DNA of 64,000 bases from Candidatus Bathycorpusculum hydrogenotrophicum (lineage in GTDB: Archaea > Thermoproteota > Bathyarchaeia > Bathyarchaeales > Bathycorpusculaceae): NCBI GenBank assembly GCA_009783705.1, contig WRCX01000005.1, positions 1-64,000 on the forward strand, read 5' to 3'. The notes under the pieces are model-generated. The model searched no databases. It saw only the letters and a program-made list of their open reading frames with translations, and was not told the DNA's origin. Below are positions 1-64,000 of this stretch, piece by piece. A program made the translations under genes and the position numbers. Position 1 is the first letter of the stretch. The number at the start of each line of letters is the position of its first letter.

Positions 1-406
1 ATCGTTGCATATGGTGTAACTATGGCGTAATTATTCTTTGAAATTTAGGGCTAAAAACCAAAAAAGAAACGAAAGCAACCTCTAACCATTCAAACTATGG
101 CGTAAACTGTAAAGTTCAGGTTAAAAAAAACTTGGCCAGACGGCACAACAACATAGTTCTAAGAGACAATACCCTCAACAGACGCCGCCAAACCATACGC
201 ACAAGTAACCAGCAATGTTAGGCTTCACGCTCAGACGACACCTCATAAACATTCAAAGTTGATCTGCAACTAAGAAGCATAAATGCACCTGAAATGGGAG
301 ACACATCACAGGTATACAGAGAAAACTTGAGTTCAGTGCCTAATTTTTGTTGACGACATTTCTCGTCAACAAAACTAAAATGAGACAGCATTTGATATAA
401 CGTCTT

Positions 407-1255
407 ATGAGTGATGGAATCGGATCCTTGAACAAGATTCTCAAGGACGAAACAAGAAGAAAAATCATCCTGGCCTTGACTGATAGAGAAAGGTTGAGTT
501 ATACCGAGCTTATGGAAACTCTTCAGATCGGCAGTACTGGAACGTTTAATTATCATCTAAAGGTTTTAGGCGACCTTTTAGAAAAAACTGATTCGGGGCA
601 GTATATCCTCTCTGAAAAAGGAAAACTCGCCTCTCAGTTCTTAACCGAGTTTCCAGAACGTAACGATGCCTTGGAAACTAAGAAGGTTTGGTGGCGCCGA
701 TTCTGGATTGTAGCCGTTCTGCTTCCAACTTTATTGCTATTGATAGTTCTGTATTTGTATTTTTCAGATTATTTAGACACATACCGAGTTATACAAACGA
801 CAGTTGGATTTATTTCCGCAATGATATTCACTTATTTTTTCTATCGAATGATTCGACCAAATAGCAAAAAACAAAAAATACAAAGCCAAAAAGAACAAGA
901 TCGAACAATCAAAGATGTTTTTGTTTCAGGAAGACGAGCAGAGGAAGTAAAAGAAGAGATTCAGAACTGGGTAAGAGAAGAAGGCATAATCATAGAAGTT
1001 GAAAGAGAGGGATTCATAAGGGGGCGTCTTGGGATTCCTAGTGGATTGGGTTTGACTGCGCCAAAATACTTTGAGGTGTCATTAAAGTCCGATCAGAATG
1101 GTGTAATGGTTCATACTGAGGGCTGGATTAGTTTATATGATGTAAGTGAGAAAAGCTTTTCAGACGAGATATTAGCCGTTGGTAACATACCGCGGAAAAA
1201 AGGCTGGAAAGTAATCAATCATCTCTGGCAAAAGCTAAGAGCACTTTCAAAATAG
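407..1255 (+). CDS. Membrane-anchored winged-helix (ArsR-like) transcriptional regulator
   Basis: N-terminal HTH-like segment (LNKILKDETRRKIILALTDRERLSYTELMETLQIGSTGTFNYHLKVL) followed by two hydrophobic helices and a soluble C-terminus. Confidence 0.75.
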   Translation: MSDGIGSLNKILKDETRRKIILALTDRERLSYTELMETLQIGSTGTFNYHLKVLGDLLEKTDSGQYILSEKGKLASQFLTEFPERNDALETKKVWWRRFWIVAVLLPTLLLLIVLYLYFSDYLDTYRVIQTTVGFISAMIFTYFFYRMIRPNSKKQKIQSQKEQDRTIKDVFVSGRRAEEVKEEIQNWVREEGIIIEVEREGFIRGRLGIPSGLGLTAPKYFEVSLKSDQNGVMVHTEGWISLYDVSEKSFSDEILAVGNIPRKKGWKVINHLWQKLRALSK

Positions 1256-1401
1256 AGATAGCCCTGCTAATCTGAGTGAACTACAGCCCTGCATCAGAAA
1301 AATGTACCAAGTGTACCAGTTGTTAAGGTGGCCATCAACATAAGAGTTCAAGTCAGTTACCAAATAAGCTTTAAATGTTCCATTTGGTACAGCAGTGAGC
1401 A

Positions 1402-1980
1402 ATGACAACTGCCCAAGAAGTCCGAAATCATCTGCGCAATAAACCCTACTTACTTGAAGCCCTCGAAAAGGGCATTGTAAACCTAAGTGAACTCTCACGC
1501 CAGCTACAGAAAGATCTTAAAACCAGTGACACCAGCGCCATAAAAGCAGCCCTGCGCCGCTATAGTGAGGACCTGCAAAAACATAGGCAGAAAAGAGAAG
1601 AAAAAGTCCTCCAGCTCCTCAAACGCAGCGGCATAGCAGTTTTTGACTGCAAATCAGTCATCATAACCTCCAAAGAACTCAGCTCTGAACCGGGCATGAA
1701 AGTAGACTTACTGGATAAATTTGTTTATCTGCTGGATCGAAGTGACCTACCGGAACGCATAAACGCCTTGGTTAAACATGAAAACTGTACAATGATTGTG
1801 GTACACTCACCTGAAGAACTAGAAGCAACACCAGGAGTTGTCGCGTTTTTAGCAACTTTGCTTGCAGAACAAAACGTCAACATCGTAGAATTCATTTCCT
1901 GCTGGACCGAGACTATTTTGGTGGTTGAGAAAAAAGACAGCCTCAAGACCTATGAGGTTTTATCAAACTTGATAGGTTAA
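1402..1980 (+). CDS. HTH/ACT-like domain regulatory protein upstream of the thrC-hom-lysC operon
   Basis: 192 aa; C-terminal ACT-like pattern (TMIVVHSPEELEATPGVVAFLATLLAEQNVNIVEFISCWTETILVVEKKD). Confidence 0.65.
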   Translation: MTTAQEVRNHLRNKPYLLEALEKGIVNLSELSRQLQKDLKTSDTSAIKAALRRYSEDLQKHRQKREEKVLQLLKRSGIAVFDCKSVIITSKELSSEPGMKVDLLDKFVYLLDRSDLPERINALVKHENCTMIVVHSPEELEATPGVVAFLATLLAEQNVNIVEFISCWTETILVVEKKDSLKTYEVLSNLIG

Positions 1981-2059
1981 GAAACCATCAAAGCACCAAA
2001 ATTATTAATATGCTAGCCGCCTAATTTTTACTTCAAGAAAGCTAAGAAGATAGAAAGAT

Positions 2060-3304
2060 ATGGCCCATCAGGAATGCATAAACTGCAAAACCATCTACGG
2101 TACAGAAGAAGTGGTCTATTTCTGCAAAAAATGCGGAGATATCCTCGAAATCAAATTTGACCCAAACGAATTAGAAGAAAACGCAAAAACCACCGAGTGG
2201 AAAACTAGACCCCTCTCAGTGTGGCGTTACCGTCCCTTTATGCCCATTCACGAATCCACCCGACTAATCACACTAGGCGAGGGCGGCACAGGTCTGCACC
2301 GATCAGAACGGTTAGGTGCCGAATTAGGCATCCAAAACCTCTACATTAAAAACGAAGGCGAAAACCCCACCGGCAGCTTCAAAGACCGCGGCATGACCGT
2401 GGGCGTAACCAAAGCCGTTGAGCTGGGCGCACGCCATGTAATTTGCGCCTCCACAGGCAACACCTCAGCAAGCCTAGCCGCATACGCAGCCCGCGCAGGC
2501 ATCAAATGCACCGTACTTATACCCTCAGGTAAAATCGCATATGGCAAACTCAGCCAAGCCATGATTCATGGCGCAAAAGTGCTTCAAGTCAAAGGAAACT
2601 TTGATGAAGCCCTAGAATTTGTCTTTAAACTCGCAGAAAAACACAAAGACATCTACCTGCTCAACTCCATCAACCCCTTCCGCGTGGAGGGACAAAAATC
2701 CCTGGGATATGAAATCTGTGATCAACTAAACTATGAAGCCCCCGATCGCATCGTCATCCCAGTGGGTAATGCAGGCAACATAAGCGCCGTCTGGAAAGGA
2801 CTCACAGAATTCTACCAACTCGGCCTAATTAAAAAACTACCCAAAATGACAGGCATCCAAGCTCAAGGATCTGCACCAATCGCACAAGCCATCCAAACAG
2901 GCAGCAACCAAATCATCCCTGTTGAAAACCCCGAAACCATAGCAACCGCCATCCGTATCGGCGCACCAGTAAGCTGGAAAAAAGCAGTCAATGCCATCCG
3001 CGAATCCCACGGCACCGCTGAAACCGTCACCGACGACGAAATTCTTGATGCCCAAAAAACACTAGCACGCATCGAGGGCATCTTTGTGGAACCCGCATCA
3101 GCCTCCTCCATCGCCGGACTTAAAAAACTAATCAAAAAAGGCATCGTAACAAAAGACGAAAAAGTAGTCTGCATAACCACCGGACATGGCCTAAAAGATC
3201 CCGATACCGCTATCAAACAAAGCGAAAAACCCATCGAAGTTGAAGCAGATATAGCCGCTATAGAGGCAGCATTGGGCTTAAAAAAAGCAATTCTAGCAAG
3301 GTGA
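2060..3304 (+). CDS. thrC: Threonine synthase
   Basis: N-terminal zinc-ribbon cysteines (CINCKTIYG...CKKCG) and PLP motif NPTGSFKDRGM. Confidence 0.93.
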   Translation: MAHQECINCKTIYGTEEVVYFCKKCGDILEIKFDPNELEENAKTTEWKTRPLSVWRYRPFMPIHESTRLITLGEGGTGLHRSERLGAELGIQNLYIKNEGENPTGSFKDRGMTVGVTKAVELGARHVICASTGNTSASLAAYAARAGIKCTVLIPSGKIAYGKLSQAMIHGAKVLQVKGNFDEALEFVFKLAEKHKDIYLLNSINPFRVEGQKSLGYEICDQLNYEAPDRIVIPVGNAGNISAVWKGLTEFYQLGLIKKLPKMTGIQAQGSAPIAQAIQTGSNQIIPVENPETIATAIRIGAPVSWKKAVNAIRESHGTAETVTDDEILDAQKTLARIEGIFVEPASASSIAGLKKLIKKGIVTKDEKVVCITTGHGLKDPDTAIKQSEKPIEVEADIAAIEAALGLKKAILAR

Positions 3305-3312
3305 TATAAAAA

Positions 3313-4362
3313 ATGAGAATTATCCTAGTTGGCTATGGCGTCGTCGGTAAAGGCGTAACGACAATTCTGGCACAAAAATACGCGGAAAAAGTAAAAGACT
3401 ACGGATTTAACCCAAAAATCGTAGCCATCTCAGACATTGATGGAGCAGTCATAAATCCCCGAGGCCTAAGCCCTGAAAAACTCGAAGCCATTAAACAAAG
3501 GGGCTATCCCATATCAGCAGACCCCGAATTTGGCAACCCCGGCATAAACGCACTCGAAGTTATCGAATCCGTTGAAGCTGAAGTTGTCGTAGAAGTCACC
3601 CCCGTAAACATTCAAACCGCCGAACCCGCAATCTCACATATCACAAAAGCATTCAAAACAGGCAAACATGTTGTCACCACCAACAAAGGACCCCTGGCCT
3701 TAGCGATGCCAGCACTCACCGAACTTGCCGAATACAATAATGTGTACTTGCGCTTCAGCGGTACCGTAGGCGGCGGAACTCCCATGTTGGAATTTGCCAA
3801 ACGCTGTTTGGCTGGTGATAAAATCAAAGCCATACGAGGCATCTTTAATGGTACAACAAACTATATACTAACTGAAATGAGCCAAAACCAAGTAGGCTTC
3901 CAAGATGCCCTATCAAGTGCCCAGAAGCTGGGTTATGCCGAACGCGAGCCCTCAATGGATATTGATGGGTTTGACACCGCCTGCAAGGTGGTTATTCTCT
4001 CAAACTGGATCATGGGCAAAAAAATCACACTAAAAGATGTGGACCGAACAGGCATCCGTGACATAACACTCCAAACACTAACCGAAGCCGCGGAACGGGG
4101 TAACACCATCAAACTTATTGGCTCCATAGATGACAACAAACCTACCGTTAAACCCACTGAAATCGCTAAAACTCACCCGCTCTGTGTCAGCGGAGTACTC
4201 AACGCAGTAACCTTCTCAACCGAATACGCCGGCGAACAAACCCTGGTGGGCAGAGGAGCAGGCAGTATCGAGACTGCAGGAGCAGTTTTAAGAGACCTCC
4301 TAGACATAAAACATAAGTTAGCTAATCGGATGCTAAATAGCAATTTGGAGTCCTACAAATGA
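3313..4362 (+). CDS. hom: Homoserine dehydrogenase
   Basis: N-terminal Rossmann motif GYGVVGKG; VVTTNKGPLA; GIFNGTTNYILTEM; overlaps lysC by 4 nt. Confidence 0.92.
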   Translation: MRIILVGYGVVGKGVTTILAQKYAEKVKDYGFNPKIVAISDIDGAVINPRGLSPEKLEAIKQRGYPISADPEFGNPGINALEVIESVEAEVVVEVTPVNIQTAEPAISHITKAFKTGKHVVTTNKGPLALAMPALTELAEYNNVYLRFSGTVGGGTPMLEFAKRCLAGDKIKAIRGIFNGTTNYILTEMSQNQVGFQDALSSAQKLGYAEREPSMDIDGFDTACKVVILSNWIMGKKITLKDVDRTGIRDITLQTLTEAAERGNTIKLIGSIDDNKPTVKPTEIAKTHPLCVSGVLNAVTFSTEYAGEQTLVGRGAGSIETAGAVLRDLLDIKHKLANRMLNSNLESYK

Positions 4363-5768
4363 AGCTAGTCATGAAGTTCGGCGGTACAAGCGTCGGCTCA
4401 GGTGTAAACATTCGCCATGTAGCCGGATTAGTCACAAAGTACGCCAAAGAAAATAACAAAATAGCTGTGGTTGTCTCAGCGTTAGCAGGCGTCACTAACA
4501 GCCTTATTGAAACAAGCTTCCGCGCACAAAAAAGTGATGAAAAATACATCCAAGCATTCACCAAAACCCTGCTATCAAAACACACAGACGCCATAAAAGA
4601 AGCCATTACAAGTGAGATAATCCAAAAAGAAGTCTTAGAAATCACCGAGAAAAACATAGCAGAACTCGAAAAAATCCTAATCGGTATCTGCTACATCGGA
4701 GAATTGACACAAAAATCTAAAGACTACGTTATGTCATTTGGAGAACGATTATCAGCACCAATTGTTTGGGGAGCCATAAAAGATCACAATACCCAAACAC
4801 AGTGGTTCACAGGTAAAGATGCAGGTATAGTCACTGACAGCAACTTTGGCGACGCAGATCCACTTATGAACTATACAACTCATCTTGTCCGAGAACGACT
4901 CGAACCTCTGCTTGAGAAAAACATAATCCCAATCGTCACCGGGTTTATTGCCGCCAATCAAGACGGCATAGTCACCACTGTAGGACGCGGAGGCTCAGAC
5001 TACACCTCAACCATACTAGGCGTCGCCCTACAAGCAGACGAAGTTTGGATATGGACCGATGTCGATGGTATAATGACCACAGATCCCAAAATTGTCCCAA
5101 CGGCCCAGATGCTATCCCAGCTTAGCTACAAAGAAGCAACCGAGATGGCAATTTTTGGTGCCAAAGCCATGCACCCCCGAGCGTTGGGGCCGGTAAGCAA
5201 AGCAAACGTACCGGTGAGAATCCGTAACACTAACAATCCCGAAAACTCAGGTACTCTTATCACCAAAGAACCACAAGCAGACGCAAAAGAAGCCGCCAAA
5301 GCAGTCGCCATGTTAAAAGATGTGGCCATGCTAAACGTATATGGAGCCGCCATGGTGGGAGCACCGGGCAGCTATGCCAAGGTCTTTGATGTATTAGGTA
5401 AAAACGGTATCAATGTTATGATGATATCAGCAGCCGCTTCAGAAGCCAACATATCAATGATAATAAAACGAGACCTGCTGGGCAGAGCCATAAGCAACCT
5501 CGAAATAGCACTACAAGAACACGGAGGCATAATCAGCGAAGTCACCGCAGAAGACGACGTGGCAGTCATCGCAACCATAGGCGCTAACATGAAAGGGACA
5601 CTTGGAGTGGCTTCAAAAATTTTCAGTGCCGTCGCAAAAAAAGGCATAAACATTCGCATGATAGCCCAGGGCAGCTCAGAGCTAAACATCAGCTTTGTCG
5701 TTAAAGAAAAAGACGGAATCGCAGTCGTACAAACAATCCACGAAGAATTTAATCTCGGCAAACAATAA
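4359..5768 (+). CDS. lysC: Aspartate kinase with C-terminal ACT domains
   Basis: KFGGTSVGSG start motif, GRGGSDYTSTILG, two ACT-like C-terminal repeats. Confidence 0.93.
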   Translation: MKLVMKFGGTSVGSGVNIRHVAGLVTKYAKENNKIAVVVSALAGVTNSLIETSFRAQKSDEKYIQAFTKTLLSKHTDAIKEAITSEIIQKEVLEITEKNIAELEKILIGICYIGELTQKSKDYVMSFGERLSAPIVWGAIKDHNTQTQWFTGKDAGIVTDSNFGDADPLMNYTTHLVRERLEPLLEKNIIPIVTGFIAANQDGIVTTVGRGGSDYTSTILGVALQADEVWIWTDVDGIMTTDPKIVPTAQMLSQLSYKEATEMAIFGAKAMHPRALGPVSKANVPVRIRNTNNPENSGTLITKEPQADAKEAAKAVAMLKDVAMLNVYGAAMVGAPGSYAKVFDVLGKNGINVMMISAAASEANISMIIKRDLLGRAISNLEIALQEHGGIISEVTAEDDVAVIATIGANMKGTLGVASKIFSAVAKKGINIRMIAQGSSELNISFVVKEKDGIAVVQTIHEEFNLGKQ

Positions 5769-5813
5769 CACTCTTAACTACCTTTCCTTTTTAATATCGC
5801 CGTGTTTTTAGCT

Positions 5814-5838
5814 CAGCAAAAGAGCAGCCTCTTTTCTG
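5814..5838. terminator. Candidate hairpin between lysC and the site-2 protease gene
   Basis: CAGCAAAAGAG-CAGC-CTCTTTTCTG: 7-bp perfect arms extended to about 10 bp with one mismatch. Confidence 0.35.
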
Positions 5839-5874
5839 AAGATATAAACAAAAGTTTATGTGAGCTAGATACAT

Positions 5875-7146
5875 TTGTTTGATGAGCGTTCTATATTGAC
5901 CGATCCCGAAATAGAAACCCAAGAGGCTCAAGCACCAGAACAAGCAAAAGAGAAACGCGTTGCCATACAGTTCCCTCTAATTATCATCCGAACAAAACGT
6001 TTCTCAAAAATTTTCGACCGATTAGGGGCAATGCGGGCTTCACACTACATTTCGTGGATTTTGCTGGTGCTGGTACCATTTGTAGCCGGTGTAGCGCTCT
6101 ATCTTATAGTTAACAGCCTTATTGCTCTGATAAACAACCCTGCACTCGGCGAAATTTCACGCGAGATGGGACCTCAAGCAATTTTGATGCTGCCAGGGAT
6201 TAACCCTATGCTACCTATTGTTTATGGCTGGATTGCTATAGTTGTTGCTGTTGTGATTCATGAAGGCGGCCATGGCATCATTGCCCGTAACGTAGGCTTC
6301 GATGTTAAATCAAGCGGGCTTTTGTTCTTCTTGTTTGTTCCCATTGGCGCATTTGTTGATGTTGATGAGGAACAGGTAAAGAAAGCCAGAGCTAGACCTT
6401 CACTCAAAGTAATGGCGGCTGGAGTGGGCGGAAACTTTATTTTTGGTGCAACCTGTCTGTTGCTGCTCTTGGTTTTAGTGAGCGGCGTAAGTCCAGCAGT
6501 CAATGGAGTATATGTCAACAGTGTTGTGGATGGGATGCCGGCACAGGAAGCAGGACTTATGCCAAAAGACGTCTTTACCGCAATCGACAACATACCAATT
6601 AATAACGCCACCGATCTGCAGACCATAATAAACAGCAAAACAGCAGGTGATACGGTATGGGTAGAGGTGATTCGGGGGGATAACTGGCAACAACAGTACG
6701 CAACCAACATTACCCTCACAATCTCAGAAGATAACCGTACGATCATGGGGATAACTACCTATGATTTACAAACCGAGTTACGACTGGAAAATTACCAGAC
6801 ATTTTCCATAGAGAGACTCTCAATGTATATGGTGCCCCCTACGCTTGCTTCGGGGTTGGTGCCGTACTCTGATTTTCTGGCACCCTTCTACACCCATAGT
6901 CTGGGACCGGTATGGGTAATTCTTGCAAATACGTTGTTTTGGCTGTGGTTTGTAAACCTCAACCTAGCGATATTTAATGCGCTACCCATCTATCCCATGG
7001 ATGGCGGAAGAATTGTAGATATACTGCTCAAACGCTTTGCCGGCAACAAATTAAGCGGGAAAGCAATCCAGGGGATAACTTTGAGCCTCACAGCTATCTG
7101 CGCAACCCGAATCATTGCAACCATAGTATTACCCTTCATACTCTAA
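5875..7146 (+). CDS. Site-2 protease-like (M50) membrane metalloprotease with PDZ domain
   Basis: HEGGHG (HExxH) in a hydrophobic segment, PDZ-like GLMPKDVFTAIDNIPINNATDL, second motif NALPIYPMDGGRI; TTG start. Confidence 0.88.
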   Translation: MFDERSILTDPEIETQEAQAPEQAKEKRVAIQFPLIIIRTKRFSKIFDRLGAMRASHYISWILLVLVPFVAGVALYLIVNSLIALINNPALGEISREMGPQAILMLPGINPMLPIVYGWIAIVVAVVIHEGGHGIIARNVGFDVKSSGLLFFLFVPIGAFVDVDEEQVKKARARPSLKVMAAGVGGNFIFGATCLLLLLVLVSGVSPAVNGVYVNSVVDGMPAQEAGLMPKDVFTAIDNIPINNATDLQTIINSKTAGDTVWVEVIRGDNWQQQYATNITLTISEDNRTIMGITTYDLQTELRLENYQTFSIERLSMYMVPPTLASGLVPYSDFLAPFYTHSLGPVWVILANTLFWLWFVNLNLAIFNALPIYPMDGGRIVDILLKRFAGNKLSGKAIQGITLSLTAICATRIIATIVLPFIL

Positions 7147-7226
7147 ACCCCTTTGAGAAAGCAAAAAGCAACTACAGCGCCAGCATAGGGTATAGCAAAA
7201 AAAGGGTCCATAGCTTATCTTAACGG

Positions 7227-7355
7227 ATTTTTGTGAGTTTGAAGTGAAAATTCAGCTTGATGAAGGACAGGTGTAGAAGAATCATTAATTAAATAGGTTT
7301 TATCTTCTTTGGTGCCGATGAAGAATCTAAAAAGCTGATTGATGATGCACTCTAG
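7227..7355 (+). pseudogene. Possible degraded gene remnant
   Basis: Fragments EVKIQLDEGQV* and FFGADEESKKLIDDAL* in otherwise stop-rich intergenic sequence. Confidence 0.2.
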
Positions 7356-7378
7356 GGTATCTGAGGCAAAAATTGGGG

Positions 7379-7621
7379 TTAGGTTATGATTTTTTTGCGG
7401 ATAAGATAGATCAGCATGACTAAGCCCACGACGAATAGAGCGGCACCAATACCTATGGATGCAAAATAGTCTATGTTTAGCACATCAGACATTAGGTAGG
7501 GTATGTAGGTTGGTCCGACGAAGATTAACAACATTGAAAGGATAATTAAGGCTACTTTGTTGAATTTTGATTCCATACCGCTAACTTTAATTTCTTCTCT
7601 ACGTTCAGACATGCACTGCAC
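7379..7621 (-). CDS. Small two-TM membrane protein
   Basis: 80 aa with two hydrophobic stretches; directly downstream of a PAC2 gene on the same strand. Confidence 0.55.
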   Translation of the reverse strand: MQCMSERREEIKVSGMESKFNKVALIILSMLLIFVGPTYIPYLMSDVLNIDYFASIGIGAALFVVGLVMLIYLIRKKIIT

Positions 7622-7626
7622 CCAAC

Positions 7627-8307
7627 TTATGACTCTTCAATTTGATTGTTCTCAGCTAAACCTTCTTTTATCTCTTTTCCTAAAGCTTTCATTAAAAACT
7701 TGAAAACTGAAAATCCAGCGTTCTTATCTGCCTTAAAACCTAAGGTTGTTCCAAGCAGACTGACACCATCGATTTTACGTTCCTTGGCTAAAGCCAATGT
7801 TAGGCCTGTGCCGCCGACGATTCGGCCCTTGCTGTAGATAACACCGCCTTTTTCCATGAACTCTGTTGCCAGTCTAGGTGAGGTTGCGGCAATATAGACC
7901 TGTGTTTTGTCCTCTGTGATGGGAACACCGCCCATGGTAACCATGAAGTGACAACCAAGTTTTTCTACAAAATCAACCACATAATCACAGACCTCATAGT
8001 GTGCAACGACATCGTCAAAACTGGGTTGAATTTCCCCGGTCATGATAATTAGGGTGTTTTTCTCCATGGGAGCATAGTAGAATTCATAGCGAGGTAGATG
8101 TGCGATGCCCTTGGAGGTTATGGAGATGTAATCAGGGAAAGATGGCGAGTACAATTCTGCAAAGGGTTTAGCATCACAAAATTTGATGAGAAAGTGAGCA
8201 GCGATTCGGCCTACGTTTCCAAAACCTGGCAACCCCTGTATGAAGATAGGATTGTCAAGTGCAGGATCTGAGAGTTTACGTAAATACGGCGTGTCCATTG
8301 TAGCCAT
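7627..8307 (-). CDS. PAC2 family (proteasome assembly chaperone-like) protein
   Basis: GLPGFGNVGRIAAHFLI, LIIMTGEIQP, GGVPITED, GTGLTLALAKERKIDGVSLLGTT pattern typical of archaeal PAC2/DUF75 proteins. Confidence 0.8.
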   Translation of the reverse strand: MATMDTPYLRKLSDPALDNPIFIQGLPGFGNVGRIAAHFLIKFCDAKPFAELYSPSFPDYISITSKGIAHLPRYEFYYAPMEKNTLIIMTGEIQPSFDDVVAHYEVCDYVVDFVEKLGCHFMVTMGGVPITEDKTQVYIAATSPRLATEFMEKGGVIYSKGRIVGGTGLTLALAKERKIDGVSLLGTTLGFKADKNAGFSVFKFLMKALGKEIKEGLAENNQIEES

Positions 8308-8438
8308 CTAGCCTTAGGGAAAGACACCGCCTCTAAAAACCTTTTGCTGGAACTGGAAAAGAAAAAGAAAAAAAGAAACTATTAATATCTGACATCTTCT
8401 AATAGTTACACCGAACCCATTTTTGGGGACAGAAACAT

Positions 8439-8514
8439 AGCGGGGTGGGGTAGCCAGGATCAACCCGCTGGGCTCATAACCCAGAGATCAGTAGTTCAAA
8501 TCTACTCCCCGCTA
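8439..8514 (+). tRNA. Initiator tRNA-Met (CAT)
   Basis: Acceptor AGCGGGG/CCCCGCT (A1-U72), anticodon arm CTGGG-CTCATAA-CCCAG with three consecutive G-C pairs, T-arm GTAGTTCAAATCTAC; no encoded CCA. Confidence 0.92.
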
Positions 8515-8658
8515 CTAAAAATCAATCCAGAACCAGTTTTGTGTAAGATCAAGATAGCGCGAACAACTTGTTATTTTTGTTTTTATGCTCCGTCACAATT
8601 GGCAGACTCATTTCGATAAATGTAAATAAACCAAGTGAGATAACATAGAACAACCAGT

Positions 8659-10446
8659 TTGGTGAATCTCTTGAAGCAATCCGCAGGATCTTTGTTAACT
8701 GCAGTTTTCATCGGTTTAATCGTTCTTTCAACAGTATCATCTCTTAACGGAGTCTTGGCACAGACCGATAGCTACAGCATCACACAAATTGATCATCAAG
8801 TGCAGGTTATGTATTCGGGCAATGTAGCCATTTTTGACACCATACATGTTTCGGGGCAGATAACAAACGGCTTCAAAATTGGGTTGCCCTACAAATATAG
8901 TGCTGAGGTCCTAAAAGTCATAGCATATGATGAAAAGCAGGAATACAATATCAAACGTGGGGTACCACTAGATGACCACAACGGGTTCTACGGAGTAGAG
9001 GTCAACTTTGAGGGAAATAGCCCATCCGTCTTTACCGTGGCATTTGTGTTGTCCAATCAATTAGTTAGCGAGACTGACAACGGCGGCTATATCGTGGATT
9101 TTCCAGCTTACCCAAGCTTAACCCAGAATGTTAAAACTTGTAACGTCGACATCACGTTTTCCAACAGCCCTACAACTATTATCATAAACAAAGCAGATGG
9201 AATAAAGACAAGCAACAGCTATGTTAGAGCGGATTTACCAGCCTACACCTATGTAATAGCACAAGCCAATGCCACATTGCCGGTGGGAACGCTACAGATA
9301 GCGACTATAAACAGTCTAAATCATAAGATAACCATTGACGCCACAGGCAAAGTAGCGACAGAAGATACTTATCAGATAACAAGTAAATCAGTCGCGCCTC
9401 TGAGCGCTTTTGTTTTAAGTTTACCGCTTGAAGCAACAAATGTGGTTGTCAAAGATCAAGCCGAAGAAACTTTGCCGATTAAACTAACAGAAAACTCAGA
9501 CATACTCTTGGTCAGTGTATCGTTTGGAGCCTTTATAAATCAGGGTCAAAAAATGAGTGTAACGGCACAGTATAATTTGCCTGGCGCGGAATTACAAAAC
9601 GTCGATTATGTGCTCAGGGATTTCAAAGTTTTCCCAGACTTGCAATATCTTGTTGAGAAAGCAACGGCTGTTTTTAGTTTTCCTGAGGGGGCAACACTTG
9701 TGTTGCCTCAGATAACCACGCTGGATACATCAGCCACTTTGACACGCAACACCTACCAAGACATACTCACTATAGAAGCGGAGGATGTAAGCTATGTTGA
9801 TTATCTGGCACATCAACAAAACATCGTTGAGTTATCGTATAACTATAATCCAGTATGGGTTTCGCTTAGAGCCACATTTTGGGCAGTACTCGCCGCCGCA
9901 ATTGGTTGTGTGGTCATATTTGCTTATCAGATTCACAAATCTAGAGAGGAAACCTATGAGAACCGGGCAGAGAGGATTGCTTCGAGTTCACAACCAGACG
10001 GGGAAACAAACCCAGACCAGCAGATAACTACAGAGAACATCAAAGATTTCCTAGAGACCTATGAGTCTAAAAAACAGCTAAAAGCAGAATTACGATCGCT
10101 ATATGCAAAGGCACAAAAAGGCAAGATACAAAGACAACAATACAAATTGCAAAAGAAAACTGTAGAAGCTCAAATCGAGGGCATAACACGTAATATAGAT
10201 CGTAAGAAAGCGCTATGGAAAAGCGTCAGCGGCATCTATCCAGATTTGATTATACAAATAGAATTAGCAGAAACAGACATGGCGGAAGCAGAGAAGAGCA
10301 TGGAAACTCTTGTGGTGCTCTATAGTAAAGGTGAGATTTCGCGTGAGAACTATAAGCAATCCATGATAAATCACCAGAAAGTCTATGATAAAGCAGAAAC
10401 AGCCATCAAAGGAATTCTGCAAAGGCTACGTGAAAAAATTCGGTGA
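8659..10446 (+). CDS. Secreted/membrane-anchored protein with cytoplasmic coiled-coil tail
   Basis: Signal peptide, beta-rich ectodomain, one TM (WAVLAAAIGCVVIFAYQI), then a Lys/Glu-rich helical C-terminus. Confidence 0.7.
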   Translation: MVNLLKQSAGSLLTAVFIGLIVLSTVSSLNGVLAQTDSYSITQIDHQVQVMYSGNVAIFDTIHVSGQITNGFKIGLPYKYSAEVLKVIAYDEKQEYNIKRGVPLDDHNGFYGVEVNFEGNSPSVFTVAFVLSNQLVSETDNGGYIVDFPAYPSLTQNVKTCNVDITFSNSPTTIIINKADGIKTSNSYVRADLPAYTYVIAQANATLPVGTLQIATINSLNHKITIDATGKVATEDTYQITSKSVAPLSAFVLSLPLEATNVVVKDQAEETLPIKLTENSDILLVSVSFGAFINQGQKMSVTAQYNLPGAELQNVDYVLRDFKVFPDLQYLVEKATAVFSFPEGATLVLPQITTLDTSATLTRNTYQDILTIEAEDVSYVDYLAHQQNIVELSYNYNPVWVSLRATFWAVLAAAIGCVVIFAYQIHKSREETYENRAERIASSSQPDGETNPDQQITTENIKDFLETYESKKQLKAELRSLYAKAQKGKIQRQQYKLQKKTVEAQIEGITRNIDRKKALWKSVSGIYPDLIIQIELAETDMAEAEKSMETLVVLYSKGEISRENYKQSMINHQKVYDKAETAIKGILQRLREKIR

Positions 10447-10510
10447 TCAACCTAAAACCTTTTATTTTACAGATAGACTTTTGAAGAAATATCAGTGGAG
10501 GTAAGACAAA

Positions 10511-10690
10511 ATGGTGAAAATCGTTGTCGATCCTAAATGTACTGGATGCGAAACTTGTGTAAACACATGCCCCGTCGGCGTTTATGAACTCAAAGACGGC
10601 AAATGTGTGGCTAGCAAAGAAAGCGAATGCTTAGTTTGCAGAGCCTGTGAAGCACAATGTCCTGAAGGTGCCATTCAGGTAATCGAGTAA
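10511..10690 (+). CDS. 2x[4Fe-4S] ferredoxin (59 aa, absent from supplied ORF track)
   Basis: MVKIVVDPKCTGCETCVNTCPVGVYELKDGKCVASKESECLVCRACEAQCPEGAIQVIE: two CxxCxxCxxxCP clusters. Confidence 0.92.
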   Translation: MVKIVVDPKCTGCETCVNTCPVGVYELKDGKCVASKESECLVCRACEAQCPEGAIQVIE

Positions 10691-11132
10691 ACAAAATCTC
10701 GCTACCTAACAGAAATTCCCTTTTATTAAACTTATTTTTTAGAAAATTAACAGCCAACAACAAAAATTAATTCAATTTTAGACAATAACAACTAGTTTGA
10801 CAACTATTGGCAAACAGAAACAAATCACAGAAAGAGCAAACCTCAGCACAACCAGGTCTATATCATCTTAAGTTCCGAAAGTGGGATACACCCAACTGGA
10901 ACAGGGTCTTATCTTCAAAATCACGACATAAACTTTGAAACTTCATGTTTGAAACGAAAAGAAAGTATGTTACTCATCTCTAATACACCTATACCATTTC
11001 ATAATCTCAAATAAACTATTCAATTAAACATGCCCAAGAGGGGTAAACCAAGAAAACTGTTCAAAGCATTTTTTACCTCATAAGTCAATATTAACAAAAA
11101 CTGTTTTATAGGAAAAGTTACAAATACCCGTA

Positions 11133-12260
11133 GTGTTAAACGTGAATAAAATTATTCCCTTTATGTTAATTTTCTTTTTCATAAGTGGAACATTTGCAAC
11201 AACGACATTTAATTCTGTTTCAGCTTTAGAATTAGTTGAGGATTCTTGGAATACCAAAACGCCATCTTCCGACCCAGAACGGGTAGGTTTTAGAGTTGTT
11301 GCAGTTGAGGGTAAAATTTATGCTATTGGAGGTTTCCATTATGTTGAAGTACAAAATCCCTTTTACCCTCAATACGGTGAAAGTTATCTTGGCACAAATG
11401 AACAATATGATCCTGTGACTGATACATGGATTACTTTAGCAACTATGCCCACACCTAGAGCTCATTTTGCCATAACAGAGTATCAAGGCAAAATTTACTG
11501 TATAGGCAGTTTACATATGCATAGTTGTGTGGTTGAGGCTTATGATCCAGCTACTGACAGTTGGAGTACTAAAGCTGACCTGCCAGTTTCATTGCCGTAT
11601 CCACATCATACGCAAGCACATGTTGTGAATGACAAACTTTTTGTTAGAACTTTTAACGAGTTGTTTATGTATAATTCCGTTCAGGATTCATGGATTGAAA
11701 AAACCCCAATACACGGAAGTGAACTACGTCACTATGTGACTTCGGTTGTGGTGGATGATAAAATAATAGTTTTTTATCCAGATGCAGTAGATAATACTTA
11801 TGACCAGCCATTTAATGTGAATGTTGCGATTTATGATCCAAAAATGGATGGGTGGAGTGAAGGAAAAACACAGGAAATAGGTCTTGACGGCAGCATTATG
11901 GGTGCTGGAGTAACAACGGGTGTTTATGCGCCTAAAAATGTTTATCTCTTTGGTTCTAACAGGGGGTCACAATTCATCACTTGGGTGTATAATCTTGTAA
12001 AAGATGCTTGGTCAACGGCTAAAGCGGCACCTAATCGACTTTCAGTTTATGGCGTAACCGAGATTGACGATGTTTTATACGTATTTGGGTCTACTGAAAA
12101 TGGTGAAGTAAACATGCAATATGTACCAATTGGGTATGAGCCACGTGGTTATCAGACTTTTCCAACTGGATATGTTGTAGCCATAATAGGCCTAACTGCA
12201 AGTATTGTTATTGTTATAACATCCTTATTTTTCTACACAAAGAGACGAAAAAACAGATAG
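11133..12260 (+). CDS. Kelch-repeat secreted protein with C-terminal TM anchor
   Basis: Signal peptide, repeated YDPxTDxW...GxIYxIGG-type blades, C-terminal TM followed by KRRKNR; GTG start. Confidence 0.82.
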   Translation: MLNVNKIIPFMLIFFFISGTFATTTFNSVSALELVEDSWNTKTPSSDPERVGFRVVAVEGKIYAIGGFHYVEVQNPFYPQYGESYLGTNEQYDPVTDTWITLATMPTPRAHFAITEYQGKIYCIGSLHMHSCVVEAYDPATDSWSTKADLPVSLPYPHHTQAHVVNDKLFVRTFNELFMYNSVQDSWIEKTPIHGSELRHYVTSVVVDDKIIVFYPDAVDNTYDQPFNVNVAIYDPKMDGWSEGKTQEIGLDGSIMGAGVTTGVYAPKNVYLFGSNRGSQFITWVYNLVKDAWSTAKAAPNRLSVYGVTEIDDVLYVFGSTENGEVNMQYVPIGYEPRGYQTFPTGYVVAIIGLTASIVIVITSLFFYTKRRKNR

Positions 12261-12367
12261 TGTATCCGAAAGTGGGACTCACTTGTAAGGTGATGTGTTA
12301 ATGTATATATTGGCGCGGTTAATTATTATTTTTGAGTTTATAGATGTAGTTGTGAGGGGTTATTTGC

Positions 12368-13657
12368 ATGCGTGTAAATGGGCAGGCCAAGTTTAATTTA
12401 CACGGTCAGCGTTTGTGTAGTAGTAAGGTTTTGTCTTTTGTTTTTTTGTTGTTTATAATGTTTGTTTTTTCCTGTTTGGTTTCTATGTTTAGTGCTGTTT
12501 CGCCCTTTGTGTTAGGCGCTTCTAATACTATGGTTAGTAATGAAGCTGAACTTACGGCGGCGGTTAATAATGCGCCATCGGGTGTATCGGTTGTTATTGT
12601 TTTTGATGGCGATATTTCCCTCTCAGAGACGCTTGTTATTTCTGAGGGCAGAAATATTACGTTAACAAGTACTGTTACAGATCAAGGTGGATTTTACAAG
12701 TTAATTGGCACAAAACGTGCTGAAATTGAAAGTGGTTTTTATCCGACTATTTCAGTTCAGAGTGGGGGAGTGTTGAGGCTTGATTGTATTATTGTAACTC
12801 ATGCAAAGGGCGTCATTGGTTGTGGCGTAATGGTTCATCCTAATGGCACTCTTGCCTTGTCTGATGGTGAAATTTCAGATAACACGGGTTGGGGTGTATA
12901 CAATTGTGGTCTTTTTGAGATGATGGGGGGTAGGATTTCGGGTAACACCGCTGGATCGGGGGGAGGCGGAGGTGTACATAATGAGGCGGGGGATTTTGTG
13001 ATGTTGGGGGGTGTAATTTCTGGCAATAGAGCTACCTCGGGTCATGGCGGGGGTGTGTACAACTTTCGAAGTGTATTTAGTTTGTTTAATGGAGTGATTT
13101 CTAATAACTGGGCAAACTCTGAGGGCGGGGGTGTGTATAATTGGGAGAGCAACGTTACTATGTCTGGCGGCGAAATCTCGGGCAATACCGCAGGGTCGGG
13201 GGGGGGTGGTGTGAGTTTTAGAGGCGATAATCTTCGAGTATATACTTTTGAATTATCGGGGGGTACAATTTCGGACAATACCGCTATCGGCCAGGGTGGA
13301 GGCATATCTAACATCCAAGGCGCGGTTACTATGTCTGGCGGCAAGATCTCAGAAAATACTGTTTTACGCTCAGGCAATTTTAAGGGTGCTTCTAGTTATG
13401 GTGGTGGGGTGTATAATTATCTGGGTACTTTCAAATTGGTGGGTGGTGTGATTTCGAGCAACACAGCATCAAACGGCGGGAATGTATATAGCGAAAAAAG
13501 TGAGACATATTATTTTGGTGTAAGAACGGTTGTGATTATTTGGTGTATGCGTGTTGTGTTTGTGACGTTGGGTGTTGTTGTGGCAGTTATGCTCTTTATG
13601 TTCAAAAAAAGACGAAGAACTCAGGGGACAAAAAAATTAAGCATCAACAATGTCTAG
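12368..13657 (+). CDS. Right-handed beta-helix cell-surface protein with C-terminal TM anchor
   Basis: Repeated MSGGEISGNTAGSGGGGV / GGVYN units; N-terminal signal-like segment; C-terminal TM and KKRRRTQG tail. Confidence 0.8.
   Translation: MRVNGQAKFNLHGQRLCSSKVLSFVFLLFIMFVFSCLVSMFSAVSPFVLGASNTMVSNEAELTAAVNNAPSGVSVVIVFDGDISLSETLVISEGRNITLTSTVTDQGGFYKLIGTKRAEIESGFYPTISVQSGGVLRLDCIIVTHAKGVIGCGVMVHPNGTLALSDGEISDNTGWGVYNCGLFEMMGGRISGNTAGSGGGGGVHNEAGDFVMLGGVISGNRATSGHGGGVYNFRSVFSLFNGVISNNWANSEGGGVYNWESNVTMSGGEISGNTAGSGGGGVSFRGDNLRVYTFELSGGTISDNTAIGQGGGISNIQGAVTMSGGKISENTVLRSGNFKGASSYGGGVYNYLGTFKLVGGVISSNTASNGGNVYSEKSETYYFGVRTVVIIWCMRVVFVTLGVVVAVMLFMFKKRRRTQGTKKLSINNV
12838..13490 (+). repeat. 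Degenerate in-frame repeat encoding GGxISxNTAxxxGGGVYN units
   Basis: Multiple related units recur in the translation, e.g. GGRISGNTAGSGGGGGVHN, GGVISGNRATSGHGGGVYN, GGEISGNTAGSGGGGVSF, GGTISDNTAIGQGGGISN. Confidence 0.8.
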
Positions 13658-13734
13658 TTAACTTTGTTTAGTGAGATACTAGGTCTAAATACTCAGGTAC
13701 AACACGCCAAGTTTTTGTTATAAAAACAGAAGGG

Positions 13735-13941
13735 TTAGTCTTCTTCTATGTTTAGAAGGAATTCTATGATTCGGCCTAGCTGTTTTGCTGTGATTAAGTC
13801 GATGGCTTGTTCTTCGTCGATGTTTAGAAGAGGGTTATCGGTTTGCATAGTAGAAGTATTGGCTACTTTTGCTTTAACACTATCTGCTTTGTTACTTCGA
13901 AGTTCGAAGTAACGGCTCAACACATAGAACACATTTAACAT
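13735..13941 (-). CDS. Hypothetical small protein (start uncertain; possible internal start near MQTDNPLL)
   Basis: 68 aa ORF with plausible amphipathic C-terminal region; no family recognised. Confidence 0.35.
   Translation of the reverse strand: MLNVFYVLSRYFELRSNKADSVKAKVANTSTMQTDNPLLNIDEEQAIDLITAKQLGRIIEFLLNIEED
13891..13913. promoter_or_regulatory. Perfect 11-bp inverted repeat, operator-like
   Basis: GTTACTTCGAA-G-TTCGAAGTAAC read directly. Confidence 0.5.
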
Positions 13942-14069
13942 TTTTATGCAAATTTAACGAATAAACAGTCATATAGACCACATGCAAGTAAACAACAAAA
14001 CATGTTTTTCATGGAAGACCCCCTGAAAACAAGCAAAAGTTATATTGCCAATCCACCTAAAATACAATC

Positions 14070-14345
14070 ATGTCAGTCAAAGTCCACTGTTGCCACATAC
14101 TGGTCAAAACCCTAACAGAAGCCACCGCAGTAAAAACCCGCCTCGATAAAGGCGAAAAATTCGGCGACATCGCCAAACAGGTTTCATTATGCCCATCAGG
14201 CAAAAAAGGCGGAGACCTAGGCACCTTCACAAGAGGCAAAATGGTTAAAGAATTTGAAAAAGCCGCATTTGAACTCCAAAAAGGTCAAATCTCAAACCCA
14301 ATCAAAACCGCATACGGCTACCACATAATAAAACGCATAGAATAA
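14070..14345 (+). CDS. Parvulin-type peptidyl-prolyl cis-trans isomerase
   Basis: HCCHILVKTLTEA...FGDIAKQVSLCPSGKKGGDLGTFTRGKMVKEFEKAAFELQKGQISNPIKTAYGYHIIK. Confidence 0.93.
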   Translation: MSVKVHCCHILVKTLTEATAVKTRLDKGEKFGDIAKQVSLCPSGKKGGDLGTFTRGKMVKEFEKAAFELQKGQISNPIKTAYGYHIIKRIE

Positions 14346-14577
14346 CAAACAACCACACCTCTTATCCACAGGCTAAAGTAGCTCTTTTTAAAATCATCAA
14401 TAACAAACCAACACACACAAACAAACACATATCACAAATTTACTAACAACCCAAAAAGAACCAGAAGCTATATTCATTAAACTCTGCAGGTCCAAACTGC
14501 AAACATGCACTTGCGAAAGTCATATAAGAGTTTAGAGTTAACTTGAGGTGTATTCAACTAATTTTGAGTTGAGCTAA

Positions 14578-15768
14578 ATGACTAAAATCAGTCTTAAAGA
14601 GGGAATCAGCTGGGTCGGCGTAGTTGACTGGAACATACGAGACTTCCACGATTATGTAACATCCTGCGGTAGCAGCTATAACGCCTATCTAGTACAAGAT
14701 GAAAAAACTGCACTAATAGACACCGTAAAAGCAACATTTTGCAATGAATTAATCACACACATCTCAGAATTAACCCCCCTTGAAAAAATCGACTACATCA
14801 TAGTCAACCATGTAGAGATGGATCATTCAAGCGGCCTACCCATCATCGCTAAACTCGCTAAAAACGCCAAGATCTACGCCACCGCACGAGGCAAAGAAGA
14901 ACTCATCAAACACTACGGAACAGAATTCGAACGCGTCGAAATTGTAAAAACAGGTGACAAAATCAGCCTAGGCAAAAAAACACTCACTTTTCTTGAGGCC
15001 CCAATGCTACACTGGCCCGATAGCATGTTCACCTACGTAATTGAAGACAAAGTTCTAATGCCCAACGACGCCTTTGGACAACACCTTGCCAGCTCAGGCC
15101 ACTTTGATGATGAAGTTGACCAAGTAGTTCTAATGAAAGAAGCCATAACCTACTACAGCAACATTCTCACCCCATTTGCACCACTTATCGTTAAGAAAAT
15201 CCAAGAGGTCATTGACATGAAACTTCCCATTGACATCATCGCACCCAGCCATGGTATCATCTGGCGCAAAGATCCCGTGAAAATCATCAATGCCTACATA
15301 GAATGGGCAACCGGCAAAACCGTGAAACCAAAAGTAGCCATAGTCTTTGATACCATGTGGGACAGCACCAACAAAATGGCCCGAGCCATCGGCGATGGTA
15401 TAGCAAGCCAAGGCGTTGAAGCCAAACTGTTTAAACTCCGATGCACCGAAAACACAGAGATAGTCACCGAAATCACCGACTCAAAAATAGTCTTAGTAGG
15501 ATCACCCACACTCAACAACGGCATGTTCCCCTCAGTAGGCATGTTTCTCACCTACATCACCGGACTAAAACCCAAAGGCAAACTATGGGGCTTCTTTGGC
15601 TCATATGGCTGGGGCGGAGGCGCCATACGAAATATGACAAAGATGACAAAAGAAGCAGGCTTTGAAGTTATAGAACCCAGTATCGAATTAAAATGGGTCC
15701 CAACAGAAGAAGAAATCAAAAAATGCTTCGACTATGGCGTACAAATCGCCCAAAAAGCCAAAACCTAA
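14578..15768 (+). CDS. FprA-type flavodiiron protein (A-type flavoprotein)
   Basis: Metallo-beta-lactamase diiron motif NHVEMDHSSGLP plus C-terminal flavodoxin domain (VAIVFDTMWDSTNKMARAIGDG; GSYGWGGGA). Confidence 0.92.
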   Translation: MTKISLKEGISWVGVVDWNIRDFHDYVTSCGSSYNAYLVQDEKTALIDTVKATFCNELITHISELTPLEKIDYIIVNHVEMDHSSGLPIIAKLAKNAKIYATARGKEELIKHYGTEFERVEIVKTGDKISLGKKTLTFLEAPMLHWPDSMFTYVIEDKVLMPNDAFGQHLASSGHFDDEVDQVVLMKEAITYYSNILTPFAPLIVKKIQEVIDMKLPIDIIAPSHGIIWRKDPVKIINAYIEWATGKTVKPKVAIVFDTMWDSTNKMARAIGDGIASQGVEAKLFKLRCTENTEIVTEITDSKIVLVGSPTLNNGMFPSVGMFLTYITGLKPKGKLWGFFGSYGWGGGAIRNMTKMTKEAGFEVIEPSIELKWVPTEEEIKKCFDYGVQIAQKAKT

Positions 15769-15822
15769 CCCTTCCCATTTTTGAATTTAAGCCACCATTT
15801 ATAGATTCTAACAACAATAAAC

Positions 15823-15859
15823 AAGGGAGCACAGCCAAAAAGAGAGATGAGGCTCCCTT
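15823..15859. terminator. Hairpin between convergent genes
   Basis: AAGGGAGC ... GCTCCCTT, 8-bp perfect arms, 21-nt loop, between the convergent 3' ends at 15768 and 15869. Confidence 0.4.
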
Positions 15860-15868
15860 TGGTATCTG

Positions 15869-16789
15869 TTAGGGTTTGGAGTTCATCATTAGATCTTTTT
15901 CATATACCAGCCCATCTCGGGCACCCATTTTTGTCACGCTTCTGGAGGCGACAAAATTGCCCAATCGACCGCATTCAAAGATAGATTTGTTGTGGATCAA
16001 ACCGTAGAGAAAACCTGCGTTAAAAGCATCGCCTGCACCGGTTGTGTCAGTAACGGGAACTTTGAAAGGCTCGATGGTGCGTTTATCGGTTCCATTTGTT
16101 ACATAGCAACCTTTGGCTCCGAGTTTAACTACTACGATTTTAACACCCATCTGCAAAAGCAACTCGGCACCTTTGGGAACATCGGTCTCGCCTGTGAGAA
16201 GCTCAAGCTCTGCCAAGTTAGGCATCATAACATAGCTGTTTTGAATTAGGGGTTCTAGTGCCGCTAAACCCTTTTGAACATAGAGAACACCAGGATCAAA
16301 ACTGACTTTGACACTATCCGGTAGAAAGCTCATGAGTTTTTTTTGGGTTCGAAAAGATTTATCGCCAACAAAGGAAGTCAAATGAAGGAATTGGGTATTG
16401 GTGATATAGTTTGCTTGCAACTCGCGGAATTCAATGTTATCATTAACACCGGGGTTTATGTAGAGAGCCCGGGCACCTTTTTTGTCCACAAAACCCAGAC
16501 AGATGCCGCTTTTGCCTTTGGGAGAGCGTATTATACCGTCTGTGTTAATCCCCTCGGTTGTGAAACAGTTTATTTGGAGATTACCTTGGTGATCATCGGC
16601 GACTTTGCCGATAAATCCCACTTTGCAACCTAGGCGTGCCAAGCCAACAGTGGTGTTGGCTGCTGAGCCACCGCAAGCTTCGGTGGAGTCATGGATAAAG
16701 CTCTCATTGTCAGCCCCTGCAATTTTATCCACTTTTAGCAGGGTATCGACATTTAGTGCTCCAAACCCAATAACATCAAAGCGGGTCAT
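15869..16789 (-). CDS. PfkB family carbohydrate/nucleoside kinase
   Basis: GFGALNVDTLLKVD; GGSAANTTVGLARLG; C-terminal DTTGAGDAFNAGFLYG. Confidence 0.9.
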   Translation of the reverse strand: MTRFDVIGFGALNVDTLLKVDKIAGADNESFIHDSTEACGGSAANTTVGLARLGCKVGFIGKVADDHQGNLQINCFTTEGINTDGIIRSPKGKSGICLGFVDKKGARALYINPGVNDNIEFRELQANYITNTQFLHLTSFVGDKSFRTQKKLMSFLPDSVKVSFDPGVLYVQKGLAALEPLIQNSYVMMPNLAELELLTGETDVPKGAELLLQMGVKIVVVKLGAKGCYVTNGTDKRTIEPFKVPVTDTTGAGDAFNAGFLYGLIHNKSIFECGRLGNFVASRSVTKMGARDGLVYEKDLMMNSKP

Positions 16790-17694
16790 TGGAAAACCTC
16801 CCGAAGGGGGATTTTGTACTGACCTAGTTTACCCTCATAGTTGCCAGCTGAAATACGCACGACACCTTCGATGTCTAATATAGCCTCAATACCTGCTTTG
16901 GTTGCAGCTTTGAGTGCCTCCACTGAGACCCCGTCATAGACGACCTCGGCGATGTAGCCTACACCGTCGGGCACTTTGGATTTGTCACCTAACTTTGTTT
17001 TAAGAGAGGGACAGAAGTAGTGGTTGGTTGTGGGGCCGATTTGGGGAAAGTTTGTTTCGGGTTTACTGCCCGCTGAGCAGATATCAAAAGTTGTAACAAC
17101 ACCATCAATGTGGTGGATGGCATCTATGGCTTGGGCGCCGGCTTGTTTGAGGGCTTCTTTGGTTGTGGACATAAACCAAATGTTGCCGCCCATTACACCT
17201 CGTGCGTAGCCGATATAGCGCTCAATAACAAAGTCGGGGACCATCAAGGGAACCACAATGACGTCTCTGTTGTGGCGTTTTTCGACCCATTCATATCCGT
17301 CGCCACAGTGTCCTATGCGTTCCATCATATCCATTTTGCCCTCGGCATCTGGCAGGGCGTCATAGACTGCAGTGAAGGGTTTGACAAGTATGTCTTGGCG
17401 GATGCGGTAGCTGAGTTCTTTTTCAAATTTTTCTACGGATTGAGCGAAGTCTTTTTTGGCATTGATTTCGCCCCAGAGCTGCAATATAGCACCAACTCGA
17501 CCGTCAGGGGTTTGTTCTGGGTTGAGGTAGCGTTCTACGCCGCCCTCGGTTCTGCCAATTACCACTGAGGGGGTTGCGGTAGCATCAGAGGCGGCTTTGC
17601 AGAGAGTTTCCACATCATCTGCGGTTATAATTATGCGGCAATAGATGCCGGAAAATGCTTCTATGAAAGTATCATCGATTTTTTTATTCATCAT
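16786..17694 (-). CDS. ftr: Formylmethanofuran--tetrahydromethanopterin N-formyltransferase
   Basis: Full-length Ftr-like sequence (IDDTFIEAFSGIYCRIIITADD...GRTEGGVERYL...TPDGRVGAILQLWG). Confidence 0.92.
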   Translation of the reverse strand: MMNKKIDDTFIEAFSGIYCRIIITADDVETLCKAASDATATPSVVIGRTEGGVERYLNPEQTPDGRVGAILQLWGEINAKKDFAQSVEKFEKELSYRIRQDILVKPFTAVYDALPDAEGKMDMMERIGHCGDGYEWVEKRHNRDVIVVPLMVPDFVIERYIGYARGVMGGNIWFMSTTKEALKQAGAQAIDAIHHIDGVVTTFDICSAGSKPETNFPQIGPTTNHYFCPSLKTKLGDKSKVPDGVGYIAEVVYDGVSVEALKAATKAGIEAILDIEGVVRISAGNYEGKLGQYKIPLREVFQ

Positions 17695-18801
17695 CTATCC
17701 TAGTCTCCCAATTTTTTCTCCACGGATTTTTTCTCTAAATGCACAGCTTTGCTGTGCGATTTTTTCTATGTTTTTAGGTGTTATTATTTGGACTTCAGGC
17801 AATGTATCAGGGTAAACTGTGATTGGATGGTTTAGCATACCAACCAGGGGACTGTTTTTATCAAGTAAGGTTTTGCACCAAAATCCAATATATTTGTTTA
17901 GCAGGTTTTTTTTGCTGGTGGTTTGGTAGAATAATTGAGCAAGTGCGGCAGTTGCAAGTGTACTTTCTGAGAGCACTGCGACTTGGGCGTTTGCTATTGC
18001 ATAAATGTTTCCGTTAAAAGAGACTGCTAAACCGCCTGATTGCCGAACTAATCGGAAGGCGTCTACATCGGTTATGCTGTCACCGACATACATTACATTT
18101 GAGAGTTGGGCACCGGATCGTTTGGCGGCATCGCAAATGGCTTGGGCTTTTTGGGGTCCTCCAACTGTAACCACTTCTGTGAGTAGTTTACCGGCGTTGG
18201 TTTTTGGAAGTTCAACCTCAAAAATTTCATCTAAGCGTCGGATTGTTGTTTGGTCCGTTGCTGAGAAATCTTTTAGGGATACAGCGTAGGGTGGAATTGT
18301 GATTTTGGGCATCTGGGCTATTTCTTGAGCGAGTTCTTTTAGGAGGGTTTGTTCTTGGGGGCTGATGGGGTATTTGTCGAGATTGACTTTTGTGCAATAA
18401 GTGTTTTTGTAGGGGAAGTTTATGGTTTTGCAGAGGGCTTTTATGTAGTGTTCGTAGCTGGTGCTGACGATAAAGACCTCGGCGATGTCATTTATGAAGC
18501 TCAATGTATCGGTGATGTGGGGTAGAAGGGTAACGTTTTTGGTGCAGAATTCTTCGAGTTGTTTGTCTGTGAGGTTGTATGCTTTAAAGAAGGGCAGAAT
18601 TAAGCGAAGTGTGTTGCCTGCGGAGTAGTTGGGTCTGTGGAGATTGTCTGCTAGCACATCGTCATAGCAGCTTAGGTTAGAAAAGAGGGCTGAGCCGTTT
18701 GGGATAAAATGTGCGGCTAATTCGTAGGCGTTATCATTTTTTGAGATGGGCCCCTCACAGTCAGAAATCACGAGGTATTTGGGAGGGTGGGGTGGTTTCA
18801 T
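17695..18801 (-). CDS. HAD-superfamily phosphatase-like protein (EhaR-like)
   Basis: VISDCEGPISKNDNAYELA start and NVMYVGDSITDVDAF motif. Confidence 0.72.
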   Translation of the reverse strand: MKPPHPPKYLVISDCEGPISKNDNAYELAAHFIPNGSALFSNLSCYDDVLADNLHRPNYSAGNTLRLILPFFKAYNLTDKQLEEFCTKNVTLLPHITDTLSFINDIAEVFIVSTSYEHYIKALCKTINFPYKNTYCTKVNLDKYPISPQEQTLLKELAQEIAQMPKITIPPYAVSLKDFSATDQTTIRRLDEIFEVELPKTNAGKLLTEVVTVGGPQKAQAICDAAKRSGAQLSNVMYVGDSITDVDAFRLVRQSGGLAVSFNGNIYAIANAQVAVLSESTLATAALAQLFYQTTSKKNLLNKYIGFWCKTLLDKNSPLVGMLNHPITVYPDTLPEVQIITPKNIEKIAQQSCAFREKIRGEKIGRLG

Positions 18802-20207
18802 CGGCGTAGTTGCTCCAGGTTTTGGATGCTTTTTGTGATGTGTTCTTTAGCGGCTATATCGGTGCGGTTCCATAATGCGCCGCCAGTGATGGTTTTTGCG
18901 CCTTCTTGGCTGATTTGGCGGGCTTCTTCTATGGAGTCGCCGATGCCAAGAATGCCAATTGCGCGAGATTTAAGAGCGTAGGTTTGGCCGTTTTGGATTT
19001 CCATAGAGCCGGGGTAGATGCGGATTTTGTCACCGTACTTTTGGGTGAGAACTTGGGCTTTTGTTAGGTCAACTGGTGTGCCGATGTCGGCTTTGTTTAT
19101 CTTGTCTGAATGTAGGGTGGAATAGCCGCCGTAATCAGGGGGCACTTTGTAGGTTAGAACCGTTGCGGCTTTTTGAGTTGCAACGTCTCGCAGGGTGCCC
19201 TCTATCATGCGGTAGCAGGTGTCGACAAAGTCATCTTTTAGGATGGGGAGTAAATTCATGATTTCGGGGTCGCCGGGGCGGCTGTTGATTTCTAGGATTT
19301 TTATACCCTTGGCGGTGTGCATAAATGCGAGATAGAGGGGTACGCCGCGTAGGGCGGTGTTATCGGGGATTTTCTTTTTCCAGCCCTCAAAGACGCTTTG
19401 GGCTAAGGAGAGTTCTGCTTCGCGGTCGGCGGCTGTGAGGAAGGGAAGGTAGTCTTTTTGGTCTTTGTATGAGCCCATGCCGCCTGTGTTGGGGCCTTGG
19501 TCGTTGTCAAAGGCGCGTTTGTAGTCGCGGGTGTCGGGGAGGGAGATGAAGTGTTCGCCGTCGCAAAAGCCCATGCAGCTGGATTCTTCGCCGGGCACTT
19601 TTTCTTCGATGATAACAGAGTTAGATTTGAAACTGGAGAGGAAATGCTCAAAGAGTTGTTCTCGGGTTGTGAAATGATCGCCCCAGACTCCGACGCCTTT
19701 GCCCAGAGCAGGTTTGTCGGGTTTAACAACGGCGTTATTGTCAAGGTCGTCAAGCCATTTGTAGACATCGGCTTTTGCATCTGTGGGGGCGGGGTAGTCT
19801 TGGGGGTTGAAAACTTTGAACCGGGGATTGGCTTGGGGCGCGATCTCTTCAAAGAGGATACGCTGCGCCACTTTGCTTTCCTCAATTGCATATGCTTTTT
19901 TGGGGCAGATAACTGGGATGTGGGTTTTTTCCTCGATTAAGTCGCGGATACCTTTGATGATGGGAGTTTCTGAACCTACTAAAACAAAGTCTAGGTGGTC
20001 CTTGTTTGCCATTGCAAAATGACAGATATCGTCGATATCTAGACTTGGAATAACCACGTGTTTGGCGGCGTGTTTAACGTTGAAGGGATTACATTGTTTA
20101 TCGGCAATGTAGAGTTCAACTTTGTGGTTTGGACTTCTTAGAAGCGCGTCTGCCATGGCGACTTCTCGTGCACCATAGGAAACTAGCAAGACACCCGTTT
20201 TTTCCAA
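18798..20207 (-). CDS. purD: Phosphoribosylamine--glycine ligase (PurD-like ATP-grasp)
   Basis: VLLVSYGAREVAMADALLRS; ATP-grasp motifs VVKPDKPALGKGVGVW and NTGGMGSY; ILEINSRPGDPEIMNLLP. Confidence 0.85.
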   Translation of the reverse strand: MEKTGVLLVSYGAREVAMADALLRSPNHKVELYIADKQCNPFNVKHAAKHVVIPSLDIDDICHFAMANKDHLDFVLVGSETPIIKGIRDLIEEKTHIPVICPKKAYAIEESKVAQRILFEEIAPQANPRFKVFNPQDYPAPTDAKADVYKWLDDLDNNAVVKPDKPALGKGVGVWGDHFTTREQLFEHFLSSFKSNSVIIEEKVPGEESSCMGFCDGEHFISLPDTRDYKRAFDNDQGPNTGGMGSYKDQKDYLPFLTAADREAELSLAQSVFEGWKKKIPDNTALRGVPLYLAFMHTAKGIKILEINSRPGDPEIMNLLPILKDDFVDTCYRMIEGTLRDVATQKAATVLTYKVPPDYGGYSTLHSDKINKADIGTPVDLTKAQVLTQKYGDKIRIYPGSMEIQNGQTYALKSRAIGILGIGDSIEEARQISQEGAKTITGGALWNRTDIAAKEHITKSIQNLEQLRR

Positions 20208-20256
20208 TCAGATACCACCGTTATAACCTATTTTGTGATGGAACGCTTAATAGCAG

Positions 20257-21786
20257 TTACGGCTGAACTTCCTCGTTCTCATAGATTCGGCCCTTTTCTT
20301 CATAGCCTTCTTGGAAGCGTTTCTTCATGGCGTCAGCAATTTTTTGTGCACAGGGAGTGGGATATTTGCCGGTGACACATGCTAAGCAGAGATCGTCTTC
20401 TTTTTTACCTATAGCGGCAAGCAAGCCCTCAAGGGATTGATAGCAAACGCCATCGGCGCCGATAATTTTAGCGATCTCATCAGCGTTATGTCGACTGCCT
20501 ACGAGTTGACCATAGCTGGACATGTCAATACCATAGAAGCATGGTCCGATAATACGTGGGAAAGTTACAAAGACGTAGACTTTTTTTGCGCCTGCTTTGC
20601 GTAACTTTTCAATAATGACACTTGTTGTGTCTCCCCGAACAATACTGTCCTCGGTTATGATGACACGTTTGTCTTTAACTTTAGCATCTAGGATGTTGAT
20701 TTTTTTGTCTATGGTGGTGTAGCGCTCCGCATTTAGCAAAATAAAAGCACGCTCAGTGACATAACGATGACGACGTGAGGCACGTTCCCAGCGAAGACCC
20801 GACTCTTCATGAACACCCATAGCAGAATCATCACCGGTTTCAGGTACCGATAAAATGATATCACCATCTTTGGCGATTTGAGGGAATTCTTTAACGATAT
20901 TGCGTCCAAATTCCTCGCGTATTTCATAGACGTACTTGCCATTGAAAATTGAATCGGGCCGTGCAAAATATGCAAACTCGAAAGCGCAAAAGGCAGGTCT
21001 TGGATTTGGAATTACTTGGATACGTTTGAAACCCTCTTTGGAGACAGTAACAAGTTCACCGGGGTTTAATTCAAAGTCCCGAACAAAACTGTTCATATCT
21101 AAACTAACAGTTTCAGATGAAAACGCATAGGTTTTGCTTTTGGGGTCATGTCCAGCGCAGAGAGGTTTTATACCATGAGGATCTTTGAAAGCAAAAAAAG
21201 TACCATCACAGGTTATACCCGTAACGCTAAATGCACCATCTAAGCTCTCCATAACGCTCTTGGCGGCCAGAACCAAATCATTGGTTTGTTTGAGACCAAG
21301 AAGCATCTTGTGGCAGACCAAATCGGAATCACAGTTATAGACAAAGTTGGGGAAATGCTCAGTCATCTCTTTTTTGAGCGGCTGAGTATTTACAATGTTA
21401 CCATTGAAGGATAAAGCAACTTTTATACCATCTATAGAAGCTACGAATGGCTGAGTGCCTTGGACAATAGAGACATCGTCACATTTGCCCGAGGTGGTAT
21501 AGCGAACATTGCCGATGCCAATTGAGCCAGGCAAACGGCTAAACCACTCATTTATAGCATCGCCTTTGACTTTTGGCACCAAGTCAAGGTTTTTGTATGC
21601 ATAAAATTCGCCATTGCTGTAGGTGAGAAAACCATGTGACTGGTGTCCTCTGTGGTTTTGTGCCCGCAGTCCCCAGTAAACATAGGGGAAGACTGGTTGA
21701 TTATCATAGTTTATTACACCAAAGATACCGCAGCCCATAGTAATCACTGCTCTTATTGGGTATGCATGTAATTGGGGGTTTATCAA
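20257..21786 (-). CDS. purF: Amidophosphoribosyltransferase (start may be internal at 21738)
   Basis: MGCGIFGV glutaminase N-terminus, RYTTSGK, PRPP-binding RVIITEDSIVRGDTT. Confidence 0.92.
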   Translation of the reverse strand: MINPQLHAYPIRAVITMGCGIFGVINYDNQPVFPYVYWGLRAQNHRGHQSHGFLTYSNGEFYAYKNLDLVPKVKGDAINEWFSRLPGSIGIGNVRYTTSGKCDDVSIVQGTQPFVASIDGIKVALSFNGNIVNTQPLKKEMTEHFPNFVYNCDSDLVCHKMLLGLKQTNDLVLAAKSVMESLDGAFSVTGITCDGTFFAFKDPHGIKPLCAGHDPKSKTYAFSSETVSLDMNSFVRDFELNPGELVTVSKEGFKRIQVIPNPRPAFCAFEFAYFARPDSIFNGKYVYEIREEFGRNIVKEFPQIAKDGDIILSVPETGDDSAMGVHEESGLRWERASRRHRYVTERAFILLNAERYTTIDKKINILDAKVKDKRVIITEDSIVRGDTTSVIIEKLRKAGAKKVYVFVTFPRIIGPCFYGIDMSSYGQLVGSRHNADEIAKIIGADGVCYQSLEGLLAAIGKKEDDLCLACVTGKYPTPCAQKIADAMKKRFQEGYEEKGRIYENEEVQP

Positions 21787-21887
21787 TTTTTAGTACAAAC
21801 CTAACAGAACCCCATGGGTTTTTTGACACCTATCAGATTGAACTAAACGTCAACAGATACAGAAAACAACAGCAACAAAAAGAGAAA

Positions 21888-22772
21888 TTATGGAAGAATA
21901 CGACCCGAGATGAATGCAATAATAGCGATTAACATTGCAATTTTAAGGAGTTTCCTTGCCCGGTTGGGATTTTTAAAGATCAAGGGAATAGAACCGACGA
22001 AAATACAATCCGAAACTAGGACAATTACCAGATAACCTAAACCAAAGATCGCAAAAGGATAGTAGGCTAAGATACTGATAACAACTGCAATAATCACCAG
22101 AAACGAGGCAAAAATACCCGCATTTTTGGGTCCAATGATCTTGGGTAGTGTACTACGGCCTACGTCGCCTTTGATATCTTCGATATCTTTGATGATTTCA
22201 CGACCAAAAATAGCCAAAAAAGAAGAACCAGCCATAACCAAGGTAGCCTCCAATCCACCCACGATTATGCCGCCAAAGATAAAACCCAATGCCGCCTGAA
22301 AACCCATAAGGACATTACCGGCAGCTTTTTTCTTTTTTATACCCAGCTCATATCCAATTTGGAGGACAGATGCAAGCAACACCATTACAAAGGCAGCTAA
22401 ACCAGATATTGTACTCAAGAAGTAGGTTAAGAGAAAACATCCGCCAAACATAACAATTGAGAAAACCAAGTAGGTTTTGGGTTTAAGTAAACCAGAGGGC
22501 AACGGGCGTTCGGGATGGGCAACTTTGTCTATGTCAATGTCAAGATAATCGTTTAGGGCATTGCTGGCTAATCCAAACAAAAAGCCCACAAGAGTTGCCA
22601 AAGTTACAACTAGCCATAAATCAACAACATTTAAACCAGCACCGGCAACGCAGGCAGCAAAAACGCCTAAGCCCACAAGCAAAGAGGTGAAGGGACGGCC
22701 TATATGTAAAATTCCGCGGAAAGACGCTTTTGCTTCGCCTGTTGCGCTAGAATTCATATATTTCCGGCCCAA
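21888..22772 (-). CDS. UbiA family prenyltransferase (geranylgeranylglycerol-phosphate geranylgeranyltransferase-like)
   Basis: NALNDYLDIDIDKVAHPERPLPSG and GREIIKDIEDIKGDV with multiple TMs. Confidence 0.88.
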   Translation of the reverse strand: MGRKYMNSSATGEAKASFRGILHIGRPFTSLLVGLGVFAACVAGAGLNVVDLWLVVTLATLVGFLFGLASNALNDYLDIDIDKVAHPERPLPSGLLKPKTYLVFSIVMFGGCFLLTYFLSTISGLAAFVMVLLASVLQIGYELGIKKKKAAGNVLMGFQAALGFIFGGIIVGGLEATLVMAGSSFLAIFGREIIKDIEDIKGDVGRSTLPKIIGPKNAGIFASFLVIIAVVISILAYYPFAIFGLGYLVIVLVSDCIFVGSIPLIFKNPNRARKLLKIAMLIAIIAFISGRILP

Positions 22773-23712
22773 GGTTTCCTGTTATCATCATACGCTTAGT
22801 CTGCGGCACATTTTCCGCTAGGGGAATAGAAGACGTTTTGATTTTTGCATACATAATGTCGCCGATGAGTTTTTCCACAAAAGGACGTCTGTGAACTAGA
22901 TATAGTTCGGTTTCCCGTTGAGAACGCACGAAATCGCGTTCGCCATCGGCGTATTGTTTGAAGTATTGAGTGGATTCGTTTAGGATTTTACTTCTCAGCG
23001 CCACAGCAACCAGATAGATAAGCTGGTTATCGTTCCAAGTGCTACTTGCAGAGCCCTGTTGGACATACATAAGACTGCTAAAATCAGAAATCGTGGGAGG
23101 AAGCATCATACCGGTTGGGAACTGGAGTTTAGTGTGGCGGATAGTTACATCTATTTTTGGAAACCCTGTGAAGTAGGACTCGTGTTTCATGGCCCAATCC
23201 AGTGAGTAATTGATTAAAAAGTTGGCCGTAAACTGTGTGTTGCCTGCAGTTTTTTGACAGAGTCTTTTGAGGTTTTCGCCAAATCCACCTGATGAACCAC
23301 TGGGTTCAAGTGCGGTTTCTAAATCGCCGACGAAATTAAGTCTAACACCATACTTTTGGGCGTATTCCTCATAGGTAGCATAAAGCAACTTGAGGCCTTC
23401 ATAGATATCGGAATAGTTGTCTCTTTGGCGGTGTTTTTCTTCGATGACATTAACGTAGCATGCAGGCATACCCAGCACACGCATGATGTTCATTAACCGC
23501 ACGACAAATATGCCGCCATCGTAGTAGGCGTTGGAGCCTTTTAGCTGAGTGGAAGTACGCATGCCATCGGTCATATCGTAGATGACGGTTTGCTTGAGAC
23601 TTTGCTCAAAGTTTTCTATTCCCAAGGTTTTGCAGGCGTCTTGGAAGCTTGTTTTAATGAACTCATCGCTGGGCAGTGATATATCCATGAGTATAACCCT
23701 CTTTCCCAACAT
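22747..23712 (-). CDS. Possible divergent cis-prenyltransferase (undecaprenyl diphosphate synthase-like) protein
   Basis: Weak motif resemblance: FVGDLETAL, TANFLINYSLDWAM, IDVTIRHTKLQ; overlaps the UbiA gene. Confidence 0.4.
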   Translation of the reverse strand: MLGKRVILMDISLPSDEFIKTSFQDACKTLGIENFEQSLKQTVIYDMTDGMRTSTQLKGSNAYYDGGIFVVRLMNIMRVLGMPACYVNVIEEKHRQRDNYSDIYEGLKLLYATYEEYAQKYGVRLNFVGDLETALEPSGSSGGFGENLKRLCQKTAGNTQFTANFLINYSLDWAMKHESYFTGFPKIDVTIRHTKLQFPTGMMLPPTISDFSSLMYVQQGSASSTWNDNQLIYLVAVALRSKILNESTQYFKQYADGERDFVRSQRETELYLVHRRPFVEKLIGDIMYAKIKTSSIPLAENVPQTKRMMITGNLGPEIYEF

Positions 23713-23851
23713 CTTCTCTGTTCTGGTGAATAAATCTTTACCCTAAAATCGAGAGACAACTATAAGTAACAACGGAGATAGCGTCACGCGTATGTAAAAT
23801 TTTGTTATCAAAAAAGGTTGTTAAAATTAAAAAAGAAAATAAGTGGGGAGT

Positions 23852-25285
23852 TTAGGGTTGCCACTTGTCGATGACGTACTTGGCGATCTCGCTGCTATCG
23901 CGTGGTCCAACCAAGACTTTCCAGCCAGATAGTTCTTCGATTTCGCCGCTGATGCGTGAGGCTTTGCCGGGGCTTATGATTTTGCGGTGTTTGACTTTGT
24001 TTTCGATGCCGCTTGCTTTGATTGCGTCTGCGATTTTTTCGGCGGTAAGTTTGCGTCCTGCGACTCCTGCGTCTATGGCTGCACCTTCTGCGTCAACTAC
24101 GATGAGGTAGGCGTTGGTTTTGCTACTCTCGATGTCTGAGGCAACGGTGTAGAAGGTTAGGGCAAAGTTGCTTGTGAACATGACTGGGCTGTTTTCATCA
24201 GGGGTACCAAAGACTTTGAGACCGGGTTCAACTGCGACTGGTTTTCTTGGGTCGGTGTAGATGTTTTGTCTTAGGACAACTGTTGGCAACAAGCTCCAGC
24301 CGTCGTTGCTGTGGAGTATGATTGCGTCTGCGAAGCGGGTTATGAGCATTGATGCAAGGTAGGATTCACGCCATTTGACGAGGTCGTCTGCGAGGTCACC
24401 TTTGTTTGCCCAAGCAACCATGGGGATGCCTATGAGGGGTAAACCTGCGAGTTCTTCGCCGCCTTTAGTGGCTGCGCGTCGTAGCACGGTAAAGTTGTTG
24501 AGTGTGTCTGCTAAGCCGTCGTTTGCAAAGGTTCCGGGGTCTAGTACGATGTCTTTGACGCCGTATTCTTGGAGAGTTTTTGCCAAGGAGATTAGAGCGT
24601 TTAGATCGTTTGGTGCGGATGCAACAAGGGGTGCATCGTACATGATGGCGAGTTCAGCCATTTCTTTCCAGTTGGTTGTGGTTGCAGCGTAGAGGAGTGG
24701 TCGGGCTTTGGGTGCGGCCATTAAGCCTGCTTCGGCTATGGCTGGGTTGAGGGCGACAAGGATGAGGGGGAGCTGGGTGGTTTCAGAAACTTTTTTGACG
24801 CATGCTTTGAATTTGTCTGCGTTTTCACTGGTGCTTCGAACAGCGATTAAGTCGAGTTTTAGTGTGTTGCCGATGTATTCGTAGCTAAAGTTATCGGTTT
24901 TTTGTACACGGCTGACGACTTCGCTCTCAGGCATTTCGTCAGTGACATCAATGGCGATGGCTGTGGGGTTTTTGTAGGTGAATTCGTGGCGGTACATGAC
25001 GAGTTTGCCGCCGATTTTTTTGGCTTTGTCGCCGATTCCGATTGTGACTTCTTTAACTGCGGGTTTGAGGAGTTCGCTTAGCAGAGCGTATTGTTTTGCG
25101 TTTTCGGGTTTTAGCAGTGGTTTGCATGCGTCGAGGTCAACTTCGCGGTTGACAATCTTTGTGGCAAATGCCATACAGTTTTCTTGACCGCATTCTTTAC
25201 AGTTGGTTTTAGGTAAGTTTTTGTAAATGGTGATGGGGCTGAGTTCTTTTAATCCGCCTTTTTTCTTTTCTGCCATACACTTCAT
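23852..25285 (-). CDS. cdhE: Acetyl-CoA decarbonylase/synthase gamma subunit (corrinoid Fe-S protein large subunit)
   Basis: N-terminal CKECGQENCMAFATKI plus 4Fe-4S cysteines; last gene of the cdh cluster. Confidence 0.94.
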   Translation of the reverse strand: MKCMAEKKKGGLKELSPITIYKNLPKTNCKECGQENCMAFATKIVNREVDLDACKPLLKPENAKQYALLSELLKPAVKEVTIGIGDKAKKIGGKLVMYRHEFTYKNPTAIAIDVTDEMPESEVVSRVQKTDNFSYEYIGNTLKLDLIAVRSTSENADKFKACVKKVSETTQLPLILVALNPAIAEAGLMAAPKARPLLYAATTTNWKEMAELAIMYDAPLVASAPNDLNALISLAKTLQEYGVKDIVLDPGTFANDGLADTLNNFTVLRRAATKGGEELAGLPLIGIPMVAWANKGDLADDLVKWRESYLASMLITRFADAIILHSNDGWSLLPTVVLRQNIYTDPRKPVAVEPGLKVFGTPDENSPVMFTSNFALTFYTVASDIESSKTNAYLIVVDAEGAAIDAGVAGRKLTAEKIADAIKASGIENKVKHRKIISPGKASRISGEIEELSGWKVLVGPRDSSEIAKYVIDKWQP

Positions 25286-25291
25286 GTCTCC

Positions 25292-26524
25292 TTAAGCTTT
25301 CACTTTGACCCAATCAGCAAAGTTGGCTGGGTCGGCTTTTTTGCCGCTTGTTAGATGGTTAGTTACGTCTTTGAGGGTTTTTACGGCTGCTGGGTGCATC
25401 ATCATGAATAGGTCAACGCCTGCGAGCAACAGGGTTAGAGCTGTTGTGACTTCCCAGAGTGGACCTCTGAGTTCGCGTGGTTCCCATTCAGCAGACATCT
25501 TTAGCCATGCTTCGCGTGCTGCCCATGCATTGGTTGTGCCGCTGCTCATGGGGTGTGCGAGTTCTTGGTCGCCCATTAATCCGCTGATGCGTGCGCGTTC
25601 CATGTTTGTGAATGCGTAGTCTAAACCGTAGCCTAGTGCTGCGGTTGTTAGGTCCATGACGATGTCTTCGCGGTCGAGGTGGTCGTAGAGGCGTCTGTTG
25701 AGTTCGCGTGCAAAGTTGAGGTCCATGGGTGTGAATGCAAGAACTGCGTTGCCTGCTTTTTTGATGAATTGTGCGCATTTAGCTACGTCCATGTCAAGTG
25801 TGACGGAGCTCATTAGGAAGCGTTCACCTGGGAATCGTGTGCAGACTTCTTCGAAGAGGGCGGTGTCTTTGACTGGGTCGCCGCATCCGCCGATGATGAG
25901 TGGTACATCTACGGCTTGGAGGACTTTTTCAATTGTCAGGCATGCGTCTTTGGGGGTAGCGTCTTTTAGCAGGGGGTCTACACTGATGAGGTGCATTGTG
26001 ACCATGTCTGCGCCGAATTTTTCGACTGCAAGTTTGGCCCATGCGGCGGGGTCACCAACGACGTCTTTAACGTGCATTTTGACAGCTTTGGACAGAGGTA
26101 CTTCCATGTCAAAGACGTCTAGGGTGATGATTGGTTTGTGTGGAATTGGATTTTCAAAGGTATAGAAGGCTGGAGAGAGTTCTCCGCCGATTGTGAATGA
26201 TTTGCCGCGTGTACCGCCTTCGCTTTTGGTTGCGCCTAGTTTGACTGTACTGATTTTGTTGGGGTATTTCTCAATTGGAGTTGGGAAGGTTGTGGATAGC
26301 AGACTTGTGGGTTTGCTACCGGGTGCGCCTGGGAGTTTGAGTTTTGGCAGGATTTGTGCAGCCATGCTGGGTGCAAAGAGGATTTCGAGTTCTTTAGCGT
26401 CCAGCTGGAAGTCTGTGAGTTCAACCTGCTGGAATTTGGCGAGGGCTTCTAAGATGTCGCCGCTTAGCTGCAGGCCTTCATTGTCCTTCTTTTTGTCTGT
26501 GTCGTGGTGAGTCGTAGTGATCAC
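25292..26524 (-). CDS. cdhD: Acetyl-CoA decarbonylase/synthase delta subunit
   Basis: TIM-barrel ACDS delta pattern (LDVFDMEVPLSKAVKMHVKDVVGDPAAWAK; GGCGDPVKD); position in cluster. Confidence 0.93.
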   Translation of the reverse strand: MITTTHHDTDKKKDNEGLQLSGDILEALAKFQQVELTDFQLDAKELEILFAPSMAAQILPKLKLPGAPGSKPTSLLSTTFPTPIEKYPNKISTVKLGATKSEGGTRGKSFTIGGELSPAFYTFENPIPHKPIITLDVFDMEVPLSKAVKMHVKDVVGDPAAWAKLAVEKFGADMVTMHLISVDPLLKDATPKDACLTIEKVLQAVDVPLIIGGCGDPVKDTALFEEVCTRFPGERFLMSSVTLDMDVAKCAQFIKKAGNAVLAFTPMDLNFARELNRRLYDHLDREDIVMDLTTAALGYGLDYAFTNMERARISGLMGDQELAHPMSSGTTNAWAAREAWLKMSAEWEPRELRGPLWEVTTALTLLLAGVDLFMMMHPAAVKTLKDVTNHLTSGKKADPANFADWVKVKA

Positions 26525-27945
26525 CGTTTGTCTTTGTCTTTTACTGTTTGGATTATGACTCTGTTGGCGTATATTTTGGCGTCTTTGAGTATGATTTTGA
26601 ATCCACCGGCCATAAAGGGTAGTGAACCTGCGGTTGCGACGGGCATCATGGTACCTGCGGCGTCTTCATTAATTGTGATTGCTTCTGCTTCTGCGGGGGC
26701 TTCTTCAGCGCTCCATCTTGCGACGATTGGGTGTTGCTTTGCGGTTAGGAATGCTTTGAGTTCATCAACGCTTTTAGCATCGTCTTCGGTTGCAATTTTG
26801 TCGACGATGTCTTTGGGGATGAATTCTTTGACTTTTTCTTTGACTTCTTTGGGTACCCAAACGATGCGGTTCCATCCGCCGTCTGCTGCGAAGAATTTGG
26901 TGCTTCGCATGTACTCAATAGACATTCCATGGAAGCCGTCAATTTGGCGTCCGCCTGCTGTGGAGTCAGCTAGGGTGCTAAAGGGCAAACCGTTTACTGT
27001 TGCGCCTTTAAAGCTACGGTGGACAACGCCCATTCCGTCAACTTCGGGGATATAGAATGTTACTGCTTCAAAGCAACCACAGCTAGTGTGTGGATAATCA
27101 AAGGCTGTGTATAGCCAGACTTTGTTAACTTCGCCCATGCTGCGTTTCTTTGCAGCTTCGTTGATGCCGCTAAATTCACCTTTTTCTTCGTTGATGATAT
27201 CGCCTCTTGGGATCGCAAAGACTGGGCCTTTGGGATCGATACTTGCGGAGGCTTTACCGTCAAACCAGCTGATGGCACCACAGTTGCTGTATCTTTGGGG
27301 TGTGATAACACAGACGTGGCTTGGTGCAAATGATTGGCAGAGTGCACAGCCATAGAAGGTATCTACTTCAGCGTCTTTTAGGCCACGGGCTTTTGAGTCG
27401 CGTGATTCGTAGTCTTGGATTGCTGCAGGAGTCATTTGTTCAAGTTTTGCGGCGTCGGTTATGAAGGTAATTTGGAGTTTTTCGATGATGGGTAGTTCGC
27501 TCTTGAAGAGTTTGTAGAGGACTTGGCCGATTGCCTCAAAGTTGTTTAGGCCTTTTTGGAAGGATTTTTTGCCGATACGAATCCAGATGTCGTAGCGTTG
27601 GTTTAGGTGCATAAAGCCCTCGATGTAGTTGAGGTAGCCGTGGATGCGTCTTTCTAGGACACCTTCAAGACCTGCGTCTAGTTTTTCGCCGGCTGCTTCA
27701 ATGAGTATACCAAAGGGATAGGCGCCGCCTTCGGGTAGATCTTTTAGATCTGGACCGATTATGAAGACTTTGCCATCTTCGATTTGGTCAAGGGGTTTTA
27801 CTTTTGCTAGTTCAAATTTTTGTTTGACTGTAGGTCCGCCGAGTTCGACTTGCATGTCGTTTCTGCGGATACGTTCGCCTTCGTAGATTACGCCAACTTC
27901 TACTGGTATATCTTTAAACATTGACATTTTAATTTCCTCCGTCAT
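26521..27945 (-). CDS. cdhC: Acetyl-CoA decarbonylase/synthase beta subunit (acetyl-CoA synthase)
   Basis: A-cluster cysteine region GCALCQSFAPSHVCVITPQRYSNCGAISWFDGKAS and YPHTSCGCFEA. Confidence 0.95.
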   Translation of the reverse strand: MTEEIKMSMFKDIPVEVGVIYEGERIRRNDMQVELGGPTVKQKFELAKVKPLDQIEDGKVFIIGPDLKDLPEGGAYPFGILIEAAGEKLDAGLEGVLERRIHGYLNYIEGFMHLNQRYDIWIRIGKKSFQKGLNNFEAIGQVLYKLFKSELPIIEKLQITFITDAAKLEQMTPAAIQDYESRDSKARGLKDAEVDTFYGCALCQSFAPSHVCVITPQRYSNCGAISWFDGKASASIDPKGPVFAIPRGDIINEEKGEFSGINEAAKKRSMGEVNKVWLYTAFDYPHTSCGCFEAVTFYIPEVDGMGVVHRSFKGATVNGLPFSTLADSTAGGRQIDGFHGMSIEYMRSTKFFAADGGWNRIVWVPKEVKEKVKEFIPKDIVDKIATEDDAKSVDELKAFLTAKQHPIVARWSAEEAPAEAEAITINEDAAGTMMPVATAGSLPFMAGGFKIILKDAKIYANRVIIQTVKDKDKR

Positions 27946-28474
27946 TAAATTTTGAGGTCATTACTTTGAGGTTGTTTGCCCAAACGTCTGCGCCTGCATT
28001 TGGGAAAGACCAGCTTGCATGTACGTGGTACATGTTGTCAAGGGTCATAGTTCTAAGGTCAGACGCGAAGTGCTTAAGACCGCATAGAATCAAGGATTCC
28101 ATGTAGTAGGGCATTCCGACGTACATGACAAGGTCTGGGCGGCCTTTGCCGTCTAGGCCCATCCAAGTGGGGTCGCAAACGCGTTGGCTGATTTCCATTG
28201 CGTTTAGGTGAGATGCGGGAGTATAGCCGCGTTTGAGGAATTCTCCGACCATATGAGCTGTTGCGACAACTGGGATTTTTGATGCTTTTGCGAAATCGAT
28301 GATGAATTCGATTGCTTGTTTGCCTTCCATGCTTCGCTCAACGATTTGGCTGCCTACAATGAGGAGAGGGCGTTGAGCCTTCTTTATCATTGCAACTGCT
28401 ATCTCGGGGTTTTGAATGGGGTTTGCTTTTTTAGTTGCTGCAATTTCTGCACATAACCATGGTTCACATGACAT
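27929..28474 (-). CDS. cdhB: Acetyl-CoA decarbonylase/synthase epsilon subunit
   Basis: 181 aa, RPLLIVGSQIVE, AHMVGEFLKRG; between cdhA and cdhC. Confidence 0.88.
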   Translation of the reverse strand: MSCEPWLCAEIAATKKANPIQNPEIAVAMIKKAQRPLLIVGSQIVERSMEGKQAIEFIIDFAKASKIPVVATAHMVGEFLKRGYTPASHLNAMEISQRVCDPTWMGLDGKGRPDLVMYVGMPYYMESLILCGLKHFASDLRTMTLDNMYHVHASWSFPNAGADVWANNLKVMTSKFNDGGN

Positions 28475-28489
28475 TGTTTGTTCCTCCGT

Positions 28490-30835
28490 TTACTCCTTCA
28501 TTTTTCGGACCATTCTTGGCAGCATAGTTGGATCTGGAATGATTGTTTCTTTCCAGTTCTTCTCGGCCAAGATTTTTGTGAATTCATCTTTTAGAGTTGA
28601 TGGGACATCAGCCATTGTTCTGACAAAGAGGTGTAGATCATCTGGCATAACACCCAAGTAGCGTTTGCTTAGGTCGACGTAATGGCTTAGTTTTATACTT
28701 CGGCCTTTCCAGGTGTCGTTTGGTCTCATGCAGAGTTTAGCGATTTCGACGATACATTCCTCTTTGGTTTCGGTAATGTTGAAGAGGTGTTCGGGTGTGG
28801 GTCCGACGTTAACTGTGTCACCGGTGCGTGCGTCGAGGACTTCCCAGTTTTTGGGGTCTTCTTTTCTGCCCAGAAGGACACGACGGTATTTGCTGCCGTG
28901 TGGGCCGACGACCACAGGTACACCTAAGCGCCAAAAGCCTGCTGCGATGGCGGCTGCTTTTTGGCTGTATGCACCCCAAGCTGAACCAACAGCGCCAAGT
29001 CTGTTGTGGATATAGTCTGCAATTTCTTCATAGTTGCCTCTTAGGCTACGTTTTGCAAAGATGTTTGCTACTTTGATTGCGGCACCTGCGATGTGGCTGT
29101 TTGATACGCATGATCCGACGTTGCAAACTCCTCCTGCTTCAAATCCTCCGGGGAATTCTTCCCAGATGGTTTTGCCTTCTTCGTTGCGGTAGCTGCCTGC
29201 GGACATGGCTGAGCATCCAGACAATACGACGATGTAGCGTCTGCTTGCGAATTCTCTGGCTATGTCGTAGACGTCTTTGCCGCCTTTTGGATAGTTGCTG
29301 CAACCGACGAGTGCTACGATACCTGGAATTTCGCCTAGCACAATTGGGCTACCGACGTTGCGGATTTCAGTGTCTTGGATGGCACCTCTGCCAACACGGC
29401 ATAGGTTATTTTCAGCATACATTGCTTTTTCGCCGGCTTTGACGATTAGGGAGTGTATTTTGATTTTCTGTGGGCAAGCACTTTCACATTTACCACAGCC
29501 CATACAGACTTCATAGAGGTCTGTTAGTAATGAGATGTCACCTGCGGCAGCTGCTTTTAGAGCTGGAGGAACTGCGTAGTCCTGTGGACAGTTGCGTTGA
29601 CAGAGTTTGCATTGTGTACAGGTCTTTGCAATTGTAACAATCTCTTCTGGTGTTGGCAAAACGTTTTTGCGCTTGCGTACTGGTGCTACTTTTTGTACGA
29701 CGCGAACTGCTACTTCGCCGACTTTTTCGGGGTCTAGGATAAGTACGCCTTGAACTTTGCCGCTGACAAGATCGTCAACGATTGCATTTGTGTCATCGTT
29801 TGTGCGGTTCTTAAAGCCAACACAGTTCTTCTCAGAGGCTGCAATTACTGGTGCGTTAACTTTGGCGGCTTCCTCAGCGACGTCTGTTCGGATACATTGT
29901 TCATCAAGAACAACAACGTCTGCTAAGCCTGCGCGGATAAATCTAAGTTCCCAGCTGATTGGACCGACGATTCTGGCACGGTTATAGTATCGTGTCATGT
30001 CGTGGCTTGTGCAACATAAGCCGACTACTTCGATTTTATCGTCAACTTTGGTTTCTTTGGCATAGTCGATGATGCCAACAGATGGAATAACGTTGTGACC
30101 AATGCACATGATAACTGGTTTTTCGCGCTCAACACTGCCGATACCTAGTTTTACCAAGGGTGCTTCGGGATCAGCTTTTGGATAACCTAAAGCAGAAATC
30201 TGGGCAATGTCACCGACTTCCATACCAACGTGGTCACACATACCAACGTGGAATGCTTTAGAGTCAAAGTCCATATCACATGCTTCTTGGCCGGTATGAC
30301 CTACTGCAAGAACTTGTGTGATTTGCTCCTCGACATATCCTAAAACTTCATCCAAGTCGCCTAGAGTTTCGGGTTTAATACCGGTTACTAGACGTGTGAT
30401 GGGTGCTTCAACTTTGATGTTTAAGCCGCCGATGTCTATGGGGTATCTGCGGCCATATTTTTCAATTAGGTGATGAACCAAGTGCCTTGAGTGTGCTGAG
30501 TGGCACGCTGCACCGATTGCGCAAGCAATCATGACAATGCGAGCTGATTGGGCTGCAATAGTTAGACCACAGGCACCGCGTTTGCCAGCGGTCAAGTCGC
30601 ATTTACCAAAGGTACAAAGACAGCATGAATCGCAGTCAGGCATGTAGAAGGCTTTGTACTTAGTAAGAAGCTTCATGTCCCAATCTCGCAGGGCAGTTAC
30701 AGAGGGCATTGGAGTTGGACCCATAGGCTCAGTATAGTTGTCATTAACAACTTTGCCAATGGATAACTCGAGGTTTTTTATGAGACCAACATTGGTCTTC
30801 ATCTCGTCTATTTTTACATGGACGTTTTTAGTCAA
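28490..30835 (-). CDS. cdhA: Acetyl-CoA decarbonylase/synthase alpha subunit (Ni-Fe-S carbon monoxide dehydrogenase)
   Basis: CDSCCLCTFGKCDLTAGKRGACGL, ACHSAHSRH, two extra 4Fe-4S motifs (CTQCKLCQRNCP, CMGCGKCESACP); TTG start. Confidence 0.95.
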   Translation of the reverse strand: MTKNVHVKIDEMKTNVGLIKNLELSIGKVVNDNYTEPMGPTPMPSVTALRDWDMKLLTKYKAFYMPDCDSCCLCTFGKCDLTAGKRGACGLTIAAQSARIVMIACAIGAACHSAHSRHLVHHLIEKYGRRYPIDIGGLNIKVEAPITRLVTGIKPETLGDLDEVLGYVEEQITQVLAVGHTGQEACDMDFDSKAFHVGMCDHVGMEVGDIAQISALGYPKADPEAPLVKLGIGSVEREKPVIMCIGHNVIPSVGIIDYAKETKVDDKIEVVGLCCTSHDMTRYYNRARIVGPISWELRFIRAGLADVVVLDEQCIRTDVAEEAAKVNAPVIAASEKNCVGFKNRTNDDTNAIVDDLVSGKVQGVLILDPEKVGEVAVRVVQKVAPVRKRKNVLPTPEEIVTIAKTCTQCKLCQRNCPQDYAVPPALKAAAAGDISLLTDLYEVCMGCGKCESACPQKIKIHSLIVKAGEKAMYAENNLCRVGRGAIQDTEIRNVGSPIVLGEIPGIVALVGCSNYPKGGKDVYDIAREFASRRYIVVLSGCSAMSAGSYRNEEGKTIWEEFPGGFEAGGVCNVGSCVSNSHIAGAAIKVANIFAKRSLRGNYEEIADYIHNRLGAVGSAWGAYSQKAAAIAAGFWRLGVPVVVGPHGSKYRRVLLGRKEDPKNWEVLDARTGDTVNVGPTPEHLFNITETKEECIVEIAKLCMRPNDTWKGRSIKLSHYVDLSKRYLGVMPDDLHLFVRTMADVPSTLKDEFTKILAEKNWKETIIPDPTMLPRMVRKMKE

Positions 30836-30838
30836 AGT

Positions 30839-30860
30839 GTAAACCTCAGTAAAGGTTTAC
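30839..30860 (-). promoter_or_regulatory. Inverted repeat overlapping the cdhA Shine-Dalgarno-like sequence
   Basis: On the minus strand GTAAACC-TTTACTGA-GGTTTAC, then ACTTTG with the TTG start; GAGG lies in the 3' arm and loop edge. Confidence 0.45.
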
Positions 30861-30969
30861 CATCTACATCCATTTACAGTATTTTTAAACCTTTCCAGAA
30901 TCTTTAATCGAAAATCAGGTCGGACTTGGAGAAATGTTAAGTTCCAAAAAATGGGTGAAAAAATGAAGT

Positions 30970-31731
30970 TTATAAATAACCCAAGTTTTGAAGGATTTTC
31001 TTAACTGACAAGAAAGCCTTGTTAGTATTTGGCAAATCTAAAAGTGATTCTCCCTCAAGAACGAACTGATCTAACAAATCATCCGCCTCGATTTTACCCA
31101 AATACTTAAAGTTCAACTCCTCCTCGGCGCGCTTGCCCAGCTCAGCTGGAAAACGATAGCCGCCTATTAGGTAAAAGTTTTCAAACCGCATATCAACTTC
31201 TTTGGCGATTCGATAAGCACGGCGAACATGATCTTGGGATTTTTTGGAGTGATCCAAAATATCAAAAATATCATTAACATCGGAGGTTATACGCCTATTT
31301 AGATTCTCCAACCCCGCAGGAGAGTCAATAATTACATACTTGTAATTTTTCGACAGTGACTCCAAAGCACCCTTGAGGGCACTATTTGGCATGCAGTAAC
31401 AGCCTTCAACCCATTTATTGCCCACAGCCATGAAATCAAAGGCTTCACTCTCATACAAGCCCTTCTCCCAGATGCGGCTCTCAATACGCTGAGTTGGGGC
31501 AACACCAATGGTTGTACCACCCTCGATAAATGTGCTCACAATCAAATCAGCTATGGTAGATTTGCCGGCTTCTTTGAGATCCACACCCAACATTTCACCT
31601 AAATTCTGATCTGGATCAGCATCAACTAACAAGATAGGTGCCTGTTTGGCTTCAATGAAGGCTTTTGCCATCAACGCACTGAAACTGGATTTCCCAGTTC
31701 CACCCCGTCCAACAGTAACAAGAGTTTTCAT
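30970..31731 (-). CDS. CooC-like P-loop ATPase (CODH maturation)
   Basis: VGRGGTGKSSFSALMA, VDADPDQNLGEMLG, CYCMPN; adjacent to cdhA. Confidence 0.85.
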   Translation of the reverse strand: MKTLVTVGRGGTGKSSFSALMAKAFIEAKQAPILLVDADPDQNLGEMLGVDLKEAGKSTIADLIVSTFIEGGTTIGVAPTQRIESRIWEKGLYESEAFDFMAVGNKWVEGCYCMPNSALKGALESLSKNYKYVIIDSPAGLENLNRRITSDVNDIFDILDHSKKSQDHVRRAYRIAKEVDMRFENFYLIGGYRFPAELGKRAEEELNFKYLGKIEADDLLDQFVLEGESLLDLPNTNKAFLSVKKILQNLGYL

Positions 31732-31820
31732 CTACAAATAACCACAGGCTTTCTTAATCAAAAAGCCGCATATATTGTCTATGGTCTACATGACAAAAAT
31801 TTGCCATAAGGGATAAAAAT

Positions 31821-32633
31821 TTAGTTTTTCTTAGCCAGTAAAAGCTCACAGATACCATCTATAGCCTTTACCGCCTCGATATCTTTGTTTTTAAGTGGAG
31901 ACACACCCAGCATGTCAGATTCTATGACTTTTTGATCCCAAGGCACATACGCAGCCACTTTGATACCGTTTTGATCAGCAAAGGTCTGAATCGCATCCCG
32001 CTGAGTGTCGTTCATGACACGATTGCCGATAAGTCGGAGGCTTTTCATGCCTGCAACGGAGGCTAAATCATGGATATGTTTGGCGATTTCAAGGGATTTC
32101 ATATTAGAGTCTGCAACTATGAGCAGATCATCAACTTGACGTGCTGTACCTCGACCAATATGTTCCACACCGGCTTCAAGATCCATAACCACCGCCTCGT
32201 TTACCTCAACCACAAGATGACGTAAAAGAGCCCGAATAACAGCAGTGGGAGCACACATACACCCCGCACCCATGGTGTGAACAGTACCCATAACAATAAG
32301 ATTTACACCCAAAGGAGTGGGCACAGAGTATTGTTTAACGATATCATCAACACTAAAGTTGAGGTTGTAGACACCGCTATAACCTGTACTGGTCTTTGCT
32401 TCAACAAGCGGTTCATTATCTGAGATGGGAACTATTTTTCGGGTTTCCTCCGCAGATAACCCCAGAGTTAAACCCAGATTTGGAGAAGAATCAGCATCTA
32501 TACCAATTGTTTTTAACCCGCGCTCAACAAAGCCCCGGGCGATACCACCTGCGATGAGAGTTTTACCAACGCCGCCCTTACCAGCAACAGCTATCTTCAT
32601 AACAATCACAAACAAAGAAAGATTCGATTCCAA
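31821..32633 (-). CDS. CooC-like P-loop ATPase (CODH maturation), second copy
   Basis: AGKGGVGKTLIAGGIA, IDADSSPNLGLTLG, GAGCMCAPTAVIRALL. Confidence 0.88.
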   Translation of the reverse strand: MESNLSLFVIVMKIAVAGKGGVGKTLIAGGIARGFVERGLKTIGIDADSSPNLGLTLGLSAEETRKIVPISDNEPLVEAKTSTGYSGVYNLNFSVDDIVKQYSVPTPLGVNLIVMGTVHTMGAGCMCAPTAVIRALLRHLVVEVNEAVVMDLEAGVEHIGRGTARQVDDLLIVADSNMKSLEIAKHIHDLASVAGMKSLRLIGNRVMNDTQRDAIQTFADQNGIKVAAYVPWDQKVIESDMLGVSPLKNKDIEAVKAIDGICELLLAKKN

Positions 32634-32779
32634 AATAATTAAGATTTCTCATCCAATCCAAAAACGCCAAGATCAGCTCAGATAATCTTTTGACTAAACA
32701 GCCATAAATCATCATTGGCAACGAACCGCTGTTTGGACTTAAACTTTATTTGCGGCTAAATCAGCTCTAAAGTAGAGCA

Positions 32780-33640
32780 GTGTGTTTGATGTCAACTAAA
32801 CAAACAGAGAAAAACCCAAGTAATAACATAGAGGACGAAATGGAGGCGCGAATTCTTGAGGGAGCCAAAGATGGGGCGCTGGGCGTTTATTGTAGTTTGT
32901 TTTCGGCAAAAAGTCAAATTGAGGGTCAAGACGGCGGCGTAGTTACCGCACTGTTGCTAAAGGGATTACAGAAGGGCTTGTTTGATGTGGCCATAGTTGT
33001 CCATCGTAAAAATGGATATAACGCAGAGGTCACAGCAGCAGAGACCACAGAGGAAATTTTGACATCAAAAGGCAGTGTCTACCATAGAGTCAACACAACC
33101 AAAAAGTTATTGGAGCTCGTAGCACAGGGCAAAAAACGCATAGCTGTTGTCTGCACACCCTGCGAGGGGGCAATAATTAGAAAGCTACAACAAACCCAGT
33201 GCAAAGATGTTGATCTCACTATTATTGGATTATTTTGTTTTGGTGCCTTTAATCCTCAAAGACTCAAAGAGGAAATACAAACACAATTGGGTGTTGATTT
33301 GGATAGGGCCACAAAAACACAGGTTAAACAGGGCAAATTCATCGTGTCTGTTGAGGGTGAAGAGGTTAGCTGTAGAATAGAAGATCTATTCAAAGCCTTT
33401 GAGGGGACCTGTGGTAGCTGTGGAGAGTTTGTTTCTCGACTAGCAGATATTTCCGTTGGTTCAGCAGGCAGCAAAAACGGGTATTCAACAGTGATTGTAC
33501 GCTCAGAAAAGGGCATAAAACTAGTGTCAGAGTTAGATGTACAAATAGACACAGCTGACAAACTAGAAATCACAAAACTAGCCAAACTCAAAAAAGAACA
33601 AGCAGAAAATAATAACACCAAACAACGCCAGAACCAATGA
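32780..33640 (+). CDS. FrhB-like coenzyme F420 hydrogenase/dehydrogenase beta subunit family protein
   Basis: GQDGGVVTALLLKGLQKGLFDVAIVV and CGSCGEFVSRLADISVGSAGSKNGYSTVIVRS. Confidence 0.82.
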   Translation: MCLMSTKQTEKNPSNNIEDEMEARILEGAKDGALGVYCSLFSAKSQIEGQDGGVVTALLLKGLQKGLFDVAIVVHRKNGYNAEVTAAETTEEILTSKGSVYHRVNTTKKLLELVAQGKKRIAVVCTPCEGAIIRKLQQTQCKDVDLTIIGLFCFGAFNPQRLKEEIQTQLGVDLDRATKTQVKQGKFIVSVEGEEVSCRIEDLFKAFEGTCGSCGEFVSRLADISVGSAGSKNGYSTVIVRSEKGIKLVSELDVQIDTADKLEITKLAKLKKEQAENNNTKQRQNQ

Positions 33641-33826
33641 AAAACAGCAAGCAACAATTTTTTCCAAAATGAACCAAAGAGATAGCCTATCGGTTGGACA
33701 GAATAAAGAACACCAAAAACTTGGCAGATCTATGAAGACAGAAGCCAGAGAACGCCATAAAGTGTGATATACAAAAGATTTTTTAACCCAGAAGGCCTTC
33801 CCCTTTAAAAGCGAGATGGAATCTCT

Positions 33827-34552
33827 ATGAAAATCTTAAACGAATTTGTGCCTACACGTAAATTCTTCAATCTTGCAGAAGAACTAAAAGACCTTGTTGA
33901 CGGATGGAACGTAACTGACAGCGCAGCCGGATTTCCAGCACCGAGCGGTGTCGTTGTTAGTTGCTTACTCAAAAACAAGTACCCAGACAAATATGTCTGC
34001 CCAATCTTCATACTACACTACAAAGGCCCCGTCGAAGTCGGCGGCTTAGCCCTTGCATCCGACGTCGTTGGTCTTGACGGCTTAGCAGTCACCATGGGAG
34101 ACAAACCTCACTACGGTGAAGCCATAAAGCAACTATCTTCATCTGAGGTTGCCCGGGACTTCATACGCAATGACGTAAAAACCAAGAAACTAAAACTTGG
34201 ATGCCTCCTAAGCGCAAGACAATCAATTGAAGACACCCTAGAACGTGTCCGTCAACCATGGGACTTCGTTTACTTTATGAGACTATGTGATGACTCATTT
34301 GACCAACTCAAAGCAGTCTCTGCAGAATGCAAAAAACTCAACAAACCCCTATTTGCATACTTCCTAGTCAGCACAGCAAAGAACACAGAAACCCTAAAAC
34401 TCATCGGCTGGCCAGTTTCTGCAACCATGGAAACCGTGGAAGAAAAAGCAGCCAAATGCGTCGGACTTGTCGACGGCCTCATCGCAACCTGTGCAGGCGA
34501 TGCTGAAGGCGACAAACTGATGCTACAAAAACTACAAAAATTCCGCGGCTAA
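33827..34552 (+). CDS. Methylenetetrahydrofolate reductase (MetF)-like protein, short form
   Basis: 241 aa TIM-barrel-like pattern with VTDSAAGFPAPSG, GLDGLAVTMGDKPHYGEA, LKLGCLLSAR; located beside CODH/ACS. Confidence 0.6.
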   Translation: MKILNEFVPTRKFFNLAEELKDLVDGWNVTDSAAGFPAPSGVVVSCLLKNKYPDKYVCPIFILHYKGPVEVGGLALASDVVGLDGLAVTMGDKPHYGEAIKQLSSSEVARDFIRNDVKTKKLKLGCLLSARQSIEDTLERVRQPWDFVYFMRLCDDSFDQLKAVSAECKKLNKPLFAYFLVSTAKNTETLKLIGWPVSATMETVEEKAAKCVGLVDGLIATCAGDAEGDKLMLQKLQKFRG

Positions 34553-34564
34553 AAAAACAACCAC

Positions 34565-34610
34565 GAGACCCCCAAGGTCTCCCCCTCAACTTTATTTATT
34601 TTTATTTTAT
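34565..34610 (+). terminator. Hairpin plus T-rich tract downstream of the MetF-like gene
   Basis: GAGACC-CCCAA-GGTCTC followed by CCCCTCAACTTTATTTATTTTTATTTT. Confidence 0.55.
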
Positions 34611-34717
34611 ATAGACACATACCAAAAACATAATTTATTCAACCTCGAAGCAAACCTTAAGTTTAGGGCAACAGGAATTTTGATAGGAGCGCGACAGAGA
34701 TCCCAAACACAATCCAA

Positions 34718-35464
34718 GTGATTCCCCTTGAAGGATTACCACTAATACAAACAGGCGACAACCTAGGCAAAATGATTGTTAAAAACGCAGAAACCCAGGG
34801 CACACCAATCCAACCCGGCGATGTTGTGGTGGTCACACATGTAGTGGTCTCCAAAGCCGAGGGCAACATTGTAGACCTCAACACCGTTAAACCATCCCAA
34901 CGCGCCATAGAAATCGCCAAACAAACCAACAAAGACCCCGCACTTGTTGAGATTGTACTGCAAGAAACCAAAGACATCGTACGCCTAGGACAGAACAGCA
35001 TCATAACCGAAACCCACAGCGGCATCATCTGCGCAAACGCTGGCATTGACCACTCAAATGTCAGCGGCGACCAAAAAGTAGTGCCGTTGCCCAAAAACCC
35101 CAACGCCTCCGCAACAGCCATCCGAACAGAAATCAAACAATACAGCGGCGCAGAAGTAGCAGTTATTGTTGCAGACACACACGGCAGACCCTTTCGGATG
35201 GGAGAAATCAACGTAGCCATCGGCACAGCCGGATTTAATCCAATCCGAGACCGACGAGGCGAAAAAGACCTTTTTGGATATGTACTCAAAATTAAGCAAA
35301 CCGCAATAGCTGATGAACTGGCCTCTGCAGCAGAACTGGTGATGGGACAAGCCAGCGAAGGTATACCAGTTGCTATCGTGCGAGGCTACAAAGCATACCA
35401 ACCCACTGAAAACACAAATACAACCCCACTTACGCGACCCAAAGAGAAAGATCTCTTCAGATAA
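34718..35464 (+). CDS. cofE: Coenzyme F420-0:L-glutamate ligase (start uncertain, possibly slightly upstream)
   Basis: IPLEGLPLIQTGDNLGKMIVKNA, VVVTHVVVSKAEGNIVDL, DTHGRPFRMGEINVAIGTAGFNPIRDRRGEKDLFG. Confidence 0.92.
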   Translation: MIPLEGLPLIQTGDNLGKMIVKNAETQGTPIQPGDVVVVTHVVVSKAEGNIVDLNTVKPSQRAIEIAKQTNKDPALVEIVLQETKDIVRLGQNSIITETHSGIICANAGIDHSNVSGDQKVVPLPKNPNASATAIRTEIKQYSGAEVAVIVADTHGRPFRMGEINVAIGTAGFNPIRDRRGEKDLFGYVLKIKQTAIADELASAAELVMGQASEGIPVAIVRGYKAYQPTENTNTTPLTRPKEKDLFR

Positions 35465-35512
35465 CTTACAAAAGTTCAAAAAGCTCGAGTTACATTTAGC
35501 AAAAGCCGCGAG

Positions 35513-35851
35513 ATGAAAAGCATGGATGAAAAAACCCCCAAAGAATTCTTCGAGAAAACCTTACCTACAAAATTTAAACCTGAAAAAGCCACAGGCATCG
35601 ATATAGTAACCCAGCTTGAAGTATCTGGTCCCGAGGGCGGCAACTGGTTTATCACCATAAAAAACCAACAGATCCAAGTAAGTGAAGGCATTACACCCTC
35701 AGCGAGCCTAACGCTCAAAATGAGTTGCAGAGATTTTTTAGATTTAGTTAACAAAAAATTGAGCGCCGAAAAAGCGTTCTTTAGTGGCAAAATCCAGTTC
35801 AAAGGCGATATAACAATTGCCTTGAAACTACGGGATGCAGGTTTTCTATAA
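35513..35851 (+). CDS. SCP2 sterol-binding domain protein
   Basis: 112 aa with SCP2-like pattern (FFEKTLPTKFKPEKA...KMSCRDFLDLVNKKLSAEKAFFSGKIQFKGDITIALKL). Confidence 0.8.
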   Translation: MKSMDEKTPKEFFEKTLPTKFKPEKATGIDIVTQLEVSGPEGGNWFITIKNQQIQVSEGITPSASLTLKMSCRDFLDLVNKKLSAEKAFFSGKIQFKGDITIALKLRDAGFL

Positions 35852-36015
35852 ACTCAACAATCTTCTTCAAACAACACCACTAACACCAAAACACCAACAA
35901 CCGTTAGGAATAACTAAATCACATACAACTGAATAAACACGTACCAATTTTAGCGTATTGTTTTCGACAGCTATTTATTTCGTTATATATTCTTTCTCGG
36001 GGGAGAGACTAAGAA

Positions 36016-36981
36016 ATGGCAAAATCACAGAAAACCCATAAAGTTGCAGTTAAAGATTACCAATTTACAGAAAACATGACAGTAAATAATCTAGTGGGAC
36101 AAATGGAGGATGCCTGGGGTTTCACAGCAGGCAAACTTGCCACAGGTGTAGACATTCTTGAGGCCATGACAGCAGACAAGAAATGCATCAAATTTCTCTC
36201 ATTTACCGCTGATATCATTGCAACGGGCACCCGAGGTGTTATCCGAGAATTAGTAAAACGCAAACTCGTTGATGCCATCATCACAACATGCGGTACTTTG
36301 GACCATGATATAGCTAGGTGCTGGAAGGACTACTACCGCGGCAGTTTTGTCATGAATGACAGCAAACTCCATGAAGAAGGCGTCAACAGATTAGGCAACG
36401 TGCTTGTTCCAAACGACAGCTATGGCACAATCATAGAAGATAAAATCCAAGTCATGCTCACTGAGCTCTATAAAGGAGGGAAAAAAGAATTCTCCACCTC
36501 AGAGTTGTCACGTGAAATAGGCTTACGCTGTTGCAACGAATCCTCAATTCTCTATTGGGCCGCCAAAAACGGCATCCCTATCTATGTACCAGGCATAACA
36601 GATGGCTCAGTTGGGTATCAGCTGTGGTTCTTTAGTCAAGATCACAAAGACTTCCGAGTTAACATCCTAAAAGATGAAGAAGACCTCAACAACACCGTCT
36701 TTGACGCTAAAAAGTCAGGAGCACTCATAATCGGAGGCGGCATAAGCAAACACCACACAATTTGGTGGAACCAATTCAAAGACGGCCTAGACTATGTCAT
36801 CTACATCAGCACCGCAAACGAATGGGACGGCAGCCTCAGCGGCGCACGCCCCAGAGAAGCAGTATCGTGGGGTAAAATCAGCGAAAAAGCCAAACGCATA
36901 ATGATTGAAGGCGACGCAACAATGGTACTACCAATAATGACAAGCGCACTAATCGATAGACTAAACAAGAAAAAAGAGTAA
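36016..36981 (+). CDS. dys: Deoxyhypusine synthase
   Basis: LSFTADIIATGTRGVIRELVK, TCGTLDHDIARCW, SARPREAVSWGKI. Confidence 0.93.
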   Translation: MAKSQKTHKVAVKDYQFTENMTVNNLVGQMEDAWGFTAGKLATGVDILEAMTADKKCIKFLSFTADIIATGTRGVIRELVKRKLVDAIITTCGTLDHDIARCWKDYYRGSFVMNDSKLHEEGVNRLGNVLVPNDSYGTIIEDKIQVMLTELYKGGKKEFSTSELSREIGLRCCNESSILYWAAKNGIPIYVPGITDGSVGYQLWFFSQDHKDFRVNILKDEEDLNNTVFDAKKSGALIIGGGISKHHTIWWNQFKDGLDYVIYISTANEWDGSLSGARPREAVSWGKISEKAKRIMIEGDATMVLPIMTSALIDRLNKKKE

Positions 36982-37263
36982 CCACTCTTTTTGCACTATA
37001 TTACTAGCTGAACACATTCCTTTTATTTTTCATTACTAAACCGATCTTTTACTAAACCACATTCCCTAATAGCCTCTATCAGCTATAATCAGCTCATACC
37101 GATCTGTATAACTGGAATATTTGCGGGTATCCCCAAGCAACAGTTCACAGGAATTAAAAAGCAAATACAGCTTATGGGCTAATCGTTGATTAATTGGTAT
37201 ATTGCGCGACAGAACTATAGATTCAAGATTATAGAAAGAAAAAATGAAAAAAGAAAAGATGGC

Positions 37264-38562
37264 TTATTGTTTTGCCATTTTAACGTTGTGTGATAGTGGT
37301 AGTCTGACTGGACAGACATAGGAGCAGGTTCCGCATGCGATGCAGTCGTTTGCCCAAAGTTTCCCAGCTAGTTCGAAGTTACCTTTGACAACAGCGTTGT
37401 GTATTGCTACGGGTTGTAGGCGTACTGGACAGGCGCTGACGCATCTGCCGCAGTGGATACAGGCGGTGGTTTTCTGTGCTTGTTTGGCTTTGTCCTTTGC
37501 AAAGCAGATGATGCTTGAGGTGCGTTTAGTTATTGGGGCGTCGAGAGTTTGGAGTGCTGTACCCATGAGAACTCCGCCGACTACGACTGAGCTCAGGGTG
37601 GATAAGTTGACGTTGTTGGCGCTGAGGATTTCTTTGACTGGGGTGCCGATTTTTACTTGGAGGTTTTTGGGTTTTGGAACATCGCCGTTTAGGGTAGTGA
37701 CTCTGCTTATGAGGGGTTCACCTTCAAAGACTGCGTTTGCAATAGCGTTTATGGTTGCAACGTTTTGTACGATGGTTCCCATTTCGTAGCTGCGTTTGCC
37801 TGCGGGGGTTTCGTAGCCTAGGATTGCTTTTTGCATCATAGCTGCGTCGCCTTGCTGGTAGGTTAGATGTGCTGCGCGGACTTCGGTGTTGGGTTCTTTG
37901 CTGAATGCTTCTTCGAGTTTTGGTACGGCTTCGACTTTGCTTTCTTTGGTAACGATGATGACTTTGGGGTTGCCTAAGAGTTTGCGGACTACGCGGACAC
38001 CGCGAACTAGGTTTGCAGTGCGTTCAATCATGATGCGTTCGTCGGCTGTGTCGTAGGGTTCGCCTTCTGCGCCGTTAACTAGGAGGTGTTGGATTTTTTT
38101 GTCTGCAGGTACTGCTAGTTTGACAGATGTGGGGAATCCTGCGCCGCCAAGGCCGATTATGCCGGCTTCGCGGATAATTTTTAGGAGGTCTTCGTTTTTG
38201 GTGTTGGCTAATTCTGCTTCAGTGATGGAGGTTAGGGGTTTGGCTTTAGTTTTTTTGCCGTCGTTTTCGATATAGATAGCTTCGGTGGGTGCTTCAAAGC
38301 AACTGTTGTAGGCGTTTTCGATTTTGATGACTGTACCGCTTATGGGGCTGTGTATAGGTGCGCTGACTCTTTCTTTGGCGTCTGCGATTTTTTCTCCGAT
38401 AGTTACAGTGTCACCGACTTTTATGATGGGTGTGTTTGTTGCTCCGCCTTGCTGGTTAGTTAGTACAACTGCGATTTTTGGATCTGGGAAGATCTCGATC
38501 GGGGTTTTGCGTGCTAGGTCTTTTACTTCTGGTATGTGAACTAAGTTTGCCATTTTAATCAT
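37264..38562 (-). CDS. RnfC-like electron transport subunit (NADH/FMN-binding plus 2x4Fe-4S)
   Basis: GLGGAGFPTSVKL, VNGAEGEPYDTADERIM, CIHCGRCVSACPVRL and CIACGTCSYVCPVRLPL. Confidence 0.9.
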   Translation of the reverse strand: MIKMANLVHIPEVKDLARKTPIEIFPDPKIAVVLTNQQGGATNTPIIKVGDTVTIGEKIADAKERVSAPIHSPISGTVIKIENAYNSCFEAPTEAIYIENDGKKTKAKPLTSITEAELANTKNEDLLKIIREAGIIGLGGAGFPTSVKLAVPADKKIQHLLVNGAEGEPYDTADERIMIERTANLVRGVRVVRKLLGNPKVIIVTKESKVEAVPKLEEAFSKEPNTEVRAAHLTYQQGDAAMMQKAILGYETPAGKRSYEMGTIVQNVATINAIANAVFEGEPLISRVTTLNGDVPKPKNLQVKIGTPVKEILSANNVNLSTLSSVVVGGVLMGTALQTLDAPITKRTSSIICFAKDKAKQAQKTTACIHCGRCVSACPVRLQPVAIHNAVVKGNFELAGKLWANDCIACGTCSYVCPVRLPLSHNVKMAKQ

Positions 38563-39680
38563 CTCCCAAAGGGTTTGTTGATGCGAACTTTGTCAATAAC
38601 TGGTACAAGCAGGTTCATGATCAACAATGCCAACAATGAGCCGCCGAAGAAACCCATAAAGGTTTGTATCGAAATAGTCAAAATTGCGAGGCCGACACCG
38701 AATATGATTTGTCCGGTTCCACTAAAGGGTGTTGTCGCTGGATCGGTTGCCATAAAGAACGCTAAGAATATTGAGCTACCGGCGAAGAGCGAGAAGAGCA
38801 ATCGAGTGATTAGGTCTACATCTCCAAATATGAAGGAGAATATCAAAGACGTAGCAGCCATAGCGATGAGATAGCTTGCAGTGATTTTCCATTTAAAGTA
38901 TTTACGGCCAACAACAAAGAGTGCAACACCTGCGATGATGACAGCTATGCTTGATGCACCGCCAACCCAACCATGGTACTTTGTCAGCAACATGATTGAT
39001 TCTACGCTAGCCTCTGTTCCGTTAGGTGAGCCAAAGCATCCCTGCAGATAGGCACCAAACGAGGCATAGCCGTTGCCTGCAGTTCCTAAGCCATCAGCGG
39101 GACTGCCAATGGGGCCTGCAAGTGAGGGAACCATTAGCATACCGGTGCTTAGGTGCCAGCTTGTGATAAGCGTTGTAAATGTTGTCGGTATTAGGACTAG
39201 GAATTTGGCGGCGGCTGCGGGGTTAACTAGTTTTCTGCCTGCTATGCTTGCGACTTTTTTGAAAACAACGATACCAATGATGGAGATTAACGCGATGTAG
39301 AAGAATGCGAGAGGTGCCTCAACGGGTACTCCAACTTCCATACCCATTGCCATTGAAGGAAAACCAAGAGTAAAACAGTTAATGACGATTAAACCAAAAA
39401 CTGCGGCTGACCAAGTATTAACTTCGCTATCAGAGGTGACTTTACCGATAAGAAAGTCGATTGCTACGGCTAAGCCTACTGCAATGAGAGTACCGATGGC
39501 AACGGTTAAGCCTAAGTTCCATCCGGAGGGCGTGACGACATCTGACCAGAGTACAGCGGAAACGATGGTAACTGCGAGAATAGCAATGAAAGTGTATTGC
39601 ATCATACGGTCTTTTGTCATAGATCCGTGAATGTGTGGTGCTGGATTTACAACCAGTTCATTTGAGGATTCGTTACTCAT
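38559..39680 (-). CDS. RnfD/NqrB-family integral membrane subunit
   Basis: APHIHGSMTKDRMMQYTFIAIL, NPAAAAKF, FFMATDPATTPFSGTGQIIFGVGLAILT, LLIMNLLVPVIDKV; multiple TMs. Confidence 0.88.
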   Translation of the reverse strand: MSNESSNELVVNPAPHIHGSMTKDRMMQYTFIAILAVTIVSAVLWSDVVTPSGWNLGLTVAIGTLIAVGLAVAIDFLIGKVTSDSEVNTWSAAVFGLIVINCFTLGFPSMAMGMEVGVPVEAPLAFFYIALISIIGIVVFKKVASIAGRKLVNPAAAAKFLVLIPTTFTTLITSWHLSTGMLMVPSLAGPIGSPADGLGTAGNGYASFGAYLQGCFGSPNGTEASVESIMLLTKYHGWVGGASSIAVIIAGVALFVVGRKYFKWKITASYLIAMAATSLIFSFIFGDVDLITRLLFSLFAGSSIFLAFFMATDPATTPFSGTGQIIFGVGLAILTISIQTFMGFFGGSLLALLIMNLLVPVIDKVRINKPFGR

Positions 39681-39989
39681 ATCAATTTAACCTTCTCAAA
39701 TGAAGAGCTAATTCTAGGAGCGGGCTTATTAAACTTTTTAAAAAGTGCTCCTTTTTGCTGTTTTACTATATAGCTATTGTTAGAACAAACCTCAGACAAC
39801 ACACCCAAGTTTAGGGCTAAACCTGTATTAAGCAAAGACAAACAAGCAACTATCAAATAACAACCATACCTGCCAGCAAACGTTTAGACACAGCATACAA
39901 TTATAGCAACTTTGAAGTAGCATGAAAAATTGGTTTTCCATAGTAAATCTTATATCGAGTAGGAAATCATTCATTTACCGTGTAATTAA

Positions 39990-41096
39990 ATGAATCCAAT
40001 CACTGACCCATTGTTCATGGTTGTTTGGCGCTGTACTCGTAACTGTGTTGGAAGTTGTACATATTGCAGTTACACCAAAGAATACGCTAAAGACCAGGAA
40101 CTAAGCACCGAACAGGCCAAGCATATGGTTGATGAAATGGCAGAGTTCGGCTCAAAATGGCTTGGAATCAGCGGCGGAGAACCTTTGGTTCGCCCAGACA
40201 TATGGGAAGTCATCGAATACGCAGAAAAGAAGCATGATATGAAAGTCAGCCTAATCACAAGCGGCTTTGCATGGGACGAAAAACGCTTTGATCTGCTCCG
40301 CAAATATGACGTCCACACTGCCATTAGCATTGATGGTAACAGAGAATCAAACGATCTAACCCGCCGCAAAGGCGGCTACGACATGGCACTACATGCCATG
40401 AAGAAACTTAGCGAAGTTGGGCTCCTAGACTGTTTAGTCACCACCATGACTAAAATCAACATAAACCACATGGCACACCCAGCAGAACTCGCTGAAGAAT
40501 ACAAAGCCCGCATGCTAGTCTACCACAACCTGGTTCCAGTGGGCAGAGCAAGAGATCACATGGAAGACTTGGCACCCACACCAGAGCAGTACGAAACAAC
40601 ATTTGATGAGATCTATGAAATCCAACGCAAACTCTACGGCAAAGTCAAAATCCATGTCTATGCACCCTTCTACGCACGTATAGTACGACAAAAAAACCCC
40701 GCCAACTTTTGGGCCTGGTACAATGAGGGTTACTTGGGCAAATGCAGCATAGGCGGCAACTATATAGGCATAACAGAAAACGGCGACTATCGAAGCTGCG
40801 GCTTCCATGAAGGCTACCGCATCGGCAACGTCAAAACCAAAAAACTAAGAACCGCCTGGGAAGAACTCCAACAAAGTCCTCTGCACCTCCAGCTACGCGA
40901 CAAAAACAACCTCAAAGGCAGATGTGGTATCTGTGAATACAGAGAAATTTGCGGCGGATGCCGAACACGTGCAGAACACTACACAGGCGACCTCTTCGCA
41001 TCAGACCCCGCATGCAACTATATCCCCAAGATCCTACGTGAAGACCCCAAAATCTTGGAAGAACTTCAAAAAAATCCTCTGGGTAAAAAACAATAA
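39990..41096 (+). CDS. Radical SAM protein with SPASM-like C-terminus
   Basis: CVGSCTYC (CX3CX2C), GISGGEPLVRPDI, C-terminal CGICEYREICGGCRTRAEHYTGDLFASDPAC. Confidence 0.9.
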   Translation: MNPITDPLFMVVWRCTRNCVGSCTYCSYTKEYAKDQELSTEQAKHMVDEMAEFGSKWLGISGGEPLVRPDIWEVIEYAEKKHDMKVSLITSGFAWDEKRFDLLRKYDVHTAISIDGNRESNDLTRRKGGYDMALHAMKKLSEVGLLDCLVTTMTKININHMAHPAELAEEYKARMLVYHNLVPVGRARDHMEDLAPTPEQYETTFDEIYEIQRKLYGKVKIHVYAPFYARIVRQKNPANFWAWYNEGYLGKCSIGGNYIGITENGDYRSCGFHEGYRIGNVKTKKLRTAWEELQQSPLHLQLRDKNNLKGRCGICEYREICGGCRTRAEHYTGDLFASDPACNYIPKILREDPKILEELQKNPLGKKQ

Positions 41097-41339
41097 CCCA
41101 GCATCTTTTCCATTTATACCCTTTTTAGAAAGAACCAAAAAACAACAACCATTATAGACAGGGCTTAATTAGCATGTTTTATAGTTTCTACATCAGAAAC
41201 GGTTACGTTTGAGAGTAACAACATTAATTAGCGGTCAATCAAGTAAAGGAAAACTAGAACCGCAGGTTATGCATAGTCTAAGCAGATGGGGTCAAATAAC
41301 TTTTTAGTGCAGCATACCTATTTTCTACTGTGAAACGAA

Positions 41340-42692
41340 GTGGTTGTTGTTGATTCGGTCGTTCTCAATGCCAAAGCATACCTAAATGGGCAAATCGTTG
41401 ATTGCTGTATTGCCATAGAAGAGGGAATAATCGATAAAATTGGCAAAGAAACACAGATGCCAAATGCCGACCAAAAAAATGACCTGCACGGTCACCTGCT
41501 TGTATTGCCAGGGTTAATTGATACGCATGTACATTTGCGAGATGAAGACAAAGCATACAAGGAAGATTTTACTTCTGGCACCTCTGCGGCAGCCGCGGGC
41601 GGCTTTACCACAGTTTTAGATATGCCAAACAATGTGCCTATTACCATGAGTGCTCAAACCTTGAGAAATCGCATGGAAACTGCCCAAAGGCGGATTGTGG
41701 TCAACACGGGATTCTACTCAGAGTTTCCCCAAACGCTCCCCGAAATAAGAGAAATAGCTAATCAAGGGGCGGTTGGGTTCAAGCTGTTTATGGGCGAGCA
41801 GATGGGGGGGGTAAACGTAGATGACAATACCGCTATAACAGAAGCGCTAAAAACCACTGCGGAAGTAAAACTACCGGTTGCCATCCACGCAGAAGATCAC
41901 ACCTTATTGGCCGCAAATGAGGCCAAGCTTAAGCAGACTAAAAAAACAGCCCCAGCGGATTATCTACGAGCACACACCAAAGAGGTTGAGCGCATGGCCG
42001 TTGAGCGCATTGTTAAACTCAGTGCCAAAACAGGGGCACAGCTACATTTTTGTCACATCTCCACCAAAGATAGTGTAGCAACAATTGTAGAAGCTAAAAA
42101 AACCCAAAAAAACATCACCTGTGAAGTCACACCCAATCATTTGATGCTGAGCAGTGATGAGGTAGAACGGCATGGTTCGCTGGCTATTATAGCGCCGCCG
42201 CTACGTGACCGACTTGAGGTGGAAGCCTTGTGGCAAAGCGTAAATGAGGGCTTGATTGATACGTTTGGCTCAGACCATGCACCCCACACCATAGAAGAGA
42301 AACAAGCAAATGACATCTGGGAAGTCAAAGCAGGCATCCCCGGATTGGAAGTGACCCTGCCGCTTATGCTCACAATGGTAAGAAAGGGCAAGCTTGGCTT
42401 AGAACAAGTTGTGTCCCATCTTGCAGAAAACCCAGCACAAATCTATGGGTTAACAGATAGGGGATATCTCAAAGCTGGTCAAGCAGCGGATCTTACCATC
42501 GTTGACTATCAGAGTCAATTTAAAATAGATGCATCCAAATTTAAGTCCAAAGCCAAATTCAGTCCCTATAATGGCTGGGAAGTTAATGGCAAACCAGTTA
42601 AAACCATAGTGGGAGGACAGATTGTTTATGAGGACAACCAAATTGTTGCAAAGGGCGGCACGGGCAAAATCGTGCGGGGAGGTCCCATGTGA
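41340..42692 (+). CDS. pyrC: Dihydroorotase
   Basis: GLIDTHVHLRDEDKAYKEDFTSGTSAAAAGGFTTVLDMPN; HFCHISTKDS; TFGSDHAPH; GTG start. Confidence 0.92.
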   Translation: MVVVDSVVLNAKAYLNGQIVDCCIAIEEGIIDKIGKETQMPNADQKNDLHGHLLVLPGLIDTHVHLRDEDKAYKEDFTSGTSAAAAGGFTTVLDMPNNVPITMSAQTLRNRMETAQRRIVVNTGFYSEFPQTLPEIREIANQGAVGFKLFMGEQMGGVNVDDNTAITEALKTTAEVKLPVAIHAEDHTLLAANEAKLKQTKKTAPADYLRAHTKEVERMAVERIVKLSAKTGAQLHFCHISTKDSVATIVEAKKTQKNITCEVTPNHLMLSSDEVERHGSLAIIAPPLRDRLEVEALWQSVNEGLIDTFGSDHAPHTIEEKQANDIWEVKAGIPGLEVTLPLMLTMVRKGKLGLEQVVSHLAENPAQIYGLTDRGYLKAGQAADLTIVDYQSQFKIDASKFKSKAKFSPYNGWEVNGKPVKTIVGGQIVYEDNQIVAKGGTGKIVRGGPM

Positions 42693-43171
42693 GGTTTCTT
42701 GTAGATGGTATGCTGGGGAAATTGGCACGCTGGTTACGCATGCTGGGGCATGATGTAACCTATAATGTGCACTTAGAAGACAGGGAACTTTTAGAGATAG
42801 CAAAACTCGAGCAACGAATACTTTTAACAAGAGACAAGGAGCTCTACAAAAGAGCGGCCACAAGGGGGCTGGATACGTTTTATGTGGAGGGCAAAACCGA
42901 AGTCGAGCGGCTTGCAAAAATTGCAGAGCGCTATGGGCTATTGTTAGAGATTGATATGGATAAGTCGCGCTGTCCCATTTGCAATACACCCCTCAAATCG
43001 ATTCAAAAAGAACAAATAGAAGCCCAGTTAAAACCCAATACTGCTCATTACTATGAGCAGTTTTGGCGGTGCCCCAACTGTGGACAGATCTACTGGCAGG
43101 GTGCACACTGGAAACAAATCACAAACACACTCACAGAAGCCAACAAAACATTAACTACAGCACCCGTTTGA
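42689..43171 (+). CDS. Mut7-C RNase domain protein with zinc ribbon
   Basis: MRFLVDGMLGKLARWLRMLGHDV...LLTRDKELYKRA; CPICNTPL and CPNCGQIYWQGAHW. Confidence 0.9.
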   Translation: MRFLVDGMLGKLARWLRMLGHDVTYNVHLEDRELLEIAKLEQRILLTRDKELYKRAATRGLDTFYVEGKTEVERLAKIAERYGLLLEIDMDKSRCPICNTPLKSIQKEQIEAQLKPNTAHYYEQFWRCPNCGQIYWQGAHWKQITNTLTEANKTLTTAPV

Positions 43172-43227
43172 GCAATCATTGACTTAAGCAACTATAACAG
43201 CAAATTACATTTGTGTTGTATAGTAGT

Positions 43228-43443
43228 TTAGGGGTGTTCTATGGTTAGGTGTGCTTTGAGTTCGGTTTTGCTATTGAATGCCTTGCCGCATTTTTTGCAT
43301 CGGTAGTTGTGGTGGTGGCTTTTATCTCCGGCTGTGGGTTCACCGGGGATGGGTATGTTTGGCGGAGGGCGTTCGGGGTGTTCGGGTGGGGCAGGCAGAG
43401 GGGGTATACTGTGGAATACGTTAAAAATCAGACTTATCACCAT
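43228..43443 (-). CDS. Small C2H2 zinc-finger protein with proline-rich N-terminus
   Basis: YRCKKCGKAFNSKTELKAHLTIEHP (CX2CX12HX4H) after a PPLPAPPEHPERPPPNIPIPGEP linker. Confidence 0.7.
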   Translation of the reverse strand: MVISLIFNVFHSIPPLPAPPEHPERPPPNIPIPGEPTAGDKSHHHNYRCKKCGKAFNSKTELKAHLTIEHP

Positions 43444-43540
43444 TCTGTTTAGCGGGTGAGAGGTCTTAAGAGTATGTGGCTACTCTTTGTACAAACACAT
43501 TAAGAGACTAAAATTAGTAGAGAGAAGAAAAGATGGCGTT

Positions 43541-43786
43541 TTAAAATAGCCATTTTAGGGGTATATCTTGGAATGTGCCGTCGGGTAGTGTGCGTCGTAT
43601 GGTTATGGGTAATATGTTTGCATTGAGTTCGCTTAGTGCGATGTCTATGGGGTTGGTGTTTTCTGCGGCATCTACCAAGATTGGGGCTCCCATCGAGATT
43701 TGCAGAGCGCGTGCGCCCACGATTCTTGCTTTCTCGAAGCGAGTGATTTTGGGGGGTCCTACATTGATTGATTTTTCTTGTTGCAT
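43541..43786 (-). CDS. rpoK: DNA-directed RNA polymerase subunit K (Rpb6/omega-like)
   Basis: [26 protein letters not shown]...[25 protein letters not shown]. Confidence 0.93.
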
Positions 43787-43787
43787 T

Positions 43788-45482
43788 CTACATCATTCCA
43801 CCAGGCATGCCACCCATACCGCCCATGCCCATTCCGCCCATTGGACCGCCGGGCATTCCTCCTCCTGGGGGCATTGGAGGAGACTTCATCTTTGCGGTTG
43901 AGATAACATCATCAATTTTTAGGATCATTGATGCGGCTTCATTGGCTGATTTGATGATTTGTTTTTTAACAGCAAGCGGTTCGTAAACGTTCTGTTTTGT
44001 CATGTCGTCGACTTTTCCAGCAGATGCGTTTATGCCGGCCCAAGTTTGGCCTTTTTCATGACTTGCGCGAAGTTGGGTGAGAAGATCCACTGAATCTAGA
44101 CCTGCGTTTTCTGCCAAAATCACTGCGAGTTCTTCTAGGGCCTCAGCAAAGATTGCTACGGCTATCTGTTCTCTACCGGGGAGTGTCTGGGCATATTTGC
44201 GCAGGGCACTTGCCATTTCTAGTTCAGGTGCCGCGCCGCCTGCAACTATACGGGGATCCTCTATGAGGTCTTTTATGACAAAGAGAGCATCATGAATACT
44301 GCGTTCAGCTTCTGCGGTTAAGCGTGGGTTGCTGGCTCTTATGAGCAACGTGACAGATTTGGGGTTTTTACATCCTTCGATGTAGGTCATTTTGTCATCG
44401 CCGGTCTTGCGTTCCTCGACTAGTTGGGCTTCGCCAAGATCGGTGCTGGCTAATGCATCGATATTGCTGATGATTTTTCCACCGGTTGCCCGTGCGAGTT
44501 TTTCCATATCGGATTTTTTGGCTCTGCGAATGGCAACTATGCCTTTCCGAGTCATGAAGTGCTGGGCAAGATCATCAATACCTTTTTGGCAAATCACTAC
44601 GTTGGCGCCGGTTGCAAGGATGGTATCGATCATTGCTTTGAGCATAGCTTCTTCTTGTTTGAGAAAAGCCTCAATCTGTGCGGGGCTTTCGATGGTTAGT
44701 TTAGCGTCGAGTTCGGGCTTTTCGTTTTCCAAGGAGACATCCAGAAGAGCAATCTTTGCTTTTTCTACTCGTTTAGGCATACCGCTGTGTACAATTTCCT
44801 TATCAAGCACAATGCCGCTGATAAAGGTGGTCTCTGCGACGGATCCACCGGTTTTCTTCTCAACTTTGATATCGTCTATATCTGCTTTCATTGTTCCCTC
44901 AGGAGTTTTTTCTGCAATTGCTTGCAGAGCTTTAACAGCGATATCAGCGAGGTAGTCTTTGTGCTCAGAGACGATTTTGCTTCCCATCGATGTTACAGCA
45001 GCTTTTTTGAGGTAATCAGATTTCTTTGGATCTATGGGAATAGCGATTTTATCGAGGGTTTCTAGCGCTTTTTGGGCAGCTTGCTTGTAGCCCTCAATGA
45101 TGATTGTTGGATGAATATTTTTATCAAGAAGTTCTTCAGCACGGCTTAAGAGTTGACCTGCAAGGACAACTGCAGATGTTGTTCCGTCACCGGCTTCTTT
45201 ATCCTGGGTTTTAGCAACCTCAACTAGCATCTTTGCCGCAGGATGCTGGATATCCATTTCGTCAAGTATAGTTCGACCATCACTTGTTATGGTAACATCA
45301 CCAAAACCGTCGACTAACATCTTATCCATGCTCTTGGGTCCCAATGCACTTCGGACGGATTCAGCTACAACTTTAGCAGCCATAATGTTTCCATGCTGAG
45401 CGTCTTTTCCCCGGTTCCGCTTAGTACCTTCTCTGAGAACCATAATGGGAACTCCGCCCGCTGACGTGGGTATTGCTGACAA
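43788..45482 (-). CDS. Thermosome subunit (group II chaperonin); start set to TTG at 45482
   Basis: [73 protein letters not shown]-rich tail. GGAGGT lies 9 nt upstream of this TTG. Confidence 0.93.
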
Positions 45483-45663
45483 ATCAAGTAAACCTCCAAT
45501 TAATGCGAACAACAACATGACTGCCTTAACCATATAAGTTTTTCTAGGCACACATACCTCGAACAAGCCATCAAAAGCCAACTTTGAGTGTGAAAACTAA
45601 CAACTATGCAGAAAAGTTTCCTAAAAATGCATTCAACTATTAGCTTAAGTAGTTAAGAAGAGA

Positions 45664-45742
45664 TGGCGGGCCCGCTGGGATTTGAACCCAGGACCTCCGG
45701 CTCCGCAGGCCGGTGTCATAATCCGTACTAGACGACAGGCCC
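45664..45742 (-). tRNA. tRNA-Arg (GCG), CCA apparently encoded
   Basis: Minus strand GGGCCTG...CCGGC-CTGCGGA-GCCGG...CTGGG-TTCAAAT-CCCAG-CGGGCCC-G-CCA. Confidence 0.9.
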
Positions 45743-45946
45743 AACTGTCTTGTTAGCCCTCAAAATTTTGAAGGCAAAGGTAGTAAATACGGAGCTTGAA
45801 CTTAAAAATAGTGGTTTCGGCTTCGAGGTTACTTTGACTCTGTGAGAAAAACTGACAAATGTGAATGTAAATCAGAGGGGGTTAAAGTTGTGGGTTAAAA
45901 AGTTCCACAAACTTGCTGAAACGATTGTTTTGTGAACAATCAGGGT

Positions 45947-47575
45947 TTATTGGGGTTCGGTGTTGGTTTTGTTAAGTACGCGTTCTATTGCGGCGATTAC
46001 GTTCTGTTTGCCCATCGCTAGTACATATGGACCGAGTTTAGGTCCTTGGGATGCACCCATAAGTACAGTGTAGAGTACTTTGAAGAAAGCACCAACTTTT
46101 AGTTCGTTGTCTTTGGCGGCGTTAAAGATGGCGTTTTGAATTGCATCGGCATCAAGGTTGGCTTGTAGTTTTATACAGAGTTCGCTCAGGGCTTTGTGTT
46201 CAGCTTCGGAGAGTTCGATGGTTGTTTCTTTGATTTCATCAAAGTCGCGGGTCCAATTTAGAGCATATTGGATGCGTGTTTGGAGATTTGCGTCTATGCT
46301 TTGATCCTTTTTGAGGTAGCCGTAGCTTTGTAGTTTTTCAGCGACATAGTCGTTTATGCATTCCTTGGGAGCCATCTTGACAAGAAACGCCAGCAGGTTG
46401 TAGGGCACATGGATGCTGAGTTCAGCGGGCGGGTTCATGACATAGCAGTATTGGAATAGCCCTTTGAGGCGGATGGCTTCTTTGGGGTTAGTTTGTTTTT
46501 TGTTAAAGTAAACGTCTTCTAATTCGTCAAGTTCAGCCATATAACTGGGAATATCTGAGACATCAATAGCCCGGGTGCCTACGAAACGTTTGAGCATGAG
46601 CAGTAACAAGGATTGAGGAGAGCCATAGTTGAACCATACCTGAGGGGTGAATACGTTGCCGGCTGATTTGCTGATTTTTTTGCCGCCCTTATCGAGAAAC
46701 ATTTCATATTGGGCATGGCTAGGCGGCTCATATCCAAGAACTTCACGGCAGATGCGGTCGTTTATGCGCACTGAGTCGGCGATGTCTTTGCCATAGGCTT
46801 CAAATCGTATGTCAAGGGCGCGCCATCTTGCGGCGAACTCGGATTTCCAAGTCAGTTTACCCTCACCGCTTTTGATATCCACTTCGCCTTCATGACCGCA
46901 ACCGGCGATGAGTTTACCTTTGATTTCTTGTCCTTCACATTTGTAGGTGACTTTATCAGTTTTAGGATCGAAAGTGTAGGCGCGAGTAGTGTAGAGGTGC
47001 CCGCATTTGTCGCAAACCGCAAAAAAGGGCAAAACCGCGTTGTAGGTTTCTTGTCCGACTTCTTGTTTGATTATTTCGCCAATCTGCTTGGCATTTGTAA
47101 GTAGGGTACGAATTTCACTTAGCAACAGACCCTTTTTGTAGACGTCTTGGGCACTGTAGTACTTGTATTGGATACCGCATTTGTCAAGGGCTTCAAGTAG
47201 AAGCGAGCTCATGTGTTTACCATAGCTCTCATGACAACCAAACGGATCAGGGATAGTGGATACAGAGTATCCGAGATATTTTTCCAAACTGTTAGCTATA
47301 TCAGCCGGCAGACCAGCTGGAACTTTGCGCAGACCGTCTTTGTCGTCGCAGAAGGCAATCAACTCAGAGTTGTAGCCCAAGTTTTTGAGCGCCAAGGTAA
47401 CAGCATAGCTTCGGGAGGCATCACCCAAACTACCGATATGAGGAAAACCTGAGGCACCCAAACCCATCTCGGTGCGAATTCTACCCATGTCACGATTGAG
47501 AGTTTGTTCACGTTCGATGACTTTTTTAGCCATCATATCGTACCATGTGCCCATGCCAACGATTTCATCAGTCAT
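45947..47575 (-). CDS. lysS: Lysyl-tRNA synthetase, class I (ORF extends to 47632; start likely MTDEIVG)
   Basis: HIGSLGDAS (HIGH-like), KISKSAGNV (KMSKS), zinc-binding CDKCGHLY; class I LysRS pattern. Confidence 0.93.
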   Translation of the reverse strand: MTDEIVGMGTWYDMMAKKVIEREQTLNRDMGRIRTEMGLGASGFPHIGSLGDASRSYAVTLALKNLGYNSELIAFCDDKDGLRKVPAGLPADIANSLEKYLGYSVSTIPDPFGCHESYGKHMSSLLLEALDKCGIQYKYYSAQDVYKKGLLLSEIRTLLTNAKQIGEIIKQEVGQETYNAVLPFFAVCDKCGHLYTTRAYTFDPKTDKVTYKCEGQEIKGKLIAGCGHEGEVDIKSGEGKLTWKSEFAARWRALDIRFEAYGKDIADSVRINDRICREVLGYEPPSHAQYEMFLDKGGKKISKSAGNVFTPQVWFNYGSPQSLLLLMLKRFVGTRAIDVSDIPSYMAELDELEDVYFNKKQTNPKEAIRLKGLFQYCYVMNPPAELSIHVPYNLLAFLVKMAPKECINDYVAEKLQSYGYLKKDQSIDANLQTRIQYALNWTRDFDEIKETTIELSEAEHKALSELCIKLQANLDADAIQNAIFNAAKDNELKVGAFFKVLYTVLMGASQGPKLGPYVLAMGKQNVIAAIERVLNKTNTEPQ

Positions 47576-47848
47576 AACTTCTTTGCCTTCTCCCACATGA
47601 CAATGCAGAGATATAGAAAAATGTTTAGACAAACCTCAACTGTATCAGTTTTTGAGAGATAAAAATTCGGTCAGGTTTGTTGATGGTGTTTGTGGTTGCT
47701 GGCCAGGGTTAAAGTCTTTCTTTAGCACGACCAACAGATCACCAGGGATTTTGTTAGTTCAACAACTACTACAACCAGAGGCAGAGATCACTTTCAGCAA
47801 TCACTACGCATACAAACGGTTAATGTGGGGTAAATAAAAAACCACACA

Positions 47849-49140
47849 TCACACGCCAGCATCAATGCACTTCATCAAAAAATCTACAACATTGACTAAA
47901 ATATCCAAATCAATGTTTTTCAGGTTATCCTCGGAAGTATGAATCAGAGTATCTATCAGACTAAATATGTTGCAGGCCGTTAGGGCAATGGTTGGTATTT
48001 CTGCGGCAACAAATATCATATGGTCGCCCATAGGCCAGGGTTCAATGCGCTCAAACCCGGGTGTTCGTTTTACATATTCCATGAGTTGGTTCTCAAGTTT
48101 CTGCGGGCACGCATAAAAAGAGATAGAAGTAGCACTGCCTCGCAACCCTACACCATCTACATTAACAGCCAACAAATATTCCGGGGAGAGCCCTGCCATA
48201 TATGTGGTTTCTCCGGGAGTAGAGTAGTAGTCTTTTCGCCATTTAGTATGGCAATTTCAATCTGGAACGGATAGTCGCTATGGGTAAGAGTCTCCGCTAA
48301 AGCCAACAGAACAGACACACCCGAAGCATTATCAAGAGCACCGGGTGTTGTGGGTTTTGTGTCAATGTGCGCTGAAAAACAGATTTTATCACGGCAACCT
48401 GACCCATAGGTGGCAATTACATTATGGGCTTTTACTGGAATCCGCTCTGTGTTAATGGTTAGTTTTGCTTTCCGGCGGTTACTTTGTAAAAAAATATCCA
48501 ACCTATCCGCACATATAACGGCACAGGGGATGTTAAAGTCCCCATCTTGTATGATGTGTTCTTTATGCGGGCTAGCCACAATTATGGCTTGGGGATGTTT
48601 TTCTTCCAGCAACGCTATGATTTGCTTGTGTTCCTCAGGGTTATAGAATTCAAAGTTTTTTGGCATCAAAGGCTCTTTGCATAACTCACCATAAATAACA
48701 GCTATTTTGTCGCTTAACTCTACCTTTTGAAGCACCTCTACGGTATCGATACAGATAAATTCAGCTTGAATATCGCAAGGAAGCGAATATTCTGCGGGTT
48801 CCACCTGCACCTTCTGATCATCAACCAACAACAGTGCGCCAAAGTTGAGCCAATCAATACAGTCAAACTCCTGCGCATATACCTGAAAACCACATTTTTG
48901 CAATACCTCAAAAGCGTAATCAACCGCTTCTTTATTTTTAGTAGAACCGGTCGGCCTTACGCCAATTTTTTCGCATAACTGATCCATATGTTGCTGTAAT
49001 AAAGTTGCACGATCGCCCAAAGAAACACCGTGTAGAATAATTACCACCTCAGTATAAAATCCAACCGATAGAAGTCGTGGCTTAATCGTGTAACACCAAA
49101 AATAACAACATAATTTGGCAGACTTCATATCAGAGATCAT
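47849..49140 (-). pseudogene. M28-family aminopeptidase-like gene split by a frameshift near 48233-48236
   Basis: ORF 48157-49140 ends out of frame after AILNGE; ORF 47849-48199 continues MAGLSPEYLLAVNVDGVG. The shifted frame reads DYYSTPGETTYMAGLSPEY. Confidence 0.75.
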
Positions 49141-49255
49141 AATCCATGAATGTATGACTATGCTTGCTCAACAAAGTCACCGAAAATCCAAAGGTATAAT
49201 GAAAAAAAAGCAAACTGATAACACAGTTCCATTATAGCAAAATACATACAGTTTT

Positions 49256-49708
49256 TTACTTCTTGTCTGTGTATTTGGGTTTTAGTTTGCGTTGCAGTCT
49301 TGTTCCTTCTTTGATGAATAGAAGCATTGATACCAAAGTTATGCCTGTTAAAAACCAGAAACTTGTTTCAACCACTAAACTTTTAACAATTAAGCTAAGC
49401 AGTATCGTACTTACTTCTGCGGCAAATGCACCTATAAAAAAGAAGGAGTAAAGCATTAATTGTGGCATGAGGTTTTTGCAGACCCATACATGTCCATCAA
49501 TAGTTGCTCTCTTCTTAGGGATGTAGTCGCCGTTGCTGTTTTTCTCTATTAAGTCAAGATTTTCAAGTTTTTGAAGATGATAGTGCGTGACGCTTGGACT
49601 GCTGAGTTTTGCGCCTCTAGTTATTTCTCTTGTTCCTACTGGCCCATCTGCACGGGCAATGAAAGTATAAACGCTTAATGCAGTTCCTTCCAATTCAGCG
49701 TTAGTCAT
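49256..49708 (-). CDS. Winged-helix regulator with two TM helices
   Basis: GTREITRGAKLSSPSVTHYHLQKLENLDLIEKNSNGDYIPKKR then two hydrophobic segments. Confidence 0.75.
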   Translation of the reverse strand: MTNAELEGTALSVYTFIARADGPVGTREITRGAKLSSPSVTHYHLQKLENLDLIEKNSNGDYIPKKRATIDGHVWVCKNLMPQLMLYSFFFIGAFAAEVSTILLSLIVKSLVVETSFWFLTGITLVSMLLFIKEGTRLQRKLKPKYTDKK

Positions 49709-49737
49709 TTTTACAGCCTTTTAGTCGGGTTGTTGGT

Positions 49738-50652
49738 TTACGGCATCACTTTGCCGAAACGGGGATTCGGGTATCCGTTGTGGTCAGTTTCATACTCGGC
49801 TATTCCTAAACGAGTTGACTCTGGTAGCTGCATATGATACAAAACTTCGTTGCTAGTAGGTGTGGCTTTAATTCCTGCTGATGTGTTGGAGCTACTTGGA
49901 TGTTTATAGGTTATCTGCATTATTCTGGTGATGTCAACATAGATTGTTTGGGCGCTTCTTAGGTCAGTTAATGCTTGTGCTGTTTTTTCACCTTTAGATT
50001 CAGTTAGAACCGCAATGCAACCAAGGCTACGATGAGCGTCTACAGTTCCTGTTTCTCCTGTGTATTCTGTGTAATATTCAGCTGAGCTATAAGCTACTGT
50101 GCATGATTCGGTGTAACCGAGTAGTTCTGTAAAGTCATATACTGTTCCGTCTGCAAAGGTAAAGGTATTCCTGTGGTTTGCCCAATCTATGGGATTATCA
50201 TAATCCTCGTAGCCGTGATAATCTATGATTGCAGTAGAAACACCGTTAGGTGAGCTTGGGTTGGATACGTTCCCAGCAATTGCCACACACTGTGTCATGT
50301 TAAGAATTGAGCCTTGTTCAGAGTAGAAATGGAAATTATAGACTTCTATTTTTGCATCCACATCTGTAAGGTCAACTCCATTAGGCGTTATGTCGTAGCA
50401 GATGGATATGGAAATCCAACCTTCGTTAGGGGGTTCATCGATGTAAACAAGTCCAGGAGCGTTATATAGAGTTGCGACATCTGGGGCAGCTTGTACACGC
50501 TGTAAGTATGGCGTGAAGAATGGCTGTGTTTGATTTGTGCCGTCTATGGTTAGTGTAATGTATGATAACGGTATAATTGCGGCTATGCCGATTGTTAAAG
50601 CGAGTATGCTGTAGAGCAACATTCTTTTTCTGTATTTAACCTGTTTTTCCAT
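49738..50652 (-). CDS. Secreted or membrane-anchored protein of unknown function
   Basis: N-terminal TM/signal (MLLYSILALTIGIAAIIPLSYITLTI), Thr/Tyr/Asn-rich ectodomain; upstream of the HTH gene on the same strand. Confidence 0.65.
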   Translation of the reverse strand: MEKQVKYRKRMLLYSILALTIGIAAIIPLSYITLTIDGTNQTQPFFTPYLQRVQAAPDVATLYNAPGLVYIDEPPNEGWISISICYDITPNGVDLTDVDAKIEVYNFHFYSEQGSILNMTQCVAIAGNVSNPSSPNGVSTAIIDYHGYEDYDNPIDWANHRNTFTFADGTVYDFTELLGYTESCTVAYSSAEYYTEYTGETGTVDAHRSLGCIAVLTESKGEKTAQALTDLRSAQTIYVDITRIMQITYKHPSSSNTSAGIKATPTSNEVLYHMQLPESTRLGIAEYETDHNGYPNPRFGKVMP

Positions 50653-50764
50653 ACGTGATGACCTCGAGTTTTTGGGTTGACACTAAATATAGTACCATCT
50701 TTTTTTCGTTTTGCATCTGTTTTTCCCTGGCTTGTATTTTTCAGGGCAACATATAATTTGACGC

Positions 50765-50802
50765 TTAGAACACTTTTACTTAAAGTGTTCTAAATTTAGA
50801 AC
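50765..50802. promoter_or_regulatory. Compound palindrome, operator-like
   Basis: TTAGAACACTTT-TACTT-AAAGTGTTCTAA (12-bp arms) overlapping a perfect 16-nt palindrome GTTCTAAATTTAGAAC. Confidence 0.6.
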
Positions 50803-51152
50803 AGATGCTATTGTTTTAGAAAATATCAACAAACTTATGGACTTGAAGGGTGTATTGAAAAAATGAACTGTTTAACTGTGAACCTTATCTGCAGTTGATA
50901 GGGTGATTTTTTTGTTTTAGTGCTTAAGATTTTTTGTATTTAAGTTTGCTTCTCCAAATATGACAGGTTTATTACTTCGGTGATTTGGGTCATACAACTT
51001 AACGTCAGAGCTTTCTCAGCAAAATCCTCCCAAGTTGGGAGCGGCACAAACAGCTCAGATACACTCAAACCTCTCACCAATAAAGGCAATTTTATACCCT
51101 AATTACAAAAATACTGGCAAACACACCATTAATCATGAATAGAAAGCAAAAG

Positions 51153-51237
51153 TGCGGAGGGTGGGATTTGAACCCACGAACCCCTGCGGGATAAGAGCCT
51201 CAGTCTTACACCTTTGACCATGCTTGGCGACCTCCGC
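51153..51237 (-). tRNA. tRNA-Leu (GAG)
   Basis: GCGGAGG...CCTCCGC acceptor, TAAGA-CTGAGGC-TCTTA anticodon arm, long variable arm, T-arm GTGGGTTCAAATCCCAC. Confidence 0.92.
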
Positions 51238-51391
51238 TTAGATTCTACTTTTTGAGGCTTGCGGAAATATAGAAACATCCAGCCCATTTAAAGGCTTTAC
51301 GGGAAACAATAAACAAGTCCCAAGGCAGGGCCTCATACAATCAGAAAAAAGACCTAAAAAAAGCCTCATGAATTCATTTTTTGACAGTTTG

Positions 51392-53356
51392 CTACATCTT
51401 TTCGGGGGCAACTATACCAATAAGGTTTAGGGCGTTTTTTAGGACTGTTTGAATGGCTTTCACTAGAGTCAGGCGTGCGTCTGTGAGTTGTTGTGTGTCG
51501 GCTTTGAGCACGGGGTAAGCGTTGTAGAAGGTGTTGAATTTGTCGGCTAGGTTGTTTGTGTAGTCGGCGATCATGTTGGGTTTGAGGTATTCGGTGGCTT
51601 CGATGAACATATCTGGGAAGCTGGCTATGGTTAGGATTAGTTCTTTTTCTAGTTGTTCGGTGAGGAGTTCATAGTTGGGGTTTTGGGGTGGGTTTGTTAT
51701 TTTGCGTAGGATGCTTGTGGCTCGGGCGTGGGTGTATTGGACGTAGGGTGCGCTGTTGGTTTCGAAGTTGAGGACTCGTTCCCAGTTGAATATGACGTTT
51801 TTGCTGGGGTCTACATCGATTAGTGCGTAGCGTACTGCGCCTAATCCGACAAAGGTGGCGATGGTTTGTTTTTCTTCTGGGCTTAGCATGGGGGAGCGTT
51901 TGGTGACTTCTTGGTGTGCGCGGTTGATAGCTTCGTTTAGTACTTCGTCAAATGTTATGTAGTGTCCTCGGCGGCTACTCATTTTGTATCCGGGTAGGGT
52001 AACGAGGTTGTAGGCGAAGTGAAATAGGTTTTCGGCTTGTTTGGTGTAGTTTAGGGCGTAGAGAGCGAGTTTGAGTTGAAGTTGGGCTAGGGATTGTTCC
52101 ATGCCGATGACGTTTATGACTTTGTTGGCGTGTTTGAATTTCCAGATGGTGTAGGCTATGTCGCGGGTGGTGTAGAGGGTGGTGCCGTCGGCGCGGACTA
52201 GGGTTAGGGGTGGGATTTCGTTGTTTGGGCTTAGTCCGAGTTTGGTTTTGAGGTTGAGTGTTTGGGTGACTTGGTCGGCGTTGAATTGGAGAACACCTTT
52301 TTCGTTTGAGAGGTAGGGTGTTGTTTTGAGTTGGGTCATGACTTGGTTGACTTGGGGGGTCCATACGAGGTCGCTTTCCCAGTCCCATGAGTCATAGGTG
52401 ATGTTTACGCGGTTCATGGTTTCTTGGAACCCATTTAGGCAGAGATTGCTGACTTCGCGTATAAGGTCTTTTGCCTCGTGTTGGCCGTCTTCGTATGCTC
52501 GGTTGAGTTTGTTGATTTCTTCTTCGGGGTTGGGGTCTTCTTCTATTTTTGCCAGCAACATCTCAAAGAGAACGGGGTATTTCTCTTTGAGCTCCACAGC
52601 AATAGACAGCCATTCGTCAAGTTCTTTGTTTGCTTTGACTAAGTCAGCGGCATTTTGCAACTCTGTTGCTCTATCACGGGTTTGTTTGAGTCGGTTGATT
52701 TCAACAATACAGCAAGTTACGGTGTAGATTTTGCCCACAAACAAGTCCGGTTTCTCAGTGGGTTGGGGTTTGCCTAGCTTCAAATAACCATAGGCCACAA
52801 CTGAGGATTGGCGTCCGACATCATCAATATAGTAGTGGCGAGAAACTTCATGGCCTCTGTATTGGAGAATGCGGGCTAAAGTGTCGCCTATCATGGGGTT
52901 GCGGGCCTGTCCAATGTGGATAGGATGCAGAGGATTGACACTTGTATGCTCAACTATTATTTTTTGTGGAGTATCGGTTTTGACAAAGCCGTATTGGCTG
53001 TCTAACTCTTTAATAGATTGTAGTGTGAGTTCGCTGAATTTGGCAAAGTTTAGATGGAAGTTTATGTATCCGCCGCCTGCAGGTGCAACCTTGTCAATGA
53101 GACTAAATGCAGATGGATCGATGGCTGCAACCAATTTTTCTGCTAAATCCAACGGTTTTTGGCCTAGTTTTTTGGCTAACTCAAAACATAGTGATGTTGC
53201 CAGTTGGCCATATTCGATATTGGGAGTTTTTCTAAGATTAATAGGGGGTAACGCAACTTCGGGAAGCGTTTTTTCTATAACAGCAGTTAATACCGTTTGA
53301 CATTCTTGGCGAAACAACTCGAAAGGAGTTGGGGCAATCATCATTTGCGCTTCCAC
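51392..53356 (-). CDS. argS: Arginyl-tRNA synthetase
   Basis: VEHTSVNPLHPIHIGQARNPMIGDTLARIL, YTTRDIAYTIWKF, KMSSRRGHYITFDEVL, NSAPYVQYTHARA. Confidence 0.95.
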   Translation of the reverse strand: MEAQMMIAPTPFELFRQECQTVLTAVIEKTLPEVALPPINLRKTPNIEYGQLATSLCFELAKKLGQKPLDLAEKLVAAIDPSAFSLIDKVAPAGGGYINFHLNFAKFSELTLQSIKELDSQYGFVKTDTPQKIIVEHTSVNPLHPIHIGQARNPMIGDTLARILQYRGHEVSRHYYIDDVGRQSSVVAYGYLKLGKPQPTEKPDLFVGKIYTVTCCIVEINRLKQTRDRATELQNAADLVKANKELDEWLSIAVELKEKYPVLFEMLLAKIEEDPNPEEEINKLNRAYEDGQHEAKDLIREVSNLCLNGFQETMNRVNITYDSWDWESDLVWTPQVNQVMTQLKTTPYLSNEKGVLQFNADQVTQTLNLKTKLGLSPNNEIPPLTLVRADGTTLYTTRDIAYTIWKFKHANKVINVIGMEQSLAQLQLKLALYALNYTKQAENLFHFAYNLVTLPGYKMSSRRGHYITFDEVLNEAINRAHQEVTKRSPMLSPEEKQTIATFVGLGAVRYALIDVDPSKNVIFNWERVLNFETNSAPYVQYTHARATSILRKITNPPQNPNYELLTEQLEKELILTIASFPDMFIEATEYLKPNMIADYTNNLADKFNTFYNAYPVLKADTQQLTDARLTLVKAIQTVLKNALNLIGIVAPEKM

Positions 53357-53575
53357 ACTATTTGTGCAATTAATCTTAGCGGTTGTATTTTAAATACGCT
53401 GACACATTTATGTGTCTAATGGATCCATAAAAAGCATTAGAAAACAACACCAGCCACATCTACCACACCACACAGCATACAGCCGGGTAGAAAAGAGAAA
53501 CACAAAGCGTCTTGCTCATTGAGGTAGAGCAGGTAAATAGAAGTTGGTGGGAATTGGAGAATTGTTCTCCGAAGG

Positions 53576-54217
53576 TTAGGGTGGGGGTTTTTTGTCGTGT
53601 TTTTTTGCTAATGCCCGTTGGTTTAGTGCGTCGAGTTTTTCTGCGACTCGTTCAGAGCGTTGTTCTGCAGTGGCAATAAGGGGTTTCCAGTCTTTCTTTT
53701 TGACGATAACAGTTAACTGGTCGGCTTGTGCGGGTAGTTTTTCTAGGGCGTCGTTGAAGCGTTTATCGGCAGCTTCGTCGGATTCTACGATTTCGAGGGC
53801 TTCCTCGGGGCAGGTTTTTATGCACTGTGGGTCGCCTTCGCAGAGGTTACAGGCAATGGCTTTGCCGGTTTCTGCATGGATGGTGATTCCACCGTGTGGA
53901 CAGGCTTGGACACACCAGTCGCACCCTTTGCATTTTGCATCGTCTACAATTAGGAGGCTGTTGACCTCGGATTGTGTGATTGCACGTTCAGGGCAAGCTT
54001 TTACGCATCGTGCGTCTATGCATCCTCGACAGGTTAGGGCAAAATTGAAGACCGGTACCATTCGTACGACGCGGATTCTACTGCGAACCGGGTTCCAGCT
54101 ACCTTCACCTTTTTCGGTGGTGCAGGCATATTCGCAAATTCCACATCCAATGCATTTGCTTGGGTCCACTGAGACGAATTTTCTAGGCAAGGTTTTAGCG
54201 GACATGTGAATTATCAA
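53576..54217 (-). CDS. Polyferredoxin-type electron transfer protein (four 4Fe-4S motifs)
   Basis: CIGCGICEYACT, CRGCIDARCVKACP, CKGCDWCVQACP, CNLCEGDPQCIKTCP. Confidence 0.88.
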   Translation of the reverse strand: MIIHMSAKTLPRKFVSVDPSKCIGCGICEYACTTEKGEGSWNPVRSRIRVVRMVPVFNFALTCRGCIDARCVKACPERAITQSEVNSLLIVDDAKCKGCDWCVQACPHGGITIHAETGKAIACNLCEGDPQCIKTCPEEALEIVESDEAADKRFNDALEKLPAQADQLTVIVKKKDWKPLIATAEQRSERVAEKLDALNQRALAKKHDKKPPP

Positions 54218-54369
54218 ACCTTTTGGTGTTGAGTATCACTGTGCATAATCTGCTTTTATGCATTACCCAAGAAAAGGGGTTTTTTAAGCCAAAAACCAAC
54301 AGAGATACAAGAGTTAATTTTACAGTGATTTATTCGTATTTTTCTGCTACTATGGGGTATATAGGATTG

Positions 54370-55290
54370 TTAGGGGTTGTTTTCGGTTTGTTTTTGTGGG
54401 AGGGTTACGTTTTTTTCTCCTGTGAGTTCTTTTTGTAGTGTTTGGGCTCTTTGGGCGACCATTTGGGCTTCAGTTTGTATTTGGGGGTCTTTCATTTCTT
54501 CTTTGCGTTTTTCGTTGGATTTTAAGATAAGACGCAAAAGATCTGAGTCGTATGATTTGAGAAGTAATTCTGTGTTTGGAATGAGGCAGTGTCCGCCGAT
54601 GTATCCTGGAAACATTATGGGGCGGTCGTAGCGTTGACGGTGGGTATCTTCGAGGAAATCAATTGTGTTGTTAAAGTCGGCGTTGAATGTGTGTGCGATG
54701 CGGTGCATTTCTTGGAAGCAGGTAATCATCCAGGCGCGGTAGGTGGTTTCAAAGAGTTTAGCTAATTCGGTTTCGGTACAGCTTTTGAGTACTTTAACTT
54801 GGAGTCCCAGTGTCTCGAAATGGGTTTTTGCGTCTTTTGCTGCTTTGGGTGTGGCGCCGCCGATGTATTTGGGCCAGCGTTTCATCTCCCAGATCATGTG
54901 TTCTACGTTTATGTGCACACCTCGTGCGGGGGAGTGTACCACTTGGCAGTCGTTGCATTTTTTTGCAACTTGAAGAGTGGTTCCCGGCGGAACTGTACTG
55001 TTAACTATAATTAGGTTAGGTTGATACTGTTTGGCATAGTCAGCTATGACTTGAGCGAATTTTTCAGGGTTTGCACATGGAAGGGCTACTTGTAGAACGT
55101 CAATTTTGTTTGGGATTTTGGTTTTGTCTTGGTTGAGTTCTTGCATTTTGGTTTGATCTAAATCTAAACCGTAAACTGTAAACTCGGCTTTCTTTTCAGT
55201 GTAGAGGGAGAAAAGGGTATGGCCGATTTCACCTAACCCAACGATGAGGACTATTTGGTGAGTCATGCTGAGGCCTCGATGGAAATCCAT
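54370..55290 (-). CDS. UDP-glucose/GDP-mannose dehydrogenase-like protein
   Basis: Rossmann VLIVGLGEIGHTLF, VNSTVPPGTT, catalytic-like GYIGGHCLIPN. Confidence 0.72.
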   Translation of the reverse strand: MDFHRGLSMTHQIVLIVGLGEIGHTLFSLYTEKKAEFTVYGLDLDQTKMQELNQDKTKIPNKIDVLQVALPCANPEKFAQVIADYAKQYQPNLIIVNSTVPPGTTLQVAKKCNDCQVVHSPARGVHINVEHMIWEMKRWPKYIGGATPKAAKDAKTHFETLGLQVKVLKSCTETELAKLFETTYRAWMITCFQEMHRIAHTFNADFNNTIDFLEDTHRQRYDRPIMFPGYIGGHCLIPNTELLLKSYDSDLLRLILKSNEKRKEEMKDPQIQTEAQMVAQRAQTLQKELTGEKNVTLPQKQTENNP

Positions 55291-55332
55291 GGGTGTTAAA
55301 ACTATTTAAATCTGGAGCACAAAAAGACAGGT

Positions 55333-55845
55333 ATGCAGAATTCAAAGCGAGGCATCGGTATTGTGACTGGTGCTAACGTAGAAATTGGTGCCGATTGTGC
55401 GATTTGGAACTATGTCGTCATAGGGGAAGGAACCAAAATCGGTGCAGGTACCATTGTGGGTAGTTTTGTTGATTTGGGCAAAAATGTTACCTTGGGTAAA
55501 AACTGTAACATACAAGCTAATGTTACCATATCAAACGGTTGTGTGCTAGGCGATAATGTCTTTATTGCCCCAAACACTAGCTTGTTAAATGACAAATATC
55601 CCCGATGTAACTATTTGACGCCGCCTATGATAAAAGATGATGCTACCATTGGTGGTGGGGTGACTATTCTTCCCAGCGTAACAATTGGTGAAAAAGCGGT
55701 GGTTGGTGGTGGGAGTGTTGTTACCAAAGATGTGGCACCTAGAACCGTGGTTGCGGGTTGTCCAGCTAAGAAAGTTATGTCTCTTGAGGAATTTGAAGCT
55801 AAACGCGAAGAATTCTTGGCGCAAAAGTGCAGGGTGTCACCATGA
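55333..55845 (+). CDS. Left-handed beta-helix (hexapeptide) acyltransferase
   Basis: Hexapeptide-repeat pattern (GADCAIWNYVVIGEGTKIGAGTIVGSFVDLGKNVTLGKNCNIQANVTI); VVGGGSVVTKDVAPRTVVAGCPAKKV. Confidence 0.88.
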   Translation: MQNSKRGIGIVTGANVEIGADCAIWNYVVIGEGTKIGAGTIVGSFVDLGKNVTLGKNCNIQANVTISNGCVLGDNVFIAPNTSLLNDKYPRCNYLTPPMIKDDATIGGGVTILPSVTIGEKAVVGGGSVVTKDVAPRTVVAGCPAKKVMSLEEFEAKREEFLAQKCRVSP

Positions 55846-56831
55846 GAGTTTGGTATGACGCCTGCACAGGCAAACAAGTTCGTTATGCCATTGCCATAGC
55901 TAAAAAGTTCAGAGCCTTGGGACATGAAGTTATCTTTACCACTCGTGAACATCCCGACACTATTCCACTGGCCAAAGGATTAGGCGAAGATCCACTGGTT
56001 GTTGGGAAATATGCACCGACAACGCTTACATCAAGGCTTGAGGAGAGCGCGGAGCGCATTATCCAGTTTGCAAGGATGTTTAGAGATAAAAAACCAGATG
56101 TAGCAATTGCCCATCAATCCGTAGAGCTTTGTCGAGTGGCATTTGGCTTGGGCATACCCATCATAACCACCGCTGACACACCCTATGCCTATGCAGTAAA
56201 TCGCTTAACGTTGCCCTTTGCACACACGGTGGTGGTCTCTGAGGCACTGCCCAAGAGTTTCACAGCAGACAATGGCGCTCACAACGTCGCAGTTTTTAGG
56301 GGTGTTGATGAAGTTGCATGGATTAAGGGCTTCAAAACAAAAAAAACAGCCGATACAAAAAGACCACTGATTGTGGTTAGACAGATAGAAACCAGAGCAG
56401 TCTATGCAGAAAAAAAACAAGATAACGTTCAAACATTGGCGCAACGACTTGCTGAGCTGGGAAATGTCCATGTCGTTCAAAGATACAATAATGAAAATGA
56501 AGAGGCCTACAAGGGGAAGCTGGGTTTTGAGGATACTGCTGAGTTGGTAGCACACGCCGATTTAGTAGTTAGCTATGGCGGCACCATCACACGCGAAGCT
56601 GCACTACAGGGCGTACCTAGCATTGGTATCTCAGATATGGCAAAAACCTACGTTAACACCTACCTCGCTCAGAAGGGTTTTCCGCTGTTTGCAACAACAG
56701 AGGACCAGGTGATAGAGGTTGCCAAACAGTATTTGGGCAAACGTTTTGATGTTGCTGATAAACTTGCCGCACTTGAGAATCCAGTGGATGTCATAGCAGA
56801 TATAGCCAAAAACATAACTATGCAAAAGTAA
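55842..56831 (+). CDS. DUF354-family glycosyltransferase-like protein
   Basis: MRVWYDACTGKQVRYAIAIAKKFRALGHEVIFTTRE...; VVSYGGTITREAALQGVPSI. ATG at 55842 overlaps the upstream stop codon. Confidence 0.75.
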   Translation: MRVWYDACTGKQVRYAIAIAKKFRALGHEVIFTTREHPDTIPLAKGLGEDPLVVGKYAPTTLTSRLEESAERIIQFARMFRDKKPDVAIAHQSVELCRVAFGLGIPIITTADTPYAYAVNRLTLPFAHTVVVSEALPKSFTADNGAHNVAVFRGVDEVAWIKGFKTKKTADTKRPLIVVRQIETRAVYAEKKQDNVQTLAQRLAELGNVHVVQRYNNENEEAYKGKLGFEDTAELVAHADLVVSYGGTITREAALQGVPSIGISDMAKTYVNTYLAQKGFPLFATTEDQVIEVAKQYLGKRFDVADKLAALENPVDVIADIAKNITMQK

Positions 56832-57594
56832 CTGTGACAGGATCACCTGTGCGGACAGGATATTTTTTAGCAAAACTGTCTTGATTTAGGGCAAGCTCCA
56901 AAAACCCATGACTGCCCACCAAGGCAACGGCTTCTTTTGAGTTAGTTTGTGCATAGGTTTCTCTTAGCGCTAACTTGAGCACTACCTGAGGCAGACTAAC
57001 GTTTACTGTTTGAGATTGAATTAATTCGCTTGGGATGTTGGTTACTGCGTTGCCAAAGCTGTCAACATATAGAATTTGACCAGTTAGGGTGCCGTTGATG
57101 TTTTGGATGCTGGCAAATTTGGGTGTGAGGAGTGGCTGTTGGGTTATTTCAGATCCAAACTCTGCTACAGATATACCGCTGTCGATGTGTGCTGCTACGG
57201 GTGCGAAAATATCACGGCCATGAAAAGTGTGTGAAACCTTGGGTAATCTAAATTTGGGGTTGGAGAGTTCATAGACATGCTTGATATCCTGTTGTTGTGC
57301 GGCTAGCATCAAGATGCCATTATCAGGACCCACAAAAAATGCCTGGTTAGTCTGTACTACAATCGCCCGTCGTTCTGTGCCCACCCCGGGATCCACAATC
57401 GCCACATGCACAGTCCCAACAGGAAAGTAGGGTGCAACTGAGGCCAGCATAAAAGCACCCATGCATATGTTGAATTTATCTACGCCATGAGTTATGTCGA
57501 TAATTTTAGAGTTGGGGTTTAGGGTGTAGATAACGCCCTTCATCTGAGCGACATAGGGATCATTTAATCCAAAGTCGGTGGTTAGAGTTATCAT
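56818..57594 (-). CDS. SAM hydroxide adenosyltransferase family (DUF62) protein
   Basis: MITLTTDFGLNDPYVAQMKGVIYTLNPNSKIIDITHGV; VDPGVGTERRAIVVQ; YVDSFGNAVTNI. Confidence 0.92.
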   Translation of the reverse strand: MITLTTDFGLNDPYVAQMKGVIYTLNPNSKIIDITHGVDKFNICMGAFMLASVAPYFPVGTVHVAIVDPGVGTERRAIVVQTNQAFFVGPDNGILMLAAQQQDIKHVYELSNPKFRLPKVSHTFHGRDIFAPVAAHIDSGISVAEFGSEITQQPLLTPKFASIQNINGTLTGQILYVDSFGNAVTNIPSELIQSQTVNVSLPQVVLKLALRETYAQTNSKEAVALVGSHGFLELALNQDSFAKKYPVRTGDPVTVTFA

Positions 57595-57596
57595 GA

Positions 57597-57881
57597 TTAG
57601 CCGCCATGAACCACTGGAACAAACACAATTTCGTCGCCGTCACAAAGTTGAGTTTCATAACCGTCTAGAACGCTAATTTCGCGCCCATTAACTAGAATCA
57701 GAGAGTTAGAACGAGCGTCATTTAGTTCCGAATCAGAAAAAATCTGTTTAAGCGGGGGCAACTCTTGGCAAAGAGTTTCTACAACAGTCTGTATGGAAAC
57801 TCCATCTTGAAAGCTAAGGGTCAGCTGGGTCTTGCCTGAAATGTGGCGTAATGCACCGAGAAATTTTATAGTTATGAGCAT
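57597..57881 (-). CDS. MoaD/ThiS family protein
   Basis: 94 aa, ILVNGREI...LCDGDEIVFVPVVHGG with terminal Gly-Gly. Confidence 0.9.
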   Translation of the reverse strand: MLITIKFLGALRHISGKTQLTLSFQDGVSIQTVVETLCQELPPLKQIFSDSELNDARSNSLILVNGREISVLDGYETQLCDGDEIVFVPVVHGG

Positions 57882-57967
57882 ACGAGTAATCTACCATATA
57901 GGCGGGATTGTTAAATAGTTTTATTTATGAAAAGACGATGAATTAGGAATAAAAAGGCTGGTTAGCC

Positions 57968-58348
57968 TTAGCTAAAGTTTTCAAATTTTTCCTGCGTAAG
58001 TGTTTCTACGATGTCAGTTGCGATGTCAACAATTGAATCGGCTTGTTTCATCATGGCCTCTCCGTTGACTTCTTCGAGCTGAGAGTTCTGCTGAACTATG
58101 GTTTCTATTTCTATGAGAAAACGCAGAACCGAATCATTTGAACTGGGAACTTTAGCGCTTTCATCATGGATAAGTATCTCTATAAACGCAGGTTCACCTA
58201 AGCTATAGTAGATAGCGTTTCGGGCTTTTCGAATGGCTTCTAAAACCAAACTTGATGCCATGTAAGGGATTTTGCGCGCGGCCTCTAATTCAGCCTTTGC
58301 TTCACGCAAATACCTTAATGCCCATCCTTTACGGTACGCATCCATCAT
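57968..58348 (-). CDS. Hypothetical all-helical protein, possibly HEPN-like
   Basis: RYLREAKAELEAARKIPYMASSLVLEAIRKARNAIYYSLG; helical throughout by inspection. Confidence 0.5.
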   Translation of the reverse strand: MMDAYRKGWALRYLREAKAELEAARKIPYMASSLVLEAIRKARNAIYYSLGEPAFIEILIHDESAKVPSSNDSVLRFLIEIETIVQQNSQLEEVNGEAMMKQADSIVDIATDIVETLTQEKFENFS

Positions 58349-58365
58349 ACGGATTCTTTTCCGGC

Positions 58366-58602
58366 TTATTCGGCCATTTCTGATTCGTCAAGGTCAGAAT
58401 CGTCATCTGAACCGGCTTGAGCTAATGCGTTAGTGCGCGTTATGTATCCAGCAACTTTGTTACGTACCCGGGTGGTTGTGCCCCTGGTAACCTCATCAAC
58501 TAGACGTTTGTTTTCGTCAAAGCTGGTTGTGAATTTGCCTGGAAAGCGCGTCATCAGGTCTTTGCCGAGGTGCTTTATCTGTTCAGTCTTCACTTTTCCT
58601 AT
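58366..58602 (-). CDS. rps17e: 30S ribosomal protein S17e; probable AUA start
   Basis: (I/M)GKVKTEQIKHLGKDLMTRFPGKFTTSFDENKRLVDEV...RVRNKVAGYITR; GGAGG seven nt upstream of ATA at 58602. Confidence 0.88.
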   Translation of the reverse strand: MGKVKTEQIKHLGKDLMTRFPGKFTTSFDENKRLVDEVTRGTTTRVRNKVAGYITRTNALAQAGSDDDSDLDESEMAE

Positions 58603-58759
58603 GTTTATTCCTCCGGTGTTAACAGTTTTTCTCCAGCGTTTAAAAGCGTAGGAGCAACACTCAATAGAGAACAGGCTTAATTTAAGTTTGCGCCTCAACG
58701 GTGAAAAATAAGCCCCCGAGAGGTTACGAGTCAAACGCCAAATAGAAAATTATCTTCGA

Positions 58760-59530
58760 TTAGGGTTTGATGTTGAAGAAAACCTCAAAGTTTTGGGCAA
58801 TCTGTTCGGCGGCTTCTTCCACAGATATTTTTTTAATGTCTGCCACGGCATCCACAACACATCGTATGTGGGAGGGTTTGGTTAGTTGGCCATTGTAGGG
58901 TTGTTTCCAATAAGTTACTGGACCATCGGTCTCTGTTAGCAGATTAGTCAAAGGGGTTTTTTCCACGACTTCGCGAATACCATTAGAATAGGTAGATGGG
59001 GGGCCTTCGGTGATAAAGTAGCCGTTGTCTATAGCTTTAGCAAGTGCCGTTAGAGGATGGCTAAACCAATGTAGAAGGACCTTGTTGAGACGATAGGAGG
59101 GGAGCATCTCTACGATTTTATCGGTGGTTCCTCTTGAATGTATGATAACGGGGAGTTCCATTGTTTCGGCGAGGCGTAACATTTTGTCAAATACGGTGAG
59201 TTGTTGTTCCCAGGTGGATTCATATTTGTAGTCTAAGCCAATTTCGCCGATGGCAACTACTTTGCCTTTTTGGGTTTGGATATAGTCGATGGTTTCTTGG
59301 AGTTCGTTTTCTTTGAGTACATTTACGTTCCAAGGATGGATACCTAAAGCTGGATAGACCAAATCGGGGTATTGTTGGGATAATTTGATATCATTTTGAC
59401 ATGTTGTTAAGTCCAGCGAATTGGTGACTAGTGCAGTCACGCCAGAGTTTTTGGCATCCGCTATCAGTTCATCAATGTGCCCGGCATACTCGGCCTCAGA
59501 GAGGTGAATATGAGCGTCTATTAGCTTCAT
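58760..59530 (-). CDS. TatD-family metal-dependent hydrolase
   Basis: MKLIDAHIHLSE, YPALGIHPWNV, IGEIGLDYKYES, VIIHSRG, LTETDGP. Confidence 0.92.
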   Translation of the reverse strand: MKLIDAHIHLSEAEYAGHIDELIADAKNSGVTALVTNSLDLTTCQNDIKLSQQYPDLVYPALGIHPWNVNVLKENELQETIDYIQTQKGKVVAIGEIGLDYKYESTWEQQLTVFDKMLRLAETMELPVIIHSRGTTDKIVEMLPSYRLNKVLLHWFSHPLTALAKAIDNGYFITEGPPSTYSNGIREVVEKTPLTNLLTETDGPVTYWKQPYNGQLTKPSHIRCVVDAVADIKKISVEEAAEQIAQNFEVFFNIKP

Positions 59531-59677
59531 TTTGTTCAGCGCTATATTTGCCTTTGAGGGTTTTAAGATTTTCTTATGTTTACTTCAAATCAGCCGTTGG
59601 AAACATTTTAGTGTAAAAAGAGATAACAAAGGTTAAATACAGCCTTAAATAGAAAAAGAAGCGAAAGAGATGTCGAT

Positions 59678-59899
59678 ATGATTGAATTAGAAATAGCTGT
59701 AGCCCCCATGCATAGACTATGCAAAAAAGCAGGCGCCGACCGAGTAAGCGAAACCGCAGCAAAAGAACTAGCTAAATCCTTAGAGGAAATCGGAGTAAAA
59801 ATCGCTAAAGAAGCACTCGATTTTGCGATGCATGCAGGAAGAAAAACCATCAAAGCGGAAGATATTGAAATCGCCGCAAAAAAAGTCATGGGAAAATAA
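59678..59899 (+). CDS. Archaeal histone
   Basis: 73 aa: APMHRLCKKAGADRVSETAAKELAKSLEEIGVKIAKEALDFAMHAGRKTIKAEDIEIAAKKV. Confidence 0.95.
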   Translation: MIELEIAVAPMHRLCKKAGADRVSETAAKELAKSLEEIGVKIAKEALDFAMHAGRKTIKAEDIEIAAKKVMGK

Positions 59900-60070
59900 A
59901 CTAACAAATCTCACTTTCCATCCCTTCTTTCTTTTTGTTTCTCTATCAGATTGGGATTCTGAAATTATTGTTGCTGACAAACCGAACTATTTTCATAAAG
60001 AAAAAGCAGAATCGACGATAAATTTAATTATCATCCCCAAATATACGAGCCTCATTGGAGAGTAAACAGA

Positions 60071-60724
60071 GTGAAGGCCATCATATTTGGAGCACCGGGC
60101 GCAGGAAAAGGCACGTATTCCTCACGGTTACAGAACCAACTTGGCGTTGAGGTTATCGCTATGGGCGATATTTTCCGGGAATCCGTTAAACAGAATTCCG
60201 AGCTGGGCAAAAAAGTCAAAAGCTACGTTGAACAGGGCGCATTAGTCCCAGATGATGTTGTTGTGGAGGTTCTAAAAGACCGACTCAGCAAAATTCCCGC
60301 AGATAAGGGTTTCTTACTTGATGGATTTCCACGCACCATCGAGCAGGCTAAAACTTTAGAGGGTATCGCAAAGATTGATGTTATCCTCCAACTAGATGTC
60401 CCTGATGAAATCATCATCGAACGGCTCTCTTCACGGCGCATCTGTAAAAACTGTAATGCCGTTTACAACATTCGCTTTCTCAAACCCAAAGTAGAGGGTA
60501 TATGCGACAAATGCGGTGGTGAGCTCTACCAGCGCAACGACGATAACATTGAAGTTATCAAACATCGTCTCAATATCTACAAAACCCAAACCGCACCCCT
60601 CATCGTATACTACAGAGAGAAAAATATTCCGTTTGTGGTTTCCGTTACCAAATCGCTGGATTCGCCACCTGAACCCATGGTTGCAAAAATGTTAGAAGAT
60701 CTAACAAAGATGGGTTTCTGCTAA
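60071..60724 (+). CDS. adk: Adenylate kinase
   Basis: GAPGAGKGTYSSRL, GFPRTIEQA, zinc-finger lid CKNCNAVYN...CDKCGGELYQRNDD. Confidence 0.95.
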   Translation: MKAIIFGAPGAGKGTYSSRLQNQLGVEVIAMGDIFRESVKQNSELGKKVKSYVEQGALVPDDVVVEVLKDRLSKIPADKGFLLDGFPRTIEQAKTLEGIAKIDVILQLDVPDEIIIERLSSRRICKNCNAVYNIRFLKPKVEGICDKCGGELYQRNDDNIEVIKHRLNIYKTQTAPLIVYYREKNIPFVVSVTKSLDSPPEPMVAKMLEDLTKMGFC

Positions 60725-61170
60725 ATATCGAGTATAAACTCTAAAACCACCCGTTCAGGTTCGCGGATAACCACCATCAAATGGTATGTTACCGCTTTCA
60801 CCCCTACTTTTTGGGGATGTCGTTTGGGGTTAAATTTTTCACCCCATGCTTTTGCTGTAAACTTGAAACTCTCAGGAGTTTCTTGCCAATCACTTATTTG
60901 GAATTTACTATAGAGCATACCATCTGTTTCGAACTTGACCAGTAAAGCTTCAAGCCAATTGTAGAGCAAAGCATATTGATCTTCAGCTTCCACCTCAAAG
61001 GTATCTTCTTTGGTCTGAGCGATTTTGGCACTGTTTGTCATAGTTTCAAACAGGGCTAACGCCGCATTTTCGTATGCTTCCTCCATGCGGGTACCTAGCG
61101 CCCGAACATAGATGTCTGCAGTGTGTTCTAAGAACTCAAATTTCCCAGCGAACTTGTCAGATTTACTCAT
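60721..61170 (-). CDS. Archease
   Basis: KFEFLEHTADIYVRALG...; LLYNWLEALLVKFETDGMLYSKF; VKAVTYHLM. Confidence 0.92.
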   Translation of the reverse strand: MSKSDKFAGKFEFLEHTADIYVRALGTRMEEAYENAALALFETMTNSAKIAQTKEDTFEVEAEDQYALLYNWLEALLVKFETDGMLYSKFQISDWQETPESFKFTAKAWGEKFNPKRHPQKVGVKAVTYHLMVVIREPERVVLEFILDI

Positions 61171-61256
61171 AACTTAACCAAAAATAGATAGGTGGGCTAG
61201 AATAAAAACAAATTTTCCCCATCAAAAAGATAGGGCAAGCTACAAAGAAAGAAAGA

Positions 61257-62300
61257 TTAGAAGTATTTGGTGGCTTTCTGTATGGCCGCAGCTGCAAGTT
61301 TAGCAGATAGTTCCAGATCTTTGAGGCTCATTATACCAGTTGGACTGTGGATATAGCGTGTGGGAATCGAGATAGTTCCGCTTGGGATGCCTTGTCGTGT
61401 GATGGATATGCGTGCAGCATCAGTGCTACCAAGCAGGCCTGATTCGAGCTGGATAGCGATTTGTTCTTCCTGTGCTGTTTCGCGAAGCCAGCGAAGAATC
61501 TTGGGGTGAGTGATTAATCCAGAATCGCTAATAGTCAATGCGGGTCCTTTGCCCATTTTAACACTGGTATCGAATTCGCGAACACCTGGAACATCGCCTG
61601 CGATGGTTACATCCAGTGCTATTGCAAGGTCGGGATCTACACCAAAGGCAGCAGTTGCCGCACCCCGCAGACCCACCTCTTCTTGCACAGTACCTACCGC
61701 ACATACGGTGCAGTCTACTTCTTTTAGCAATCGCATGGTTTCAACCATGACTGCACAGCCAGCACGGTTGTCAAATGCTTTACCCATGACTGTGTCTTTG
61801 CCCAAGGGAGCATATTTTACATCAAACGCAACAGGATCACCTATTGCAACGCCCATTGCAACAGCATCATCTTTGCTTTCAGCACCTATGTCAATGAAGA
61901 GATCGTCATAGCTGATGATTTTTTTACGTTCCTCTTCTTTTTGAATATGGGGCGGCTTTGAGCCGATAACGCCTGGGTAAGTAACTGATTTGGTGTGGAC
62001 AACAACTTTTTGTGCGGGAAGAATGCGGTCGTCAATTCCACCCATTTTGCTAAACTGTATAAAACCGTCTTTGGTTATGGTTTTCACCATCAACCCGACT
62101 TCATCCATATGTGCAGCAAGCATGATTTTGGGTGCGTTGGGTTTACCGTTTTTGATCGCTATGACGTTTTCCATGCGGTCAACTTGGATCTTATCGGCAT
62201 GGGGTTTTAGCATCTCTACCATGAGGTCACGGACAGGGGTTTCTCTGCCAGTGACACCGCAAGCGTTGGAGAGCTTTTCTAGATTCTGATTTAGTGACAA
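61257..62300 (-). CDS. M42-family aminopeptidase
   Basis: MLAAHMDEVGLMV, KAFDNRAGCAVMVE, TVQEEVGLRGA, STDAARISITRQGIPSG. Confidence 0.93.
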   Translation of the reverse strand: MSLNQNLEKLSNACGVTGRETPVRDLMVEMLKPHADKIQVDRMENVIAIKNGKPNAPKIMLAAHMDEVGLMVKTITKDGFIQFSKMGGIDDRILPAQKVVVHTKSVTYPGVIGSKPPHIQKEEERKKIISYDDLFIDIGAESKDDAVAMGVAIGDPVAFDVKYAPLGKDTVMGKAFDNRAGCAVMVETMRLLKEVDCTVCAVGTVQEEVGLRGAATAAFGVDPDLAIALDVTIAGDVPGVREFDTSVKMGKGPALTISDSGLITHPKILRWLRETAQEEQIAIQLESGLLGSTDAARISITRQGIPSGTISIPTRYIHSPTGIMSLKDLELSAKLAAAAIQKATKYF

Positions 62301-62431
62301 GATTAAATCCTCTAAGTTTGTATAGTTAAAATTTGAGGGGTCTAGTTATTAAATGGTTTTGGCACAGTACGCGCATTACTTGACTCTTAAAAAGTATACA
62401 ATAACAAATACAACAATATCGTGGCTATATT

Positions 62432-63025
62432 TCAAGGAGTGCCCTGCTGAGAAGCATCTATGGCTTTTTTTGTGTCCCGATAATTGCGGATAATGAGTAA
62501 AAAAGTCACCACACCCGTATTAATGGGCACTATCCAAGATAGATCAGTGTACAGAGGTTCAGTGATCCAGTTTATTGCTAACCCTGTTAAATATACAGAT
62601 ATAACAAGGAGAACTAGAACAGGGAGTAAATATATTACCCTAGCTTTCTGTACACCATATTTCCGTTCAAGTTTTATGAGTAAGCCGGCTGAGAAAAAAT
62701 CTTTAGCGCATATGGGCGCTGAGAGATCAATAGTTCGCGTATTTTCAGCCTCCTCCAATCTAACACTTTCAGGCATACCTCGAAGAAGAACAAAACCAAG
62801 AATGGTGGCAACAACCATAATAGAAATGCTCCAAATGAGGTGATCAAAGATACCAACCCCACTTCCCAGAATATAGAAACAAAGAACCAAAACAACCCTG
62901 TAGCGCAACTTGTTTGGTTTATGTCTAGCGGCATATATGTTAACCAATACAAGAGCAAGCAATAACACAAATGCGATAAGCAACAAAACAGATAGCTTCG
63001 CAAAGTCCACAGCATTACGCCCCAT
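62432..63025 (-). CDS. Hypothetical multi-TM membrane protein
   Basis: 197 aa with several hydrophobic helices. Confidence 0.6.
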   Translation of the reverse strand: MGRNAVDFAKLSVLLLIAFVLLLALVLVNIYAARHKPNKLRYRVVLVLCFYILGSGVGIFDHLIWSISIMVVATILGFVLLRGMPESVRLEEAENTRTIDLSAPICAKDFFSAGLLIKLERKYGVQKARVIYLLPVLVLLVISVYLTGLAINWITEPLYTDLSWIVPINTGVVTFLLIIRNYRDTKKAIDASQQGTP

Positions 63026-63352
63026 GTTGGCTATTAGGGCATAAATGAAAATACAAGCAATTAATTAACTTTATGAAATTATGATAAGATAAGGTTAGAC
63101 TTTGAATCTGAATTAGTTGCTTATCTACCCCCAGGGTACAAAGTATTATTTGTAAACTCTAAATCACAGGATTTGGTAACCACTAATGACAATATCTGTT
63201 GACTGCCGTTGAGGCGGGTTGTTGAGGAGGTGCTTGGTTTGTCATGAATCAGCCAGCCCCGAACAGTGTGTTAGAGGGTTAGAAGTTACGGTGCAGATGA
63301 GGTCAAATATTAAATATCTGATTTAGTTAGTAGGAATTATCTAGTGACCCTC

Positions 63353-64000
63353 ATGTTAGACATCAAACTTATCCGTGAGAACCCTGATTATGTCAAAGCT
63401 AACTTAGCTAAACGTAATAGTCCTGAATGTCTTCAGATGCTCCAAGACCTCATTAGCCTCGACAAAGAATGGCGCCAAAACAGCACTAAACTAAACGACC
63501 TGCGTCATGATCGAAAACAAGTTACAGTAGAGATTGCAAAACTCAAAAAAGCAGGCAAAGAAGCGGATGGTGAATTTAAAAGGGCACAAGATATTGATCA
63601 AAAGATCAAACTAGTTGAGACAGAGGTTTGTGAGCAGGAAACTAAAATCCGCACGTTCCTTCTTAACTTGCCAAATCTGCTTGATGAGTCGGTTCCATTT
63701 GGTAATGATTCAAATGATAATCTTACCATTAAAAAGTGGGGTACTGTTCCTCAGTTTAGTTTTCCAGTTAAAAATCATATTGATCTTGCTTTGGCACTTG
63801 ATCAGGTTGATATGGAACGGGCAGGTAAAGTGGCGGGGGCGCGTTTCTTCTATCTCAAAGGTGATATAGCCCGTCTTGATATGGCGTTGATGAGTTTTGC
63901 CATAGATGAGTTGTCCAAGAGCGGTTACATTCCAATTGTTCCACCCTATCTTATGAACAGAGAAGCCTATGAAGGTGTAACCTCATTGGCAGACTTTGCA
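63353..64000 (+). CDS. serS: Seryl-tRNA synthetase, N-terminal part (truncated by window edge; alternative GTG start at 63344)
   Basis: MLDIKLIRENPDYVKANLAKRN, coiled-coil arm, ARFFYLKGDIARLDMALMSFAID, IPIVPPYLMNREAYEG. Confidence 0.93.
   Translation, partial: MLDIKLIRENPDYVKANLAKRNSPECLQMLQDLISLDKEWRQNSTKLNDLRHDRKQVTVEIAKLKKAGKEADGEFKRAQDIDQKIKLVETEVCEQETKIRTFLLNLPNLLDESVPFGNDSNDNLTIKKWGTVPQFSFPVKNHIDLALALDQVDMERAGKVAGARFFYLKGDIARLDMALMSFAIDELSKSGYIPIVPPYLMNREAYEGVTSLADFA

Follow-up and report, generated by a model that had tools for sequence, protein, structure and literature searches.

The Rnf complex is a six-part respiratory ion pump. In known F420H2 dehydrogenases, FrhB-type subunits are attached to hydrogenase or complex-I-like parts, and we know of none attached to RnfD. 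Structure and mutants of the A. woodii complex place Na+ translocation in RnfA/E and leave RnfD with electron transfer only; in this RnfD, N123 and D249 bind riboflavin and T156 carries FMN (PMC11889175). In C. tetanomorphum, RnfD carries FMN on T153, near R130, E185, and S284, its N124 and D248, both conserved, match the riboflavin ligands, and it docks with an N-terminal arm buried in RnfC and a C-terminal arm on the RnfC surface (PMC9588780). NqrB, a subunit of Na+-NQR, passes riboflavin electrons to quinone at the protein surface (PMC12174285). Bacterial Nqr/Rnf-like two-subunit complexes have an RnfD/NqrB-like protein, a PF00175 NAD domain, a flavinylated RnfG/NqrC-like partner, and ApbE, and one-way electron transfer is proposed for them (Meheust 2021, PMC8238504; PMC10979944). 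For Bathyarchaeia, RnfABCDEG were not detected in Bathy-6 (Loh et al., PMC7886697), and in the Polar Fox study RnfC (4 of 19 MAGs) and RnfD (3 of 19) are listed as isolated, uninterpreted matches, with no module described (PMC9534799).

The window analyzed here, 64,000 nucleotides of the Candidatus Bathycorpusculum hydrogenotrophicum genome, holds an rnfC and an rnfD-like gene, both intact (table 1). A sequence-only reading of the window had the two overlapping by 4 nt, and coordinates, strand, and overlap are all exact; the overlap suggests translational coupling. It also described the first product as RnfC-like with two 4Fe-4S motifs. This product is a full-length rnfC-family protein, above the TIGR01945 cut-off, and has Complex1_51K and RnfC_N domains, the FMN/NADH motif, and eight of eight cluster cysteines in two 4Fe-4S motifs. 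It thus shares the NADH/FMN and 2[4Fe-4S] domains of RnfC in the solved Rnf complexes (C. tetanomorphum 7ZC6 and A. woodii 9ERI, RnfABCDGE), and its closest solved chain is C. tetanomorphum RnfC. The RnfD-like protein has the RnfD fold, and its AlphaFold model resembles solved RnfD/NqrB structures. In profile searches, it falls below the rnfD subfamily cut-off (TIGR01946, 95 vs. 207.05 bits) and the nqrB cut-off (TIGR01937, 54.5 vs. 349.9 bits).

Table 1. Features of the rnfC-rnfD locus, with positions in the window
Feature	Position	Strand	Details
rnfC gene	37264..38562	-	432 aa, P0001; TIGR01945 404.5 bits vs. cut-off 245.95; PDB RnfC 7zc6, E 2e-91
RnfC 2[4Fe-4S] domain, residues 364-420	37303..37473	-	Fer4 families; CxxCxxCxxxCP twice
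RnfC FMN/NADH domain (Complex1_51K, GLGGAGFPTSVKL)	37738..38175	-	PF01512, 128 bits, residues 130-275
RnfC N-terminal barrel-sandwich domain (RnfC_N)	38254..38541	-	PF13375
Overlap of rnfD stop and rnfC start, 4 nt	38559..38562	-	From coordinates
rnfD-like gene	38559..39680	-	373 aa, P0002; PF03116 135 bits, cut-off 27.7
RnfD C-terminal arm KPFGR	38562..38576	-	Aligned with canonical RnfC-surface arm
RnfD D313, predicted riboflavin ligand (= C. tetanomorphum D248, A. woodii D249)	38742..38744	-	D in 57/57
RnfD H236, lineage-specific invariant His, motif [YFW]H[GST]W	38973..38975	-	57/57; absent in E. coli RsxD
RnfD V184, column of covalent-FMN Thr (C. tetanomorphum T153)	39129..39131	-	V, M, or I in 46/57; Thr in 0/57
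RnfD H176, lineage-specific invariant His, interhelical linker	39153..39155	-	57/57; absent in E. coli RsxD
RnfD N153, predicted riboflavin ligand (= C. tetanomorphum N124, A. woodii N123)	39222..39224	-	N in 56/57, one gap
RnfD N-terminal arm VNPAPHIHG, residues 11-19	39624..39650	-	Aligned with canonical arm (A. woodii SSPHIRAK)
Radical SAM/SPASM gene, AhbD/PqqE-like	39990..41096	+	Divergent from rnfD; below all cut-offs

Unlike the six-subunit Rnf complex, the system lacks RnfA, RnfE, RnfG, ApbE, and any RnfB beyond one domain. The sequence-only reading reported no rnfA, B, E, G, or apbE in the window, and the statement now extends to the whole genome, in which PF02508 (RnfA/E; profile search), PF04205 (FMN-binding, RnfG-type), and ApbE are absent and a single PF03116 (RnfD-family) gene is present. 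The one exception is the only match to PF04060 (RnfB-type FeS domain), at 25118-25216 inside a 477-aa ORF (23852-25285) of the CODH/ACS region. That the missing subunits are encoded elsewhere in the genome was rejected on these searches. Since the sole PF04060 match is a gene of this kind, published RnfB hits may likewise be CODH/ACS-region genes. A meaning for the distance of ∼6 kb to CODH/ACS, which the sequence-only reading pointed out, is not supported; nearness to CODH/ACS is not seen in the other loci read. The resemblance to Na+-NQR is limited to NqrB (fold and riboflavin site); NQR partners are missing here, including PF02508 (NqrD/E).

Across the class, PF03116 is present in 56 of 257 genomes, PF02508 is above cut-off in none of the 257, and ApbE is found in one, as a marginal match. 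The RnfD module is therefore a class-wide feature and not a fragment. Assembly gaps in the window's genome (2.24 Mb, 95.8% complete, 107 contigs) could in principle have hidden the other subunits, but the 257 genomes without RnfA/E above cut-off include three in a single contig (G050, G052, and G131) and the control genomes do return matches, making this explanation extremely improbable. Among 398 genomes across the phylum, the PF03116 carriers among the matches listed all belong to the window's order. Conserved RnfD peptides compared with 84,980 species, a scan that detects only proteins close to this RnfD variant, return only records with Bathyarchaeia names, their own or those of relatives (some records are labeled only Nitrososphaerota or Crenarchaeota). 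The closest relatives that have names are Bathyarchaeia, from termite guts among others (Ca. Bathycorpusculum and related MAGs).

Architectures of 59 RnfD homologues, classified from neighborhoods of up to 20 kb, differ in what is coupled to RnfD. The window's arrangement, RnfD plus RnfC (type A), occurs at 20 of 59 loci, with a gap of -4 nt in 19 of these 20. At 32 loci (type B), RnfD is fused to a C-terminal RnfC-tail-like 2[4Fe-4S] domain, for which rnfC models are the best match. Five loci (type C) encode RnfD-2[4Fe-4S]-FrhB, an F420-type module in which Pfam confirms FrhB_FdhB N and C domains in all three proteins scanned, as in FrhB/FpoF-type F420 modules. Two homologues are unassigned or truncated. 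A strong RnfC_N match is found in the 20 type-A genomes and in one unrelated place, and RnfD adjoins the type-A RnfC in 20 of 20 genomes having that RnfC (p = 2.6e-15, relatedness not corrected). The unrelated place (L151:24-1325) is on a short contig from another family, in a genome without RnfD (G056); it encodes a full-length RnfC-like protein, with no Rnf gene beside it on these 5.3 kb. One MAG with 6% contamination (G085, palsa_989) has three RnfD paralogues, which are type A, type B, and RnfD alone (L034, L054, and L059, respectively).

By sequence, RnfC is one of several predicted electron-input modules on the same RnfD in related genomes. Because relatives carry that RnfD with a fused 2[4Fe-4S] or 2[4Fe-4S]-FrhB, electron input is predicted to be exchangeable between lineages (NADH-type, F420-type, or Fe-S only). 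The RnfD tree, rooted on E. coli with an outgroup branch too long to order types A and B, is compatible with a single origin of type A (weak support) and requires at least four changes for type C, indicating that FrhB was gained or lost repeatedly. As in bacterial Nqr/Rnf-like pairs, a cytosolic electron-input domain is paired with an RnfD/NqrB-like protein in which the flavinylation Thr is not conserved. Unlike in those pairs, the input is RnfC, 2[4Fe-4S], or FrhB and not PF00175 (no match in P0002 or five relatives scanned), no FMN-binding partner is present in the window's own genome, and no ApbE was found. A literature search found no publication combining RnfD, FrhB, and fusion. The window also encodes a stand-alone FrhB-type protein (32780-33640, +) with ∼50% identity to the type-C fused FrhB domain, which is a possible free F420 partner. 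The adjoining gene (33827-34552, +) encodes a 241-aa protein with no Pfam or NCBIfam match that by eye seems to be of the TIM-barrel methylene-carrier reductase type, and the gene after it (34718-35464) appears by eye to be CofE-like.

The arms of RnfD follow the distribution of RnfC. Both arms that dock RnfC in the Rnf complex are recognizable by sequence as PAPHI and KPFGR. All 20 type-A RnfD proteins have the longer N-terminal arm with PAPHI or PPPQI and end in KPFGR, one with an extra Lys; canonical RnfD has FGK or YGR. Type-B proteins, among those whose starts are listed, begin directly or nearly so with MSKPK(E/D)YS and have no N-terminal arm. That arms and RnfC go together supports the prediction that RnfC and RnfD form a real complex.

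Residues of the two flavin sites of RnfD, transferred by alignment with canonical RnfD and tallied over 57 aligned relatives, have had different fates. Both riboflavin ligands (N153 and D313) are kept, as in the Rnf complex. At the FMN site, most relatives have R130 replaced by K, E185 by G, and S284 by I or L (C. tetanomorphum numbering). The sequence-only reading had found no SGAT-type covalent FMN site in RnfD, and none of the 57 relatives has such a motif in the relevant loop or a Thr in the attachment column. A hidden flavinylation site was considered and rejected, as none of three alignment registers has a conserved Thr. The first places the Thr at V184, judged by the PxLA motif that follows and by the distance to the riboflavin Asn, which is 31 residues here against 29-33 in C. 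tetanomorphum and A. woodii. The second puts it at S218, a position without SGAT context where 35 of 57 proteins have Asn, and the third, an NqrB profile alignment, puts it in an FGxY stretch. The earlier picture of a reduced RnfC-RnfD module without covalent FMN is supported, with other subunits and the attachment-column Thr both absent.

Because riboflavin ligands are kept and FMN-site residues changed, RnfD seems to have kept the inner half of its electron path and rebuilt the outer half. The old FMN cavity may hold a noncovalent FMN. Lineage-specific invariants are H176, K234, H236, W238, and R293, and C215 is Cys in 55 of 57; heme bound by the two invariant His would be an idea only. Missing subunits and a changed FMN site could also mark a decaying remnant of a full Rnf complex. 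But across 57 diverged proteins, little or no variation is seen at the riboflavin ligands, the cluster cysteines, and many further positions, reading frames are open, gene order is conserved, and new fusions recur. Residue conservation in particular disfavors decay, which we regard as very improbable.

Neighboring genes are also conserved. The sequence-only reading took both flanks to be unrelated; this fails for the divergent radical SAM gene, which lies within 3.5 kb upstream of rnfD in 39 of 59 loci with 63-99% identity in most. AhbD (heme b synthase), TIGR04053, and NirJ2 match it best among named families, none of them above cut-off, and its best PDB match is PqqE. A second radical SAM gene, HemN/HutW-like (best named match ChuW/HutW, far below cut-off), converges in 27 loci on c4, which encodes a six-helix membrane protein and follows rnfD or rnfC in 31 of 59 loci. 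Such linkage raises the possibility that the module is a dedicated reductant supply for the linked AhbD/PqqE-like and HutW/HemN-like enzymes or handles their tetrapyrrole- or PQQ-like cofactor. We consider this unlikely, as every match is far below curated cut-offs, reducing cytosolic radical SAM enzymes needs no membrane protein, and the link is missing in several loci. Large PQQ-type beta-propeller-like proteins (clusters c6 and c15) are encoded near several RnfD loci (L053, L074, and others), and expansion of PQQ-type beta-propeller genes is described in Bathy-6 (PMC11697101).

Orthologues of c4, with status set by hand from E-values and contig-end pieces, occur in 53 of the 56 genomes with RnfD and in 4 of the remaining 201 (hypergeometric p = 2.7e-46, with no correction for relatedness). 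The window's genome does not have c4 at rnfD; the gene is in two pieces, on contigs C72 (G000:C72:9747) and C13 (G000:C13:38801), cut by both contig ends; the HemN-like gene adjoins the C13 piece. Contig ends interrupt c4 in six or more related assemblies (including G107:C93, G103:C32, G097:C3, G093:C104, and G092:C32), so that its first ∼55-85 residues are encoded on one contig and its last ∼30-40 on another, and a repeat, insertion, or variable segment inside c4 may break assembly. The protein has no sequence-family match. A fold search with its AlphaFold model (pLDDT 84) found weak likeness to ECF S-components, with ThiT ahead of RibU and BtuM (best E 0.008, probability 1.00, TM 0.44 by query). 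Having no invariant Cys and no RnfA/E fold match, c4 was rejected as a disguised RnfA/E. It is a candidate for a near-constant second membrane partner of RnfD, encoded elsewhere in the window's genome, and we infer for it a role as a subunit.

A six-helix membrane protein co-occurring with RnfD invites an alternative in which c4 replaces RnfA/E and RnfD uses the flow of electrons from NADH or F420H2 to drive Na+ or H+ transport, in line with older models that put Na+ translocation in RnfD/NqrB (PMC9588780). But RnfA/E, which translocate Na+ in A. woodii where RnfD does not (PMC11889175), are absent, c4 has no invariant Cys for an intramembrane Fe-S center, and the Arg and Tyr of a proposed Na+ site are Q and F here. 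A redox-driven pump is quite improbable. Compared with the Rnf complex, the system lacks both the covalent FMN site of RnfD and any known ion-pumping subunit, and it has c4 as a candidate partner.

We suggest that the rnfC-rnfD product is probably a reduced, nonpumping, donor-swappable RnfD-based membrane oxidoreductase and not an Rnf ion pump. This reading is built on gene content, architectures, site conservation, and co-occurrence, and from these we infer cofactor occupancy and direction of flow. By homology and intact sites, NADH would be oxidized at the FMN of RnfC, and electrons would pass via the two [4Fe-4S] clusters of RnfC to a noncovalent riboflavin of RnfD in the cytoplasmic half of the membrane. 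In relatives, RnfD would be fed via the fused 2[4Fe-4S] or the fused, F420-type 2[4Fe-4S]-FrhB. With the extracytosolic covalent FMN gone, electrons would exit from riboflavin to another acceptor, for which NqrB, whose riboflavin reduces ubiquinone, is a precedent. The acceptor would most likely be a small or lipophilic molecule reached with help of c4, a candidate for presenting it. A quinone-like acceptor is weakened because no known quinone pathway was found in Bathy-6 (PMC11697101). Pumping is not expected since ion translocation belongs to RnfA/E in A. woodii. That c4 lies beside rnfD at no more than about half of the loci, and on other contigs and in pieces in the window's genome, weighs against the oxidoreductase reading. 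More tentatively, nonflavinylated RnfD and a solitary S-component-like protein presenting a small-molecule acceptor might form a two-protein membrane core with a plug-in input for NADH, F420H2, or ferredoxin, possibly a previously undescribed class of machine in Bathyarchaeia that fills a noted gap in electron disposal.

Bathyarchaeia are abundant, little-known anaerobic archaea whose electron sinks are unresolved. Two Rnf genes kept without pump parts suggest a hitherto undescribed route for electrons into the membrane, and a conserved RnfD core on which NADH-, F420-, and Fe-S-type inputs are interchangeable is a concrete candidate for membrane electron entry. Ca. Bathyarchaeum tardum, which carries an RnfD module, is in enrichment culture. 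The module would represent an evolutionary split between electron transfer by RnfD and ion pumping, and it provides a natural test of whether the riboflavin of RnfD can work without a covalent FMN.
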